From: a bacterium
GTDB taxonomy: Bacteria; Joyebacterota; Joyebacteria; Joyebacterales; Joyebacteraceae
Assembly: GCA_025782395.1 (NCBI GenBank)
Contig: JALGZD010000219.1
Location: 1-64,000 of the forward strand
Length of the DNA: 64,000 bases
Direction: 5' to 3'
Below, piece after piece: positions 1 to 64,000 of this stretch. The notes beneath the pieces are model-generated. The model saw nothing but the letters and a program-made list of their open reading frames with translations, did not search any database and was not told where the DNA came from. Position 1 is the first letter of the stretch. Every line of letters begins with the position of its first letter. The position numbers and the translations under genes are program-made.

Positions 1-1392
1 GAGCAGTATCGGCCCGTCCTCCCTGCAGGGATCGACGTAGAGCTCGTAAGGAGACAGCGTCTCTCCGTACTCGCCGAACTCGAGAACCCCATACTGGGCA
101 GTGTTGGACAAGATCTGGACGAACACGTCGTCACAGGTTATCACTCCCTGGATGTCGGAGCTTCTGTCCCCCTGGTTCTGGATCGTGACGGAGAGCGTGA
201 AGGTCTCCCCAGCCTCCGGGATCCCGTTCCCGCCCGCCGTGTCGTCAACGGCACTGGCCGAGTAGACCAGATCCGGCGCTCCGTCGTGAACCGATCGCTT
301 CACGCCGTAGCGAGTGGTGTAGAGGACTCGTCCGCTGTGATCGATGGCAGCGTGAGTCTCGGACCACATGTCGGTGTCGTACACAATGGGCTGCCATCTG
401 CCAGCTCCATCAAAGCTCACATAGATGCACCGTGGCGCACCGGACACGTATGCTGTCGCAATCACTGTGCTAGGATTCCACGGCCACGGCTCGAGGCTGT
501 TGACATGCAACCTCTCCATCTCAGCCCCATGCACACCCACGTTCGCTCGGACGTTCTCACTCGTCCCTCCATCCGTGATCACATAGAATGGGCCGTTCCC
601 TCCTGGCCCGGCAGCGGCAACCAGGAAGCCCGGATCATCAGGATCCATGTACAGCCGGCTCACATCGATCATAGAGTAAGGCCATTCGCCGAAGGGTGCC
701 AACGGAGCCCAGTCTTGCCCGAAATCCGTGGTCTTCCAGACAGCGCTGTCGGGCCCAGCGAAATAGCTCACAGTCGCCGCATAGACGATGTTCGTGTCCG
801 AAGGATCCAGTGCAATGTCAGAAACCCAAGTGCCGTTCTCGAGCGGATCTGGTCCGACCCCTATCTGTGTCCACGTTGTCCCTTCGTCAGGGCTGAAGTA
901 AACAGACCGAGGGATGTAGTCATGACTCATCGTGCCGGCAAAGATCCGCCGCGATTCACCAGGATCAACGACAACGGATTGCGCGCCGATGTTCTCAGTA
1001 AGCGCTGTCCAGCTCTCTCCAGCATCGACTGACTTGTGGACCGCGCCGCGACTCACGCAGTAGGCGATCATGGGATCGGACGGGTCGAACGTCAGGGCAC
1101 TGATATCGTGCGTGATATCCAGCACTCCCTCCCATGTCGCCCCACCGTCGGTCGTCCTCATCAGGTAGTTGTCCCCGGAAGGCTCGACCAGAATGGTGTC
1201 GGGGCACGAGGGTGCTACAGCGATCATTGACACGCCATATCCCTCGGGACCGATGTCTTCCCAGCTCACGATCGACGCCTCGGCACTACCGGGAACGAGG
1301 AGGGCCAACGTCAGCCAGGGCAAGCATATGATCCAGCACCGCGCGCCTGGAACCCCAAGGCCTCGATGGGGAAACATGCTTGATCGGTTCAT
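1..1392 (-). CDS. Secreted BNR/Asp-box repeat protein (3' end beyond window)
   Basis: The minus strand is open from an ATG at 1392 to the left edge, so the C-terminus is missing. An in-frame ATG lies at 1398, but a GGAAAAGG Shine-Dalgarno at 1402-1409 is 9 nt from ATG 1392 and only 3 nt from 1398. The 464 visible residues start with a basic stretch and a hydrophobic signal peptide ending near GSAEA. Several Asp-box (BNR) motifs follow, such as TTDGGATW, SVDAGESW, SPDEGTTW and TTDFGQDW, as in sialidase or Vps10-type beta-propellers. The last visible part contains GNGIPEAGE, a beta-sandwich motif common before C-terminal sorting domains in FCB-type secreted proteins. Substrate and activity are unknown, because Asp-boxes are structural rather than catalytic. 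Confidence 0.85.
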   Translation of the reverse strand, partial: MNRSSMFPHRGLGVPGARCWIICLPWLTLALLVPGSAEASIVSWEDIGPEGYGVSMIAVAPSCPDTILVEPSGDNYLMRTTDGGATWEGVLDITHDISALTFDPSDPMIAYCVSRGAVHKSVDAGESWTALTENIGAQSVVVDPGESRRIFAGTMSHDYIPRSVYFSPDEGTTWTQIGVGPDPLENGTWVSDIALDPSDTNIVYAATVSYFAGPDSAVWKTTDFGQDWAPLAPFGEWPYSMIDVSRLYMDPDDPGFLVAAAGPGGNGPFYVITDGGTSENVRANVGVHGAEMERLHVNSLEPWPWNPSTVIATAYVSGAPRCIYVSFDGAGRWQPIVYDTDMWSETHAAIDHSGRVLYTTRYGVKRSVHDGAPDLVYSASAVDDTAGGNGIPEAGETFTLSVTIQNQGDRSSDIQGVITCDDVFVQILSNTAQYGVLEFGEYGETLSPYELYVDPCREDGPILL

Positions 1393-1538
1393 AGCCATCA
1401 ACCTTTTCCGGAGCACATCACAGCTCGTCTGAATCCCATGAGACACCTACTGCAGCAGCATCAGTTTCCTTCTTGAATCGTCCGTTCTGTCCCAATCGAC
1501 ATGCTACGCGCCGAGGCGCCTAAACTTGACGCCGGCTC

Positions 1539-1567
1539 ATTCTACCGCGTAGAGGAACCGAGCGCAA
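1539..1567 (-). promoter_or_regulatory. Sigma-70-type promoter for the BNR gene
   Basis: On the minus strand TTGCGC (1562-1567), a 17-nt spacer and TAGAAT (1539-1544) fit a sigma-70 promoter. The predicted start near 1532 gives a leader of about 140 nt before the BNR gene. Confidence 0.65.
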
Positions 1568-1687
1568 CTTCCTCTTGTGACAAGCATTGTGCCCTTTCAC
1601 CCCCCTGTCAGCAATGGAATCCCGCGGCTGCACGAAGCCGCGCCATGGCCGCACACCGCAGAACCGGCCGCCTCGCCGGACACAACA

Positions 1688-1721
1688 GAAGAGGGCGCGT
1701 CGCATGCGACACGCCCTCTTC
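1688..1721 (-). terminator. Terminator-like hairpin after the PorV-like gene
   Basis: GAAGAGGGCG at 1688-1697 pairs with CGCCCTCTTC at 1712-1721, with a further GTCGC/GCGAC inner stem. It lies about 30 nt past the PorV-like stop codon. There is no clear T-run, so an intrinsic terminator is likely but not certain. Confidence 0.65.
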
Positions 1722-1750
1722 CGGGATTACAGATGTCGATCCGGGGCCGG

Positions 1751-2683
1751 CTAGTCCCCGAACGCCATCGTGAGTGAGATCCTGTGAGTCACCTCAAGAT
1801 CTTCGTAGTCGGTGTAGGTGTAGTCGAGCTGGAAATCGCTGTAGGCGAAGCCCGCGCCGTAGCTCAGGTTCCCCATCTCCGAACCGGTCTTGTACCCGGC
1901 CCTGAGAGCCAGCATCTCGTAGATCCAGACCTCGCCACCCACGCCCACCTGCACATCCTGATCCTGCGGCATAATCGCGTCGACCCCGACCAGAAGACCC
2001 ACATTCGGGATCTGATCAGCAACCGTCGCGTAGGACACACCACCGACGTACGTCATCGTCTGGCTGTCCTCATCACCTTCCAACTTGAACTTCGTGCCCA
2101 TGTTCTTCACGGCGACGCCCACGTGTACCTGGTCGTCCATCATGCCGTAGAGCAGTCCGAGATTGAGACCCATCGCCGTCGAGGTCTCATCATCGAAGTT
2201 GGCCTGGATAACGTGGCCCGAAATACCGGCTGCAAGCCCGCAAACGTTCGGCACGTCGAATCCGTAGCCACCGACGAAACCGAAGTTGTAAGCCTCTGCC
2301 GACTCGTTCAGGTCCGTTCCAAACTCATCGAGGACCTCGACACCGCCGAGATTGAAGTACGCCAGACCCATCGCGAGTCCGCCGTCGCCCCGAGGGAGTC
2401 CCACACCGAGATAGCTGTAGGACGTGTCCTCGAACCACTCAATCTGGCTCACACCGAGCTTGAGCCGATCCACATTGGCCAACCCGGCCGGGTTGTAAGT
2501 CAAGCTCCAGATGCCACCAGGCGCGCCCGTGTAGGCCGCCATGGCGCTGGGACCCGCCCCAACACCGATAGCAAAGACATCAAGATAGGTACTTCCAGCC
2601 TTGCCATCGCCCGCCCATGCAGCGCTCGACAGCAGCATCGCGGCGATGATGATCAAGGCAGGAAGACCGAGCCTCTTAGTCAT
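1751..2683 (-). CDS. PorV/PorQ family (UPF0164-like) outer-membrane barrel
   Basis: This 310-residue protein starts with a clear signal peptide (about residues 1-24, ending SSAAWA). The mature protein opens with GSTYLDVFAIGVGAGPSAM and then SLTYNPAGLA, the N-terminal pattern of PorV/PorQ and FadL-like beta-barrels. The rest is alternating Gly/aromatic strands ending in ITHR-type strands and MAFGD. In Bacteroidetes, PorV shuttles type IX secretion cargo at the outer membrane. Here the gene lies 66 bp downstream of a giant protein that carries a FlgD-like C-terminal domain, so a role in exporting or anchoring it is plausible but inferred. AGGAGG precedes the ATG at good spacing. Confidence 0.8.
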   Translation of the reverse strand: MTKRLGLPALIIIAAMLLSSAAWAGDGKAGSTYLDVFAIGVGAGPSAMAAYTGAPGGIWSLTYNPAGLANVDRLKLGVSQIEWFEDTSYSYLGVGLPRGDGGLAMGLAYFNLGGVEVLDEFGTDLNESAEAYNFGFVGGYGFDVPNVCGLAAGISGHVIQANFDDETSTAMGLNLGLLYGMMDDQVHVGVAVKNMGTKFKLEGDEDSQTMTYVGGVSYATVADQIPNVGLLVGVDAIMPQDQDVQVGVGGEVWIYEMLALRAGYKTGSEMGNLSYGAGFAYSDFQLDYTYTDYEDLEVTHRISLTMAFGD

Positions 2684-2701
2684 GCTTTAGCCTCCTTACT
2701 T

Positions 2702-2738
2702 CGCAAGGGAGCGACGGCGCCGACCGCCGCTCCCTGCG
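2702..2738 (-). terminator. Intercistronic hairpin (attenuator or processing site)
   Basis: CGCA-GGGAGCG pairs with CGCTCCC-TGCG across 2702-2738, between the giant gene stop (2750) and the PorV-like start (2683). It could reduce read-through or stabilise the upstream mRNA. There is no T-run on the minus strand. Confidence 0.45.
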
Positions 2739-2749
2739 AGTAGAGTGTC

Positions 2750-5700
2750 TTACTTGATGACCATGATCTTCCGCGTAACGACCTCGTCGCCGGTGTCGAT
2801 CGTCGCGATGTACATACCGCTCGCGACGGTCTTACCGTCGTCGTTCGTGAGATCCCACAGCACGTCCCCGCGGTCGCCGCCGGAGCCGGTCAGCTCAGCG
2901 ACGAGACCACCGAACATGTCGTAGACCTTCACTACAAGGTCATCACCGACATCGCCAAGCGCGATCGTGATGCCGCCCTCGTACTCAGCCATGCGGTACG
3001 GGTTCGGGTAGATCGCAATCGCATCGCCGCGTTCGATCGTGACGGTAACGTCAACCTCATCCATGTACTCACCGTCGAGCCAGAGAGTCAGTACACCCTC
3101 ATAGTCCTGACCGAGGAGACCCTCAGAAACAGTGATGTGCAGGACGAAGTCTTCCGTCGCGCCGTCCGCGATCGCGGCGGTTTCAGGATCGAACGTGACG
3201 TTCGCACTCGGAATCATCGAGCCGGTCGTCCCGACCAAGTCGTCGATCGTCAACGTGAGACCGGAGGCGATATCGACGTTACCGGTGTTCTCCACCGTCA
3301 CCGTCGCATCAACCATCTCGCCGGCCACACCATCCACCTCGACGTCACCTGAGTAGAAGGCAACCGACGGGAGCGCCTCGACGAACACGCGGACTGTGAA
3401 CACGTCCGAGAGCCCACCGGTGGCTGTAATCTCCACCGTGCCTTCGTACATCCCGGTCACGACCTCGGGATCGCTCCACGTTACGTCGACCGTACCAATG
3501 ATGGCGTCGTCCCAATCACAGGTGGTGCCTATCGTAACAGTGGCGCTCACGCCGTCCGGGAGATTCCGGACAACGAGCGCACCAGCGATGCCCACGATGT
3601 CATCATTACCAATGTTCTCGAGCCCGAACTGACCCGTGACCGGAACTCCATCCGGCGCAGGAGCCAGATCCATGATGTTCCCGACAACGTTGTAGCCGTT
3701 GTCGACAACATTCAAGGCCGTGTAGCACTCGACGTTGAGCGTAAACGTGTCAAGCAGCGTACCGTCCGTGACTGTGACGGTCCCCGTGTATGTGCCGCTC
3801 AGAGCCGGGTCGGTCCAGTCGACCTCCACAACTCCAACCAGACAATCATCCCACGGGAGTCTTCCCTCCACCGTCACGGTACCGTCGAGACCATCCGGCA
3901 GACCGCTCACTGTGCCAACAAGATCCTCGATCGGACAGTTGCCCAGGTTGCATATCTCAAACTGCGCCGTACCGGTACCACCGGCACCGGCGGCGTAGTC
4001 CATCACACCTGCCACCAGGTCGTAGTCCGTATCAGTGATCTCCATCGCCGCGACACAGTTGACGACCATGTTGACCGCTGTCTCGTCGAACTGAGTCTCA
4101 CCGTCGGCAAGCAGAGCAATCGTACCAGCGTACGTGTCCGCCCTCTGACCGGCCGGTATCGCGGCGCAGATCACAACATCACCGGACTCGCCAAGCGGAA
4201 TCGACAGGCTCGTCGGGTCGAAGTCCAAGATAGCGCCAGGAACGGCGATACCTGTGTCATCACCGATGAGGTAGGCCGGAGCCCCGAAGTGAACGTCGTC
4301 GGCAAGATAGTTGCCGATATTGTCCACTGTCGCCGTGTTGCAGGCCTCATCGCCCGGGTCGCCGGTCAGAACGACCAGCGGACTGTCGAACTCCACATCG
4401 ATCACGGCAGTGACGTTGACGGTGAGATGGAAGTAGTCCATCAGCTCGTCCACTGCGTCGATGTCGGGATCGTACACAACAGCCGGACCGAACTCACCAG
4501 CAAGCCAGCCCATACCACTGGCCCAGCCTCTGGCGCAGATCGGCACCGTGCCGTCGCCCGGCGCCCAGCTTGCCGGATGATCCGTCCTGTACGTGCCTGC
4601 CGGGAGGTCGACCGGAATCTCGGCGACCCTCAAGCGGTAGAGCTTCGACGGGCCGTCCAGCATGAGCGTGTCGCCCATCGTACCATCGAGAAGAAGCTCG
4701 ATGGAGTACTCACCGTCCGGCGAGTAGACCCAGAAGCTGACAGGTGTCGAAACACCGTCGGCCGGGACCTTCGTCAGCACGTCAGTGGTCGGATCGTAGT
4801 ACTGCAGGTCGAGAATGCTCTCGGTGCCGGGACCGTCCCAGTCATCGACATTCGTCGATGCACCGGCAGCGTAGACCCGGAACTCGCCGACCATGACGTC
4901 GACGTCACCAGGAGTCACCTCGATATCCATCACGTTGCCCGCCATGTTCGCGTAGTCATCATCGACATCGATGTCGGGCAGCGCGAGATAGAACTTCAAC
5001 GTGAACGTGTCGTTGATCTCATTACCCTGGCAGACACCGTCCGGCGGGTCGGTATCGAGAACTCCGTGCACGTCCTCGAACACCCTGACAGTACCCACAT
5101 ACAATCCATGCGGGAGTGTCGTGGTGTCGATGTAGACGTAGCTCGAGTCGACCTCACTCAGGTTGAGATGATCGACAACCGGCGTATCGAAGCTGATGAC
5201 CGATGTTGGATCCATCGGGCCACTGATCCACTTGTACTCCGCCTCGATCTCGTACGTCAGGTTCACGTTCCCCTGCGGATCAAGCGTGTTCGTATCCCAG
5301 GTCCGGTTGACAAACGGCGTCGCCGCGAACCCGTTGTAGTCGTTGATCAGATCAGGGGTGTGCCCCGGATACGGCCACACACCGTCGGGGTTCGTGTTCG
5401 GGTTTGCATACCTGAACATGCCCGTAACGGTGCCCGGGTACACCGGAGCACCCATCAGGTGCATCTCCGTCAGCGCGGCGGGATCCGGGAAGTCGATCGG
5501 GTCAGAAGCCAGACCAACTCCGAGAGGATCGTCATCGTCGTCGCAGATGTCGATGTCCTTGAGAGGCGCCACGTGGACCAAGACCTCAACCCAGTCGCCT
5601 GGAAGTTCCTGCTCCAGGATGCGCTCCGTCGCAACCTCCACGTAGCCACGATAGATGCCCGGCATCGCGCCCTCCGGAACGTCGACCGTGACCGTGATGG

Positions 5701-8700
5701 TCACTGCCGTGCCGGCAACAAACGCGTCGATGTCGTCATCGCTGAAGCTGACGACGCTGTAGTGGAACCAGTGCGCGACGGTCGTGTCAGGCACGCTGTA
5801 CGTCCCGCCCGCAAGCTCGCCGTACCAGTGGAACGACGTGGCGCGGACCCGGACGTCGTCGAGCGATGCGGCCGTTGAAGGACCGTCGCCCGCGTCGGGG
5901 TTGTTGGCCCCGTCGGTGTGCCAGAGCACGAAGTCTCCGGATCCGCTGACACCAGGCTCGATGCCGACGGCGGGTATACCGATCGTCAGGATGTTACCCA
6001 CGACGTCGCCGTCGTTGTCGTCGATATCGATGTCCCAGTCACCCACGGTGTTGAGGAGAGGATCGGTGACCGCGACGACTTCGTCACCGTCGCTCGTGCC
6101 GCCACGGTCCGTATCGGCCTCGTTCGGATCGGTCTCACCAGTGGTGGCCCAGTCCGAAACCGTGTCGTACGGGCTGTTGCCGTCGCGGTGGCCGTCGCGG
6201 TCCGCATCTTCTGCACCGTCAACGAGGCCGTCGTTGTCCGTATCCGCATCATTCGGATCGGTCGTGTACGCGCCCTTATCGACGGTGTCGTACCTGGCAC
6301 TCGGGGAGGCCGGATTCGCGATGCTCGTGTCCGTGCCCATCGGGGACAACAGACCAAGCTCGAGACCGTCGGCCAGAACGTCACCATCGGTGTCGTAGTC
6401 CAGCGGGTTGATCCCGTACCAGACCTCGAAACCGTCGATGAGACCCTCGTTGTCAGTGTCGTCGTCCTCCGGATCCGTCTCCGTGACGCCGATGTCGGTG
6501 TCATCACCGTCCATGTCGGCGTCCTCTTCGAAGTCCGAAAGGCCGTCGTAGTCACTGTCGTAGAGGTAGACGATCGAGTTCGGCGTTCCATCAAAGTCCC
6601 AGATGCCCGGATCGGGATTCGTTCCACCGATGATCGAGTCGACCGGGTAGCCGGCCATCTTGCCAACCTCGAAGCCGTCGTGCAAACCGTCGCGATCCGT
6701 GTCGAACAACTTCGGATCGGACGCCCTGAAACCGACCTCGCCGGTGTGCGGCTGATGGATGACCTGATAGTACTCGTCACCGTCGAGGATACCATCCTCG
6801 TCGAAGTCACGGTCGTTGTCGGCAAACTCGTGCCAGGTATCGAGTCCCATCTCCTGGCGATCGGACAGGTTATCGTTGTCCGTGTCATTGTCCAGGATGT
6901 CGGGGATACCGTCCGAGTCCGCGTCGTTGACGCCGGCGCAATCCTCATCGCCGTCACCGTCCCAGACCCAGTCGTTGTCACTGTCGACATCCATGGCGTT
7001 GTTGATGCCATCGTTGTCCGTGTCGGCAGTGACGTTCTCCAGGTCGTTCGGGTCGGTATCGTTCTCGTCGCAACCGTCACTATCGGTGTCGGTGTTCGTC
7101 GGGTCGGTCTTGTACGCGTAGTACTCGTCACCGTCGATAATGCCGTCACCATCGGTATCGGTGTCGTTCGGATCGCACATCTGTGCGAACTCGATACCGT
7201 CCTCGAGTCCGTCACCGTCCGTGTCCTCGTCGAACGCATCGGTCAGGTCGAGCGAGTTGTCGATCCAACCGACCGCGTAGGGCGAACTGGCGACGTTGCC
7301 GGCCAGCTCGTAGTAATCGGGCAGACCGTCGTTGTCCGAATCCCTGTCCTGCGCGTCCGTCTCGCCGAGCATGGGCTCGTACGCACCGTTGCCGTTCGCG
7401 TCCTCGACATTATCATCGTAACCGTCGAAGTCACTGTCGGTGAGGCGCGGATCCGTCATCGTTGCCGGATCCTGGTCGCCTGCACCAAACACGGCGGGGT
7501 TCGTGTAGCCGCCGATGTTGCCGGCGTGGTAGCCGACCTCGAGACCGTCGATGAGCGTATCGCCATCGGTGTCCATGTCTCTGGGGTCGATTCCGAACGC
7601 CAGCTCGTCGCCGTCGTAGACGCCGTCGTCGTCCGTGTCGCCGTCCTCAGGATCGGTCTCGGCCAGATCCAGAACGCCGTCCTGGTTGACATCTTCCATG
7701 CCATCGTAGAGATTGTCGTCGTCCATGTCCGCGTCGAGCGGATCATAAACGCGAAGAACCTCCTGGTGGTCCGTGATGCCGTCGCCGTCGGTGTCGGCGT
7801 AGTGCGGATTGGTGCCCATTCCGACCTCGACGTCGTCGTCGAGTCCGTCGCTGTCCATATCATCGTCCATCGGGTCCGTCGGCCAAAGCTGCGGGATACC
7901 ATCGATGTCCCACCACGTGGGATGCATCTCGTCGCCGTCCGTGAGCCCGTCGCCGTCATAGTCGGCGATCAGGTGCATGGTCGGAGGCGTGGTACCTTCA
8001 AGCACGGCCTCTTCGAGATCGAACAGGCCGTCGCCGTCGAAGTCGTCAGGAGTGTAGGAGCAGTCACCGTAGTCCGAAGCATCGAGCGGATCGAAACCGC
8101 ACGCGACTTCCTGAGCATCCGGGTAACCGTCGCCGTCCGTGTCGGGCTCGCCGGGATTCAGCGGGCCGACGTGGAAGCGGGCGCCACGAGCGACCTTGGC
8201 AGCCACGTAGTCTGCGTAGGCGATCTCGGTCCTGTCGTGGAAGTCCAGGTAGACGTACGAGGGAGGATTCTCCCACTCACGCCAGTCTGAATCCGGATCC
8301 AGGACGTTTCCAAGACCGTCGCCACCAAGCTCTGCATCCGTGTCGTCCTCGGTGAACGACCAGTTCATAACCGTGACACCGTCAGCGGCAATGTACGTGC
8401 CTGTGATCGTCTCGCCGTCGAGGATCCCGTCACCGTCGGTGTCGGGATCGAGCGGGTTGGAACCCCAGTCGTTGACCTCAACGCCGTCGTCGACATAGTC
8501 ACCGTCGGTGTTCGGGTTATTCGGATCGGTGCGGTATATGTTGACCTCTTCGCCGTCCGTGAGACCGTCATCGTCCGAGTCGGCGTCGGTCGGATCTGTT
8601 CCCCAGATCCAGACTTCCGCGCCGTCGATGAGACCGTCGCCATCACTGTCCCAGTTCTGGTCGTTAGTCCCGTAGGTGGCCTCGTCACCGTCGAGGATTC

Positions 8701-10093
8701 CGTCACCGTCCGCATCCCTGTCGAGGGCGTTGATCATCGCGTCCTTGAACGGCAGCGGCCGCGACGCGTCTGTGTTCGCGTTCACGCGGTCGGAGCTGCT
8801 GCCCGTTCCCTCGACCAGCCCATCACCGTCTGTATCGTCCTTGTCGAAGTTCGTCTTGTACACATAGATCTCATCGCCGGGATCGATTCCGTCGGTATCG
8901 TACGGGTCATTCGGATCGGTCGGATCCGAGCCGTAGATCTGGATCTCGGCGTTGTCGTCGATGCCGTCGCCGTCCGTATCCGTATCGTACGGGTCGGTCT
9001 CGCCTGCATCAACTACGCCGTCTCCATCGACATCCTCGTACTCATCATCGATACCGTCGTTGTCGCTATCGAGATCGAGTGCGTCAATGAGACCGTCGCC
9101 GTCCGTGTCGCGACCAGGACTGCTCTGCGGGTTCTCGATCGTGTCCGAGATACCGTCGCCGTCCGTGTCTACGTCGCCCGGGTCGGTCTTGTAGAGGGTG
9201 ATCTCCTCACCATCGTACCAACCGTCGCCGTCGGCATCTTCCCCGCTCAGCGGATTGCTCAGCGCGTGGTAGATCTCATAACCATCGCTAAAGCCGTCGC
9301 CGTCGGTGTCATACATCTCGGGATCGATCTCGCCAGCGTCGACCACACCGTTCTCGTTGTAGTCTTCCTGGCTGTCCGTGACGCCGTCGTTGTCACTGTC
9401 GAAGTCGACCGCATTGATCTGGCCGTCTCCATCGGCGTCCACGTTGTCCTCGTTACCGATCCCGTCGACCCGACCGTCCCCATCCGTGTCAGGATTGGTT
9501 GGGTCGGTTCCGTACGTGATCTCCTCGAAGTCGTTCCAACCATCGCCGTCAGTGTTCGCGTTGAGCGGATCACATCCGTACATAGCCTCGAGTCCATCGA
9601 TCAGACCGTCGCCATCGGTATCCGCGTTAAGCCAGTCCGTCTCGAAGTACGGAGCCTGCGGCTCATGAACACCGTTGCCGTTCGCGTCCTCGACGCCATC
9701 AGGAATCCCGTCGCCGTCAGAATCGAGATCGAGCGCGTTGATCAGCGAGTCCTCGTCCTCAATGCTGTCAACGAGCCCTTCGATTCCATCTGAGATCCCG
9801 TCGCCATCGGTATCCCAGTTGTACGGGTCCGTCTCGCCTACATCGACAATGCCGTTGCCGTTAACGTCCTCCTCGACATCCGTGAGACCATCGCCGTCCC
9901 AATCTGCACCTTCGTCCAATACAGTAGCGTGCAGACCGTGCTTGATCTCATAGAAGTCCGGCAGGCCGTCGCCGTCCGTGTCGTAATAGTACGCACAGGC
10001 CGGGACGGCACCGACAAGCATCAGCGAGAACACGACAAAGAGCGAAGTGAGCGCCACGAATGCGCTTCTGTCGCTGCGGTTCTCTCTTGCCAT
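2750..10093 (-). CDS. Giant secreted TSP3-repeat calcium-binding protein with FlgD-like C-terminal domain
   Basis: The 2447-residue product begins with a signal peptide (MARENRSDRS... ending ACA). From about residue 35 to 1345 it is an almost uninterrupted array of thrombospondin type-3 units of the form DTDGDGL.D..E, each offering Asp side chains for Ca2+. Residues from about 1355 form several beta-sandwich (Ig/NEW3-like) modules. The last ~85 residues start with IYPNPY and end RKIMVIK, a FlgD-like sorting or anchor domain. ATG 10093 is chosen because AGGAGG (10101-10106) sits 7 nt upstream and the signal peptide starts there. An upstream in-frame ATG at 10252 would add 53 residues ahead of the signal sequence. 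A surface stalk or adhesin is the likely role; no catalytic domain was seen. Confidence 0.88.
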   Translation of the reverse strand: MARENRSDRSAFVALTSLFVVFSLMLVGAVPACAYYYDTDGDGLPDFYEIKHGLHATVLDEGADWDGDGLTDVEEDVNGNGIVDVGETDPYNWDTDGDGISDGIEGLVDSIEDEDSLINALDLDSDGDGIPDGVEDANGNGVHEPQAPYFETDWLNADTDGDGLIDGLEAMYGCDPLNANTDGDGWNDFEEITYGTDPTNPDTDGDGRVDGIGNEDNVDADGDGQINAVDFDSDNDGVTDSQEDYNENGVVDAGEIDPEMYDTDGDGFSDGYEIYHALSNPLSGEDADGDGWYDGEEITLYKTDPGDVDTDGDGISDTIENPQSSPGRDTDGDGLIDALDLDSDNDGIDDEYEDVDGDGVVDAGETDPYDTDTDGDGIDDNAEIQIYGSDPTDPNDPYDTDGIDPGDEIYVYKTNFDKDDTDGDGLVEGTGSSSDRVNANTDASRPLPFKDAMINALDRDADGDGILDGDEATYGTNDQNWDSDGDGLIDGAEVWIWGTDPTDADSDDDGLTDGEEVNIYRTDPNNPNTDGDYVDDGVEVNDWGSNPLDPDTDGDGILDGETITGTYIAADGVTVMNWSFTEDDTDAELGGDGLGNVLDPDSDWREWENPPSYVYLDFHDRTEIAYADYVAAKVARGARFHVGPLNPGEPDTDGDGYPDAQEVACGFDPLDASDYGDCSYTPDDFDGDGLFDLEEAVLEGTTPPTMHLIADYDGDGLTDGDEMHPTWWDIDGIPQLWPTDPMDDDMDSDGLDDDVEVGMGTNPHYADTDGDGITDHQEVLRVYDPLDADMDDDNLYDGMEDVNQDGVLDLAETDPEDGDTDDDGVYDGDELAFGIDPRDMDTDGDTLIDGLEVGYHAGNIGGYTNPAVFGAGDQDPATMTDPRLTDSDFDGYDDNVEDANGNGAYEPMLGETDAQDRDSDNDGLPDYYELAGNVASSPYAVGWIDNSLDLTDAFDEDTDGDGLEDGIEFAQMCDPNDTDTDGDGIIDGDEYYAYKTDPTNTDTDSDGCDENDTDPNDLENVTADTDNDGINNAMDVDSDNDWVWDGDGDEDCAGVNDADSDGIPDILDNDTDNDNLSDRQEMGLDTWHEFADNDRDFDEDGILDGDEYYQVIHQPHTGEVGFRASDPKLFDTDRDGLHDGFEVGKMAGYPVDSIIGGTNPDPGIWDFDGTPNSIVYLYDSDYDGLSDFEEDADMDGDDTDIGVTETDPEDDDTDNEGLIDGFEVWYGINPLDYDTDGDVLADGLELGLLSPMGTDTSIANPASPSARYDTVDKGAYTTDPNDADTDNDGLVDGAEDADRDGHRDGNSPYDTVSDWATTGETDPNEADTDRGGTSDGDEVVAVTDPLLNTVGDWDIDIDDNDGDVVGNILTIGIPAVGIEPGVSGSGDFVLWHTDGANNPDAGDGPSTAASLDDVRVRATSFHWYGELAGGTYSVPDTTVAHWFHYSVVSFSDDDIDAFVAGTAVTITVTVDVPEGAMPGIYRGYVEVATERILEQELPGDWVEVLVHVAPLKDIDICDDDDDPLGVGLASDPIDFPDPAALTEMHLMGAPVYPGTVTGMFRYANPNTNPDGVWPYPGHTPDLINDYNGFAATPFVNRTWDTNTLDPQGNVNLTYEIEAEYKWISGPMDPTSVISFDTPVVDHLNLSEVDSSYVYIDTTTLPHGLYVGTVRVFEDVHGVLDTDPPDGVCQGNEINDTFTLKFYLALPDIDVDDDYANMAGNVMDIEVTPGDVDVMVGEFRVYAAGASTNVDDWDGPGTESILDLQYYDPTTDVLTKVPADGVSTPVSFWVYSPDGEYSIELLLDGTMGDTLMLDGPSKLYRLRVAEIPVDLPAGTYRTDHPASWAPGDGTVPICARGWASGMGWLAGEFGPAVVYDPDIDAVDELMDYFHLTVNVTAVIDVEFDSPLVVLTGDPGDEACNTATVDNIGNYLADDVHFGAPAYLIGDDTGIAVPGAILDFDPTSLSIPLGESGDVVICAAIPAGQRADTYAGTIALLADGETQFDETAVNMVVNCVAAMEITDTDYDLVAGVMDYAAGAGGTGTAQFEICNLGNCPIEDLVGTVSGLPDGLDGTVTVEGRLPWDDCLVGVVEVDWTDPALSGTYTGTVTVTDGTLLDTFTLNVECYTALNVVDNGYNVVGNIMDLAPAPDGVPVTGQFGLENIGNDDIVGIAGALVVRNLPDGVSATVTIGTTCDWDDAIIGTVDVTWSDPEVVTGMYEGTVEITATGGLSDVFTVRVFVEALPSVAFYSGDVEVDGVAGEMVDATVTVENTGNVDIASGLTLTIDDLVGTTGSMIPSANVTFDPETAAIADGATEDFVLHITVSEGLLGQDYEGVLTLWLDGEYMDEVDVTVTIERGDAIAIYPNPYRMAEYEGGITIALGDVGDDLVVKVYDMFGGLVAELTGSGGDRGDVLWDLTNDDGKTVASGMYIATIDTGDEVVTRKIMVIK

Positions 10094-10525
10094 CCGACAA
10101 CCTCCTAGAATTGCGTTCTCACTCCGATGGCGCTCTCCCATGCGCCTCCGGGGCCCCGTCATGTGGCATCCCTGCTCACACGCGGAGAGTTCCCGCCGCC
10201 CACCAGGAGCGACGAACGTTCCCCTAACTACCGGTACTGAGTATTCGCGCATTCACCTCCTATCGACGCTGGATAAGCCACCACACCGGCGGCCTCCAAA
10301 CGTAGGAACCCAACTGTCTCTCTTCCCTAGTCTACCTCTTTACAACAACCCTGTACGGGTTTTGCGGCAATCTAGCACACGGTCCCAAAATCTGTCAACC
10401 TTCTTTTTGCCGACGGATCCGGGGCTTGCCGTCGTTCCAACGCAAGGGCCTTTGTCAAGTTAGCTCGCCGCTCCGGGGCGTTGCGCGAACTGTCGCGCCA
10501 TCTCTATCGAACTCCGCCGCGGACC
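10094..10525. other. Long leader region of the giant TSP3 gene
   Basis: The 432 bp between alr and the giant gene hold a promoter at 10369-10398 and then about 270 nt of leader. The leader contains a small AACCC/GGGTT hairpin and a second ribosome-binding site (AGGAGG) followed by ATG 10252 in frame with the giant gene. I recognise no known riboswitch class here. Confidence 0.5.
10369..10398 (-). promoter_or_regulatory. Promoter for the giant TSP3 gene
   Basis: TTGACA (10393-10398) and TAGATT (10369-10374) are separated by 18 nt on the minus strand. The predicted transcript starts near 10362, leaving a leader of about 270 nt. Confidence 0.65.
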
Positions 10526-11731
10526 CTAGACGGGCCCTCCGCCGTCGGTCCACCGCCGCCTTCCCATTGCTCTGCGTTCTATCAGGGTCCGCGTCCCGAT
10601 CGTCTCGCCACTCTGGACGTAAGTCCGCGCTACGCGCTTGCCTATGCCACAGATCACTTCGTAGTTGAGCGTATTCGACCGTTCAGCCACGTCGTCGACC
10701 GTTATCTCCTCACCACCCTGTTTTCCGAACAGTACGACCTCATCGCCGACCGTAGCGTTTCGGATATCATCTATCCTGACGAGAGTCACGTCCATCGTGA
10801 CTCGCCCGACCACGGGTGCGCGCTGTCCTCGAATCAGCACCTCGCCGCAGTTCGACAGCCTGAAGCTGTAGCCGTGCCCGTACCCGACCGGCACGACCGC
10901 TATCTTCGTTGCCGTCTCGGTCACATACGAGCGCCCGTAGCTCACGCCGTGGCCCGCCGGCAGATCGCGTATCTGAGCGATCCGGGACTTGAAGGTCATC
11001 ACGGGCTCCAGGCGTGCGTCCACTCCGGCCGTGGGCGAAGGCCTCAGTCCGTAGATCATGATACCGAGTCGAGCCATGTTGAGGGGGTTTTCAACCGAGG
11101 ACTTGATGTTGAGAACAGCCCCGCTGTTCGCTGCGTGTCGGAGCGGGATCTCGATTCCCTTGCTCTCAAGTCGCCGAAGGAGTGTCTGGAACTGCTCTAT
11201 CTGATTGAGCGTGAATTCCTCGTCATCATCCGACGACGGGAAGTGTGTGAAGACGCCCTCGAGTATCAGCTCCGGTAGTTTCCTCAGTGCCCCAATGAAG
11301 GGGCCCGCGTCCGCCAGGGCTACTCCGCTGCGGCCCATCCCGGTATCCACTTCCACGTGGACAACGCCCTGCTTCCCTCGCGAGACACATGCCCTTGAAA
11401 GCGCCCGTGCGATGCCCAAACTCGGCACAGTACACGACAGCTCATATTCGATGATGCTCTCGGCCTCGTTTTCCATCGGTGGACTGAGGATGAGGATCGG
11501 CGCGTCAATGCCGGCCTGCCTTAGCTCCATCCCCTCGTGGAGCGTGGCCACGCCGAGCATGTCTACTCCTGACCGTACAGCTATCCTCGCCACCTCCACC
11601 GCACCATGCCCGTACGCATCGGCCTTTACCACCATCATGATGTGGCAGTCGTCTCCCGCACGGCCGCGCACCTCTCCGATATTGTGGATGAGCGCGTCCA
11701 GATCGATCTCGACCCATGTCGAGAAACGCAT
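10526..11731 (-). CDS. alr: Alanine racemase
   Basis: This PLP enzyme interconverts L- and D-alanine for peptidoglycan synthesis in the cytoplasm. The 401-residue protein starts MRFSTWVEIDLDALIHN and carries the PLP-lysine motif VVKADAYGHG (Lys36). The catalytic Tyr motif GVSYGRSY and the PVGYGHG segment lie in the C-terminal half, where the beta-barrel C-terminal domain begins. ATG 11731 is preceded by AGGAGG with a 6-nt spacer (11738-11743). A longer frame from GTG 11833 would add 34 hydrophobic residues not found in the family, so I reject it. The stop codon is TAG. The gene is transcribed towards the giant TSP3 gene. Confidence 0.95.
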   Translation of the reverse strand: MRFSTWVEIDLDALIHNIGEVRGRAGDDCHIMMVVKADAYGHGAVEVARIAVRSGVDMLGVATLHEGMELRQAGIDAPILILSPPMENEAESIIEYELSCTVPSLGIARALSRACVSRGKQGVVHVEVDTGMGRSGVALADAGPFIGALRKLPELILEGVFTHFPSSDDDEEFTLNQIEQFQTLLRRLESKGIEIPLRHAANSGAVLNIKSSVENPLNMARLGIMIYGLRPSPTAGVDARLEPVMTFKSRIAQIRDLPAGHGVSYGRSYVTETATKIAVVPVGYGHGYSFRLSNCGEVLIRGQRAPVVGRVTMDVTLVRIDDIRNATVGDEVVLFGKQGGEEITVDDVAERSNTLNYEVICGIGKRVARTYVQSGETIGTRTLIERRAMGRRRWTDGGGPV

Positions 11732-11926
11732 CGCCTTCCTCCTGCGAGTACCGAGCTTCCCTGAGCGGCCAAAGAGCCACCCTGGAAACATTACTAAGTA
11801 GCACAGCCCCAGTACCGCCGCAAGTGGATTCACCAGAAAAGTCCCATCCAGAGCCCTTTCTCTCCGCAGCCGAGCATATCAGTTCATGGACTTGTCAAAG
11901 AACCTGCGTGCGGATACGAGGACTCA

Positions 11927-11955
11927 GGTCGCCGACGGCATCGCCGTCAGCGACC
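11927..11955. other. Perfect double-stem hairpin upstream of alr/mazG
   Basis: GGTCGC-c-GACGGC pairs with GCCGTC-a-GCGACC around an ATC loop. It sits between divergent genes rather than after one. It may be a regulatory structure in the alr leader or an operator-like palindrome; its role is unknown. Confidence 0.45.
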
Positions 11956-12187
11956 TTCAAACCACCGTATCATGCGCCTTCTGTCACAAACCCGCCCAGA
12001 AGACTTCACACGGACGCCATTCAGCTGCAAGGCGCGTGCCAGTGGACGTCTCCCGCTGTAATACTTTGCTGAGCCACAGGTTAGCTCCCGCTCGGACCCC
12101 GGATCCGGCTCGGCCATCAGATCGCGCTCGATCCGGCAGACGCGCGACTCGGATGACACGGCATCAGCGCGCTGCGCATGACAGCAG

Positions 12188-12216
12188 TTGAAAGGAGCGG
12201 CTCCTTCCTGTATCAT
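12188..12216 (+). promoter_or_regulatory. Promoter for mazG
   Basis: TTGAAA (12188-12193), a 17-nt spacer and TATCAT (12211-12216) make a strong sigma-70 match about 100 nt ahead of the mazG GTG start. Confidence 0.7.
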
Positions 12217-12319
12217 CTCGTAAAGTGCGGCGACGTTCTATCGCACTCCAAGATGAGATATAGGGTACAGCACCACGGGCGTTCAGCCTCTGAACGACAA
12301 CCATGGGGGGTCTTCCAGA

Positions 12320-13144
12320 GTGACAGACAGAAGTGCTTCAGAGCTCTTCGAACAACTGCTTCAACTTACGTGTCTCCTGAGATCTCCCGAAGGCTGCGCC
12401 TGGGACAGGGCGCAGACCATCGATTCGATCCGGCCTCACTTCGTTGAGGAGTTCCACGAGGTCCTCGAAGCCCTTGATCTCCACGACGATGAGAAGCTGC
12501 AGGATGAGTTAGGCGACCTCCTCTACCTCCTCACCTTCATCGCAACCGTCGCTGAAGAGAGCAACCGCTTCTGTATGAGCGACATCATATCCGGGATCGA
12601 TGCCAAGCTGAGGCGAAGGCATCCACACGTTTTTGGTGACGTCGTCGCCTCAACGCCGGATGAAGTGCGTCAAACATGGGAGACCATCAAGCTGGAGGAA
12701 AGGACCCACAAGGGGAGGCGCTCGCTGCTCGACGGGCTCCCCGCCGAGCTGTCTGCGCTGCTAACGGCTCGCAGGATCCAGGAGAAGGCCGCGTCAGTCG
12801 GTTTCGACTGGAGCGATCCCAGCGATGTACTGGACAAGATCGAGGAGGAGTTGAAAGAGCTCCGGGCAGAGATAGACGACGGCCGCGTCGATCTTCAGGA
12901 AAACGAACTCGGAGACCTGCTCTTCGCCGTTGTCAATGTCGCGCGCTTCCAGGAGATCGATCCTGAAGCAGCGCTTCGCAGAACCAATCTGAAGTTCCGA
13001 CGGCGCTTCGCCGCAATCGAAGAAGCGTTCAAGGGACGGGACCTTCGGGACGTCGGTCTCGAGGCGATGGACAGAGTATGGAACGAATCCAAGATCGGGG
13101 AAGACGCCTCGGGAGAGGCGGACGATCAATCGGAGGAGTCCTGA
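12320..13144 (+). CDS. mazG: Nucleoside triphosphate pyrophosphohydrolase MazG
   Basis: MazG hydrolyses NTPs and dNTPs to the monophosphate and PPi, clearing aberrant nucleotides and influencing stringent-response pools. The 274-residue protein has the usual two tandem MazG domains. The first shows CAWDRAQT, then the metal-binding [10 protein letters not shown] and DELGDLLY. The second shows EELKEL and [13 protein letters not shown]. The start is GTG 12320, with a G-rich stretch about 9 nt upstream. The 3' end overlaps the convergent Nudix gene by 19 bp. The C-terminal tail is acidic and probably disordered. Confidence 0.93.
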
Positions 13145-13587
13145 TCCCACGGCGCTGTGGCTCCACGCCGCCACTCTACGTAGTCCTTCACGATACTCCT
13201 ATGATCGAATGCCATCTCGGAAGGCAATGAGTCCGTATCATAGACTGCGGCGGCGCGAGCGTCGTCGGCAGCCCTTAGCACTCCTGTTCCCTTCGCCACA
13301 AAGACCGTAGTCATGGTGTGCATTCGGGGGTCGCGACCCGGGTCGGAGTAGACGTGGAACTGGCGGAGTTCAGTAAGCCCGAGTCCTGTCTCTTCCTGAG
13401 CCTCCCGCTCTGCAGCAGACTCCACGGACTCGCCATAGTCTACGAACCCGCCCGGCAGTGCCCAGCCGTGCGGGGGATTCAAGCGGTCGATCAAGACGAT
13501 ACCCCCGGCGAATTCTATGATGATGTCCACGGTGGGAAACGGATTGCGGGGTAGAGTTCCTCTCCCGTCTCCCGCACGTTCCGTCAT
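13126..13587 (-). CDS. Nudix hydrolase
   Basis: The 153-residue protein has a canonical Nudix box, starting [20 protein letters not shown] and continuing TGL, which binds Mg2+ and cleaves nucleoside diphosphate-X bonds. The flanking [11 protein letters not shown] and [11 protein letters not shown] pattern resembles ADP-ribose or NDP-sugar pyrophosphatase-type Nudix proteins. The exact substrate cannot be read from sequence. It starts at ATG 13587 with GGAG 8 nt upstream. It is 57 bp downstream of the OmpA-like gene and probably shares its transcript. Its 3' end overlaps mazG tail to tail. Confidence 0.9.
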
Positions 13588-13644
13588 GCTGGCTGCTCCA
13601 TGTGGAGGCGTGTGGCACCGGCGACCAACCGCACCGGACCTGCG

Positions 13645-14958
13645 CTAGAGATCGGGACAACCGTCCTCGTCCTCGAAGCCATCGAAATCCTCTCGTTCGT
13701 CCGGACACATATCGCGTTCGTCTATGATGCCGTCACCGTCGTTGTCGAGGTCGGGAATGCCATCCTCATCCTCAAAGCCATCGAAGTCCTCAGGCATGTT
13801 CGGCGCCAGATCGAACACGTCGGGGATTCCGTCACCATCGTTGTCGGGATCGGGGCAACCGTCCTCGTCCTCGAAGCCGTCGAAATCCTCCGGCAGGTCC
13901 ACACATCTGTCACGGAAATCCGGGATTCCATCGCCGTCGGTGTCCGCCGACGCGATCGGCCAGGAGTGCGATATGCTGACGGTGGCTTCCCAGTCGGGAT
14001 AGGCGTCGTGCGGGTCGAAGTCCAGGGTTGATCGATCGTTCCCCGAAATCCCGACAGCCAGTCCCGCGGTCAGAGCCCACCCATCGAATCTGATTCGGAC
14101 GCCCGGTGTTATCGTGAGTGGATTCTCCTTGAGTGCGACCGCGTCCCGGTCCTGCGCGATGTCTCCACGAAACTCCGTGAAGAGATCGACTCTCCGCCCC
14201 GTGAACTCGATCGCGCCTCTCAGGATGAGCGCGTCGTTCGCCGTGAACGCACGACCATCGGGAAGAGCCGCATAGTAGTCAGGATAGAAACGATGCCCGC
14301 GGTCTTCGCTACCGTTGAACGCCCATCCGACATTCGCGTGCAATCGGAGTGGAAAGCGCGGTCCGAAATCCACCGTTGCGAGAAGCACAGCCTCTGCATC
14401 GACATCCTCTCCCCCGGTCAGAAGGAGCTCCGATCCGGCCGAGTCGGTCACGGTCATCTCCCGCGTGAGCGGAATGCCGACCCGTCCCTCGAGAGCAAGT
14501 TTCAGAGGAGAACGGCGGGGCAGAAGACCCAGCTTTGCGCCAAAAGCTGGATTAGAGAGCCCCGTTGCATCCGTGTTCCCGTCAGCGTTCGTCCATCTTG
14601 CTGCTCGCACCGGTGCATCGAGCGAAAGCTCGAGCCAGTTGGTCAGGCCGTAGCTTCCTGCGATATGGAGCGTTCCGTACTGCCCTTCGTCAGCACCTCT
14701 GATCCCGGCAAGATCAGATGATTCGTAGTACTGTCCCGAGAACGTGAGCCCCAGAACGCCGCGCGTCTGAAGGCTCGCCGACCTGACAGAGATCAGCCCT
14801 CTGCTGCCGCCCACGGAGCACCCCGCGGTCTCCACCGCCGTGGCCGGCGCGGGCGACAGAACCAGGATGCATAGCGCCACCAACACCGGGCCGAATACGG
14901 CCACTGCAGCCAGTCGTCCTCTAACGCAGGCTCTTGTTCGCGACCGACAGTACATCAA
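13645..14958 (-). CDS. OmpA-like outer-membrane barrel ending in TSP3 repeats, no OmpA domain
   Basis: The 437-residue protein has a long signal peptide (cleavage near PAPATA, about residue 40). A barrel-like segment of alternating strands follows to about residue 335. It ends with three TSP3/OmpA-linker units of the type DTDGDGIPDFRDRC and FEDEDGCPD. In related OmpA-family proteins this linker leads to a ~110-residue peptidoglycan-binding OmpA domain. Here the frame stops immediately after CPDL, so the wall anchor is absent. The start codon overlaps the stop of the upstream DUF1844 gene (ATGA, 14955-14958), implying translational coupling. Confidence 0.75.
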   Translation of the reverse strand: MMYCRSRTRACVRGRLAAVAVFGPVLVALCILVLSPAPATAVETAGCSVGGSRGLISVRSASLQTRGVLGLTFSGQYYESSDLAGIRGADEGQYGTLHIAGSYGLTNWLELSLDAPVRAARWTNADGNTDATGLSNPAFGAKLGLLPRRSPLKLALEGRVGIPLTREMTVTDSAGSELLLTGGEDVDAEAVLLATVDFGPRFPLRLHANVGWAFNGSEDRGHRFYPDYYAALPDGRAFTANDALILRGAIEFTGRRVDLFTEFRGDIAQDRDAVALKENPLTITPGVRIRFDGWALTAGLAVGISGNDRSTLDFDPHDAYPDWEATVSISHSWPIASADTDGDGIPDFRDRCVDLPEDFDGFEDEDGCPDPDNDGDGIPDVFDLAPNMPEDFDGFEDEDGIPDLDNDGDGIIDERDMCPDEREDFDGFEDEDGCPDL

Positions 14959-15485
14959 TTGTCTCCAGCCTTTCCGTCGCTCTCGTCGCTGCCGGCATCG
15001 CCTGCTCCATCGTTGTCCCCGGCGTCGCTGTCTCCCCCATCTCCTGCACCGCTCGCCTCGTCGCCGTCCCCGGCGTCGCTGTCTCCCCCATCTCCTGCAC
15101 CGCTCGCTCCTTCGCCGTCCCCGCCGTCGCTGTCTCCCCCATCTCCTGCACCGCTTGCTTCGTCGCCGTCCTCACCACCACTCTCATCGCTCTTTTCAGC
15201 CGACACATCGACGTAGTTCATCTGCAGCTGATGAAGAACGTGCTCCAGAAGGCGCGTCTCGTCTTCATTGAGATTGCCGACGCACTTACGCTTGAACATG
15301 CTGAGCATCTCTATGCTGTCATGGGCGCCCGGGAGATCTGCTTTCACTTCGCCGGTCAGGGGGTGCGCTATCTTCCCGAGCTGCTGCATCGCTGCTGCCT
15401 CGAACATCGCCACGAGGTGAAAGAAGTACCTGTCGATGCCCGTCTCTTGTTCGTTAGTCTCTTGTCCGTTGGTCTCTTCCTTCAC
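14955..15485 (-). CDS. DUF1844 protein with Gly/Asp-rich 17-residue repeats
   Basis: The first ~95 residues match the DUF1844 family in composition and motifs: YFFHLVAMFEAAAMQQLGK, HPLTGEV, AHDSIEML and LNEDETRLLEHVL. The function of the family is unknown. The C-terminal ~80 residues are a low-complexity acidic tail containing three copies of a 17-residue unit (SGAGDGGDSD...), encoded by 51-bp tandem repeats. I take GTG 15485 as start because GGAGG lies 5 nt upstream. A GTG at 15509 is the alternative and adds 8 residues. The stop overlaps the start of the OmpA-like gene. Confidence 0.8.
   Translation of the reverse strand: MKEETNGQETNEQETGIDRYFFHLVAMFEAAAMQQLGKIAHPLTGEVKADLPGAHDSIEMLSMFKRKCVGNLNEDETRLLEHVLHQLQMNYVDVSAEKSDESGGEDGDEASGAGDGGDSDGGDGEGASGAGDGGDSDAGDGDEASGAGDGGDSDAGDNDGAGDAGSDESDGKAGDN
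15003..15155 (-). repeat. Three 51-bp tandem repeats inside the DUF1844 gene
   Basis: The motif tctcccccatctcctgcacc recurs at 15031, 15082 and 15133, a period of exactly 51 bp. Each unit encodes 17 residues, so copy-number change keeps the reading frame. Confidence 0.9.
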
Positions 15486-15536
15486 AAGAACCTCCACACT
15501 TGCTTGCACACGCTATCACCCACACATCATCTAAAC

Positions 15537-15565
15537 AGTTTAGGCACGCAGGGCGGCGTGGTCAA
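15537..15565 (-). promoter_or_regulatory. Promoter for DUF1844-OmpA-like-Nudix unit
   Basis: TTGACC (15560-15565), a 17-nt spacer and TAAACT (15537-15542) lie about 50 nt before the DUF1844 start on the minus strand. Confidence 0.6.
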
Positions 15566-15591
15566 CTGAAACATGACCGTTCACCCAGCCG

Positions 15592-15622
15592 GAGGCCCCC
15601 GGGGACGCGCCCCGAGGGCCTC
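15592..15622. terminator. Hairpin terminator after the GH57-like gene
   Basis: GAGGCCC-c-CGGGG pairs with CCCCG-a-GGGCCTC (15592-15622) around a 5-nt loop. It lies 85 bp past the minus-strand stop of the GH57-like gene and upstream of the next promoter. Confidence 0.6.
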
Positions 15623-15706
15623 TGAATCGAACCATCCATGCGGCTCCATCCCCTCGACCGCCACGCGCGGCAAGCGCATCAGTCGGGCCCTCGAGAGCCG
15701 GTGCTT

Positions 15707-18700
15707 CTACTTCAGCATGATCATCCTGGTCACGTTGCTGATCTCGCCGGTCGTGAGACGCGCGAAGTAGACGCCCGACGCCAGCCTCCTGCCGCTCTCA
15801 TCGCGACCGTGCCACACCACCGCGTGCTCACCAGACTCGAGGACACCGTTGAACAGGGTCGCGACCTTCCTGCCGGCAATGTCGTAGACGTCCAGCCGTC
15901 CCTCAACCCCGTCGTCGGCCGCATCCACGATGAACGCGATCGTCGTCAGCGGATTGAACGGATTGGGGCGGTTCTGAAGGAGTCGATTCCCACCCGCGAA
16001 AACGTCGCCGCTCTCCGCGACTCCGGTCGAGCCCTCGTCAGGAACACCGTCTCCGTCGTGGTCTATCATGATCGTGTAGACGGTATCCAACACAGGGAGC
16101 GTCGCCGAGGCGTTGGATGGCGCACTGTCGCCGCCCAGCTCTCCATCCGGTTCCGGATCCCAGCATACGGAAGCGACGAGCGAGAACTCCGCGTTCACCG
16201 GCACTGTTCCCGGGCCGAGTCCGTAGAGCACGTTCCAGGGAATCGCCATCTCGCTGCCACCGCTCACCCCGTGGTTGTGAAACGAGTCCAACGCCGCGAT
16301 GATCGAGTCGGTGAGCGCAGTGGTGGTCGTCGAGCTATCTATCGAGAAAAAGCTGCCGGAGTCCCACGCGCCCTGGTGCTGATAGCAACCGTACTGGAAA
16401 TCGGCCCTGAACCCGCTCGCCGTGAAGGTGGTCCCGCGCTCCCACGCATCGATGGCCGTGAGATCTGTTTCGCCGTCCGGGCCTCCCGGATCGGTATCGA
16501 GGTAGAGGATCCAGCTGTTCCCCTGAACCTGACCGTTGATGCCCAGATAGAGGAAGTCCTCGTCCCAATCCACATAGAGGCCATAGAGCTCGTTCATCTC
16601 GGGGTCTTCCGGCGGATGCCAGCCGGAATCATCGTCCGGATCGTCGACCACAAGCGTGTACGGCGCCCACTCGGCCGGATCGAAGTAGCCGTCGATCGTG
16701 ATTCTCGTATCGGCGCCGTAGATGACCCTGATGTCGTCGGTGTTCGTCACCTGAGCGTTGCCGTTATCCGCGAGGTCAGAGAACGAGTCTGCCGCCAGCA
16801 GGAGCTCGAGTGTTCCCGGCGTTAAGAACTCGATCGCCTCCGCCGTCGCGGACGTGACCTGGATCCGGATGACGGCGGCATCTTCGGAGTTGAGAACGGT
16901 CGCGCCGCTCGTCAGCGTAACCTCGGCCACGCCATCGTCATTCTCGTCGATGGCGATACCGGTCTTGACGATGTTGTCGTACTGCACGATCTCATTGAAA
17001 ACGATATCGAGACGGTCGGCGCTCGGATAGTAGTTGGCCACCACGGGCTGAGGGGCCAGTTCGTCGGTCAGCCCTGCAGCCAGGACCTCGAGCTCGGCGA
17101 TTTCATCGTAGTACGGCTCGCTCGCGTAGCCGGCGTAGATGTAGAACTCGAACTGCCCGGTGCCGACGATCTCGTCAACCTCGAGGAGCGTCGCAGTCTG
17201 CACCAGGTTGTGCGAAGTGCCACCGGCGCCGAGGACGACGGCGGCCGTTGCGCCGCTCGAGGTATTCCTCTGCCCGCAGTAGTCCGCCCCCGGATCCCAC
17301 ACACGGGTGAGTTCCGTGTCCCAGATGAGGTCGACGAGGTCCGGCGTCCAACCGTTCTTTATATAGACGGTCTCGCCTCCTGCATCGTAGATCACGTCGA
17401 GGTGCACATCACCAAGCGACAGCTTCACGCGCTTCTCGACGACGCCGGCATTGTGCGTGATCCTGAGCTCGACATCGCTCCCCGAAGCGGAGACGACTTC
17501 GAACACGTAATCATCGTGCTCGCGGTCTATGCCACCGACGCTCACGTCGGAGAGCGCCGCCGTGTGATTCGTCTCGTTCCAGTCACCGGACGTCTCAGCC
17601 CAGTACACGTTGCAGTTGCCGACGACCGAGTATCCGTATCCGGAGCCCTTCGCGAAGATCCAGTTGGCCTTCCCGCCTATTACCTCGAAAACCGCCATCA
17701 CGCGGTCGTTGTAGATCACCGCCTCGTCGCGACCGTCTTCGTCGATGTCCCAGAGTGAGCAGCCGGTCGGGTTCGTACCGTAGATTCCGATCTCGTCAGC
17801 CCAGAGGGCAGCTTCAGAATAGACGTTTGCGTTCTTGATGTGGTTCGAGTACCGGTGCTCCCACCCGGCGATCCCGCCGACGTCGTGCCAGCCCGTCTCG
17901 TGGAGCATCGACATCATCACGTACCACGCGGACTCAGAGAGGTCGTTGTTCGGGCCGGCCACAACCTTGTCGTGGGCGAACTGCCACACACCCTGATAGC
18001 CCCACTGCGGGTCGTGCCCGTCCTGGTTCTCCTCACCGGTGTAGCTCGCCCAGTTGCAGTACCAGGAGTTGTTGCCCCCACCGTAGCCGTACCACTCACC
18101 CAGAAGCCCGTAAGTCCCGTTCTGGAGCGTGATCGCGTACGACGGAAATGACGACACGACATCATCGAGCTTCCACACGCTGATCACATCACTATAGAGA
18201 CTGCACTGCTGGAGGACGTAGATGTAGTTGTTGAGAGCGTCGGGATGTGTGACATCGAACCCTGCGACCTCCGCCGCCACCTCCCAGTCGTTCCCGTAGA
18301 TAATGATCTCGTCCGACGTCCCGGCCCAGATCGTTGACATGGCGGCGCCTGCGTCGTACCCCATCTGGCCGTTGAAGTCGTTGTCCATCGGGAGAACCTT
18401 GAGACCGTTGTCGAGAACATAGACGTGATGGTCATTCAGGTAGTCGTTCATGTAGCCGCAGTGCACGTAGTCATCGAGTATCACCGCGGCGACGCCGTTG
18501 TCGTAGAAATCGTCCTTCAGAGTGTTGTCGATGACACAGGCCGATGCATCGATGCCGTTGCCATCACTGTCCGGGTTCTCAAGCCAGACGCGCTCCGGCA
18601 CCCAGGCGACCGTCGGCCACTGCCCGTAGTAGTGGTTCGTGAGCTGACGGTGTGTGTTGACCGACCAGCTGTTCATGTCGTCGTAGACGAACGGCATGAT

Positions 18701-19000
18701 GTGCTGCGCGTACGCGGAGGTCAGCATCTGAACCCAGCCCTCGCTGATGCCGTTCACGAGTGAATCATTGAAGGCCGGATCGTGCCACTCGGCTCCGGTC
18801 ACGAGCGTCCCGGCCATGTGGAAGTTGCCGGGGATGTTGTAGTACGGGGATGTTGTAGTAGTCGTGCGCGTCGAGGATCTCATCGAAACCGTCATCCGGG
18901 TTTGCCGGATCGCCGGCGTAGGAGGCGTTCTCGCCTTTCTCACCCCAGAAGACGGTCGTGTATGTGAGTCCCTGATTACCGTGCTGCGCAAACGCGACAT
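15707..19000 (-). CDS. GH57-like hydrolase, C-terminal fragment frame
   Basis: This is the longest open frame of the broken gene above. Only residues from about 53 (position 18844) belong to the original protein; the first ~52 residues are Arg/Thr-rich out-of-frame sequence. It contains most of the catalytic domain, the second CBM9-like domain and the FlgD-like C-terminal domain. Without the upstream frames it has no signal peptide, so as written it would not be exported. Confidence 0.7.
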   Translation of the reverse strand: MSRLRSTVIRDSHTRPSSGVRKARTPPTPAIRQTRMTVSMRSSTRTTTTTSPYYNIPGNFHMAGTLVTGAEWHDPAFNDSLVNGISEGWVQMLTSAYAQHIMPFVYDDMNSWSVNTHRQLTNHYYGQWPTVAWVPERVWLENPDSDGNGIDASACVIDNTLKDDFYDNGVAAVILDDYVHCGYMNDYLNDHHVYVLDNGLKVLPMDNDFNGQMGYDAGAAMSTIWAGTSDEIIIYGNDWEVAAEVAGFDVTHPDALNNYIYVLQQCSLYSDVISVWKLDDVVSSFPSYAITLQNGTYGLLGEWYGYGGGNNSWYCNWASYTGEENQDGHDPQWGYQGVWQFAHDKVVAGPNNDLSESAWYVMMSMLHETGWHDVGGIAGWEHRYSNHIKNANVYSEAALWADEIGIYGTNPTGCSLWDIDEDGRDEAVIYNDRVMAVFEVIGGKANWIFAKGSGYGYSVVGNCNVYWAETSGDWNETNHTAALSDVSVGGIDREHDDYVFEVVSASGSDVELRITHNAGVVEKRVKLSLGDVHLDVIYDAGGETVYIKNGWTPDLVDLIWDTELTRVWDPGADYCGQRNTSSGATAAVVLGAGGTSHNLVQTATLLEVDEIVGTGQFEFYIYAGYASEPYYDEIAELEVLAAGLTDELAPQPVVANYYPSADRLDIVFNEIVQYDNIVKTGIAIDENDDGVAEVTLTSGATVLNSEDAAVIRIQVTSATAEAIEFLTPGTLELLLAADSFSDLADNGNAQVTNTDDIRVIYGADTRITIDGYFDPAEWAPYTLVVDDPDDDSGWHPPEDPEMNELYGLYVDWDEDFLYLGINGQVQGNSWILYLDTDPGGPDGETDLTAIDAWERGTTFTASGFRADFQYGCYQHQGAWDSGSFFSIDSSTTTTALTDSIIAALDSFHNHGVSGGSEMAIPWNVLYGLGPGTVPVNAEFSLVASVCWDPEPDGELGGDSAPSNASATLPVLDTVYTIMIDHDGDGVPDEGSTGVAESGDVFAGGNRLLQNRPNPFNPLTTIAFIVDAADDGVEGRLDVYDIAGRKVATLFNGVLESGEHAVVWHGRDESGRRLASGVYFARLTTGEISNVTRMIMLK
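18829..18860. repeat. Perfect 16-bp tandem duplication causing a frameshift
   Basis: cggggatgttgtagta occurs at 18829-18844 and again, identically, at 18845-18860. Removing one copy joins ...HDYYNIP directly to GNFHMAG in one frame. Confidence 0.95.
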
Positions 19001-19722
19001 TGTGATCCCCGCGCCTCGGCTCGTTGGTCGCCGAGAGCTCGTCCATGACGACTCCGTCCACGACTGAGACTATGTGGTAGCGCACCGGAGTCGATCTCGC
19101 TCTTGGCGCCGCTCTGCGATGCTGCATCGACACCCGCGGCCCTCGCCGCCGCTTCGGCGAATCCCGCCGGCAGGTCGATGGAGCATTCCATCGACTGGAG
19201 CTTCGGCTCAATGGCTGCTGCCCTCACAAGACCGGCCGGACGTCCTCCGGACTCAGAATCAAGAGCAACCACCTCGAACTCACCCCTATCCCCATACCCC
19301 AGCCGAACGGCAGTGTCCCACATGATCGGAACACGGTGATCGATTCTCCCGGGCATCTCCATCGTTCCGCCCGGCGCGAAGTCCAATAGCACGTAGATGT
19401 CCGTGCCGGCCTCCCGGAAACAGTCACCCCCGCCACCAAGACCCGTCATCGTGAACATGCCGACGCGAAAGACGAGGCGCGTCTCCTGCTCGTCGGCGTA
19501 GAACGCCATGATGTCTCCGGCATTGCCCACGGGATCATGATCGTCGTAGATGCCGTCGATGGCTTTGCAGTTGATGGCTTCCCAGTCGTCGAAACGACCG
19601 TCCACCTCTATCACGGACGTGCCTCCGAATGAGACCGCTGACATGGCTACGAGAAACACCAACGCCGTCAACATGGCGACCATGGCCGAACCTCTGGCAG
19701 GTGCTGCTCCACGGTTGTGCAT
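18976..19722 (-). CDS. GH57-like hydrolase, N-terminal fragment frame
   Basis: This frame encodes the signal peptide (hydrophobic stretch AMVAMLTALVFLVAMSAVSF) and the first CBM9-like domain of the broken hydrolase. Past about 19085 the reading becomes Arg/Ser-rich (SLSRGRSRHGRALG) and unlike protein, so the real sequence leaves this frame there. ATG 19722 is preferred over ATG 19728 because AGGAGG abuts 19728 with no spacer and is 6 nt from 19722. It follows the arylsulfotransferase-like gene by about 40 bp and is probably co-transcribed with it. Confidence 0.7.
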   Translation of the reverse strand: MHNRGAAPARGSAMVAMLTALVFLVAMSAVSFGGTSVIEVDGRFDDWEAINCKAIDGIYDDHDPVGNAGDIMAFYADEQETRLVFRVGMFTMTGLGGGGDCFREAGTDIYVLLDFAPGGTMEMPGRIDHRVPIMWDTAVRLGYGDRGEFEVVALDSESGGRPAGLVRAAAIEPKLQSMECSIDLPAGFAEAAARAAGVDAASQSGAKSEIDSGALPHSLSRGRSRHGRALGDQRAEARGSQCRVCAAR

Positions 19723-19760
19723 CTTCATCCTCCTGTGCTGGATCTGATCATTCGCCTCGG

Positions 19761-21131
19761 TCAGTTCTGCCCGCGCCCCATCCAGCCGGTGACGTAGTCG
19801 GGCGGAATCCTGAGCATCTCAAAGATCGACGCGATGAACTCGCCGTTATCACCTCCACGTGCGGGGTTCATGTACTCCCACACGATCTCTCCGTCAGGTG
19901 TCACTTCGATCGCACGTCCGCGATCGGTCTCGCTTATCAGCGTGTTGCCGTTCGGCAGCCGTTCGTTCGACCCACAGCGCGGTGAGTGAAACGTGTTCGT
20001 GTCGCTTCCCTTGTAGACCCACGTGATTTGCTTTGTCAGCGGATCGAACTCCAGAATCCGCGAGGCGCCGCGACTTCCACCGTTGTCAAATATCAGCGTG
20101 CGCCCGTTCGGCAGAATCGTCGGCTGATGCTGTTTGAGCCACGGCCCTTCAGATCCCTAGACGACCTCCGCGCGTTCCATGTCGATCACTGCGATGTTGT
20201 CGAGCTCCCGAATACAGATCAGTACATTCCCCTTCCGGAACGCCGGCAACCGCGCCGCCAGCCGCCCATCCAGAACCTCTATCGTGTTGGTGTGAAAGAT
20301 GTCTCCCCTGTCAGCCATCCCATCCAGCAGCGATGCGAACGGTGACTTCTCGATCGCCTCGAGCTGCGAGACCCGTTTGAGTTCGTTCCCCTCCGAATCG
20401 AGAACAACGATGAACTCCTCGAGGATCGGGTGGTCCGGATTGATCCTCGGAACGATGCGCGCCTCACGAAGAAGCACGTAGATCCTGCCGTCCTCCATGA
20501 CATCCAGATCATGATGAAACCCGCCGAACCTCGCCCATATCAGATTCGAGTCCTTGTCGATCTTGATCAGCCCGTGGCCGTCAAAGACCGCGAGGATGTC
20601 ACCGTTCTCAAAAAGGTACGCGCGACGCCAGAAACCCGATGCCTTGCTCGATTTCGGGAGCTCTCCCCGGGGGCCGGCGCGCCAGGCCTCGATGAATGGG
20701 TAGCTCCACGTATGCAGGACGTCACCTCGCATGTCCATCAGGATCGCGCCCGCGAGGTGGCCGGATGTGTACAGATTCAGCCCGTCCCAAGTCCGCGTGC
20801 TGTCATAGACGGTGACTCCGGACGCGTCCGGAGGCTCCGAGGAACCGGACAGATAGCCGATCGACTCCAGCCGCTCGAACTCCGCAAGCTGCTCCTCCGT
20901 GAGCGCGCCGCCGCTATCCCTGTGCCAGCGGCCACCCGGCTTCTCCCACTGATCCATTTCAGCAGTCGCCGGGCCGGCGGTCTCGCGGTCCTCCGAGCTG
21001 TCACGTCCCCCACACCCCCCAAGCGAGATGAGAGACACGATAGCGGCAATCACGAGACCGAATATCGGCGCCCGGGCTCGCGCGGTGCGGGACTCCGAAG
21101 ATCGAAAACCGATGCTTCCCCCTATCTCCAC
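19761..21131 (-). pseudogene. Arylsulfotransferase-like lipoprotein with an in-frame amber stop
   Basis: The frame from GTG 21131 runs to TGA 19761 with one internal TAG at 20157-20159. Before the TAG are a signal sequence with lipobox LGGC and beta-propeller-like segments (AILMDMRGDVLHTW, FHHDLDVMEDGRIYVL). After it, the same frame reads GPWLKQHQPTILPNGRTL, then IFDNGG, RLPNGNTLISETDRGRAIEV and VWEYMNP, all typical of the arylsulfotransferase (ASST_2) family. The stop falls where relatives commonly have Trp (VVW.G), so TGG to TAG is the simplest explanation. The family moves sulfate between phenolic compounds or acts as a propeller binding protein. The start codon is uncertain because it lacks a clear ribosome-binding site. 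Confidence 0.8.
20157..21131 (-). CDS. Arylsulfotransferase-like lipoprotein, N-terminal readable part
   Basis: This is the 324-residue product actually encoded before the amber codon. It would lack the last ~130 residues, including the conserved QHQP histidine segment, so it is unlikely to fold as a complete propeller. It would still be lipidated at the Cys of LGGC and exported. Confidence 0.65.
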   Translation of the reverse strand: MEIGGSIGFRSSESRTARARAPIFGLVIAAIVSLISLGGCGGRDSSEDRETAGPATAEMDQWEKPGGRWHRDSGGALTEEQLAEFERLESIGYLSGSSEPPDASGVTVYDSTRTWDGLNLYTSGHLAGAILMDMRGDVLHTWSYPFIEAWRAGPRGELPKSSKASGFWRRAYLFENGDILAVFDGHGLIKIDKDSNLIWARFGGFHHDLDVMEDGRIYVLLREARIVPRINPDHPILEEFIVVLDSEGNELKRVSQLEAIEKSPFASLLDGMADRGDIFHTNTIEVLDGRLAARLPAFRKGNVLICIRELDNIAVIDMERAEVV

Positions 21132-21180
21132 CGTGTCACAACGGCGGGCCGGATGCAGTCAGATATACTCACACAAGCTT

Positions 21181-21209
21181 ATAATAGCACAGTTTCAGCG
21201 GGTGGTCAA
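21181..21209 (-). promoter_or_regulatory. Promoter for arylsulfotransferase/GH57-like unit
   Basis: TTGACC (21204-21209), a 17-nt spacer and TATTAT (21181-21186) lie about 45 nt before the GTG start on the minus strand. Confidence 0.7.
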
Positions 21210-21259
21210 TAAGATGAGCCGGATAGCATCTGATCCGCAGGGTGACAGCGCCGGCAAGG

Positions 21260-21288
21260 TTGCCGACGTGTTCCTAATCGTCTATAAT
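21260..21288 (+). promoter_or_regulatory. Promoter for the GH13 gene
   Basis: TTGCCG (21260-21265), a 17-nt spacer and a perfect TATAAT (21283-21288) lie about 65 nt before the TTG start. It is divergent from, and 50 bp away from, the arylsulfotransferase promoter. Confidence 0.7.
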
Positions 21289-21355
21289 GGTCAAGAGAGC
21301 ACCAAGACACTGACATGAACCCATGTGACTCCGGCCTCATCGGGGAGACAACGAC

Positions 21356-23893
21356 TTGAGAACAAGACCAGCAAGGACACAGCACGTAGGACACATCGCC
21401 TGGGTCGCTTCGGGGCTTCCCCTCCGGGTCGCGCTCGCCGCTACTCTGCTCGTGTTCTGTCCCATGACGATCCACGCGGCCTCGCACGACAACAACGTGG
21501 AGTGGAACGGCGTCTCTCACATTTCGTGGCTGGATCGCGATCCCCTGTGCCCCATCGACGCTGAGACATTCACGATCACGTTCCAGACCTACGCCGACGA
21601 CATCACTTCGGCTCGGGCGCACATCGACGATGGCACCGGTGCCTGGATTGAAGCGTCGAAGATCTCCGCACGCGGGCCGTACGACGTCTGGACGGTGCTC
21701 GTGCCGACCACAACGTCCGACGCCGTCTCCTACTGGTTCGAGATCACTGACGGGACGGAGACCGACTACTTGAGTGTCGGAGGCATGACGGGTTCCACGC
21801 CAGCAGACGGCGGCTTCGTTGTCGACTTCCTGACGCTCGAGCACGCACCCGTCGGGGCGACGCCCGTCTCGGGAGGCGGCACGGTCTTCAAGGTCTGGTC
21901 GCCGGACCGAACGGTCGCTCACGTCAGGGGCCAGTTCAACGGATGGGGTACATCCGACCCGATGATGAAGACGGGCGAGTACTTCACGGCCCACATCCCC
22001 GAAGCCCACACGAGCCAGATGTACAAGTACTACTTCCAGAACAGCCACTGGAACACCGACCCACGAGCCAGGCGGCTCAACCCGACCGACAACTACAATG
22101 CCTTCATCCTCGACCCCGACTCGTACGACTGGCAGGTCGATGACTTTGACGTTCCCAATTTCGAGGAGATGGTCGTCTACCAGTTCCACGTCGGCACGTT
22201 CTCGGGGCGGAACGACCCGTACGGCGCCGCGAGCTTCCCCGCAGGATACTCGGACGTCACTGAGCGCGTCGGTCACCTCGTGGAACTCGGCATCAACGTC
22301 GTCATGATCAATCCCGTGACCGAGTTCCCGGGCGACCACTCCGCCGGATACAACCCCATCACGGCGTGGTCCCCCGAGTGGATCTACGGCACCCCGGATG
22401 AGCTCAAGGAGATGGTCGATACGCTCCACGAGCACGGCATCGCCGTCATCCACGACATCATCTGGAACCACTTCTCGTTCAGCGACAACTTCCTCTGGTA
22501 CTACGACGGAACGCAGTGCTACTTCGACGAGCCGGCCGTCGACACACCGTGGGGCAGTCAGGCCGACTTCGACCGCGAGGGCGTGCGTGACTATTTCGTC
22601 GAGAGCGCCTTCTCGTGGCTCGAGGAGTTCCGCATGGACGGCTTCCGGATGGACGCCACGTCCTATATGAACGTCTATCCGCAGGAGGCCTCGGGCTGGA
22701 GCCTCATGCAGCGACTGAACGATGAAATGGACGGGCGCGCCATCGACAAGATCTGCATCGCGGAGCAGCTTCCGGACAACTCGTGGGTCACGCGGCCGAC
22801 CTCGCTCGGGGGTGCCGGTTTCGACTCCCAGTACTATGACGAATTCACCGACCGCCTCCGCGAGGAGATCTTCGACGCCGCGTACGGCAATCCCGAGATG
22901 TGGAAGATCCGGAACATCATCAATGGCGGTGGCGACTATCTCCATGGCCGGTACGTGACGAACTACGTCGAACTGCACGACGAAGCGTGGCCATCGAGCG
23001 GCGGACAGCGTATCGTCAAATCGATCGACCCGACCGCCCCCCACGACGACCAGTGGGCAAAGGGGCGCGTCAAGCTCGCGCAGGGCTTGGTGCTGACCGC
23101 ACCCGGGATACCTGCGATGCTGATGGGCTCCGAGTGGCTCGAAGACACGGACTTCGGCACCGACTCGGAGAACCGCATCGACTGGTCGAAGAAGACGACG
23201 TACTCCGGCATTTTCGACTACTTCAGTGACCTCATCACGCTCCGGACGACGACGTCCTCGCTCCGCGCCGATGCCGGGCACGATGTCTTTCATCTCAACG
23301 AGAGCGGCAACGTGCTTGCGTTCCAGCGCTGGGATGGAATCGGCGGTCTCGCGGTCGTGGTCGCGAACTTCTCGAACAACGACTACGCGACGTATCGCGT
23401 CGGTCTGCCCGGAGGCGGCGACTGGACCGAGCTCATCAACAGCCAGGACGCAGCCTACGAGGGAAGCGGCATGACTAACCCGGGCACGCTCGCCGCCGAA
23501 TCGTACGCGTACGACGGGTTTGACCAGTCGATCGTCCTTGCCCTCCCGGCGATGGGACTGCTCGTGCTCTCCAACGGAGAAGGAACCGACGTGGCCGAGG
23601 AGCCGGCTGAGTTCGGTGCGGCGCTCCATCTGATGCCGCGACGAAACCCAATGAGTGCGGGAACCGAGATCGCTCTGACGCTCCCCGTCCCGTCGCACGC
23701 GATCCTCGCCATCTACGATGTGCGCGGCAGGCTTGTTGCAACTGTGGTAGACGCAGACCTCCCGGCGGGCACGAGCTCGCACGTGTGGGGCGGCCGTGAC
23801 ACAGCGGGCCGGGAGCTTCCGTCAGGCATCTATTTCGCGCGGCTCACGGCTGATACGGGAAGCGCACACCGGAAGCTCGTGCTTCTGCGGTAG
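21356..23893 (+). CDS. Secreted GH13 alpha-glucan enzyme (branching-enzyme-like) with FlgD-like tail
   Basis: The 845-residue protein has a signal peptide (about 1-42), N-terminal beta-domains including a CBM48-like segment (KVWSPDRTVAHVRGQFNGW), and a GH13 barrel. Catalytic residues visible are the nucleophile Asp433 in FRMDGFRMDATSYM, the acid/base Glu470 in CIAEQLPD, and His541-Asp542 in VELHDEAW. The barrel resembles GlgB/TreZ-type enzymes, so alpha-1,4-glucan branching or hydrolysis are both possible. The C-terminus ends in a FlgD-like domain (AIYDVRGRLVATVVD to HRKLVLLR). The TTG start is supported by GGGGAG 8 nt upstream and by the signal peptide. The long antisense frame opposite it is a shadow. 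Confidence 0.9.
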   Translation: MRTRPARTQHVGHIAWVASGLPLRVALAATLLVFCPMTIHAASHDNNVEWNGVSHISWLDRDPLCPIDAETFTITFQTYADDITSARAHIDDGTGAWIEASKISARGPYDVWTVLVPTTTSDAVSYWFEITDGTETDYLSVGGMTGSTPADGGFVVDFLTLEHAPVGATPVSGGGTVFKVWSPDRTVAHVRGQFNGWGTSDPMMKTGEYFTAHIPEAHTSQMYKYYFQNSHWNTDPRARRLNPTDNYNAFILDPDSYDWQVDDFDVPNFEEMVVYQFHVGTFSGRNDPYGAASFPAGYSDVTERVGHLVELGINVVMINPVTEFPGDHSAGYNPITAWSPEWIYGTPDELKEMVDTLHEHGIAVIHDIIWNHFSFSDNFLWYYDGTQCYFDEPAVDTPWGSQADFDREGVRDYFVESAFSWLEEFRMDGFRMDATSYMNVYPQEASGWSLMQRLNDEMDGRAIDKICIAEQLPDNSWVTRPTSLGGAGFDSQYYDEFTDRLREEIFDAAYGNPEMWKIRNIINGGGDYLHGRYVTNYVELHDEAWPSSGGQRIVKSIDPTAPHDDQWAKGRVKLAQGLVLTAPGIPAMLMGSEWLEDTDFGTDSENRIDWSKKTTYSGIFDYFSDLITLRTTTSSLRADAGHDVFHLNESGNVLAFQRWDGIGGLAVVVANFSNNDYATYRVGLPGGGDWTELINSQDAAYEGSGMTNPGTLAAESYAYDGFDQSIVLALPAMGLLVLSNGEGTDVAEEPAEFGAALHLMPRRNPMSAGTEIALTLPVPSHAILAIYDVRGRLVATVVDADLPAGTSSHVWGGRDTAGRELPSGIYFARLTADTGSAHRKLVLLR

Positions 23894-24027
23894 GAGTGTA
23901 CAGCGGACGCAGCGTACATGAGCTCGCAGGCCGCAACGTTCGGATTCAGGATTGGACGAAGCGAGTAGGAGACATTGGAGAGCGCAGTTGTTGGCGTGAT
24001 TCCGCGAAGGCAGCGGTACGGAGAGAG

Positions 24028-24057
24028 CGGAGGCCGGCCCGAATGAGCCGGCCTCCG
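24028..24057. terminator. Bidirectional terminator between GH13 and pullulanase genes
   Basis: CGGAGGCCGGC (24028-24038) pairs perfectly with GCCGGCCTCCG (24047-24057) around an 8-nt loop. It lies between convergent genes. Confidence 0.75.
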
Positions 24058-24102
24058 TCATTCCATGGTGGAACTCATCCGGCAGCTGCCGGAGGTTCTC
24101 CC

Positions 24103-27100
24103 CTACCGCACGAATACGGCCGTGGTCCTGGCCGGCACTGTGAAGCTCCCCGCAGCGTCATCGAAACGAGCCTCCCGCACGATGGGATCCGCTGAACCCA
24201 CCATCACAGGGTGAAGCTCAAATCTCTTCCCGCTCCATCCCTCTCCTGCGAACGACTGCTCCTCCGGAGTTGCATTGAAGAGGACGACGATCTCGGCGTA
24301 CTGCTCGTCGACTGTGGGGAAACCCTCAATCTCATCCGACAGGCTCATCACAATGAGTCCCGGAATCTGGCTCGGCCCGGTGTTATGGAATCTGACTCGC
24401 GCCTCGACACTGAGCGCTGCCGGCAATCTGAAGAGCCGCGAACTCTGCCGGATTCTCAGCATCTCCTTGAAATGAGCGAGACATGCGAGGATCTCGTCCT
24501 GCCCCGGCGAGAGTTCCTCCCGCGCAAGGATAGGACCGATGACGCTCCAGCGATCGTGGTTCTTCTCAGCCGATGGCAGTCCGACGGCGAAGTTGTTCGT
24601 CTCGTAGCTCCAATCCAAGCGGTTGAACCAGTCACCGGCATTGTAGCTGTCGGCCTCCATCGATTTCGAGCGAAGGAGGTCCGATCCGGCGTGGAAGAAC
24701 GGCACGCCCTGTGAGAGCGAAACTATCGACAGCCCCATCATCTGCATCCGTACCCGATCGGCCATCGTCGCTCCGGCGGGCGCCGCGTACTGGATCTTGT
24801 CAAACCAGGTCTCGTTGTCGTGCGCCGATATGTAGGCGATCGTCTCCTGCGGCTCCTCCGCGAAACCGACGCTCTCGAACTGTCCGCCCGTCGTTGTCCG
24901 ACCGGTTCGATCGACGAATTCGTAACTCTTCAGATTGCCGGCGAGTCCGACCCGGATCCTGTCCGCTTGGTTAAGAAGCGTCGCCCGCTCGAGTCCACCA
25001 TCGCGATTGTAGCCACTCGGTGCGGTGAAGAGTCCGGTCGCAAAGCCCTGCTCGCGCCTGTCGGAGAACGCGCTTCCTCCACGTACCGCGTCCCGCATGC
25101 GGTCGTTGAAGCAGCCGATCCCTGTCCCGGCCATGTTCATCTGCGTCGCGTTCACCCCGCGCTTGCCACCACCCACCTCGCCGAAATCCCATCCTTCTCC
25201 ATAGAGATAGATGGCGGAACCATCAATCCCGTCAGCCTCCATCGTGAGCGCGCGGATCGCATCGCGAGCCTTCTCCATGTTGCGCTTCATGTGATGTCCC
25301 ATGAGGTCGAACCGGAAACCGTCCACCTTATAGTCGCGGGCCCAGTGGACGAGATCATCGATCATGAGCCGCTCCATCATGTAGTGCTCCGTGGCCGTGT
25401 TCTGGCAGCACGTGCTCGTCTCCACCCGGCCGTCGGCACTCAGGCGGTGGTAGTAGCCGGGAACGATGCGGTCGAGCACCGCACGCGGCTCAGGCCCGCT
25501 TGCGTGCGTGTGGTTGTAGACCACATCCATCACGACGCGAAGCCCCATGCCGGAGAGAGCCGCGACCATCTCACGGAACTCGACGACGCGTGCCGTCCCA
25601 TTCGGGTCCGTCGCGTAGCTTCCCTCTGGAACGCCGTAGTGGTACGGATCGTAGCCCCAGTTGTAGCCGTCGAGATCCCGCACACGTGCCATCGCGGCCT
25701 GCTGCTCCTCCGAGTCGCGCGCGAAACCGGTGAGATTCCCAAGATTCTCCCACTCGTTCCTGTTCTCGCTGATGGTAGCGATATCAAACGCCGGCAGCAG
25801 ATGTATGTGGGTCACACCCGCCTCCGCAAGCCCTCTCAAGTGCTCCACCCCGTCCGACTCGACAGTGAAGGCTTTGAATGTGCCAGCGTATTCCTCCGGC
25901 ACAGTGGGATCTGTTGCGCTGAAGTCTCGCACGTGCAGCTCGTAGAGAACGATGTCCACAGGGAACTCGAGCGCCGACTTCTCTATCATATCCCAGCCGT
26001 CGGGCTTCAGAGCCGAGTCGTCGAGGTCCACGATCAGCGTTCGCGTGCTGTTCATCGAGAGCCCGCGCGAATATGGATCGGTCACGAGGCTCTGCTCGAC
26101 CGAGCCGGTCTGATGCATGTAGACGCTTACCTCGTAGAGGTAGTACATGCCCTTCCAATCGGGGCGACCGGGCGACGTCCAGACACCGGCATCCTCGGTC
26201 ATGGCCAGAACGCAGGCCGGTTCCGGAGCGTCACAGGACTCGTATATGTGGAGCCCTACGACGTGCGCGGTCGGCGCCCACACGCGAAACGTCGGCAAGC
26301 CGTCCGCGTCCCACGAGAGACCCAGCGGCCCGTCGTAAGCGAAGACGTCGTCGAGCACACCCGGGATCTGAATGCCCGTCGCATCGACAAGCCTCCCATC
26401 GGAGTCGACCACCGACACAGCAAGCTGGCCCTTCAGAAGCTCAGGCACGAGTCCCAACGCATCTTCGGGAAGCGAGAGCGCACCGAGACCCCTGAGGTGC
26501 GGGAAGTTGCTCTTGATCTCGCTCGGCAGCCCGGTGTCGGAGGCCATAAGCTCGACCGTCTCCCCGCCGACCACGCCTTCCGATGTGAGTTCGAGCCGCG
26601 CCTCGGGAGATGAGTGGAGGAAGTAGCGGTGCCCTTCTCCTCTCTGCAGGCGCCAGGCGATTGTGCTCTCATTGACCCAGTGTGCTCTCAACCGCGAGAG
26701 ATCTCCGAGGGCGAGCGCGGCAACGTCCGGCGTCTCCGTGTAGATGTTGGTCCTGCCCGAGACGAGCCAGATCTCATCGCCGTGTTCTGACAGCACAAGC
26801 GACATGTCCGGTCCCGGGTCCTTGCTGTCGCCGCGATGCACTATGAACCCGACCTTCAGAGCGCCGTCAGTGAGACCGATGTCCCAATAGACGCCGTATC
26901 CGTCGCGGCCCGATTGTTCGAGCGGACTCATCCACTCGACGGACTCCGTCGTATCGTCCCAGAGGTGCAGACCCCACCCGGCATAGCCGGCCCTGGGACG
27001 GTGGTAGTGGATCCGTGCATGACCGTCGGCAAGCTCTGGGGCCTCGCCGAACTCCTCCTCGACCTTCGCTTCTCCGCCTACGATGCGAACAGCGTTCTGC

Positions 27101-27435
27101 CCTCCGTAGCCGTCATCTACATAGTCCTCCGCCTCGACATCGACCGGACCGCCGTCGAGCCATGTCTCCATGTTCCCCGGCCACTCGCCGTTGATGAAGA
27201 ACTTGTACGTGTGTTCACCTTGCTTGAGGTCCAGAGTCAACGACCATAGACCGTCCTCGCCCTGCTCCATCGGCGATTCGCTCCAGTCGTTGAAGCTGCC
27301 CCGAACGGACACCGACTCCACCTGGAAACTCACAGGCGGTTCCAGCGTGAACGTCACGTCCGCGGCCGAGGCCGTGACGACGAACAGAACTGTACTCAGT
27401 AGCACGAGCGCACTTAGCACGTGTGTGCCTCGCAT
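24103..27435 (-). CDS. Secreted pullulanase (GH13, type I)
   Basis: Pullulanase hydrolyses alpha-1,6 branch points in starch, glycogen or pullulan. The 1110-residue protein starts with a signal peptide ([13 protein letters not shown]... ending TASA). An AMPK/CBM48-like domain ([13 protein letters not shown]...TYKFFING) and a CBM41/PUD-type domain ([20 protein letters not shown]) follow. The GH13 barrel carries the pullulanase signature YNWGYDP, nucleophile Asp710 ([10 protein letters not shown]), acid/base Glu747 ([11 protein letters not shown]) and His872-Asp873 (SAHDNETW). Unlike its neighbours it has no FlgD-like tail. ATG 27435 is chosen because GGGAGG sits 5 nt upstream and the signal peptide follows; an upstream start would add 46 residues. 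A TGC-TATACT extended -10 (27482-27487) is a possible promoter. Confidence 0.94.
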
Positions 27436-27696
27436 GGTTACCTCCCGTTGTCGGGGAATCATGTCGGTGATATCGATGGTCAGTATAGCACGCCCCCGAA
27501 GCCCAGCGCCAAGAAGATGGGCCCCTCGGATTCGCGGGAGACTGGGGGGTCGCTCCGAAGGCGTCTTGCGCACTGGGCTGTCTCAGTGCTACCTTCACGG
27601 TATATCGAGAGCCGGCGATGACAACGCGCACACGGGTTCAACTGTGTGGATGAAAGCAGACCGGCCTGTTCAGCGAAACCCACCGGGAGATGACGC

Positions 27697-29304
27697 ATGA
27701 GCACGCCAAGACCGCTGTTCACACTACCTCTACGCACGCTGAGTCTGTTTCTCGTCCTGCCGGTCCTGCTCGTGGCCGGGCAATCCGGCGCCGCTGAGAT
27801 CGTGATCGACGGCAGCTTCCACGACTGGGCAGATCTCGATCCAGTCTGGACCGATCCACCTGACGATGGTGGCGGCGTCGACTTCGGACGGTTGTGGGTC
27901 GCCGGTGACACGAACCGTCTCTACGTCTGTTTCGAGACTGGAAGAGAGACGGGCCTGCAGGGCGGAAACGCGATCAGGCTCTTCATCGATGCTGATGACG
28001 ATCCGGAAACGGGTCGACTGGTCGACGGGATGGGCGTCGATCTCGAGTGGACCTTCGGGAAGCGTGAGGGACGCATTCATCGTCCACATGGCGTGAAGGA
28101 GTACTCGCGCATCGAACAGTCGGATATCGGCCTCAGGCAAGGACCGACCGTAACATCCGACGTCTTCGAGGTCTCCTTCACGCGCTCACTGCCGTCTCTC
28201 CGACTCGGCAGCGTGGTCCGGATCGCCCTCTATGATAGCGGCGCACAAGGCGGCGACCGCCTTCCGGATACGGGGTCCGGAATAGCCGTGGCGCTCGCGG
28301 ATACGGCACCCGGAGCGGTTGTGGCGCTCGCGGACGCCACATCCCTGCTCGATGCGGCATCAACCAGTGCAGCACCGGGCAACGAATCGTTACGCGGCGA
28401 AACCACGTTGCGCGAGCAATCGACGGGGGAACCTCAGACACTCCCTCGACGCGATCGGCGCGACCTGCGCGTATTGACGTACAACGTCCTCTTCGACGGG
28501 CTCTTCAAGCGGCCCGCACCGTTCAAACGGATCTTGAGGGCGATCGACCCGGACGTCATCTGCTTTCAGGAGCTATGGTCGCATTCCGCGCAGCAGGCTG
28601 TCGATCAGGTCTCCCTCGCGCTTCCCGGCGCCCACTGGTACGGGGGCAACACTGAGGACGGGATGATTGTGAGCAGATATCCCATGATAAGGGGACAATC
28701 GATCGACGGCGCCGGCAACTACTGGGCGTTGATCGATCTTCCGGACAGTCTCTACAGTATCGATCTGTCTATCGTGAGCGCGCACCCGCCGTGTTGCGGC
28801 AATGAGGATGGGAGACAGGAAGAGCTGGACGGAATCGCCGCCTGGATGCGGGAGATCCAGACTCCGGGTGGTGTCGAGATAGAACCTGGAACACTCATCG
28901 TCATCGCCGGGGACATGAACCTCGTTGGAAGCTACCGCCAGGTCGAGACGCTCGTGTCCGGGACGATCGTCGACGAGGAACGATTCGGACCATCGCATCC
29001 TGCCGACTGGGATGGCACAGCTCTCTCCGACGCGATGCCGTACCACCTCGGGGGAAAAGACGCATACACATGGAGAGACGACCGGAGTTCCTTCGCACCC
29101 GGCCGTCTCGACTACATCGTTTATTCTGACAGCATCGCTCGGCTGTCGAATGCCTTCATTCTCTGGACGGAAGAACTCGATCCAGCGACTCTTGTTTCCT
29201 ACGATCTCAGAGCAACGGACACAAGAGATGCATCGGACCACCTGCCCGTCGTCGCCGACTTCGCCCTCCCCAAAAGCACTACCCTTCCCGCTGCGCAAGA
29301 TTGA
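27697..29304 (+). CDS. Secreted EEP-superfamily phosphoesterase with CBM9-like N-terminal domain
   Basis: The 535-residue protein has a signal peptide (about 1-31, ending GQSGAAE). A CBM9/DOMON-like beta domain follows (IVIDGSFHDWADLDPVW...RLFIDADDDPETG). A low-complexity linker rich in Ala, Thr and Glu leads to an endonuclease/exonuclease/phosphatase domain from about residue 250. The catalytic series is LTYNVLFDG, CFQELW, GDMNLVGS and SDHLPVVADF. EEP enzymes cleave phosphodiesters in nucleic acids or lipids such as sphingomyelin; the substrate here is unknown. The ATG has GGGAG upstream. Its 3' end overlaps the convergent OB-fold gene by 26 bp. Confidence 0.85.
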   Translation: MSTPRPLFTLPLRTLSLFLVLPVLLVAGQSGAAEIVIDGSFHDWADLDPVWTDPPDDGGGVDFGRLWVAGDTNRLYVCFETGRETGLQGGNAIRLFIDADDDPETGRLVDGMGVDLEWTFGKREGRIHRPHGVKEYSRIEQSDIGLRQGPTVTSDVFEVSFTRSLPSLRLGSVVRIALYDSGAQGGDRLPDTGSGIAVALADTAPGAVVALADATSLLDAASTSAAPGNESLRGETTLREQSTGEPQTLPRRDRRDLRVLTYNVLFDGLFKRPAPFKRILRAIDPDVICFQELWSHSAQQAVDQVSLALPGAHWYGGNTEDGMIVSRYPMIRGQSIDGAGNYWALIDLPDSLYSIDLSIVSAHPPCCGNEDGRQEELDGIAAWMREIQTPGGVEIEPGTLIVIAGDMNLVGSYRQVETLVSGTIVDEERFGPSHPADWDGTALSDAMPYHLGGKDAYTWRDDRSSFAPGRLDYIVYSDSIARLSNAFILWTEELDPATLVSYDLRATDTRDASDHLPVVADFALPKSTTLPAAQD

Positions 29305-29965
29305 AGAGCAAAAGCCGGATGATCATCGTCTGATCGTCCACAGGCATCTCCGTGACGCCTTCGGCGAGCGCACGGAGCGTCGCCGCGTCGGGCAGCCCCG
29401 TCGGCTCAAGTCCCTCCGCATCCTGGAACTCAGTGAGCGCCCGGGAGGTCTCCTCGTCCCAGTCCCCGGAGCCATAGTTGACATCCTGACCGAGCGAGGC
29501 CATGACCACTTTCACGAAGAGCTTCTCGAGATAGCTGAGCTCGATGGGAAGCATTTTCTCAGCGAGTTCAATCTGTCCCGGGTCATCGACAACGATCTGA
29601 GGTCTCCCCTGATAGGTCACAATGGTCCCGGTGACGCATATGCGCCGTCCGTCGAAGAGTGCCTCCGGTGAACGTTCGAACAAGTCTCTCGTCGAGCCCC
29701 AGATGACAACGGTGAACGGCTGGTCGGGATACGGCTTACCCAGGTTCAGAAAGGTCGGCCTCCCCTTGGACCGGGAAAAATACGCCGCGCTCTTCACGAC
29801 GCCGCAGACCGTTGCGTACTCACCCACGTATGCCCCCGCCTCGGCGGCAGAGATACTGGGTGTCGTGCCTGCCGCGGCCCCGCCCCCCGGACCGCCCGCC
29901 GTCAGAGCCATCACGAGAAGTGCGATCGCCGCGAGCCCGGCGAAGACGCCGCGTGGTCGTTTCAT
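29279..29965 (-). CDS. Exported OB-fold plus peptidoglycan-binding-domain protein
   Basis: The 228-residue protein has an N-terminal signal or anchor (MKRPRGVFAGLAAIALLVMA). The middle is an OB-fold-like segment (AYVGEYATVCGVVKSAAYF to YQGRPQIVVDDPGQIEL), often found beside extracellular nucleases. The C-terminal part matches a PG_binding_1 repeat (DWDEETSRALTEFQDAEGL followed by PDAATLRAL). It could hold a nuclease or ligand at the cell wall. Its 3' overlap with the convergent EEP gene is positional evidence only. Confidence 0.7.
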   Translation of the reverse strand: MKRPRGVFAGLAAIALLVMALTAGGPGGGAAAGTTPSISAAEAGAYVGEYATVCGVVKSAAYFSRSKGRPTFLNLGKPYPDQPFTVVIWGSTRDLFERSPEALFDGRRICVTGTIVTYQGRPQIVVDDPGQIELAEKMLPIELSYLEKLFVKVVMASLGQDVNYGSGDWDEETSRALTEFQDAEGLEPTGLPDAATLRALAEGVTEMPVDDQTMIIRLLLFNLAQREG

Positions 29966-30097
29966 GCTTTGCCCCTCTGTGAGGTGTGGAACGTGTGGAC
30001 GGCCGCGCTGACCGCCACTCTCACAAAGAACGGTACGACTCTCACAAGATCAAGGCAAGCCGGGTTGTGTCCATAGGGCAATGTCCATAGCTCACGG

Positions 30098-30126
30098 TTG
30101 CCAGGCCCACCGAAACGCGGTATAAT
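30098..30126 (+). promoter_or_regulatory. Promoter for the S8 protease gene
   Basis: TTGCCA (30098-30103), a 17-nt spacer and a perfect TATAAT (30121-30126) lie about 65 nt before the TTG start. Confidence 0.75.
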
Positions 30127-30189
30127 AGTATTGGAAACTGTCATGGATCTGTCGGGCGCATGTCGCGCTCCCAGCACCGGAGGGACACC

Positions 30190-32277
30190 TTGCATCGGAG
30201 AATGCGACCCTGTTTCAGATCGCTCGTGGTCATTGTCCTGGCAATGGCTCTCTCTGTCGCGTTCGCGGCCCCAGCCGCGTCCAGACCGGTCACGCAGATC
30301 TCGAAACTTGAGGAACTGGCACAGCATCTCCGGACCCGATCGGCATCGCTCCGCGGGGAGCTCTTCGTGAAGTTGAGCGAGGCCGAGACGGGACCGCAGG
30401 CCGCACTCAACGCTGACCGGGACATCGAGTTGATGTTCGTCGATGAAACCGGCATCCCCCGTTTCTACGAGACCGACAATCTCATCGCGGCCGAGACCGT
30501 ATCGGCGGACGAGGTCTGGCCCGGCGGATCGGCGGGGCTCTCGCTCGATGGCTCCGGAACCGTGCTCGGAGAACTGGGCCTCTGGGACGCGGGTGGTGTA
30601 CTGCTCAGCCACCAGGAGTTCACAGGGCGCGCAACTCAGATCGACTCCCTAGGCGGGACGCACTATCACTCCACACACGTCGCCGGTACGATGATCGCCG
30701 AAGGCATCGACAGTGACGCGCAGGGCATGTCCTACGCGGCCACGATCGCCGCCTACGATTGGAACGACGCCGACTCCGAGATGGCCCTGGCAGGAGCAGC
30801 CGGCATGAACGTCTCCAACCACTCGTATGGATTCGTCACGGGATGGCGATGGGGATGGGCGTCATCGGACTGGTACTGGTTCGGCGACACGGATATCAGC
30901 GAGGTAGAGGACTACGGGTTCGGCTACTACGGCGAGAGCGCGCAGGCCTGGGATCAGATAGCCCACGACGCTCCCTACTACACGATCTGCAAATCGGCCG
31001 GCAACGACCGCGACGATGACGGACCGGACCCGGGAGATGGGCACTATGTCTGGGACAACGATATCGAAGACTGGATCTGGAGCACAACCACGCGGAGGGC
31101 CGACGGCTGGGACAACGGGTACGACACGGTCTCCTGGCTCACGACCGCAAAGAACATAATCACTGTGGGAGCAGTCGAGGATATCCCGGGTGGATACAGT
31201 TCTCCCGGAGATGTGGTGACGGCTTCTTTCAGCGGCTACGGCCCGACCGATGACGGGCGCATCAAGCCCGACCTCGTAGCCAACGGCACAGGCCTCTACT
31301 CGTGCACGGACAGCGGGAATTCTTCATACGCATCGTACAGCGGAACGTCAATGAGTGCCCCCAATCTCGCCGGCGCACTCAACCTTCTTGTCCGCCACTA
31401 CGAGGACACACACTCGGACGAGACACCACTGGCTTCAACAATGAAGGCCGTCCTGGTTCAGACCGCGGACGAGGCCGGTTCGTACAACGGCCCCGACTTC
31501 AAGCATGGCTGGGGACTTCTCAACACTCAGACGGCTGCGGAACTCATCTCCGAGGATGGCGCGGGAACGGAATTCGTGATCGAAGGCTCCCTCTCTGACG
31601 GCGATTCGGACATCTGCTACATAGAGGCCGACGGGCTCACGGCCATTCGCGTGACGCTGGCGTGGACGGACCCGCCCGGCACGCCGGCGGTTCCCGCACT
31701 CGACCCGACCGACGCGATGCTCGTGAACGATCTCGATGTCAGACTCCAGACCTACCCCACTCTGGACACGTACGAGCCGTACCTTCTCGACCCGGCGAAC
31801 CCCGACAATGCTCCAGGGACCGGCGACAATGCTAGAGACGTCACAGAGCAGATATTCCTCGACAGCTACACCGGAGGCGAATTCCGCGTGGTCGTGTCCC
31901 ACAAGGGCACGCTTACGGACGCACAGGGCTATTCGCTCGTCTCGACGCACGAACTCAACAGTGAACCGTCCGGGATCGACTCCGACCTTCTGCTGGGTGA
32001 CAGTAGGATTCTCGGCATCTCCCCCAACCCGTTCAATCCGAGGACCATGGTGGCCTTCCAGCTTGGGCAGCCGTCACCTGTAGACATCGTCGTCTACGAT
32101 GCGGCCGGCCGAGTTGTCAGGATGATCCTCAGGGCAAGCGAGCTGACGCCGGGAGATCACGAAGTCGCGTGGGATGGAACCGATGCCGCAGGCAAGAGCG
32201 TGGCTTCCGGCGTCTACTTCTGCCGGCTTCAGGCAGGTGAACAGACCGACGTCAGAAGGATGGTCCTTTTGAAATAG
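30190..32277 (+). CDS. Secreted subtilisin-like S8 serine protease with FlgD-like tail
   Basis: The 695-residue product has a signal peptide (ending AAPAAS), a propeptide-like region and an S8 peptidase domain. The catalytic triad is Asp133 (GELGLWDAGGV), His163 (HYHSTHVAGTM) and Ser387 (YSGTSMSAPNLAG); the oxyanion Asn lies in the SNHSYG region or nearby. A jelly-roll domain follows (AIRVTLAWTDPPGTPAV...NDLDVRL), as in kexin-type P domains. The tail runs from ISPNPFNP to VRRMVLLK, the FlgD-like sorting type. TTG 30190 is chosen because GGAGGG lies about 5 nt upstream; ATG 30160 would add 10 residues without a ribosome-binding site. Confidence 0.92.
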   Translation: MHRRMRPCFRSLVVIVLAMALSVAFAAPAASRPVTQISKLEELAQHLRTRSASLRGELFVKLSEAETGPQAALNADRDIELMFVDETGIPRFYETDNLIAAETVSADEVWPGGSAGLSLDGSGTVLGELGLWDAGGVLLSHQEFTGRATQIDSLGGTHYHSTHVAGTMIAEGIDSDAQGMSYAATIAAYDWNDADSEMALAGAAGMNVSNHSYGFVTGWRWGWASSDWYWFGDTDISEVEDYGFGYYGESAQAWDQIAHDAPYYTICKSAGNDRDDDGPDPGDGHYVWDNDIEDWIWSTTTRRADGWDNGYDTVSWLTTAKNIITVGAVEDIPGGYSSPGDVVTASFSGYGPTDDGRIKPDLVANGTGLYSCTDSGNSSYASYSGTSMSAPNLAGALNLLVRHYEDTHSDETPLASTMKAVLVQTADEAGSYNGPDFKHGWGLLNTQTAAELISEDGAGTEFVIEGSLSDGDSDICYIEADGLTAIRVTLAWTDPPGTPAVPALDPTDAMLVNDLDVRLQTYPTLDTYEPYLLDPANPDNAPGTGDNARDVTEQIFLDSYTGGEFRVVVSHKGTLTDAQGYSLVSTHELNSEPSGIDSDLLLGDSRILGISPNPFNPRTMVAFQLGQPSPVDIVVYDAAGRVVRMILRASELTPGDHEVAWDGTDAAGKSVASGVYFCRLQAGEQTDVRRMVLLK

Positions 32278-32284
32278 ATCGACA

Positions 32285-32332
32285 ACGCCTTCAGTCACGC
32301 CTTCAGTCACGCCTTCAGTCACGCCTTCAGTC
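32285..32332. repeat. Four 12-bp tandem repeats
   Basis: acgccttcagtc occurs four times in a row from 32285 to 32332, immediately after the S8 protease stop codon and before the terminator. It is outside both genes. Confidence 0.9.
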
Positions 32333-32360
32333 GCTCAGGTCAGTCACTGCAAAGTGGAGA

Positions 32361-32388
32361 GAGCCCCGGTGCGCAAGCGCTGGGGCTC
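32361..32388. terminator. Bidirectional terminator between S8 protease and gatB
   Basis: GAGCCCC (32361-32367) pairs with GGGGCTC (32382-32388), with an inner GCGC-aa-GCGC stem. It lies between convergent genes and overlaps the gatB stop codon. Confidence 0.7.
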
Positions 32389-33991
32389 ATTCGATCCCGA
32401 GCAGTCTCACAAGGATCTTGTTGACGAGGGCAGGATCTGCCTTCCCGCCTGAGCGTTTCATCACCTGTCCGACAAGGAACCGGAGAAGCTTCTCTTCACC
32501 CGCTCTCAAGCGCTCGACCTCAGCGGGGTGCTCGGAGAGCACATCCGCGACGAGGGTTTGGATGGCGGCTGAATCAGTCACCTGGGTGAGATCGAGCCGT
32601 TCCAGCAGCTCCTCCACGGACTCGGACGAGTCGATGGCCGCCACCAGAAGACGCTTCGCAGCCGGCTCATTCACGGTCCCACGCACCCTCGCAGCGATCA
32701 CCTGAGCGAGACGCGAGGCGGGCAGGCAAGACAGCGCCAGCGTCTTCAGGTCCACGCCATTCTCGTTGATCCACGCTCCGACCATCACAGTCACCCAGTT
32801 GGCAGTGACCTCCGCCAGTTCGGGGAGCCGCTCCGGACTGATGCCCTCCATCTCCGAGAACACCACCGACATCTTCTCCCGAGTCTTGAAGGGAATCGAA
32901 AGAAGCCTGGCGGCCGGGTCCACGATGCGATCGGGCACCACATCAAGCAGGTGAAGCAGGTTCGCGAGAGTGTCCTCGAAGTAGATGGCCGTGGCCGGTT
33001 CTGCTGTGAGCACGCGCGCTGTGTCGTCTCTGAGCCCATACCAATTGCGGAATCTAAGAGCATGCTTATCGGGCGGCTCCGGCATGAACCGCCTCACGAA
33101 CTCGATCCAATCGCTTCCGATGACGATGTCGCCGAGATCCGGCTCCGGGAAGTAGCGGTAGTCGGAAGCTTCCTCTTTGGAACGCATCGGCAGCGCGCGC
33201 TCCGCGCGATCGTCCCAGAGCAGCGTCTCATGCTCGATCGTCCCGCCCGCTTGCAGAATCCGGCGCTGACGCTCGATCTCGAACGATAAGGCCTTTCCGA
33301 CAGCCTTGAACGAGTTCAGGTTCTTGATCTCGCACGGCGTCCCGAGCGAACCGTCCACGTCGTTCCTGATCGAGACGTTCGTGTCGAACCGTACGTTGCC
33401 CTGATGGAGCTCGCCCGCGGTGACTCCGAGATAGATGAGGATCTGGTGGATCTTTCTGAGATAGGCATCGGCCTCCTCGGGACTAGAGATGTCAGGATCG
33501 CTCACGATCTCCACAAGCGGGACGCCGCACCTGTTCATGTCTACGAGACCGGCCGGGCCGGAGTCACTCGCCCCGCCCACCCGCGACGTGTGCACGGTCT
33601 TCCCTGCATCTTCCTCAATGTGGATGTCCCGAATGCGGACGCGTTTCCTGGTTCCTCCGATATCCAGTTCTACGTGCCCACCGGAGGCGAGCGTGGTCCG
33701 GTGCTGCGTTATCTGATAGCCCTTCGGCAGATCCGGGTAGAAGTAGTTCTTCCTCGCGAAGGACGAGCGTGTTGTGATGTCGGACCCCAATGCGAGCGCC
33801 ACGCGGATACCCAGCTCGACGGCTTCACGGTTCAGAACCGGAAGCGCCCCCGGGAGGCCGAGGCAAACCGGACAGACCCGACTGTTCGGCATTCCACCCG
33901 GCTCGTTCGCACATGCGCAGAAGATCTTGGTCGCAGTGGCCAGCTGCGCGTGAACCTCAAACCCTATGGCCACATCACGTGTCACGCGCAT
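32387..33991 (-). CDS. gatB: Asp/Glu-tRNA amidotransferase subunit B
   Basis: GatB binds misacylated Asp-tRNA(Asn) or Glu-tRNA(Gln) and phosphorylates the side chain for amidation. The 534-residue protein shows the family start (IGFEVHAQL), zinc-type CACANEPGGMPNSRVCPVC, the ARKNYFYPDLPKGYQITQ segment and the tail helical/YqeY domain (AEEKLLRFLVGQVMKRSGGK). It overlaps the gatA 3' end by 10 bp. It is last in the pcrA-gatC-gatA-gatB run. Confidence 0.97.
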   Translation of the reverse strand: MRVTRDVAIGFEVHAQLATATKIFCACANEPGGMPNSRVCPVCLGLPGALPVLNREAVELGIRVALALGSDITTRSSFARKNYFYPDLPKGYQITQHRTTLASGGHVELDIGGTRKRVRIRDIHIEEDAGKTVHTSRVGGASDSGPAGLVDMNRCGVPLVEIVSDPDISSPEEADAYLRKIHQILIYLGVTAGELHQGNVRFDTNVSIRNDVDGSLGTPCEIKNLNSFKAVGKALSFEIERQRRILQAGGTIEHETLLWDDRAERALPMRSKEEASDYRYFPEPDLGDIVIGSDWIEFVRRFMPEPPDKHALRFRNWYGLRDDTARVLTAEPATAIYFEDTLANLLHLLDVVPDRIVDPAARLLSIPFKTREKMSVVFSEMEGISPERLPELAEVTANWVTVMVGAWINENGVDLKTLALSCLPASRLAQVIAARVRGTVNEPAAKRLLVAAIDSSESVEELLERLDLTQVTDSAAIQTLVADVLSEHPAEVERLRAGEEKLLRFLVGQVMKRSGGKADPALVNKILVRLLGIE

Positions 33992-35466
33992 CGCTCCACC
34001 TCATTCACGTCCCCGGCGCGCAGACGAAGATCGGACGCCGCCTCGTACTCCCGCGCTATGCGGAACATCGTCGGCTCCATGAATCTGTCCACCATGATCT
34101 GCAGACCGATGGGAAGACCGGCGCTACTGAGCCCACACGGCATAGAGAGCGCTGCGATGCCTGCAAGGTTCGCCAAGACGGTAAAGACGTCGGAGAGGTA
34201 CATCGCGAGCGGGTCGTTCACATGCTCGCCCAAATGGAACGCCGGAGTGGGTGAGGTCGGTGTCATGATTGCATCGAAGCGCTCGAACGCGCGGGTGAAG
34301 TCCTCGACTATCAGGGACCGGACCCGCTGCGCCCTCAGGTAGTAGTCGTCGTAGTATCCGGCTGCAAGTGCGTAGGTTCCCAGCATGATCCGACGCTTCA
34401 CCTCGGCGCCGAAGCCCTCGCTTCGGGTCTTCGCGATGACCTCATCGAGGCTGTCAGCCTCAAGCGCCCGATGACCATACTTGACTCCATCGTACCGCGC
34501 CAGGTTTGACGAAGCCTCCGCATCGGCGATGAGGTAGTAGGATGCTACTCCGTGCTCGCTGTACTCAAGCGACAACGTGTCCACATCGGCGCCCAGGGAA
34601 CGCATTGCATCCGCAGCACTCTGCACCGCCTCTGCAACCTCCGCATCGACGCCTTTTCCGATCAACTCCTGCGGAATGCCGATGCGCACTCCACGCAGAT
34701 CTCCGGTCACCGGGCCGGTGTACTGCGGCACGTCGACCTCGGACGCTGTGGCGTCCCGAGGATCCGCTCCGGAAATCGCGGCGAGCAACTCGCCCGCGCC
34801 CTCAACGTCTCGCGACATCGTCCCGATCTGATCGAAGGACGATGCGAACGCGACGAGACCGTAGCGAGAGACGCGACCGTAGCTCGGTTTCACGCCCACG
34901 ATCCCGCAGAAGCCGGCCGGCTGTCGCACCGATCCTCCGGTGTCGGTCCCAAGAGCTAGCACAACCTCTCCGGCCGCTACCGCCGCGGCGGAGCCGCCGC
35001 TCGAGCCACCCGGCACGCGACTGGAATCCCAGGGATTCCTGACAGGTCCATAGGCTGAGTTCTCGTTCGATGAACCCATTGCGAATTCGTCCAGATTCGT
35101 CTTCCCCACGACTATCGCGCCCGCATCCCGGAGTCGCTCGACGGCCGTCGCGTCATAGGGCGGGTCGTACCCGGCCAGGATCCGGGACGCGCATGTCGTC
35201 CCAAGCCCCCGGGTCGAGATGTTGTCCTTCACAGCCACCGGAATCCCTGCCAGCGGGCCGAGCTTCCCGCCACGCACTCGGGCAGCGTCTATCTCGCCGG
35301 CCTCAGCCAGCGCATCCTCCCTCTCGCGGACGCGAATGAAGGCGTTGAGCGAACTATCGACGCTCTCGATTCTGTCGATGGCCGACTCGACCAGGTCACG
35401 CGCCGAAAACGTTCCGGCCGAAAGACCGTCGCGGATCTCGCTGAATGTCAGTTCGTGGAGTTTCAT
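33982..35466 (-). CDS. gatA: Asp/Glu-tRNA amidotransferase subunit A
   Basis: GatA is the amidase that releases ammonia from glutamine for GatB. The 494-residue protein has the amidase-signature Lys in AVKDNIS and the Gly/Ser-rich loop VPGGSSGGSAAAVAAG with TDTGGSVRQPAGFCG, giving the Ser-cis-Ser-Lys triad. I use ATG 35466 (MKLHELTFSEI). The frame extends up to 35508, but that N-terminus is made of the 35-bp repeat unit and does not resemble the family. Confidence 0.96.
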   Translation of the reverse strand: MKLHELTFSEIRDGLSAGTFSARDLVESAIDRIESVDSSLNAFIRVREREDALAEAGEIDAARVRGGKLGPLAGIPVAVKDNISTRGLGTTCASRILAGYDPPYDATAVERLRDAGAIVVGKTNLDEFAMGSSNENSAYGPVRNPWDSSRVPGGSSGGSAAAVAAGEVVLALGTDTGGSVRQPAGFCGIVGVKPSYGRVSRYGLVAFASSFDQIGTMSRDVEGAGELLAAISGADPRDATASEVDVPQYTGPVTGDLRGVRIGIPQELIGKGVDAEVAEAVQSAADAMRSLGADVDTLSLEYSEHGVASYYLIADAEASSNLARYDGVKYGHRALEADSLDEVIAKTRSEGFGAEVKRRIMLGTYALAAGYYDDYYLRAQRVRSLIVEDFTRAFERFDAIMTPTSPTPAFHLGEHVNDPLAMYLSDVFTVLANLAGIAALSMPCGLSSAGLPIGLQIMVDRFMEPTMFRIAREYEAASDLRLRAGDVNEVERCA

Positions 35467-35562
35467 AGGCCTCGTGTGCGGGTGCTGCCCGCGGATCTCA
35501 TAGACCATAGATGCGGATGCTGCCCGCGGATCTCATAGGCCATGGATGCGGGTGCTGCCCGC
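35458..35562 (-). repeat. Three 35-bp tandem repeats, each with a small hairpin, between gatC and gatA
   Basis: The unit gcgggcagcacccgcatcc (first 19 nt, minus strand) recurs with a period of exactly 35 bp at 35528-35562, 35493-35527 and 35458-35492. Two units contain GCGGG-N5-CCCGC stems, and the middle has one changed base. The last unit runs into the gatA start codon. Confidence 0.85.
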
Positions 35563-35567
35563 AGACA

Positions 35568-35861
35568 TCAGTCTTCCGGCAGAAACGCGGGGACACGGAA
35601 GAGGTCTCCATTCCGATCGGGCGCGTTGGTGAGAGCATCATCGGGAGTGAGCATCTCCCCAACGCGGTCCTCTCGGAAAACATTGTCACGGCGAAGCAAG
35701 GAGAAGGCAGGCTCCACGCCATCCAGTGTCACTCTCGACAAATGGGCCATGTAGTCGAGGATGGTCTTCATCTCGCCGGTCAGCGTCCCAAGCTCGTCAT
35801 CAGAGAACGAGAGCTTCGCGAGCGCTGCGATCTGCCGTATGTCATCGGTTCCTGCCGCCAC
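35568..35861 (-). CDS. gatC: Asp/Glu-tRNA amidotransferase subunit C
   Basis: GatC is the small clamp that stabilises the GatA-GatB interface. The 97-residue protein shows IRQIAALAKLSFSDDEL, ILDYMAHLSRV and DGVEPAF, then the Asp-rich LRRDNVFREDRV segment typical of GatC. The start is GTG 35861 with GGAGG about 8 nt upstream. It follows pcrA by 17 bp and precedes the 35-bp repeat block. Confidence 0.95.
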   Translation of the reverse strand: MAAGTDDIRQIAALAKLSFSDDELGTLTGEMKTILDYMAHLSRVTLDGVEPAFSLLRRDNVFREDRVGEMLTPDDALTNAPDRNGDLFRVPAFLPED

Positions 35862-35878
35862 TACCGTGACCTCCGATA

Positions 35879-38161
35879 TCAGTCACCTACCACTTCCAGC
35901 TTGCCGTACCTTAGCATGATCCGCTTCTCTATTCCAGACTCGCCGTCGCCGAAGCGGATGTGCACGACAGCATCGCCGGACGCACCCGCGATCTCCAGCA
36001 CGACGCCCTCGCCCCACGCCGCATGGCGGACTCGCGTTCCAACTCTGAGCTCGGTCCTCTCCTGGGACATACCTTCGTAGTCCGGAAAGACATCGCCACG
36101 CGGCGCTGCAGCACCTGAACGCCGCGCTGCAGCACCTGATGAACGACGCGAACTGCTGGGACTCGCGCGACGGCGGCCCGATGGCGCCTGACTCAGCGAT
36201 CCCGCGCTCCAGCAGGGCTTGGGACCGACGGAGACCGCTTCGATATGTTCGGGATCGATCTCGCGGAGGAAACGCGATGCCGACCGAAGGTCCATCGTGC
36301 TTCCCCGCCGCCGCGTGTCGGCCGTGAACAGATGTAGTTCGTCCCTGGCACGTGTCATTCCGACGTAGAACAGGCGCCGCTCCTCCTCCATCTCATCGTC
36401 GTCGTCGTACGCGGATTCGTGGGGAAGCAATCCATCTTCCAGGCCGGGTATCACGACGATCGTAAACTCGAGCCCTTTCGCGCTGTGAAGAGTCATCAAC
36501 GAGACCGCATTCGCCCCGTCCTCCCACGCGTCGATGTTGGCCACAAGGGCAACCTGCTCCAGAAATGCGGCCAGGGTTCCCTCTCCGCTCAACTCGATGA
36601 ACTCGCTTGCCGCGGAGACCAGTTCCTCAAGGTTGGCCAAGCGCTGCGCCGACTCCTCGCTGCGTTTACTTTCGAGCCACGTCACGTATCCGGACTCATC
36701 GAGCAGGTCATCGATGAGCTCATTGACAGGAGCAGCGCCGGCTCTCTCTCTCAATCTGCCCAGCATCGCATCCAGCGAAACCACCCCGTCCCTGGCGGCA
36801 GCCGGAACACCCACGACTTCACCGGCCCTCGCGAGCGCATCAGCAAGGCTGATCCCCTCGGCTTCTGCGAACTGTTCGAGTCTCTCGACGCTCTTCTCAC
36901 CAACGCGGCGAGGAGGCACGTTGATGATTCTCTTCAGGCTGACACCGTCGGCGGGGTTGATGAGGACACGCAGGTACGCCAGCACGTCTTTCACCTCTGC
37001 CCGCTCGTAGAATCTGACCCCACCTATGATGTCGTATGCGATTCCGGCCCTGCGAAGGCTATCCTCGATCACCCTCGACTGCGCGTGTGTCCGGTAGAGC
37101 ACGGCGAAGTCCCGGTAGGCCAGCTCGCGTTCACTCATGAGCGCCAGCACGGTGTCTCTGATGGCGTCGGCCTCCTGGTACTCGTTCGACACGCGCGTGA
37201 GCCGAACGGGGACGCCTTCTTCACGCTCGGTCCAGAGTTCCTTCTCCTTGCGGCGCTCGTTGTTGCTCACGACGTCGTGAGCCGCGGCCAGTATGCGTCC
37301 TGTCGAACGGTAGTTCTGTTCGAGCCTGAGAACGACGGCGTCGGGGTGGTCCTTTTCAAAATCCAGGATGTTCGTGATATCGGCCCCGCGCCAGCCGTAG
37401 ATCGACTGGTCGTCGTCTCCAACGACACAGATGTTCCGATGATGGGATGAGAACACGTTGATGAGCTCATACTGTGCGTGGCTTGTGTCCTGATACTCGT
37501 CCACGAGGACATGCTCGAAGCGCGATGAGTAGTTGTTCCGAAGATCCTGATTTCGTCGCAGGAGGCCGACGGTCTGCATGATCAGGTCGTCGAAGTCGAA
37601 AGCGTTGTTCTTGATGAGCCCCTTTTCATACTCCGCGTAGACCTTGGAGACGACCTGCTCGAACCGGCCACCGCCACGCCGGCCATACCCGTCGGCAGCA
37701 AGAAGTTTGTCCTTCGCCTTCGAGATCTCCGATAGAATAGCCTTTGGGGCGAAGACAGTCGAAGAGATGCCGACACGAAGCATCGAGTCCTTGATCAGAT
37801 CGATCTGGTCGCCCGTGTCGTAGATGGAGAAATCGCGCGTCCACCAACCCCAGTCCGCCTCGGTCCGCAGTATCCGGGCGCATATGGAGTGGAAGGTTCC
37901 TATCCAGGCGCCCCCCGCCTCCCCACCGACAAGAGCAGCCACGCGCTTCTTCATCTCCTCGGCTGCTTTGTTGGTAAAGGTCACAGCCAGAATCCTGCGC
38001 GGGCTCACACCACACTCGGCAATCAGATATGCGATTCTGGACGTCAGTACGCGCGTCTTCCCGCTGCCGGCTCCGGCAAGCACGAGAAGCGGCCCGTCTC
38101 CGTGGCGGACCGCTTTCTGCTGTACCGGATTCAGACTGTCGATGTGCTTCTGAGTGGTCAT
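35879..38161 (-). CDS. pcrA: UvrD/PcrA-type ATP-dependent DNA helicase
   Basis: This SF1 3'-5' helicase unwinds DNA in excision repair, replication restart or removal of RecA. The 760-residue protein carries Walker A AGAGSGKT, motif II VDEYQDTSHAQ, motif III GDDDQSIYGWRGAD, motif IV-type RLEQNYRST and motif V-VI MTLHSAKGLEF and RRLFYVGMTRARDEL. Its C-terminal ~60 residues form a beta-rich PcrA/UvrD tail (GTRVRHAAWGEGVV). ATG 38161 (MTTQKHIDSLN) is preferred, with GAGAGG 7 nt upstream; ATG 38179 is an alternative. Confidence 0.93.
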   Translation of the reverse strand: MTTQKHIDSLNPVQQKAVRHGDGPLLVLAGAGSGKTRVLTSRIAYLIAECGVSPRRILAVTFTNKAAEEMKKRVAALVGGEAGGAWIGTFHSICARILRTEADWGWWTRDFSIYDTGDQIDLIKDSMLRVGISSTVFAPKAILSEISKAKDKLLAADGYGRRGGGRFEQVVSKVYAEYEKGLIKNNAFDFDDLIMQTVGLLRRNQDLRNNYSSRFEHVLVDEYQDTSHAQYELINVFSSHHRNICVVGDDDQSIYGWRGADITNILDFEKDHPDAVVLRLEQNYRSTGRILAAAHDVVSNNERRKEKELWTEREEGVPVRLTRVSNEYQEADAIRDTVLALMSERELAYRDFAVLYRTHAQSRVIEDSLRRAGIAYDIIGGVRFYERAEVKDVLAYLRVLINPADGVSLKRIINVPPRRVGEKSVERLEQFAEAEGISLADALARAGEVVGVPAAARDGVVSLDAMLGRLRERAGAAPVNELIDDLLDESGYVTWLESKRSEESAQRLANLEELVSAASEFIELSGEGTLAAFLEQVALVANIDAWEDGANAVSLMTLHSAKGLEFTIVVIPGLEDGLLPHESAYDDDDEMEEERRLFYVGMTRARDELHLFTADTRRRGSTMDLRSASRFLREIDPEHIEAVSVGPKPCWSAGSLSQAPSGRRRASPSSSRRSSGAAARRSGAAAPRGDVFPDYEGMSQERTELRVGTRVRHAAWGEGVVLEIAGASGDAVVHIRFGDGESGIEKRIMLRYGKLEVVGD

Positions 38162-38268
38162 CCCCACCCCTCTCCCCATTGGTAAACACGCTGCAATGTG
38201 AATGTTTCAACTCCGCACCGGCTGCCGGTCACACGGCGACGGTGCGAAGGCCGTCGGCCTGGACACAC

Positions 38269-41200
38269 CTAGAATTCGGCCCCGATCGAGAAGTGCGAGA
38301 CCGGTTCTCCTCTTGTCTTGAGATCCGTCGACCAGGCGAGATCGTAGCGGAGGATGAAGAACATGAACTGCGTGCGTACCCCGACACCGTATCCAGCCTT
38401 GATGTCCTTGAACCGCGTGCCTTCGTCGTCGACGATCCCGCGGAACCTGTCCGCATCCCAGGCCGCACCCAGATCGACGAACATGACTCCCCTTAAGCCC
38501 CGGATCGAGAGCGGCAGCGGCGACGCCACGTCGAGTCTATCCACAAACGGGTAGCGGAGTTCAAAACTGGCCAGCGTGGTATTGTGCCCTGAGAACTCGA
38601 AGTCGTCGTGTCCACGGATGCTGTTGGTGCCACCCATGAAGAACGTCTGCGCGTCGGGCTGCGTGCTGCGCGCATACACGAGCTTCATCGCAAGACTGTG
38701 CCTCGCACCGATCCGGATGTACTTCCTGAAGTCGGCGATCCCTGTCAGGTAGTCGAACTTCTCATTCAGGCCAAGCGACTTCGTGACCATGAACGATGAG
38801 CGTCCTCCTCCAATCGGACCGACTCTTCCCCAGAGGGTCGTATCGTTGACGAATCGCAGAGTCGGGATGACAAGCGTCCTCTTTACTCCCTCATCCGTCA
38901 GTTCTATCTCCCCATCCTCGTTCTCCTCGGCAAACCGGCGCGCCATACTCAGCCCGTCGACATCAAACTCCACTCTCGAGAATCTGCTGAACGCGTAGCA
39001 CAGACCGAGCGAGACACCGTAGTGGCGTTCCGTGAAGTAGCGCTTCTCCCCCAGATCTTCACCGAACAGCGTTCTGTCAGAGTAGAGGTAGTGACGATAC
39101 GTGTAGACACCAGCGGAGTAGTTGATGCGTCCCGCCAGGTACTCGTAGCTCAGGTGCGCATTGCTGAACTCGATCGATGAGAAGAAGTCCGTCACAACGT
39201 GAAAACGGTGGTTCCCGAGAATGTCGCTGACGGCTATCTCAACCGCCGCACCCATGCCGTGAGCGGAGCTGTACGATACGCCCCCATCAATCCAGTCCGG
39301 AGAAAACCGCGGCGTGTAGCGCTCGACCACTCCCGCTCTATCCGGGGATGCCTCATCCGATCTATGCGGCTTGCTTCCGGTCGCCTCATCGTATGCTTCC
39401 CTGGCCAGGCGCACGACCTCGGTTTCATCGCCCGAGGAGATCCCCGTGGTGTCCGCAGTTTCGCTTTCTCCGCCGTCCGTGATCGTCTCCTCATCAGGGG
39501 CCTCGAGCACTCCTCTCCATCCGGTCTCGTCGAACGGTTCCGTCCCCAGCTCCGGCTCGGTGCTTGGAAAGAGGGCATCGGATCCGATCTCATCGGCGAA
39601 GTGCGTCAGAGGATCCTTCACGACCGCGACGTCCCAACCTCCACGCTCGTACCCGGTAAAGACGAGCCGGTCGCCTTCGCGCGACCAGTTCGGCGATTCG
39701 GCCCCCCCGATGAGGTTCGTCAGGGCCACGCACGTCGAATCATCGAGATCAACCATGTAGAGTTCCGACGAACCGTCGCGATCGGAGGAGTAGATGAGCT
39801 TGCGCCCGTCCGGCGACCATGTGGGTGACAGTTCTCTCCCCCGGGCTCGCACGATCGGCGTAACATCGCGACTCTCCACATCTATCGTGTAAAGATCATA
39901 GCTTCTGTGAAAACCACGCTCAATCGGCGAACCGCGGTCAGAGGTGAACGCAAGAAACCTGCTGTCAGGCGACCACGCCGGATCGCGCTCATCACTGAAG
40001 TCGTCCGTGAGTCTGTAGAGTCTGCCACCGGTGGGATCGGTCAGGTAGAGCTCCGACGCCCCACCCTTGATGCCCACGAAGGCTATCCACTTCCCGTCCG
40101 GCGACCAGGCCGGAGTGTATAACCCGTCAAGAGAGAAGGTGAGACTCCTCAAGACGCCCCCGGTATCGGCATCGAGAATGTGAATCGCATCGCTGTCTCC
40201 CGCCTTCGCGGCTATGCATATCTGCGTTTCATCCGGAGACCACGAGAACCCGGTGCGGAGAAGATGAAGCTGTTCGAACGCATCGGTTCTCTCCCCTTTG
40301 ATGAGATGTTTCAGTATCGCCCCGTCAAGCGTCGAGGCAACATAGACATCCGCATAGCCGCTCTTGTCACTGGCGAATACGACACGCATTCCATCCGGAG
40401 AGACTACCGGGCCTCTGTTGAAGTAGGAATGGTCACTCCGATGATCGGTCAGGAGCTTCGCGGTGTCACTGAGGCGTGAGCGTTCGGCGACCTCGGGCCA
40501 GTAGCTGCGCTTGAGCCACTCCTCCCACTCGCGTGAGAGCTCGGCCGGTTTCAGACCCAGCGTTTCACGGAGCGTTCGGTCGAGGTTCTGCGTGCGCGCG
40601 AGGTCGTGGACTATCTCGGACACCTTCTCGCTTCCGTACTGCTCGGCAATGAAAACGAAGACCGACTGTCCTTCCTTGTAGACGGCGTATCCGCCGAAGA
40701 GGTATTCCAGCGGAATCACGACATCGGAGATGACCATGTCGCGGATCATCATCTCAGCATTCGTGTCCCATCCCTGGGAAGCGTACTCAGCCAGGCCCTC
40801 AGTAAACCAGAGTTCGACGGGATTGAAATAGGCCTGGCGGATCACCGATTCGGCCAGACCGCGGTAGACAATATCGAACATGAACACGTGCGTGAGCTCG
40901 TGGTGGATCACGTGGCGCAGTTCATCGTAGGAACCCGTGAAGGGGATAACGACTCGGTTCTTGAAGAGCTCCATGAATCCCCCTACGCCCTCGCCAACGT
41001 GCGAAGACAGGACATTCGTCTGCTGGAACTCATTGTGAGAAGCGTAGATGATGACGGGAATGGTGGTGGAAAGCTCGTGGTTCAGCACCTCCTCGAGGCT
41101 GTCGTTCGACTCCTCGACAATCTGCGTCACCGCCTCGGCAAGATCCTCCAGACCCGAGTAGTAGTAGACATCGAAGTGCTCCGTCTTGACTATCTCCCAG

Positions 41201-41328
41201 TCGAATCGCTCGTACTGGATCTTGTTGCGCCCGAACCGGGTCGCAGAAGCGTTCGGCCAAGCTGAGAACAGGATCAGCAGCGCGACGGCGACCGGGATGG
41301 AGGCGTTTCTGGAGAATGGAAGCAACAT
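38269..41328 (-). CDS. Peptidase MA-family / PD40 propeller / Omp85-type barrel fusion
   Basis: The ~1019-residue protein has a signal peptide (MLLPFSRNASIPVAVALLIL... ending NASA). A gluzincin-like domain follows with HELTH near residue 140 and TEGLAEYAS near 180, giving the zinc ligands His, His and Glu. The middle holds several TolB/PD40 blades (FSWSPDETQICI, PAWSPDGKWIAF, PAWSPDSRFLAF). The C-terminal ~350 residues look like a bacterial surface antigen (Omp85/BamA-type) barrel: FFMGGTNSIRGHDDFEF, GLRGVMFVDLGAAWD, and a terminal Phe. ATG 41328 is chosen because the promoter at 41367-41394 excludes the longest frame (from 41481); GTG 41352 is the alternative. Function is not established. 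Confidence 0.8.
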   Translation of the reverse strand: MLLPFSRNASIPVAVALLILFSAWPNASATRFGRNKIQYERFDWEIVKTEHFDVYYYSGLEDLAEAVTQIVEESNDSLEEVLNHELSTTIPVIIYASHNEFQQTNVLSSHVGEGVGGFMELFKNRVVIPFTGSYDELRHVIHHELTHVFMFDIVYRGLAESVIRQAYFNPVELWFTEGLAEYASQGWDTNAEMMIRDMVISDVVIPLEYLFGGYAVYKEGQSVFVFIAEQYGSEKVSEIVHDLARTQNLDRTLRETLGLKPAELSREWEEWLKRSYWPEVAERSRLSDTAKLLTDHRSDHSYFNRGPVVSPDGMRVVFASDKSGYADVYVASTLDGAILKHLIKGERTDAFEQLHLLRTGFSWSPDETQICIAAKAGDSDAIHILDADTGGVLRSLTFSLDGLYTPAWSPDGKWIAFVGIKGGASELYLTDPTGGRLYRLTDDFSDERDPAWSPDSRFLAFTSDRGSPIERGFHRSYDLYTIDVESRDVTPIVRARGRELSPTWSPDGRKLIYSSDRDGSSELYMVDLDDSTCVALTNLIGGAESPNWSREGDRLVFTGYERGGWDVAVVKDPLTHFADEIGSDALFPSTEPELGTEPFDETGWRGVLEAPDEETITDGGESETADTTGISSGDETEVVRLAREAYDEATGSKPHRSDEASPDRAGVVERYTPRFSPDWIDGGVSYSSAHGMGAAVEIAVSDILGNHRFHVVTDFFSSIEFSNAHLSYEYLAGRINYSAGVYTYRHYLYSDRTLFGEDLGEKRYFTERHYGVSLGLCYAFSRFSRVEFDVDGLSMARRFAEENEDGEIELTDEGVKRTLVIPTLRFVNDTTLWGRVGPIGGGRSSFMVTKSLGLNEKFDYLTGIADFRKYIRIGARHSLAMKLVYARSTQPDAQTFFMGGTNSIRGHDDFEFSGHNTTLASFELRYPFVDRLDVASPLPLSIRGLRGVMFVDLGAAWDADRFRGIVDDEGTRFKDIKAGYGVGVRTQFMFFILRYDLAWSTDLKTRGEPVSHFSIGAEF

Positions 41329-41366
41329 CTGATAGTCCGTCCGTTTCGTCACCGGGGGTTTCCTAC

Positions 41367-41394
41367 ATTCTAGCACCGAGCGACGCCGTGTCAA
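41367..41394 (-). promoter_or_regulatory. Promoter for the peptidase/propeller/barrel gene
   Basis: A perfect TTGACA (41389-41394), a 16-nt spacer and TAGAAT (41367-41372) lie on the minus strand. The expected start near 41360 rules out initiation at the longer frame's 41481. Confidence 0.75.
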
Positions 41395-41474
41395 CAATGC
41401 CACCTTCGCTTGTTCCGACACGTCGGCCACGATCGCGATTGCACGACGCGCGAGGAAGGACGAAAACGAAGGGG

Positions 41475-41503
41475 TTGACACGAACGTCGGTCACGGCGAA
41501 GAT
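41475..41503 (+). promoter_or_regulatory. Possible promoter for the small lipoprotein gene
   Basis: TTGACA (41475-41480) is perfect, but the best -10 at 17-nt spacing is only GAAGAT (41498-41503). Confidence 0.4.
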
Positions 41504-41549
41504 GTAAGACGTGTTTTCGCACTGCGTTCTTCGACGGAGAGGATCTGTA

Positions 41550-41975
41550 TTGGCCAAGTCCGCTGGGCATTCGACAGACAGGCGTATTCGGACCGCTGCC
41601 CGTGCTCCGCTCCTTGCGGCCGCAGTCGCGTTGACAGTCGCACTGATCTCCTGCAGCGGCCCCGCAGGCGATCCGGCCTCAGAAGGTGCGGCTGTCGATG
41701 GCTACACCGTTACCGAGGCAGAGTACATCGACTTCATCGCCGCCCTGACCGTTGCTCTCGAAGAAGGCCTGACCGGGGAAGCGATTGATCTCAGGGTATC
41801 CGAACTCGGGGTGAAGGTACTCAACGACGACGACATTGAGCCGGTTCTCGACGATCTCCGCCGTGACCCGATCCACTGGGTGGAGATCGAACGATCCGTA
41901 GGTGAACGGATCGAGCTGATCAGAAAAGAGAACCGCCGTCCGAAGCGCAGCGAGCATCCGGAGAGTGAGCGGTAG
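41550..41975 (+). CDS. Small lipoprotein of unknown function
   Basis: The 141-residue product has a basic N-terminus, a hydrophobic stretch and a lipobox L-I-S-C with Cys35. The mature part is acidic and Leu/Glu-rich (TVTEAEYIDFIAALTVALEE), probably helical, with a basic tail. I recognise no family. TTG 41550 is chosen because GGAGAGG lies 7 nt upstream; the longest frame begins at 41511. It is divergent from the peptidase/barrel gene. Confidence 0.65.
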   Translation: MAKSAGHSTDRRIRTAARAPLLAAAVALTVALISCSGPAGDPASEGAAVDGYTVTEAEYIDFIAALTVALEEGLTGEAIDLRVSELGVKVLNDDDIEPVLDDLRRDPIHWVEIERSVGERIELIRKENRRPKRSEHPESER

Positions 41976-42029
41976 CGGTGTGGGCGGGTCAGACGGCTCG
42001 CTGGAGTCACCCGTTGCCGACGCACCCCT

Positions 42030-43343
42030 CTACCGCAGGCCCACCAGATCGCGCACCAGCAGCAAGACCATCAGAATACCGAAGAACGCGATACCGGTCT
42101 GCTGCCAGACCAGCAACTGGCGTTCGGTGAGCGTCTTGCGGCGCAGCTTCTCCAGCAAGAGGAGCAGGAGGTGACCTCCGTCCAGTATGGGGAGTGGCAG
42201 GAGATTGATGAAACACAGGTTCAGACTCAGAATCGCCATGAACATGAAGAAGTAGCTTCCGCCCCACCTTGCGCTCTCACTTGCCATCTGCACCACGCGG
42301 ATCGGCCCACCGAGTTGCTCCGATGATGTCTGCCGCGTCACAACTCTCCAGATGAACCGGCCTATCTGAGAAAGACTGGAGATCGAGATCCTGACGCTCC
42401 TCGTCAGCGCATGCCACGGGCCGACGCGGCGCGTCTCCCACGGACGCATGATACCGATGAGACCGACTGCCTTGGTCTCTGTACCCACCTGTCCCCTATC
42501 TTCATCAGGGACAAGAACGGCACTCATCGCTGCTCCATCTCGTTCCCAGACTACTTCGGTCTCTTCAAGCGGACGCTCGTGGATGAGGTCCCCGAGTTCG
42601 TACCACGTAGACACGGCGGTGCCCGCTATCGACACGATTCTGTCCCCGGAGCGCAACCCCGCGCGATCCGCCGGGCTACCGCTCATGACGTCTCCGATAA
42701 CGGGAGGAATGCGCGCCGTGATTCCGAGGACCACGGGTTCTGCATCCGGGTCACCGCTCGCGGGCAGGTGGACACGAACCTCTCGTCGCTCACCCCCAGC
42801 CTCACCGACCACCCACAGCGTGAAGTCCTCCCCGACCCCGTCCAGCTTCTCGTAAACGTCGTACCAGGTATCCACGTCTACGCCACCCACTGCGACGATC
42901 AGATCACCGCCGGCGAGTCCGGCCTGCTCAGCCGGTGACCCAGGTGTCACGTCATCGATGATCGACTCACCAAGAGTCGGCGATCCGGCGATCATGAGAA
43001 CGAGCGTTGTGACAACAACGGCCCATACGAAGTTCATTACCGGTCCTGCCGCTACGATGAATGCGCGTAGCGCGATCGGCTTGGCCACAAACGTCCACGG
43101 CTCTGCCCCCGAACGATCGGCCACGTGCTCGGCTCCCGCCATTTTCACGTACCCACCGAGAGGAATGAGTGAGATGGCGTACTCCGTGTCGCCTCTGACG
43201 AAGCTCACGATCCTCGGCCCGAAGCCTATCGAGAAACGCTCCACGCGAACGCCGGAGATGCGCGCAGCGAGGAAGTGCCCGAGCTCGTGCACAATGATCA
43301 AGATGCCCAGAAGAATAGCGGCAAACAGGTAGAAGATGTACAT
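42030..43343 (-). CDS. rseP: Site-2 intramembrane metalloprotease RseP
   Basis: RseP cleaves single-span membrane proteins such as anti-sigma factors and remnant signal peptides. The 437-residue protein has HELGH at residues 19-23 in the first membrane helix, a second helix block (FIVAAGPVMNFVWAVVVTTL), and two PDZ domains (GSPAEQAGLAGGD and GSPADRAGLRSGD). The C-terminal membrane part contains LLPLPILDGGH with the third zinc ligand Asp. It is last in the uppS-cdsA-dxr-rseP run, its usual position. Confidence 0.95.
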   Translation of the reverse strand: MYIFYLFAAILLGILIIVHELGHFLAARISGVRVERFSIGFGPRIVSFVRGDTEYAISLIPLGGYVKMAGAEHVADRSGAEPWTFVAKPIALRAFIVAAGPVMNFVWAVVVTTLVLMIAGSPTLGESIIDDVTPGSPAEQAGLAGGDLIVAVGGVDVDTWYDVYEKLDGVGEDFTLWVVGEAGGERREVRVHLPASGDPDAEPVVLGITARIPPVIGDVMSGSPADRAGLRSGDRIVSIAGTAVSTWYELGDLIHERPLEETEVVWERDGAAMSAVLVPDEDRGQVGTETKAVGLIGIMRPWETRRVGPWHALTRSVRISISSLSQIGRFIWRVVTRQTSSEQLGGPIRVVQMASESARWGGSYFFMFMAILSLNLCFINLLPLPILDGGHLLLLLLEKLRRKTLTERQLLVWQQTGIAFFGILMVLLLVRDLVGLR

Positions 43344-43434
43344 GACGTTCCCGTTCTTTCTGTTTCAGTACCGACGAAACGGCTGGCCGATGAACGCTCC
43401 GGTCGGAATGCCGCGACGCGGTCCGGCCACCGAC

Positions 43435-44589
43435 TCAGTTTGCCAGCTGCGCCACGACCCTCAGAGCGCAGGCTCTCGCCTCGTCCTCGGCGGCAAGTAT
43501 GTGATCCATGTCGTCGGCAGGCGCAACGCTGACTCCATCCAGCGCCTCCTCGATGACCGACGCGATCTGTCCGAATCGAATTCGCTCTTCGGTGAATGCC
43601 TCGACCGCCACTTCGTCCGCGGTCGCCGCTATGGTCGACGCGGTGCCTCCGAGCCGGCCGGCCTCGACCATAAGGCCGTAGCACGGGTAGCGAGTTTCGT
43701 CCAGCGGCTTGAAGCTGAGTCGGCCGATTGCTCCCAGGTCGCACCGCCTGAAAGCGACAGGCGCCGGATCCGGATAGAACAGCGCATGCTGAATCGGTAC
43801 CTTCATGTCGGGCTCCCCAAGATGTGCGAGCAGACTCCCGTCGGTCAGCCGCACCAGCGAGTGCACAATGGACTCCGGGTGCACGACGACTCTGATTCTG
43901 TCGTACGGCAGATCGAACAGCCAGTGGGCCTCGACTACCTCAAGCCCCTTGTTGAACATAGAGGCGGAATCGACCGTCACCTTCCGGCCCATATCCCATG
44001 TGGGATGGTCCAGGACATCCTCGAGCGAAGCGGCCGCCGATGCCTCGGGGGACATATCTCTGAGCGGACCTCCTGAGGCGGTGAGCGTTACGCCCTCTAC
44101 CTCCTCGCGGCGCGTGCCCTTCAGACACCTGAAGATCGCGCTGTGCTCGCTGTCCACCGGAATGAGTTCGCTTCCGGTCGCAGATGCCATCGGCATGAGA
44201 AGCTCTCCCGCCATGACCAGCGATTCCTTGTTCGCAACAGCAACGCGGCTGCCGGCACGGACGGCAGCGAGCGCGGGCTTAAGGCCCGACGAACCGACCA
44301 CAGCATTGAGGACCAGATCCAGGTCCGGGTCGCCAGCAAGTTCCTCGAGAGCCCTGGCGCCTCTCTGCACCACCACTCCCGGAGGAAAACGTGCGTTTCC
44401 CGCCTCGTCACCGACTGCGACTCGCTGAGCGCCAAAACGGGCTGTCTGTTCAGCGAGGAGAGTCGAGTTGCTGAAAGCAGAGAGAGCCACCACCTCGAAT
44501 GCTCCAGGAGATGCTGCGATGACCTCGAGCGCCGCACGGCCTATCGAGCCGGTCGAACCGAGGATTGCGATCCGCTTCGGGGCTGTCAC
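43435..44589 (-). CDS. dxr: 1-deoxy-D-xylulose 5-phosphate reductoisomerase
   Basis: Dxr (IspC) converts DXP to MEP with NADPH, the committed step of the non-mevalonate isoprenoid pathway. The 384-residue protein opens with the NADPH loop ILGSTGSIG. It has ANKESLVMAG, PVDSEHSAIFRC (metal and substrate site) and MGRKVTVDSASMFNKGLEVVEA, all diagnostic. I choose GTG 44589 because GGAG is about 7 nt upstream; the frame open to 44715 adds unrelated residues that overlap the cdsA 3' end. Confidence 0.96.
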   Translation of the reverse strand: MTAPKRIAILGSTGSIGRAALEVIAASPGAFEVVALSAFSNSTLLAEQTARFGAQRVAVGDEAGNARFPPGVVVQRGARALEELAGDPDLDLVLNAVVGSSGLKPALAAVRAGSRVAVANKESLVMAGELLMPMASATGSELIPVDSEHSAIFRCLKGTRREEVEGVTLTASGGPLRDMSPEASAAASLEDVLDHPTWDMGRKVTVDSASMFNKGLEVVEAHWLFDLPYDRIRVVVHPESIVHSLVRLTDGSLLAHLGEPDMKVPIQHALFYPDPAPVAFRRCDLGAIGRLSFKPLDETRYPCYGLMVEAGRLGGTASTIAATADEVAVEAFTEERIRFGQIASVIEEALDGVSVAPADDMDHILAAEDEARACALRVVAQLAN

Positions 44590-44617
44590 GATCAATCTCC
44601 AGCAATGGCTGTTCTTC

Positions 44618-45451
44618 TTAGTGCACTGCGAAATAGAGGTAGTAGTAAACGAGTGGCGCCACAAACAGAACGCTGTCGAACCTGTCCAGCATCCCTCCAT
44701 GCCCGGGAAGCGCACGGGACGTCTCTTTTATCTTCACGTCTCGCTTGAGGAGCGACTCCACGAGGTCACCCAGCGTCCCCATGACTGATGATCCGATGCC
44801 GAGAACCATGACGTCAAGGAACGAAAGATAGCTCGCGAACGTGAACCTGGCAACTATCGCAACCAGCAGCGAGACGACCACACCACCGACAGCCCCCTCC
44901 ACCGACTTGTTCGGGCTGACCCTGGGCAGGAGTTTCCTTTTTCCGAAAGCGTGGCCGAAGAAATACGCGCCTGTATCACTGCCCCACGCCAGCGCGAATG
45001 CAAGGATCACAAACCAGCCTCCGGTGTCACCCCAGGGAGCTGATTGGCCGAGCCTTCTCAGAAGGATGACGTGGCTTCCGAGCCAAGCCACATAGAAGAT
45101 ACCCAGAATCGTTGTTGAGATGTGAAAGACCGCCAGTTCGTTGTCTCGACGCGCCAGCTCCATTACCATGACACCGATGAGAACGAGCGTGATAAAGAGA
45201 CCCGAGAAGAGCCCCCCCTGAAAGTAAACATACCAGGAGACACCAAGGCCGGCCGCCACACCCAGCTTCTTGTATGGCTCAATGCCCTTGGCTTCCATCA
45301 TCGTGTAGAACTCGAAAAGCCCCACGCCGATGACGAGATTCATGGCGAGGAGGAAGCCGATGCCCCCGACAAGTGAGAACACGATTGCGACGGGAGCACC
45401 GACCGCGGCGGTCATGAGTCGTCTCATGAGCTGTTTTCTGTCGATTGCCAT
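44618..45451 (-). CDS. cdsA: Phosphatidate cytidylyltransferase
   Basis: CdsA makes CDP-diacylglycerol from phosphatidate and CTP for phospholipid synthesis. The 277-residue membrane protein has about seven hydrophobic segments. The signature region near the C-terminus reads SLLKRDVKIKETSRALPGHG, then GMLDRFDS. SDTGAYFFGHAFGKRKL is the central conserved motif. It lies 5 bp after uppS and 28 bp before dxr. Confidence 0.96.
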   Translation of the reverse strand: MAIDRKQLMRRLMTAAVGAPVAIVFSLVGGIGFLLAMNLVIGVGLFEFYTMMEAKGIEPYKKLGVAAGLGVSWYVYFQGGLFSGLFITLVLIGVMVMELARRDNELAVFHISTTILGIFYVAWLGSHVILLRRLGQSAPWGDTGGWFVILAFALAWGSDTGAYFFGHAFGKRKLLPRVSPNKSVEGAVGGVVVSLLVAIVARFTFASYLSFLDVMVLGIGSSVMGTLGDLVESLLKRDVKIKETSRALPGHGGMLDRFDSVLFVAPLVYYYLYFAVH

Positions 45452-45456
45452 ATCGC

Positions 45457-46212
45457 CTAGGTTCCCACTCCGCCGAAACGTCGTTGTCGTGTCTGATAGT
45501 CCTCTATCGCCGCGAACAGATCCCGCCGTCTGAAATCCGGCCAGAGGACGTCCGTCATGTAGAGCTCAGTGTAGGCAATCTGCCACAGCAGGAAATTGCT
45601 TATTCGCATCTCACCACTCGTTCGTATGAGAAGATCCGGATCGCGAACATCCGGGCAGTAGAGATTTCGGCGGAAGACATCGTCGTCGATGTCGGACGGC
45701 CTCAGAACTCCACGCTTGACGTCACGAGCGATCGAACGCACGGCGTCCACGATCTCGGCTCGCCCTCCGTAGGAGAGCGCGAGGTTGAGTCTGAGACCGG
45801 TGTTCCCGGACAACCTCGCCGTGCATCTGTCGAGTCTGTCCCTGGCGTACTTGGGAAGCAGATCGATCCGACCGATCGCCTGCAGCGTGATGTTGTTCTC
45901 ATCCATTTCCTCGACCTGATCCTTGAGGGTCTGATCCAAGAGATGCATGAGCGCGGAGACTTCCTTGCGGGGGCGTGTCCAGTTCTCCATGGAGAACGTG
46001 TAGAGAGTCAGCTCATCCAACCCGAGTTCGGCCGCCGCCGCGACAACGTCTCTGACCGACTCGCGTGCAGCGGCGTGCCCCGCTATGCGCGGCATCCGAC
46101 GGCGCTTGGCCCACCGTCCGTTGCCGTCCATAATGATCGCAACGTGCCTAGGCAGACGCGTAGCATCAACACCCGTGCGTGCAGGGGCGTTCTCGTGACT
46201 GCGTCCCGCCAT
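45457..46212 (-). CDS. uppS: Isoprenyl (undecaprenyl) diphosphate synthase
   Basis: UppS condenses isopentenyl units in cis to make the lipid carrier for cell-wall synthesis. The 251-residue protein has VAIIMDGNGRWA (catalytic Asp29) and RTSGEMRISNFLLWQ with ELYMTDVLWPDF. It is separated from the upstream ferredoxin by a strong hairpin, so part of its expression may come from its own promoter. Confidence 0.96.
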   Translation of the reverse strand: MAGRSHENAPARTGVDATRLPRHVAIIMDGNGRWAKRRRMPRIAGHAAARESVRDVVAAAAELGLDELTLYTFSMENWTRPRKEVSALMHLLDQTLKDQVEEMDENNITLQAIGRIDLLPKYARDRLDRCTARLSGNTGLRLNLALSYGGRAEIVDAVRSIARDVKRGVLRPSDIDDDVFRRNLYCPDVRDPDLLIRTSGEMRISNFLLWQIAYTELYMTDVLWPDFRRRDLFAAIEDYQTRQRRFGGVGT

Positions 46213-46234
46213 GGTCTCTCCCGTGACTCGCAGA

Positions 46235-46266
46235 CGAAGGCGGCCGAACCCCGCCGGCCGCCTTCG
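46235..46266 (-). terminator. Perfect 12-bp stem between ferredoxin and uppS
   Basis: CGAAGGCGGCCG (46235-46246) pairs with CGGCCGCCTTCG (46255-46266) around an 8-nt loop. It divides the translation-factor half of the series from the uppS-cdsA-dxr-rseP half. There is no T-run, so it may act as a partial terminator or RNA-stability element. Confidence 0.6.
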
Positions 46267-46292
46267 CTGGGTCCTGCGGCTCGCTACGGCCT

Positions 46293-46463
46293 CTAGCCCT
46301 GCTCGATTGCATCAAACGGGCACTCATCAACGCAAAGAGCGCAGTCGGTGCAGAGGTCCGGATCGATCACGTACTTGTCGGGCCCCTCCGAAATCGCCTC
46401 GACCGGACACGCGCTCGCACAAGCGCCGCAGGAAGTGCATGTATCAGTGATCACGTACGCCAT
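46293..46463 (-). CDS. Small 2[4Fe-4S] ferredoxin
   Basis: This 56-residue protein is short but unmistakable. Two CxxCxxCxxxCP clusters use Cys9/12/15/19 and Cys38/41/44/48, giving two [4Fe-4S] centres of the clostridial type. It starts at ATG 46463 with GGAGG 5 nt upstream and ends TAG. It lies between frr and uppS in an otherwise conserved gene order. It carries electrons at low potential in the cytoplasm. Its partners are not shown by sequence; IspG and IspH, Fe-S enzymes of the pathway that dxr opens, are one possibility. Confidence 0.95.
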   Translation of the reverse strand: MAYVITDTCTSCGACASACPVEAISEGPDKYVIDPDLCTDCALCVDECPFDAIEQG

Positions 46464-46509
46464 TCAGACCTCCAATCTGGAATCCGACTCCACAGCCCGG
46501 CCACGAGGG

Positions 46510-47067
46510 TTAGACCTTCATCAGCTCCTTCTCCTTGGCATCGAGCACACCGTCTATTCGCTTGACGTATTTGTCCGTCATGTCCTGAATCGTGTGGTCG
46601 TGCGCCCGGTGGAAATCGTCCTCCGAGATATCACCGGCCGTCTTCATTTTCTTGAGCGATTCGTTTGCGTCCCTGCGGATGTTCCTGATTGACACACGCC
46701 CTTCCTCGGCCAGCTTGTGAACAAACCGGACCATCTCCTTCCGACGTTCCTCCGTAAGCGCGGGAATCGGAATCCTGATAATGTTGCCGTCGTTCGACGG
46801 GTTCAGACCGAGATCCGCCTTGAGTATGGATTTCTCGACATCACCAATGATGCCCTTTTCCCACGGTTGCACGATCAGGAGTCGCGCTTCCGGCACGCTG
46901 ATGTTGGCGACCTGTCTGAGTGGAACCGTGTTGCCGTAGTACTCGACCTTCACCCCATCGAGAAGCGAGACCGTGGCTTTCCCGGTGCGTATCCTCGCGA
47001 GTTCACGTTTCACCGCGTCCACGGAGTTCGACATTTTCTCTTCAGTCCGGGCGAAGAGCTCTTCCAT
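46510..47067 (-). CDS. frr: Ribosome recycling factor
   Basis: Frr splits post-termination ribosomes together with EF-G. The 185-residue protein has the usual length and motifs: LARIRTGKATVSLLDGVKVEYYG, SVPEARLLIVQPWE, ILKADLGLNPSNDGNIIRIP and TEERRKEMV. It starts 3 bp after pyrH ends. Confidence 0.97.
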   Translation of the reverse strand: MEELFARTEEKMSNSVDAVKRELARIRTGKATVSLLDGVKVEYYGNTVPLRQVANISVPEARLLIVQPWEKGIIGDVEKSILKADLGLNPSNDGNIIRIPIPALTEERRKEMVRFVHKLAEEGRVSIRNIRRDANESLKKMKTAGDISEDDFHRAHDHTIQDMTDKYVKRIDGVLDAKEKELMKV

Positions 47068-47070
47068 CAG

Positions 47071-47784
47071 CTAGTCCTCCTTCACGACAGTCCCGACCGA
47101 TTCGCCGTCGACTACCCGCCGGATATTCCCGGCGGTCCAGAGATCGAATACGACGATCGGCAGTTTCTGTTCCCTGCATAGCGAGAAAGCCGTCGTGTCC
47201 ATGACGGCGAGTCTTCTCTCGATTGCCTCTGTGTAGGTAAGCTCAGCATACCGTTTGGCATCCGGGTGGACTGCAGGATCGGCGTCATAGATACCGTCCG
47301 TCTTCGTGCCTTTGAGGAGCCCGTCAGCCATGATTTCAGACGCTCTGAGAGCGGCTGCCGTGTCCGTGCTGAAGAACGGGTTTCCCGTTCCTCCAGCGAA
47401 TATCACAATGCCGCCCGAGCAGAGGTACGCCCTTGCTCTGGCTGTGTTGACAGGTTCCGCCAGGGTGCCGCACGGTATCGCGCTCATGACGTGCGCCTCG
47501 AGTCCCTGCTTCTCAAGTGCGACACGGAACGCCAGTGCGTTGATGATGGTCGCGAGCATCCCCATCTGGTCGGCCGCTACGCGGTCAGCGCCACGGCGCG
47601 CGACCGAGGCTCCCCGGAGAATGTTCCCACCACCTATGACGACACCGAGTTCCGCTCCGGCTTCGTGGGCGCTGCGCATCTCGCCGGCGAGCCAAGCGGC
47701 CGCCTCGGGCGAGACAGGACGATGTCCCTCACCTTTCAGGGATTCTCCACTGACCTTGACGACAACTCGTTCAAACGCAGGCAT
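47071..47784 (-). CDS. pyrH: UMP kinase
   Basis: PyrH phosphorylates UMP to UDP in pyrimidine synthesis and is allosterically regulated in most bacteria. The 237-residue protein shows VVKVSGESLKGEG, VIGGGNILRGA, DQMGMLATIINALA and TGNPFFSTDTAAALRA, all of the amino-acid-kinase fold PyrH type. It lies between tsf and frr, as in many genomes. Confidence 0.97.
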   Translation of the reverse strand: MPAFERVVVKVSGESLKGEGHRPVSPEAAAWLAGEMRSAHEAGAELGVVIGGGNILRGASVARRGADRVAADQMGMLATIINALAFRVALEKQGLEAHVMSAIPCGTLAEPVNTARARAYLCSGGIVIFAGGTGNPFFSTDTAAALRASEIMADGLLKGTKTDGIYDADPAVHPDAKRYAELTYTEAIERRLAVMDTTAFSLCREQKLPIVVFDLWTAGNIRRVVDGESVGTVVKED

Positions 47785-47808
47785 CTGGTTCCTTACCTAC
47801 CTTCGAGT

Positions 47809-48402
47809 CTACTCGCCGAGGTTCATTCGGACGAAGCGCCGGATGCGGATATTCTCGCCGAGAACGGCAATCGTCTGGTTCAGGAGATCCGCAATCGTAA
47901 TGTCGTTGTCCTTGACAAACGGCTGATCGAGCAGACAGACTTCCGCGTAGTACTTCTCAACTCGCCCGTCCACGATCCTGTCCACGATGTTCTCCGGCTT
48001 GCCCGAAGCTACCGCTTGCTCACGATAGATCGCTTTTTCTCTGGAGAGGAGATCTTCGGAGAGCTCCTCGCGCAAAACGACGAGAGGATTCTGCGCCGCG
48101 ATGTGCATGGCAACGTCCTTCGTGAAAGCCAGGAACTGCTCGGTCCTCGCCACGAAGTCCGTCTCGCAGTTTACCTCGACGAGCACGGCCAGCTTCGAGC
48201 CTGCATGCACGTACGAGGCGATGATTCCCTCGCCCGTTGTCCTGCCGGCCCTCTTCGCGGCCTTCAGAACGCCTTTCTTCCGGAGGTGGTCGCCGGCCTC
48301 CTCCAGGTCACCGTTTGTCTCCTTGAGTGCCTCTTTGCAGTCCATCAGACCGGCACCGGTCTTCTGTCTAAGTTCCTTCACCTGGGCTGCACTGATCTCC
48401 AT
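47809..48402 (-). CDS. tsf: Elongation factor Ts
   Basis: EF-Ts exchanges GDP on EF-Tu. The 197-residue protein is the short form lacking the large coiled-coil region of the E. coli protein. Motifs are VKELRQKTGAGLMDCKEAL, KRAGRTTGEGIIASYVH and LVEVNCETDFVAR. ATG 48402 has GGAG 6 nt upstream. The longer frame from 48597 reads Arg-rich sequence inside rpsB and is a shadow. Confidence 0.97.
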   Translation of the reverse strand: MEISAAQVKELRQKTGAGLMDCKEALKETNGDLEEAGDHLRKKGVLKAAKRAGRTTGEGIIASYVHAGSKLAVLVEVNCETDFVARTEQFLAFTKDVAMHIAAQNPLVVLREELSEDLLSREKAIYREQAVASGKPENIVDRIVDGRVEKYYAEVCLLDQPFVKDNDITIADLLNQTIAVLGENIRIRRFVRMNLGE

Positions 48403-48451
48403 CTTGTTCTCCAGCTCTTTGAATTCATGTAGATGACTGACACACCTCGCA

Positions 48452-49255
<804 letters not shown>

Positions 49256-49436
49256 TGCTTTCTAACTCCCTTCTACTACATGGTTGTCTCTTCCGCGGCC
49301 ATCATTCCGGGACAGGCCGCAGCGGATGCATCCGCCGCGGACCCCTGTAACGGTCCGACCGCGTGCTTGATTTGCTCCCGCGCCCCAAACACCCATCGAC
49401 ACAAGGGAACGTACGCGCAAGGGAGCGTGTGTCACT
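49256..49436 (-). other. Gap between rpsI and rpsB with a palindrome
   Basis: A GCGGATGCATCCGC palindrome at 49322-49335 with CCGC/GCGG flanks can form a hairpin after rpsI and before rpsB. It may be a leader or attenuator for rpsB. I do not recognise a known S2 leader. Confidence 0.4.
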
Positions 49437-49826
49437 CTACCTCTTCGAGAACTGGAATTTCTTGCGAGCGCCGGGCTGACCCGGCTTCTTCCGCTCTTTC
49501 GTCCTCGAGTCTCTCGTCAGCAGTCCATCCTGCTTCAGGGGCTTCCTGTAGCTCTCGTCGATCTTCACCAGCGCCCTGGCAATGCCGAGTCGTACCGCAC
49601 CCGCCTGCCCGGTCATTCCGCCGCCGTTCACGTTCACGCGAAGGTCGTAGCGGTCACTGGTCGAGGTCACGTCGAGAGGTCGCAGGATGTCGCCGACCAA
49701 GGTCTTCCTCGGAAAGAACTCATCGAGCGGCCGCCCGTTCACTACTCTGACTCCTGTGCCCGGGATCAGCCGCACTCGTGCGACCGCCTCCTTGCGCCTT
49801 CCAACTGCCTGGAAGGAACTCGCCAT
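49437..49826 (-). CDS. rpsI: 30S ribosomal protein S9
   Basis: The 129-residue S9 has AVGRRKEAVARVRLIPGTG, the GGGMTGQAGAVRLGIARAL core and the conserved C-terminal ARKKFQFSKR that reaches the decoding centre. It follows rplM, the usual arrangement. Confidence 0.98.
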   Translation of the reverse strand: MASSFQAVGRRKEAVARVRLIPGTGVRVVNGRPLDEFFPRKTLVGDILRPLDVTSTSDRYDLRVNVNGGGMTGQAGAVRLGIARALVKIDESYRKPLKQDGLLTRDSRTKERKKPGQPGARKKFQFSKR

Positions 49827-49907
49827 CAGACTTCTCCTTTCAAACGATCATCGCCGCCGACCGCCCAAGCATTGCCATGAGCAACAGACGGAGTGCGCCG
49901 CGATGCA

Positions 49908-50336
49908 CTAAACTTCCAGAACCTCAGGCTGCTGCGCCTCGTGCGGGTGCTGCGGACCTGCATAGACGCGAAGCTTCTTGAGCATCGCGCGCCCGAGCTT
50001 GTTCTTCGGAAGCATGCCCCTCACAGCGCGCCGTACGACGTCTTCGGGCCGGATCTCCATGAGCTTCTTCATCGTGATGTACCTGGCGCCGCCGGGGTGG
50101 CCACTGTGACTGAAATAGGTCTTCGTCTCGAGTTTCTTCCCGGTGATCACGATCTTCGACGCGTTCACGATGACAACAAAATCACCCGTGTCCAGATGCG
50201 TCGAGAAATTCACCTTCCCCTTCCCGCGAAGAACAGAAGCGACCACCGTGGCGAGCCTGCCGAGGACCTTCCCCTCAGCATCCACGACATAGTGCTTCCT
50301 CTCGATCTCCGAGATCTTCGTAACGTGTGTCGACAT
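49908..50336 (-). CDS. rplM: 50S ribosomal protein L13
   Basis: The 142-residue L13 shows [48 protein letters not shown] and the [13 protein letters not shown] segment. ATG 50336 is preceded by GGAGG at good spacing. The longer frame (to 50534) is leader sequence. The transcript from the promoter at 50525-50553 would have a ~180-nt leader, long enough for ribosomal-protein autoregulation. Confidence 0.98.
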
Positions 50337-50524
50337 GAAACCAGTCCTCCAGATTGCATTCATTCGTTCGTTACAACGCGCCCGTGGGGTCAGGGTAGAC
50401 CTCTCCACCCATCCGCGTTCCGAAGCAAACCGACTGTTCCAACGAGAACGCGCTGTCCAGTGCTGTCGGGGGCACCGTCCGACGGCTCGGGTGCTTCTGC
50501 GGAACTCCACGGTACGAACTTTCA

Positions 50525-50553
50525 ATAATAGCAATGCATTTCAGCACTGTCAA
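50525..50553 (-). promoter_or_regulatory. Strong promoter for the rplM operon
   Basis: A perfect TTGACA (50548-50553), a 17-nt spacer and TATTAT (50525-50530) lie on the minus strand. The mtnA stop codon TGA (50550-50552) is inside the -35 hexamer. The leader is about 180 nt. Confidence 0.8.
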
Positions 50554-51611
50554 GCGTCAGACGGACTGTTTTTCGCAAGAAGCGAGGGACCGTAGGGAAA
50601 CCTGAAGACCCCGAGGTCGGTGATAATGGCAGTTATGAGTTCAGCCGGCGTCACATCAAAGGCAGGGTTGAACACCTTCACGTCGTCAGGAGCCAATCGA
50701 AAGCCCCCTATTGTGGTGATTTCGTCGGCAGAACGCTCCTCAATGGGGATCTCGGCCCCATCCGAGAGTGTCGGATCGAGTGTGGAGTACGGAGCCGCCA
50801 CGTAGAACGGGATCCCGTGGCGATGTGCTGCCAGAGCCAGAGGAAAGGTGCCGATCTTGTTCGCCACGTCGCCATTCCTTGCGATCCTGTCAGCGCCGAC
50901 GATCACTTCGTTCACCCATCCCCGAGCCATAACTGAGGCAGCGGCGCTGTCGCAGAGCAGAGTGACATCGATGCCGTGCTGCATCAACTCCCACGTCGTC
51001 AGTCTCGCCCCCTGAAGGAGCGGTCTCGTCTCGTCTGCGTAGACATGGATGCGCTTCCCCTCTTCTGCAGCCGTGTAGATGATGGCCAGGGCCGTGCCGT
51101 ACTCCGCCGTAGCGAGTCCGCCCGCGTTGCAGTGTGTAAGGACACTGTCGCCGTCCGAGAGAAGATCCGCGCCGTGCCGTCCGATCATGCGGGACAGCTC
51201 TCTGTCCTCTTCGTAGATAGCCAGCGCCTCGTCGATGAGGCGGCGACGCAGTTCATCTTCATTGCGAATCGAGTCATCATCTGCGACATGGAGGCTTCGA
51301 TCTATGGCCCACCGCAGGTTGACGGCGGTCGGCCGCGTCGAGGTCAGAAGCTCGGCGGCGGCCCGGATGTCGGAGCGGAGTTCGTCCATCGAAGGGGCGT
51401 TGCTCTTCGCGGCGGCAAGCGCCATGCCCATGGCTCCCGCAACACCGATGGCGGGAGCGCCACGGACCTCCAGACGCCTTATGCTGTCGGCCAGTTCCCT
51501 GTGATCGCTGATGTCCTTGAACACGAGTTCCCCGGGCAGACGCGTCTGATCGACCAGCCGCACTGCACCGCCTGTCCATTCAATGGTCTTGACGTGCTCG
51601 TTCCTGCTCAT
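50550..51611 (-). CDS. mtnA: S-methyl-5-thioribose-1-phosphate isomerase
   Basis: MtnA converts methylthioribose-1-phosphate to methylthioribulose-1-phosphate in methionine salvage. The 353-residue protein has RRLEVRGAPAIGVAGAMG, the catalytic-Cys segment THCNAGGLATAEYGTAL and the Asp segment VIVGADRIARNGDVANKIGT. It belongs to the eIF2B-like fold, but these motifs favour MtnA. No other salvage gene is adjacent. Confidence 0.95.
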   Translation of the reverse strand: MSRNEHVKTIEWTGGAVRLVDQTRLPGELVFKDISDHRELADSIRRLEVRGAPAIGVAGAMGMALAAAKSNAPSMDELRSDIRAAAELLTSTRPTAVNLRWAIDRSLHVADDDSIRNEDELRRRLIDEALAIYEEDRELSRMIGRHGADLLSDGDSVLTHCNAGGLATAEYGTALAIIYTAAEEGKRIHVYADETRPLLQGARLTTWELMQHGIDVTLLCDSAAASVMARGWVNEVIVGADRIARNGDVANKIGTFPLALAAHRHGIPFYVAAPYSTLDPTLSDGAEIPIEERSADEITTIGGFRLAPDDVKVFNPAFDVTPAELITAIITDLGVFRFPYGPSLLAKNSPSDA

Positions 51612-51634
51612 CTCTCCCCCATACTCATCCGGAA

Positions 51635-52246
51635 TCAGCTCTGGTCCATAGAAGTGAGCCGACTCAACGCGTCACACAACAGCGCCACCGGCAGCCCGAC
51701 AACGTTGTAGAAGCAGCCCCTCACCTCCTCGACGATGGCCGCCCCACAGTCCTGGATTGCGTAGGCGCCCGCCTTGTCGAGCGGCTCGCCACTCTCTACG
51801 TACCCCTTGATGTCCTCGTCCGACAGCAGACGAACCAACACTTCCGTTGACTCCACGCCCACGGCACCGGCGCCATCCGAACAGCGCAGAACTGCTACGC
51901 CGGTCAGGACCTCGTGCCGGCGGCCGCGAAGCGCTTTCAGCATCTCCACTGCTTCCCGGCCGTCGGCCGGCTTTCCCAGAATCCTGTCGTCCAGAAGCAC
52001 AATGGTGTCGCCCGCGATGATGGTTCCCTTCTCGTACCGTCCGGCCACCGTCGCAGCCTTGAGCCAGGCGAGACGCCTCACGTGCTCCTGGGGCGATTCC
52101 CCATCCTCGCAGGATTCGTCGACGTCAGGAACATCGACGACGAACTCGAGATCCAGCCCCTCCAGAATGCGTCGCCGGCGTGGGGAACTCGAGGCGAGCA
52201 CGATCGGTTCCTCGCTCACGAGCCGTTTCACGAGTTCACACGCCAC
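51635..52246 (-). CDS. maf: Maf-type nucleoside triphosphate pyrophosphatase
   Basis: Maf proteins hydrolyse dTTP/UTP or modified nucleotides to monophosphates. The 203-residue protein has [40 protein letters not shown] and CFYNVVGLP. The gene overlaps the dtd 3' end by 11 bp and is followed by mtnA after 23 bp. Confidence 0.93.
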
Positions 52247-52715
52247 TCCCGCCTCCCCGCCTGGTCCTGAGCCTCTCAGAGCTGTCCATCACAATCGTCA
52301 CGGGACCGTCGTTCGTCAGCTCAACCCCCATTCTGGCGCCGAAACGTCCTGTGGCTACGGCCAGTCCCTCGTCCCGCAGGTGCGCGGCGAATTGCTCGTA
52401 GAGTTCTTCGCCCTTCCGGGGTCGCGCCGCTCCAGTGAAGCTGGGCCTGCGCCCCTTCCTGCACTCAGCGAGAAGCGTAAACTGCGAGATGAGCAGGACG
52501 CCGCCGGATGTCTCCAGAACAGAGCGGTTCATTCGTCCGTCGTCATCCTCGAAAATCCTGAGCTGGGCGCACTTGGATGCGAGCCAGCGACCATCCTCCT
52601 CGGTGTCGCTATCGGCAACCCCAAGCAGTACGACGAGACCGCCCTCTATCTCACCCACGGTCTTCCCATCAACGGTGACGCACGCGTGCGACACTCTCTG
52701 CAGAACCGCTCTCAG
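52236..52715 (-). CDS. dtd: D-aminoacyl-tRNA deacylase, probable CTG start
   Basis: Dtd removes D-amino acids wrongly attached to tRNA. Conserved motifs are [11 protein letters not shown] and [11 protein letters not shown]. The family begins with a MRAVVQRV-type strand. Here [17 protein letters not shown] is present only if translation begins at CTG 52715, which has GGGAGG 5 nt upstream (52721-52726). GTG 52694, the first conventional start, would delete that strand. From CTG the protein is 159 residues. A stop codon lies in frame just upstream, so no conventional earlier start exists. Confidence 0.88.
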
Positions 52716-52745
52716 ACCTACCTCCCGGAGTTACCGACAGAGCTC

Positions 52746-54875
52746 TCACTGCTCGCGGATCGATCGCCTGCGCTCGACGCTCTTGACACCCTTCAGCGCA
52801 CGGACCGTCTTCATGAGCTTCCTCAACCTGTGTAGATTGCCTACTTCCACGCGGAATCTCGCTACGACAAGACCCTCCTCTGTAGTCATCGTTGCCGCCG
52901 AAACCTCCACGCTCTGGTCGGAGATGGTCCTCGATACATCGGCCAGGAAACCGCGTCTGAGATCCCCCTTCACAATGAAGGCCGCGGGGAACGTCTGGCC
53001 CTCCGCGACATCCCACTCGACGGGAATCCTGTGTTCCTTGTCAATGGTGGGACCGAACGTGTTGGGACATCCGACGCGGTGCACCGAGATTCCGCGCCCC
53101 CTGGTGATTATGCCCATGATCTGATCCCCGGGAACCGGTTGGCAACACCTCGCGAAGTGGATCATGATCTCACCGATCCCCTCGATTCTGACTCCGGTGT
53201 TGACGTGGCGGACACGCCGCGTCAGACGCTCGACCAGTCCCCGGCCGAGTTGCGACTTCGGCCTGAGCTTCCTGGCCAGCTCCCCCACACTCACATCACC
53301 GCGACCAACAGCTGCCGCGAAGTCCTCTATGCTGTCGTACCCGAAACCCTGGGCGATGTCGTCGAGGGCGGTCTCCTTTCCCCCGGATCCCGTTTTCTTC
53401 AGTTCGCGATCGATGATCCTCCGTCCGAGGACGATGCTCTCGCTGTCCGCCTGTGCCCTGAGATAGTGCCGGATCTTGCTGCGGGCCCGGGAGGTAGCCA
53501 CAAAACCCAGCCAGTCACGGTTGGGATGGGCCGAATCGGATGTGACGACCTCGACCGTGTCCCCGCTCCTGAGATTGTACTTGAGCGAGACGAGCCGCCC
53601 GTTGATTTTCGCTCCGGCGCAGTGCTCGCCCACATCACTGTGAACGGAGTAGGCAAAATCCACCGGTGTGGATCCTCTCGGCAGGTGCTTGAGATCACCG
53701 TTCGGCGTGAAAATGAAGATCTCATCATGGAAGAGATCGACCCTGAGTGATTCCATGAACTCGTGGGCCTCAGTGAGATCCACGTTGCCCTCGAGGAGCT
53801 GACGTACCCAGTTGAGGCTTCTGGCCAGCTCGTCGTCTCCCGGCTTGCCTTCCTTGTACGTCCAGTGCGCAGCAATGCCGAACTCGGCCTGCTCGTGCAT
53901 CTCGCGCGTGCGCATCTGTATCTCCAGCATCTGCCCCTTCGGCGTCATAACCGTCGTGTGAAGCGAGCGATAACCGTTGAGCTTCGGGGTCGCAATGTAG
54001 TCCTTGAATCTGTCGTGAACGGGAGTGAAGAGTGTGTGCACGATGCCGAGCACCCGGTAGCACTCCTCCACGGTCTGAGTGATGATGCGAATGGCCAGAA
54101 GGTCGTAGATCTCGCCGAAGCTCTTCTTCCTCGTTACCATCTTCCGATGAATGCTGCTGAGGTGTTTGATCCGACCGATGATGAGCGCTTTCATCCCGTC
54201 GTGCGTCAGTCGCTTTCGGACCGGTCCGGTTACCTCCTCGATCTGCGCTTCACGCTCCTCACGAGTCGCGTTCACGAGATCCACCAAACGCATGTACGCA
54301 TCAGGCTCCAGCCACTTGAACGACAAATCCTCCAGCTCGCGCTGGATCTTCGCCATGCCGAACCGCCCCGCCAGCGGGGCGAATATGTCTCTTGTCTCGC
54401 GGGAGATGCGGTCGATCTGTTCGGGGGTCAGATAGGAAATGGTGCGCATATTGTGGAGGCGGTCGGCGAGCTTGATGAGTATGACGCGAACATCCCGCAC
54501 CACGGACAGGAGCATCTTGCGGAAATTCTCTGCCTGCGCGCGCTCACGGCTTTCGAATCTCAGGCCTGTGATCTTCGTGACGCCATCAACGAGCTTCGAT
54601 ATTTCCGGGCCGAATTCGTCCGCAAGATCAGCAAGAGTGGTGTCGCTCTCCTCGAGAACATCATGCAGGAGAGCCGCGGCGACCGTAGCCGAATCGAGTT
54701 TGAGCTCCGCGAGTATGGCAGCGCTCTCACGGGCGTGCGTGACGTATGGATCCCCGGACTTCCGCTTCTGCCCCTCATGGGCACGGACGGCGAAGTCGTG
54801 GGCTCGCGCGATCAGATCCGCATCGAGCCTCGGATCCACCTCCATCAATCCCTTGGCGAATTCGCCACCTGTCAT
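52746..54875 (-). CDS. rsh: (p)ppGpp synthetase/hydrolase, RelA/SpoT family
   Basis: This 709-residue Rsh has the HD hydrolase domain (LLHDVLEESD, LIKLADRLHNMRT), the synthetase domain (KHLSSIHRKM, LAIRIITQTV, NGYRSLHTTV), TGS (FTPNGDLKHLPRGSTPVDFA), a zinc-type region (HFARCCQPVPGD) and a C-terminal ACT domain. Both catalytic domains look intact, so a bifunctional stringent-response regulator is expected. ATG 54875 has no good ribosome-binding site; ATG 54845, preceded by AAGGG, is an alternative. Confidence 0.95.
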   Translation of the reverse strand: MTGGEFAKGLMEVDPRLDADLIARAHDFAVRAHEGQKRKSGDPYVTHARESAAILAELKLDSATVAAALLHDVLEESDTTLADLADEFGPEISKLVDGVTKITGLRFESRERAQAENFRKMLLSVVRDVRVILIKLADRLHNMRTISYLTPEQIDRISRETRDIFAPLAGRFGMAKIQRELEDLSFKWLEPDAYMRLVDLVNATREEREAQIEEVTGPVRKRLTHDGMKALIIGRIKHLSSIHRKMVTRKKSFGEIYDLLAIRIITQTVEECYRVLGIVHTLFTPVHDRFKDYIATPKLNGYRSLHTTVMTPKGQMLEIQMRTREMHEQAEFGIAAHWTYKEGKPGDDELARSLNWVRQLLEGNVDLTEAHEFMESLRVDLFHDEIFIFTPNGDLKHLPRGSTPVDFAYSVHSDVGEHCAGAKINGRLVSLKYNLRSGDTVEVVTSDSAHPNRDWLGFVATSRARSKIRHYLRAQADSESIVLGRRIIDRELKKTGSGGKETALDDIAQGFGYDSIEDFAAAVGRGDVSVGELARKLRPKSQLGRGLVERLTRRVRHVNTGVRIEGIGEIMIHFARCCQPVPGDQIMGIITRGRGISVHRVGCPNTFGPTIDKEHRIPVEWDVAEGQTFPAAFIVKGDLRRGFLADVSRTISDQSVEVSAATMTTEEGLVVARFRVEVGNLHRLRKLMKTVRALKGVKSVERRRSIREQ

Positions 54876-54921
54876 ATGGGTTCACAGAGAGGTCGGTCTT
54901 CTCGGCACCCCGCGCCTTGTC

Positions 54922-56628
54922 CTAGTACTCCTCGAGCTGGACATCCTTCAGGCGCAGCTGGAGATTCGTGACCCCCCTCCATGTGTTCTCCTCGAGTACG
55001 TAGGCAAGAGAGACCGTTCCACCACTTCGCTTGAGATCATCCAGAACTTCGGCCATGCCGAAGCCGATGGCGTCCATAACCTTTTCGCCCTGTTCGACCG
55101 TCATCTTGAGATGGCCGTTACCGACCGCCTTGGCCGAGGTGACCTTGACGTCCCTCGTACCGAATACCGGTTCCGGGTTTCCGGCCCCGAACGGACGCAC
55201 CCGCTTGAGCATATTGACGAGCTCGAAACTGCACTTCGACAATGGGATCATGGCATCGATCTCAACCTCCGCCACCAGGTCGTCCGGAGTCAGCTTGGAC
55301 GATACGGCCTCCTCAACGCACTCCCGGAACTCATCAAGGTGCTCTTCCGAAAGAGACACTCCGGCGGCATGTTGATGTCCTCCGAAACTCAGGAGGTGAT
55401 CCCTGCACGCTATGAGTGCGGCGTGCAGATCGAACCCCGGGATGCTCCGCCCGGACCCTTTGGCAATACCGTCCGTGACGGAAAGAAGCACTGTCGGACG
55501 GTTGTACTGCTTGGCGATCCTGGAGGCCACGATGCCGATGACGCCCGCGTGCCATCCGGATGACCAGAGTACGATGGAGCGGCTACGGCTCAGATCGATC
55601 GTCTCCTCGAGAATGCGGGTTGCATCATCGAGGACCTGACGCTCCAGCCGACGCCGCTTCTTGTTCTCGCCGTCAAGTTGAAGCGCAATGGCGTCCGCTT
55701 TGTCGGAGTCCTCGGTCGTCAGAAGCTCGACACCTATGCTGGCGTCGCCCAGACGACCGGCAGCATTCAGGCGTGGTCCCAGAGCAAATCCGATGTGAGT
55801 CGATTGAACACCGGCCGGTTCAACACCGGCGACTTTCATGAGGGCCGCGAGTCCCGGATTCGCGGTTGCCCTGAGCCTGTCCAGCCCAAGCGACGTCAGT
55901 ATCCTGTTCTCGGAGTTCAGCGGTACGATATCCGCGACGGTGCCGACGGCCACAATGTCGAGATTCTCCTCCACCGTATAGGCCACTTCCCGGTAATCCC
56001 TTGCCAAGGCCTCCAGCACCTTGAATGCCACACCCACACCTGCCAGATCCTTGTACGGGTAGCGGGAGTCCTTCCGCTTGGGATCTACCACTGCCAGTGC
56101 CTTCGGGAGCGTCTCCTGCGGCTCGTGGTGGTCTGTAACAATGATGTCAACGCCCAGCTTGCTGGCGACCTCTATCTGCTCGTGACCGGTGACACCGCTG
56201 TCGACCGTAACGATGAGTCCGGCGCCCGATTCCTTGGCGATCACGACGCCGCGTTCGGAAAGACCGTATCCATCACTGAGACGGTTGGGAATGTAGAATC
56301 CTACGTCCACCCCGGCCGCTTCGAGGCAACGCTTCATCAGCACGGTGGAAGTGATACCGTCGACATCGTAATCGCCGCAGATGAAGACCCGTTCGCGCTT
56401 GTCGACGGCCGTGCGCAGTCTGTCGAGGGCGGGCTCGATGTCAGGAAGAAGAAAGGGGTCGTAGAGCTGGGAACGCTCGGGGTTCAGGAACAAGGCAGCA
56501 GTGTCCGTGGTCGTAACGCCACGGTTTGTGAGAACAGCGGCGAATGCTTCCGGAACGTCCAGAGCCTTCGCCAACTCCTCGATATGCCGGGCCTCACCTG
56601 GATCTGGGAGTTTCCATCTCCGTCTCAC
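54922..56628 (-). CDS. recJ: Single-stranded-DNA exonuclease RecJ
   Basis: RecJ degrades ssDNA 5' to 3' in recombination and mismatch repair. The 568-residue protein has the DHH motifs CGDYDVDGITST, TVDSGVTG, TDHHEP and AVGTVADIVPL, then the DHHA1 SFGGHQHAAGVSLS. GTG 56628 gives the family-like start RRRWKLPDP with AGGAG close upstream. The frame open to 56739 overlaps the rnpB 3' end and is not expected to be translated. Confidence 0.95.
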   Translation of the reverse strand: MRRRWKLPDPGEARHIEELAKALDVPEAFAAVLTNRGVTTTDTAALFLNPERSQLYDPFLLPDIEPALDRLRTAVDKRERVFICGDYDVDGITSTVLMKRCLEAAGVDVGFYIPNRLSDGYGLSERGVVIAKESGAGLIVTVDSGVTGHEQIEVASKLGVDIIVTDHHEPQETLPKALAVVDPKRKDSRYPYKDLAGVGVAFKVLEALARDYREVAYTVEENLDIVAVGTVADIVPLNSENRILTSLGLDRLRATANPGLAALMKVAGVEPAGVQSTHIGFALGPRLNAAGRLGDASIGVELLTTEDSDKADAIALQLDGENKKRRRLERQVLDDATRILEETIDLSRSRSIVLWSSGWHAGVIGIVASRIAKQYNRPTVLLSVTDGIAKGSGRSIPGFDLHAALIACRDHLLSFGGHQHAAGVSLSEEHLDEFRECVEEAVSSKLTPDDLVAEVEIDAMIPLSKCSFELVNMLKRVRPFGAGNPEPVFGTRDVKVTSAKAVGNGHLKMTVEQGEKVMDAIGFGMAEVLDDLKRSGGTVSLAYVLEENTWRGVTNLQLRLKDVQLEEY

Positions 56629-56681
56629 GCGCTCTCCTGGGCTCCTGTTCCGTATCCCGGCAGTATTGAGAGGAACGACGA

Positions 56682-57076
56682 GGTCGCAGCAGGTCATAAG
56701 CCGAGTTCTGTCGGAAGGCTGACCTTCCGTGGCGATCATTCATCTGGGACGACGATTGCCCGTCATCTCTAGCAACCTACCCGGGAGTTATAGCGAGGCG
56801 GGACCACCTCATCCTCCCCTACTTGATCTCGCTCCGAGCGGGGTTTACCAAGCTGCCCCCGTCACCGGGGACACTGGTGAGCTCTTACCTCACCTTTTCA
56901 CCCTTGCCGGGAACCCGCGGCAGAACCGCGAGGCTCCTTAGGCGGTTTCCCTTTCTGCGGCACTTTCCTTAGGATCGCTCCCACTGGGCGTTACCCAGCG
57001 CTCTGCCCTATGGAGCTCGGACTTTCCTCGAGCGGACAAGCTGAGTCCACCCGCGATCGCCTGTCCTACTGCGGCC
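56682..57076 (-). ncRNA. rnpB: RNase P RNA (class A)
   Basis: The minus strand reads as a bacterial class A RNase P RNA of about 395 nt. Near the 5' end is GAGGAAAGTCCGAGCTCC, followed by CATAGGGCAGAGCGCTGGGT and GGTAACGCCCAGTGG. The 3' part ends CAGAACTCGGCTTATGACC. Terminal helix P1 pairs GGCCGCAGTAGG (5') with CCTGCTGCGACC (3') with one mismatch and one G-U. It lies between rnhA and recJ. Confidence 0.95.
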
Positions 57077-57195
57077 TCTCCTTCCCCTTCTGTACCCAGC
57101 GCGGCGGCTCGTCCAGAACCGACACGTCTCAATCTGGCACTCGTCCACGGGATGCGCAAGGCGCTCCCGCGTATCGTTATCTCCCGCTCTCGCGA

Positions 57196-57807
57196 TCAAC
57201 GGTTCTTCCTTGTGTCCTTGGCGCCCATCTTCGCAAGCTTGTCGGCCTCGCTGTTCTGCTCACGAGGAATCGACTCAATCCTTACGTCATCGAATTTCGC
57301 GATGAGTGCCTTGACCTCGAAGAACGCGTCCACAAGACCCCGGTTCCTCACCTTGTACCGGCCTGTCAGTTGCCTGGCGACGAGCTCGCTGTCCATTCTC
57401 AGAGTGACACGTCTCGCCCCGTGTGCCAGCGCCGTTTCAAGTCCGAGCCGGACAGCCTCGTACTCAGCCCGGTTGTTCGTGGCGTGGCCAAGATGCTCAC
57501 GAACCGACGCCACCTCCGCTCCGTCAGGAGTCGTGACTACCGCGCCGGCACCTGAAGGACCGGGATTCCCGAGTGAGGCCCCGTCCGTGTGTACCACCAA
57601 CTCCTTATGGCGATTCACGCCCGCGTCCTTGCTGGTGCCGGAGGACGCACGGAATTCAATGTCCGCGTTCACCGATCCGGCGAAGCGCGCTATGCTCTCA
57701 AGGAATGCCTTGGCCTTCTCAGGTGAAAGCCCGGACTCAGCGGCGGAGTCCTTCCACGTCAGCCCATCGATCAGACTCCGAACAAACTCTTCCTCACTCC
57801 TCCCCAT
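57196..57807 (-). CDS. rnhA: Ribonuclease HI
   Basis: RNase HI removes RNA from RNA/DNA hybrids. The 203-residue protein has an N-terminal extension of about 70 residues and a C-terminal RNase H fold. Active-site carboxylates are seen in VHTDGASLGNPGPSG (Asp), NNRAEYEAV (Glu), LRMDSELV (Asp) and NSEADKLAKMG (Asp). The pattern matches the archaeal-type/YpeP-like RNase HI. The start ATG 57807 overlaps the zinc-ribbon gene by 14 bp, implying coupling. Confidence 0.93.
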   Translation of the reverse strand: MGRSEEEFVRSLIDGLTWKDSAAESGLSPEKAKAFLESIARFAGSVNADIEFRASSGTSKDAGVNRHKELVVHTDGASLGNPGPSGAGAVVTTPDGAEVASVREHLGHATNNRAEYEAVRLGLETALAHGARRVTLRMDSELVARQLTGRYKVRNRGLVDAFFEVKALIAKFDDVRIESIPREQNSEADKLAKMGAKDTRKNR

Positions 57808-58519
57808 TCTTCCCTTCCCCTCGCCAGTAGAGGATACGACCGCAGCCGTCGCACTCAAAGAACCTGTCGCTCCGCCTTATTTCGATGGCTTGCTGGGCAG
57901 GCAACTTCTTGTAGCAGCCGGTGCAGAAACCATCGACAAGCGGCACGACCGCCTGATCACCTTTGCTCTCGAGGATTCGCTCGTACCTCTCGAGCATACG
58001 TTCATCGACATTCATCGCGACGCGAACCCGCTTGTCCCTCTCTATCGTCAGCGTCTCCGTCAGACGACCCAGTTCACGTTCGAGCTGCGCGATTTCCTTC
58101 TCGATGACGCCCCTGGAATCGGCCGCCGACTGCCTGGCCGCCTCCAAATCCCCGGAGGCCCCTTCGATCTGCTCGAGAAGAACGAGAATCGAATCCTCGA
58201 TCTGAGAGATCGTGTTCTTTGCGTACTGGATCTCAGTCTGGAGGGCGGCGTACTCCTCGTTGGTCTTGATAACCACTTGCTTCGACTTAAGATCATCGAG
58301 CTTCACGTTTGTATCTTCGAGATCGTCCTCGAGCTTGCGTCGGTCCTTCGTCGCCGTCTCCAGAGCAACCTCCTGCTCCTTCATCACAGCGTTGGTCATC
58401 TCGATCTGCTGCTCGAGATCTGCGATCCGTCGGGGAAGATCCTCGGCCTCCCATTCAAGATCGGTCAGCGAGCTGTCTATCTCCTGCAGTCTGAGCAGCA
58501 GTTCCAGTTGTTCGTGCAA
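57794..58519 (-). CDS. Coiled-coil protein with C4 zinc ribbon
   Basis: The ~241-residue protein is a long coiled coil (about residues 1-180, heptad-rich Glu/Leu/Lys) followed by a zinc ribbon, CTGCYKKLPAQQ...CDGCGRILYW, with two CxxC knuckles. It belongs to the C4-type zinc-ribbon family (zf-RING_7/DUF164). The cellular role is not well defined. TTG 58519 is chosen for its G-rich ribosome-binding site; ATG 58555 is an alternative that adds 12 residues. Confidence 0.85.
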   Translation of the reverse strand: MHEQLELLLRLQEIDSSLTDLEWEAEDLPRRIADLEQQIEMTNAVMKEQEVALETATKDRRKLEDDLEDTNVKLDDLKSKQVVIKTNEEYAALQTEIQYAKNTISQIEDSILVLLEQIEGASGDLEAARQSAADSRGVIEKEIAQLERELGRLTETLTIERDKRVRVAMNVDERMLERYERILESKGDQAVVPLVDGFCTGCYKKLPAQQAIEIRRSDRFFECDGCGRILYWRGEGKNGEE

Positions 58520-58734
58520 GAGCCCCCCTCGATCGCTGATGAGACCACCATGCAAACTTCAAACAGCAGGCGTACCCAACAAGGTACACGTGTGAAGGAC
58601 TATCTGCTCGCTTCGCGGCGACCGCGGCCGTGCGCTGATGATTCCCTGACTCGATCCGTGCGTCTCCGCCGTATCGAGAGCAGTCGCTTGCCTTGTGGGG
58701 TAGGCTGCACCGTGCTCCGGTAGAGACGTGAACG

Positions 58735-58811
58735 TGGTGGGCGATACTGGAATCGAACCAGTGACCTCCGGTATGTGAGACCGGCACTCTAACCAACTGA
58801 GCTAATCGCCC
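58735..58811 (-). tRNA. tRNA-Val (CAC)
   Basis: The minus strand folds as a cloverleaf. The acceptor GGGCGAT pairs with ATCGCCC, the anticodon loop is CTCACAT (anticodon CAC) between CCGGT and ACCGG, and the T-loop is TTCGATTC. CCA is encoded (58735-58737). Confidence 0.95.
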
Positions 58812-58829
58812 ACGTCTTGCGTTTTGTGA

Positions 58830-58904
58830 TGGTGGGCCCACTCGGATTCGAACCAAGGACCTACGGATTATGAGTCCGCTGCTCTACCGCTGAGCTATGG
58901 GCCC
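58830..58904 (-). tRNA. tRNA with CAT anticodon (Ile2 or elongator Met)
   Basis: The acceptor GGGCCCA pairs with TGGGCCC, the anticodon loop is CTCATAA (anticodon CAT) between GCGGA and TCCGT, and the T-loop is TTCGAATC; CCA is encoded. Initiator features (C1 mismatch, three G-C pairs in the anticodon stem) are absent. Elongator Met and lysidine-modified Ile2 cannot be separated with certainty from sequence; the GGGCC acceptor and GGACTCATAATCC arm lean to Ile2. Confidence 0.92.
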
Positions 58905-58917
58905 GAGCCAAGTGAGT

Positions 58918-58946
58918 AGCATAACACCCTCATCTCCAAGTGTCAA
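58918..58946 (-). promoter_or_regulatory. Promoter for the two-tRNA unit
   Basis: TTGACA (58941-58946), a 17-nt spacer and TATGCT (58918-58923) lie just ahead of the CAT tRNA and directly after the rpoD stop codon. Confidence 0.75.
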
Positions 58947-58948
58947 CG

Positions 58949-60721
58949 CTATGGGAGATCGATGTAGCCCCTCAGTCTGCTTCTCCGCTTGTAGTGCCTC
59001 AGTTTTCCGATGGCCTTCTTCTCGATCTGTCTGACGCGCTCCCTCGTGACGCCGAATATGACGCCAACCTCCTCGAGAGTCATCGGCGCGCGGTCTTTCT
59101 CCAGACCGAAGCGGAGACGGATGATCCGCTCCTCCCGGGGATCCAGCTCGGATAGAACCTCGTTGATTTCCTCGCGGAGAAGACGGAAGGAAGCATAGTC
59201 GGACGGCGAAACAACCTTGGTGTCCTCAACGAAGTCCCCCAAACTCGAGTCCTCGTCCTCGCCGATCGGTCGGTCGAGAGAGATCGGCTGCTGCGCGGCC
59301 TTGAGAATCCCCTTCACCTTGTCCTCGGAGAGTTCGAGCTTGTCAGCGATCTCGTCCACCGACGGATCCCTGCCCTCCTTCTGAACGAGCTGCCGCGTCG
59401 TACGCACGACCTTATTGATAGCTTCGATCATGTGTACCGGCACTCTGATAGTCCGAGCTTGGTCCGCAATGGCGCGCGTGATGGCCTGACGAATCCACCA
59501 CGTCGCATACGTGGAGAACTTGTAGCCTCTCTTGTAGTCGAATTTCTCGACGGCGCGCATTAGCCCGGTGTTTCCCTCCTGGATGAGGTCGAGGAAGTCG
59601 AGACCCCTGTGCGTATATCTCTTCGCGATCGATATGACGAGTCGAACGTTCGCCTCGACCATCTCGGTCTTGGCCCGGTTCGCCTCGAAGTCTCCGACGC
59701 GTATCCGATAGACGACGTCCCTGAGTTCGCCGCACGAGAGCCCACATTCGCGTTCGATTCGTCTCAGGGCCCTCTTGTTGTTCCTCACCTCGTTGGCAAA
59801 CTCCTTGGCTTCCGTCCGGAGCTGGGCCGCCGACTTCGCACGCGACTTCGGTGTCGCCGCAGTCGCGGAGATCTTCTTCGCTTTGCCCTTCTTTGCCTTG
59901 CTCTTCTTGGCCCGCTCCGCCTTCTTTTTCGCCTCCGCCCTTTCGAGCCTCCTCACGGCCGCTTCGTGCTGCTCGGTGAGGTCGGCTATCTTCTGCTCAA
60001 TACGCTCCGCCTTCAGCAGGAGCTCACCTACTCGGGAACCCATCTTCTGAACCTGCGTTGGATGCAGACAGAGCTTCCTTGTCTCGGTCGCCAGACTCTT
60101 GCGCCGTCGCTCGATCGCTTTCTCAGTCTGCGTCGAGTGGCGCGACCCAGCCTTCTTGATTCTGACCTCTAGTTCCCTCTTCTCCCGGTCGAGCTTGACG
60201 ACCTTGTTCATCCTCAGGACGACCTTGCGGCGCTCCTCCTTGCCGGTCGCGTTCTTTCGTTTTCTGTCGACAATCACCACGCGGTCGAGTCGCACCTTCT
60301 CGCCCGTGAGACGTTCGCTCAGTGAGCTCAGTCTCCTCATAGTCGTCTGCGCTTCGAAAACGGCTCCGTACGCCATCTGCTCGGCCGCTTCGATCCTCTT
60401 GCAGATCTCGACCTCGCCGTCGCGGTCCAGAAGCTTGACCGATCCCATCTCCCTGAGATACATGCGGACCGGATCGTCGAACCTGAGACGCGGCTGGGTC
60501 TTTGTCTTCTTTCTTGCGTTCCGTTTCTGGCGAGCATCTCTGGTTTTCTTGTCGATCACCTCAATGGAGAGGTCGCCAAGACGGCAGTAGACATCATCGA
60601 CAACATCTATGTCGATGTCCGTACCGAAGAAACCGCTGAAATCCCCGTACGTCAGGACCTTCGACGCCCCGACCGACTTCTTGATCGCCTCAACGATCTT
60701 CGCTGCAGAACGCTTAGCCAT
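58949..60721 (-). CDS. rpoD: Primary sigma factor RpoD (sigma-70)
   Basis: The 590-residue protein has region 1.1-like sequence ([20 protein letters not shown]), region 1.2 ([16 protein letters not shown]) and a large non-conserved insertion. The insertion includes a Lys/Ala-rich run ([19 protein letters not shown]). Regions 2 ([32 protein letters not shown]), 3 and 4 ([20 protein letters not shown]) follow. Readable promoters in this window match its expected specificity. ATG 60721 follows the dnaG stop by 35 bp; the frame could begin 9 residues earlier at TTG 60748. Confidence 0.96.
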
Positions 60722-60756
60722 ACGTGTGACACGCCTCCCCGGTATCAAAGGAAGAG

Positions 60757-62607
60757 CTATCTATCAGAGGAAAGCCCGCTAAGAAGCTGCGCAAGTTCCT
60801 GCCTTCTGATGATGGCCTCTGTGGCCCGTTGTTCATCACCGGTCAGCTCGGCGGCGCGGATCTCCTTGTCCACATCGCGGATCTGGCCTTCGATCTTCGT
60901 CTTCCTGATAACTCCAATGTAGTCATCACACAGCCTGCCGCCATTCCTCTCGACCGGATCCAACACGGTCAGTTCAGTCAGCAACACCGCCAGCGACCGA
61001 TCGTCCCGCGGATCGATCAGAGCTGCGATATCAATCGGACCTTCCGACACGGAACCGGCCAGAATGCGCTCGGCCAGTATACGGATGCCGGGATCCGTGA
61101 AATCGCCTTCCTCGAGACACGACCTCACCCGCTCCGCGCCTTCCCCTCCCGCGAGCAAAAGGCCCAGGAGCCCCTTCTGGGCGGCGTAGTACGCGCCCGT
61201 CGTAACGTGACCGGTGGGACCAGAGCCTTCATTGGAACGAGCAGCCTGTCGAACACCCCCCCCGGTGCGCCCGTATGCCTGCTGCCCGGTGGGTCCCCAC
61301 GCCCGCTGCGCGCCACGCCCGCGAAGCTGCCTCTCCGCCCGTCGGCGCTCGTAGACACGCGCCACGGCAGCCGGTCTCAACGAGAGCGCGGTGGCGATTT
61401 TCTCCAGCATCAGCTCAGCCTTGAGAGAATCCTCGATCCCGGCAACGGTCTCGATCAGACTTCTGGCTGCCTTCTCGCGGTCGTCCGGACTGTCGGTGGG
61501 ATTGAGAGAGACGTAGAAATCGATGAAATCCCGCGACGAGGTCAGTGCCTCTCTCAGCGCATCGGGACCGGCCTGCCGCACGTAGGAGTCAGGGTCCGCC
61601 CCGTCCGGGAATGCCGCGACCCGCACCTTGAGGCCAAGCTGAACGAGCGTCTCGGCTGCACGCGTCGCGGCCGAGATCCCAGCCTTGTCACCGTCGTAAG
61701 CGACGAACACTTTGTCGGCGTACTTCGCGATGGTCCGGGCCTGCTCGTCCGTCAGTGCGGTTCCGGCCGATGCAACTACATTGTGGAACCCGACCTGGTA
61801 GAGACTCAGGAGATCCATGTAGCCTTCCACCAGTATCGCCTCCCGGGAGAGCCTGATCGCCTGACGCGCCTGAGAGAGACCGTAGAGGTAGTAGCTCTTC
61901 CGATAGAGGCGAGTCTCGGGTGAGTTCAGATACTTCGGCTCCTGATCTCCGAGCGACCGCCCACCGAAACCGACCGGCCTGTTTCCTGAGGACAGAAGCG
62001 GGAAAATGAGACGTTCCCGGAATCTGTCATAGAACCCACCTCCATCTCGTTCGACAACGAGCCCGGCCGACACAAGAGCAGAGTCGGCGATTCCCTTGCG
62101 GCGCGCGGCTTTGAGAAGGTTGTCCCATCCAGCCGGCGCGTACCCGATGGCGAACGTCGATACAACGTCGGCGCCGAGACCGCGTTCCTTCACATAACTC
62201 CTTGCCTCCGTGCCACCCTCCCCCTCGAGGCACGAGCGGTAGAACGCGAGGGCCATCTGATTCGCCAGGACGGCCGGGTCGTCCTCGGCATCGGTCCGCT
62301 CGCTTCCGCGGTCGGGAAGCGTGATGCCGGCCCTGTGGGCCAGTTCACGGAGCGCATCGATGAAACCGATCTTCTCGTATTCCATCAGGAATGTGATCAC
62401 ATTGCCGCCCACGCCACACCCGAAACAGTGATAGATCTGGCGGGCAGGATTGACGTTGAAAGACGGCGTTTTCTCTTGGTGGAATGGGCAGAGCCCCTTG
62501 AAGTTGCCTCCCGCCCGCTTGAGCTGAACGTGCTCCGATATCACGTCGACGATGTCATTCGCCTCGCGAATCCGGTCGATCAGCTCATCTGGAATGCGGT
62601 TGGCCAC
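60757..62607 (-). CDS. dnaG: DNA primase DnaG
   Basis: DnaG makes RNA primers at the replication fork. The 616-residue protein has the zinc ribbon [13 protein letters not shown]...[10 protein letters not shown], the RNA-polymerase core ([20 protein letters not shown]) and the TOPRIM motif [14 protein letters not shown]...[10 protein letters not shown] Gly/Arg-rich linker ([17 protein letters not shown]) leads to a C-terminal helicase-binding region. It sits between mutS2 and rpoD, a common replication/transcription cluster. Confidence 0.96.
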
Positions 62608-62622
62608 TGGGCGTCTACTCCC

Positions 62623-64000
62623 CTATTTCAGCTCCACTATGGTCACACCCGTGTCTCCCTCGCCCCACCGGCCGAGTCTGAACGACTTGACCGCAGGCGA
62701 TCCCTTCAGCACTTCCTGCGTGCGCGTTCTCAAAGCCCCCGTGCCCTTGCCGTGGACTATGCGAACCACAGTGACCCCTTGCATCACGGCGGTGCTGAGG
62801 AACTTGTCGATGGAATCCTCCACGTCATCGGTCGTCATCCCCCTCAGATGCAGTTCTATCGCAGGCTCCTCACTGTTCAGACCCTCAAACGTGACGCTCG
62901 GAGTGCCTGCGTGCTTCACATCCGGTGCGCCTGCCTCCCTCAGCTCGTCGGCGGCAACGTCAAGGGTAGCGCTTTTCACGCGGACCCGGACCTTGCCCTT
63001 GTGATCCGGGAGGCTCAGCAGTCTACCCACGCGCCCGGCCAGCCGGACACGCATGCCGACCTCAAGTCTGTCCAGCCTCGCTCCATCATCGGCGGGCGGC
63101 TGGACCTCTTGGGCGAGTTCCTCAACCACCTCGGCCTTCTCGCGGCGCAGTTTCTCCCGCGCCACCTTGATGGTCTCGCGGGCGGCCTGGCTCTCCCTGA
63201 GTTCCTTCACGGTCTCCTCAACCAGGCTCTGCGCCCGAGCGAGAATCTCCCGCGCTTCAGCGAGCGCGCGAGCGCGGATCTGCTTCCGCTCGTCGCGAAC
63301 ACCGGCGAGCCGCTCTTCGTAGTCCGAGGTCAGAAGCCTGGCCTTGTCGCGTTCGATCTCAGCAGCGCTGAGCGTCTCATCCAGACGCAGCCCGCGCTCG
63401 ACGAGGTCGGCCAGAAGCCCATCGACCCTGGCGGCGTCGCAGTCACGGAGTTCGCCCGCCCGTTCGAGCACGTTCGACGGAAGCCCCAGCGTCTCGGCGA
63501 TCGATAGTGCGTGACTCGACCCGGGAATGTCGGGGACGAACCGGAACGTCGGCTCCAGCGTCTCAGGATCGAACGCCATCGAACCATTGGCCATGCTCTT
63601 ATGTTCGTGGACGTGGGTCTTGACGGTGCCGAGGTGCGTCGTAGCTATCGCGTGAACGCCCCTGTCGGTCAGCTCCTCGAGGATGGCGATGCCGAGGCTG
63701 GCTCCTTCGTCCGGGTCGGTCCCGGCGCCCAGTTCGTCCATGAGCACAAGCGTGTGCGCGTCGGCTTCTCGAAGAATCTCACCTATGACCCTGAGGTGAG
63801 ACGAGAAAGTCGAGAGGCTCATTTCGATCGACTGCTCGTCGCCGATATCGGCATAGAGTTCCCTGAAGATCGAGAGTTCCGTATCGGCTCCGGCCGGGAC
63901 GTGGAGTCCCGACTGCGCCATCATCGTCAGAAGACCGACGGTCTTCAGAGTTACGGTTTTCCCTCCGGCGTTGGGACCTGAGATGACAAGCGTCGATGCC
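62623..64000 (-). CDS. mutS2: MutS2 family ATPase/endonuclease (5' end beyond window)
   Basis: The frame is open to the right edge, so the N-terminus is missing. The first visible motif is Walker A, GPNAGGKTVTLKT, at 63960-64000. Walker B-type LVLMDELGAGTDPDEGASLG, a long coiled coil (RARALAEAREILARAQSLVE) and the C-terminal Smr domain (IELHLRGMTTDDVEDSIDKF, RIVHGKGTGAL) follow. MutS2 acts in recombination control or ribosome rescue depending on the organism. It ends 15 bp before dnaG. Confidence 0.96.
   Translation of the reverse strand, partial: ASTLVISGPNAGGKTVTLKTVGLLTMMAQSGLHVPAGADTELSIFRELYADIGDEQSIEMSLSTFSSHLRVIGEILREADAHTLVLMDELGAGTDPDEGASLGIAILEELTDRGVHAIATTHLGTVKTHVHEHKSMANGSMAFDPETLEPTFRFVPDIPGSSHALSIAETLGLPSNVLERAGELRDCDAARVDGLLADLVERGLRLDETLSAAEIERDKARLLTSDYEERLAGVRDERKQIRARALAEAREILARAQSLVEETVKELRESQAARETIKVAREKLRREKAEVVEELAQEVQPPADDGARLDRLEVGMRVRLAGRVGRLLSLPDHKGKVRVRVKSATLDVAADELREAGAPDVKHAGTPSVTFEGLNSEEPAIELHLRGMTTDDVEDSIDKFLSTAVMQGVTVVRIVHGKGTGALRTRTQEVLKGSPAVKSFRLGRWGEGDTGVTIVELK

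Follow-up and report, generated by a model that had tools for sequence, protein, structure and literature searches.

How could a bacterium build a surface protein of 2447 residues, most of them in predicted calcium-binding TSP3 repeats, and how would it bring such a protein across its outer membrane and hold it there? These questions are raised by a minus-strand gene at positions 2750-10093 (stop codon included) of the window, the stretch of 64,000 nucleotides of contig JALGZD010000219.1 that was analyzed here. The gene lies in an open reading frame of 2500 residues (10252-2750, minus strand), and the start at 10093, which gives the 2447-residue protein, is common to most relatives, is preceded by an AGGAGG ribosome-binding site, and opens an N-terminus (MARENRSDR) that most relatives keep. 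Further upstream is a promoter-like site (TTGACA-18-TAGATT, 10369-10398, minus strand), a consensus match only, with 10 of 12 positions matching where 0.1 such sites would be expected. Residues 1-34 (9992-10093, minus strand) form a Sec signal peptide, as predicted by eye from the sequence and the alignment; the cysteine near its end varies in the alignment, likewise by eye, and a conserved lipobox cysteine was not seen. Long plus-strand open reading frames opposite the repeats were rejected as genes, as they are mirror images of aspartate-rich codons (GAC read as GTC).

The sequence-only reading had described a protein built mainly of TSP3 repeats, with a near-continuous series of DxDxDG units from residue 35 to about 1345, and both descriptions were confirmed. 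The array spans residues 35-1356 (6026-9991, minus strand) and contains 48 DxDxDG motifs between residues 35 and 1345 (about 52 loops by a relaxed count), whereas 1000 composition-preserving shuffles averaged 2.3 and never exceeded 9; 34 of the 48 have the longer form DxDxDGxxD. Its sole break is an island of about 80 non-repeat residues (about 572-650; 8144-8380, minus strand) between the motif starts at 549 and 651. Aspartate makes up 24% of the array, which carries 400 acidic versus 32 basic residues. The Pfam model TSP3_bac (PF18884) matched 17 stretches of the protein with a score of 109.9 bits against a cut-off of 25, and this was the only protein of its genome to match; TSP_3 (PF02412) gave no match in a genome search whose controls were also silent. 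Across relatives, the ligand positions of the unit (1, 3, 5, 9, and 12) are 93-99% identical, compared to 45-69% for the other positions except the glycine at position 6 (87%), and dN/dS is 0.16-0.18 in the array versus 0.29-0.33 in the rest of the protein. The family model and the position-specific conservation of ligands support the prediction that these repeats bind calcium. A second, unrelated-looking TSP3-rich protein, a frame of 2266 residues, was observed in another genome (G006:C1:436000-444500).

Array length was evaluated in an alignment of ten complete TSP3 proteins, which come from nine genomes of six genera. All comparisons fall within one family of metagenome assemblies (Candidatus Eisenbacteria among the named relatives), which holds every full-length match and is all of the phylum in the genome collection used. 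The sequence-only reading had allowed for arrays that vary in length between relatives or that result from collapse or expansion during assembly, and neither proved to be the case. The array measures 1318-1360 residues in eight of the ten proteins, with 1450 and 1526 residues in those of genera g6 and g8, and separate assemblies agree on its length. Tandem Repeats Finder detected no unit-length tandem repeat in the array DNA, only two trivial repeats, which rules out the collapse of such a repeat. Units within one protein share 37% identity on average, and each unit tends to find its best match in its positional counterpart, as seen for 34 of 34 units in the nearest relative and 17-29 of 34 in the others. 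Together with the conservation of the ligands, the near-fixed length, the positional matches, and the missing DNA repeat indicate that the array is old and constrained unit by unit, and that it is neither an assembly artifact nor a freely varying spacer. They also bear on the reading of the acidic repeats as a charge buffer or calcium store without a defined fold, for which length and order would hardly matter. The excess of acidic over basic residues would fit such a role, but bulk charge would not need units that keep their own identity across genera or the many conserved non-ligand positions, and we consider this reading very improbable.

The shape of the array, which the sequence-only reading saw as a possible calcium-stiffened stalk many tens of nanometres long, is a separate matter. 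The AlphaFold model of residues 35-1200, run on seven sequences, reached a pLDDT of 28.5 and was discarded as uninformative either way, and sequence searches of the PDB found no TSP3 relative of the array. Weak matches to lanmodulin and to a biofilm-associated surface protein were dismissed as chance or motif resemblance. In animal thrombospondins, TSP3 repeats pack around sandwich domains, and the array could likewise form a compact calcium-bound scaffold around such domains in place of an extended stalk. Fixed length and position-specific conservation would suit specific packing of this kind, yet conservation would also be expected of an extended rod with an exact length, and the array model is unusable for telling the two apart. 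The compact form is quite possible, although we would lean modestly away from it; it concerns shape and is compatible with the export mechanism proposed below.

Beyond the array, the repeated beta-sandwich modules described from the sequence were supported. They occupy residues 1491-2360 (3014-5623, minus strand), where a medium-confidence predicted model (mean pLDDT 61.6) gave PDB matches of immunoglobulin and cadherin type. The top fold matches were ciliary central-pair proteins, whose TM-scores of at most 0.2 point to nothing more than a series of Ig-like domains. About 113 residues after position 2090 are absent from genera g3 and g4. Directly C-terminal to the array, residues 1350-1490 (5624-6046, minus strand) are 38-57% identical between the protein of the window's genome (G000) and that of its congener G002, while the arrays of the two are 93% identical. 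In the array tree these two proteins are sisters (100/100); in the tree of this domain, the version of the window clusters with those of genera g3 and g7 (99/97) and that of G002 with G008, and a tree holding the two congeners together was rejected (p-AU 9e-11). The trees thus show recombination of a single domain between lineages. Such an exchange would suit a recognition surface.

The last part of the protein had been read as FlgD-like. The FlgD_ig model does match it weakly (18.9 bits against a cut-off of 27), but the better description is a type IX secretion system (T9SS) type A sorting domain, for which TIGR04183 scores 28.9 bits against a cut-off of 23. The domain covers residues 2361-2447 (2753-3013, minus strand) and is PorZ-like, with the last 100 residues scoring 56.8 bits against the PorZ C-terminus, compared to 21-31 bits for generic tails of the same genome. 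The PorZ model NF052228 run over the whole protein matched at the C-terminus only, with 49 bits against a cut-off of 260, and was not passed. The type B tail (TIGR04131) was not found in the protein by the NCBIfam scan, and a genome search for it, with silent controls, was also empty. The genome encodes homologues of SprA (520.7 bits, cut-off 200) and PorU (536.6 bits, cut-off 420), the latter adjoining a core PorV at G000:C67:139272-140174, along with 76 sorting domains. A search for the motor protein GldM/PorM yielded no match in the genome, and its controls were likewise silent. Other genes were observed in the window on the same strand. At 15707-19000 a GH57-like protein of 1097 residues carries a T9SS tail, 20157-21131 encodes an arylsulfotransferase-like protein, and 1-1446 encodes a Sortilin/VPS10-type protein cut by the contig start, which is 81% identical over 235 residues to a protein near the other contig end (C1:278 kb).

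The gene directly downstream, 66 nucleotides away, encodes an outer-membrane barrel of the PorV/PorQ family (310 residues; 1751-2683, minus strand). It passes the family model NF033709 (119.3 bits, cut-off 90) and fails the PorQ model NF033711 (68.9 bits, cut-off 220), with PorQ ahead of PorV (68.9 versus 41.9 bits); in the core PorV this order is reversed (74.5 versus 176.5 bits). No promoter-like or terminator-like site was found on that strand between the two genes. Orthologues of the barrel form one clade (support 100/99), and in every linked locus seen the barrel lies directly downstream of the TSP3 gene. Upstream, outside of the proposed system, the alanine racemase gene alr (10526-11833, minus strand) is part of a conserved order alr-TSP3-barrel, with mazG and nudix genes further upstream where the sequence extends that far. 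Both the TSP3 gene and the barrel are present in 13 of 20 family genomes, and neither was seen in five. Among these five, the contig of G017 ends right after alr, the genome of G004 is 73% complete, alr is absent from G005 as well, and G016 and G018 keep alr followed by 7-9 kb with neither gene. G001 and G014 have all or part of the barrel, with no TSP3 match seen; the contig of G001 begins 93 bases before the barrel.

Two genomes (G012 and G010) carry a second TSP3 copy beyond the nudix gene, and these copies have no barrel. Their last 300 residues differ, having been replaced as a block, and end in a generic tail of NPFNPTT type. Every barrel-linked copy ends in TRK(I/V)MVI(K/R), and linked tails score 51-57 bits against the PorZ C-terminus, while those of the barrel-less copies fall below threshold. 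The barrel-less copies probably stem from one duplication, so the change of tail counts as one event or two, and the comparison of last residues between linked and unlinked tails (p 0.04) is weak, with a pattern chosen after looking. A related protein with a generic-looking tail (G015:C348) was left out of the count because its contig ends there. In the trees, the two G012 copies are sisters by their arrays; by its sandwich part, the barrel-less copy belongs with the G010 copies instead. Arrays may thus be homogenised within a genome as tails stay distinct. The barrel-less copy of G010 (G010:C143) is split into several frames within its array, either as a broken gene or through an assembly error.

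Taken as a whole, we somewhat favor a mechanism in which the TSP3 protein is a T9SS cargo, exported through SprA and kept on a dedicated PorQ-like barrel, with a rigid, calcium-loaded array. The protein would be made with a Sec signal and then cross the outer membrane through SprA, from which the adjoining PorV/PorQ-family barrel would take it over. The PorZ-like sorting domain would probably stay on the barrel, uncut by the sortase PorU, such that the barrel would serve as both shuttle and anchor. Once outside, the highly acidic array would take up calcium in about 50 loops and so become a rigid structure of set size that bears the beta-sandwich modules, and the exchanged domain at the array end might provide a surface for recognition or adhesion. 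PorZ of Porphyromonas gingivalis is retained on PorQ with its tail intact (PMC10202324). It is from this retention, from the PorZ-like linked tails, and from the PorQ-leaning barrel that we infer the shuttle-and-anchor role, and a review has raised the possibility that tails are shielded from cleavage by cognate PorV-like barrels (PMC10202324). The failure of the barrel at the PorQ cut-off and of the protein at the PorZ cut-off counts against retention, as does the fact that the tail also passes the ordinary type A model. Members of TIGR04183 are usually cut off by PorU.

The protein could instead be an ordinary type A cargo, passing from the common PorV to PorU, losing its tail, and being attached to lipopolysaccharide or released, with the neighboring barrel serving another role. 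A tail that passes TIGR04183 and a genome with core PorV and PorU would allow this, and all type A tails of Flavobacterium johnsoniae use one PorV (PMC12618676). Such a route would leave unaccounted for the conserved pairing of the TSP3 gene with one barrel clade, the change of tail type in copies without the barrel, and the placement of nine of the eleven barrels of the genome behind a gene with a tail, and we regard it as unlikely.

Those eleven clear PorV/PorQ-family genes extend the observation beyond this locus. For four of them, a type A tail (E <= 0.001) is encoded on the same strand no more than 800 bp upstream (binomial p 3.6e-6), and this strict count is the safe figure. With neighbors inspected and with weak tails and the known PorU-PorV pair included, nine are found behind a gene whose product has a tail of T9SS or FlgD type; of the other two, one comes second in a tandem pair and one is isolated. 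The preceding genes encode PorU, a C25 peptidase, a protein with 11 CarboxypepD_reg stretches, the TSP3 giant, and others. The CarboxypepD_reg protein (at least 1269 residues; G000:C128:106-111 kb, 5195-9001, minus strand) has a FlgD-type tail and directly precedes its barrel. The C25 (gingipain-type) peptidase (1204 residues; G000:C34:70-75 kb, 5117-10227, minus strand) has a type A tail and is followed by a barrel whose closest model is PorV2 (196.8 of 325 bits); the two possibly form a PorU2-PorV2 pair. At G000:C67:22-25 kb (3771-7034, minus strand), a 572-residue protein with a type A tail precedes a barrel of 515 residues that resembles PorQ and has an additional part at its C-terminus, and the two are a candidate for the genuine PorZ-PorQ pair; open frames for similar barrels occur in most family genomes, including some that lack the TSP3 gene. 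On the same contig (G000:C67:46-48 kb, 3150-7574, minus strand), two tandem barrels follow a 777-residue protein with a weakly recognisable tail.

Several known systems share parts of this arrangement. The attachment complex of P. gingivalis (PMC10202324) offers the closest tail and a barrel of PorQ type, which the barrel here resembles more than PorV; it differs in that only the last 100 residues resemble PorZ, both family cut-offs are missed, and the cargo is a 2447-residue TSP3 protein. Type B tails have cognate PorP/SprF shuttles encoded alongside, as in SprB-SprF (PMC9143113, PMC12618676), where the gene of a giant repetitive surface protein is likewise followed immediately by that of a FadL-type barrel of its own; the protein described here differs in its type A-like tail and in a partner barrel from the PorV/PorQ family. 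CglD of Myxococcus (NF033765) and the TSP3 proteins MtsC and MtsD are also bacterial surface proteins with long TSP3 arrays. The TSP3 giant scores 349.4 bits on NF033765, below its cut-off of 400, and differs from CglD in its beta-sandwiches and T9SS tail and in being no lipoprotein, as judged by eye from the alignment. Among outer-membrane or surface proteins, predicted calcium-binding TSP3 repeats also occur as linkers in OmpA-type proteins and TraB (Dai et al. 2017, as cited in PMC12045341); those linkers are short, compared to about 1320 residues here. Literature searches that combined TSP3 with T9SS, or T9SS with Eisenbacteria, returned nothing.

In total, the array is a clear case of a long repeat region kept at nearly fixed length by evolution, which argues against reading such arrays as loose spacers. 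For the lineage, a broader proposal falls just short of an even chance, namely that each type A-like cargo has its own dedicated PorV/PorQ-family barrel as shuttle and permanent anchor, outside of the Bacteroidota, to which reviews describe the T9SS as restricted (PMC10202324, PMC12618676). Cargo-specific adjacent barrels have so far been described mainly for another class of export signal, type B. The presence of SprA, PorU, PorV, 76 tails, and eleven barrels, most of them behind a cargo gene, in one Candidatus Eisenbacteria genome suggests that cargo can be sorted in a different way, and allows the specificity between tail and barrel to be tested by comparison. If the proposal is true, the pairing of one cargo with one barrel, familiar from type B tails and PorP/SprF, would have a second form on another barrel family, and the TSP3 giant would be the largest client of dedicated barrels seen here.
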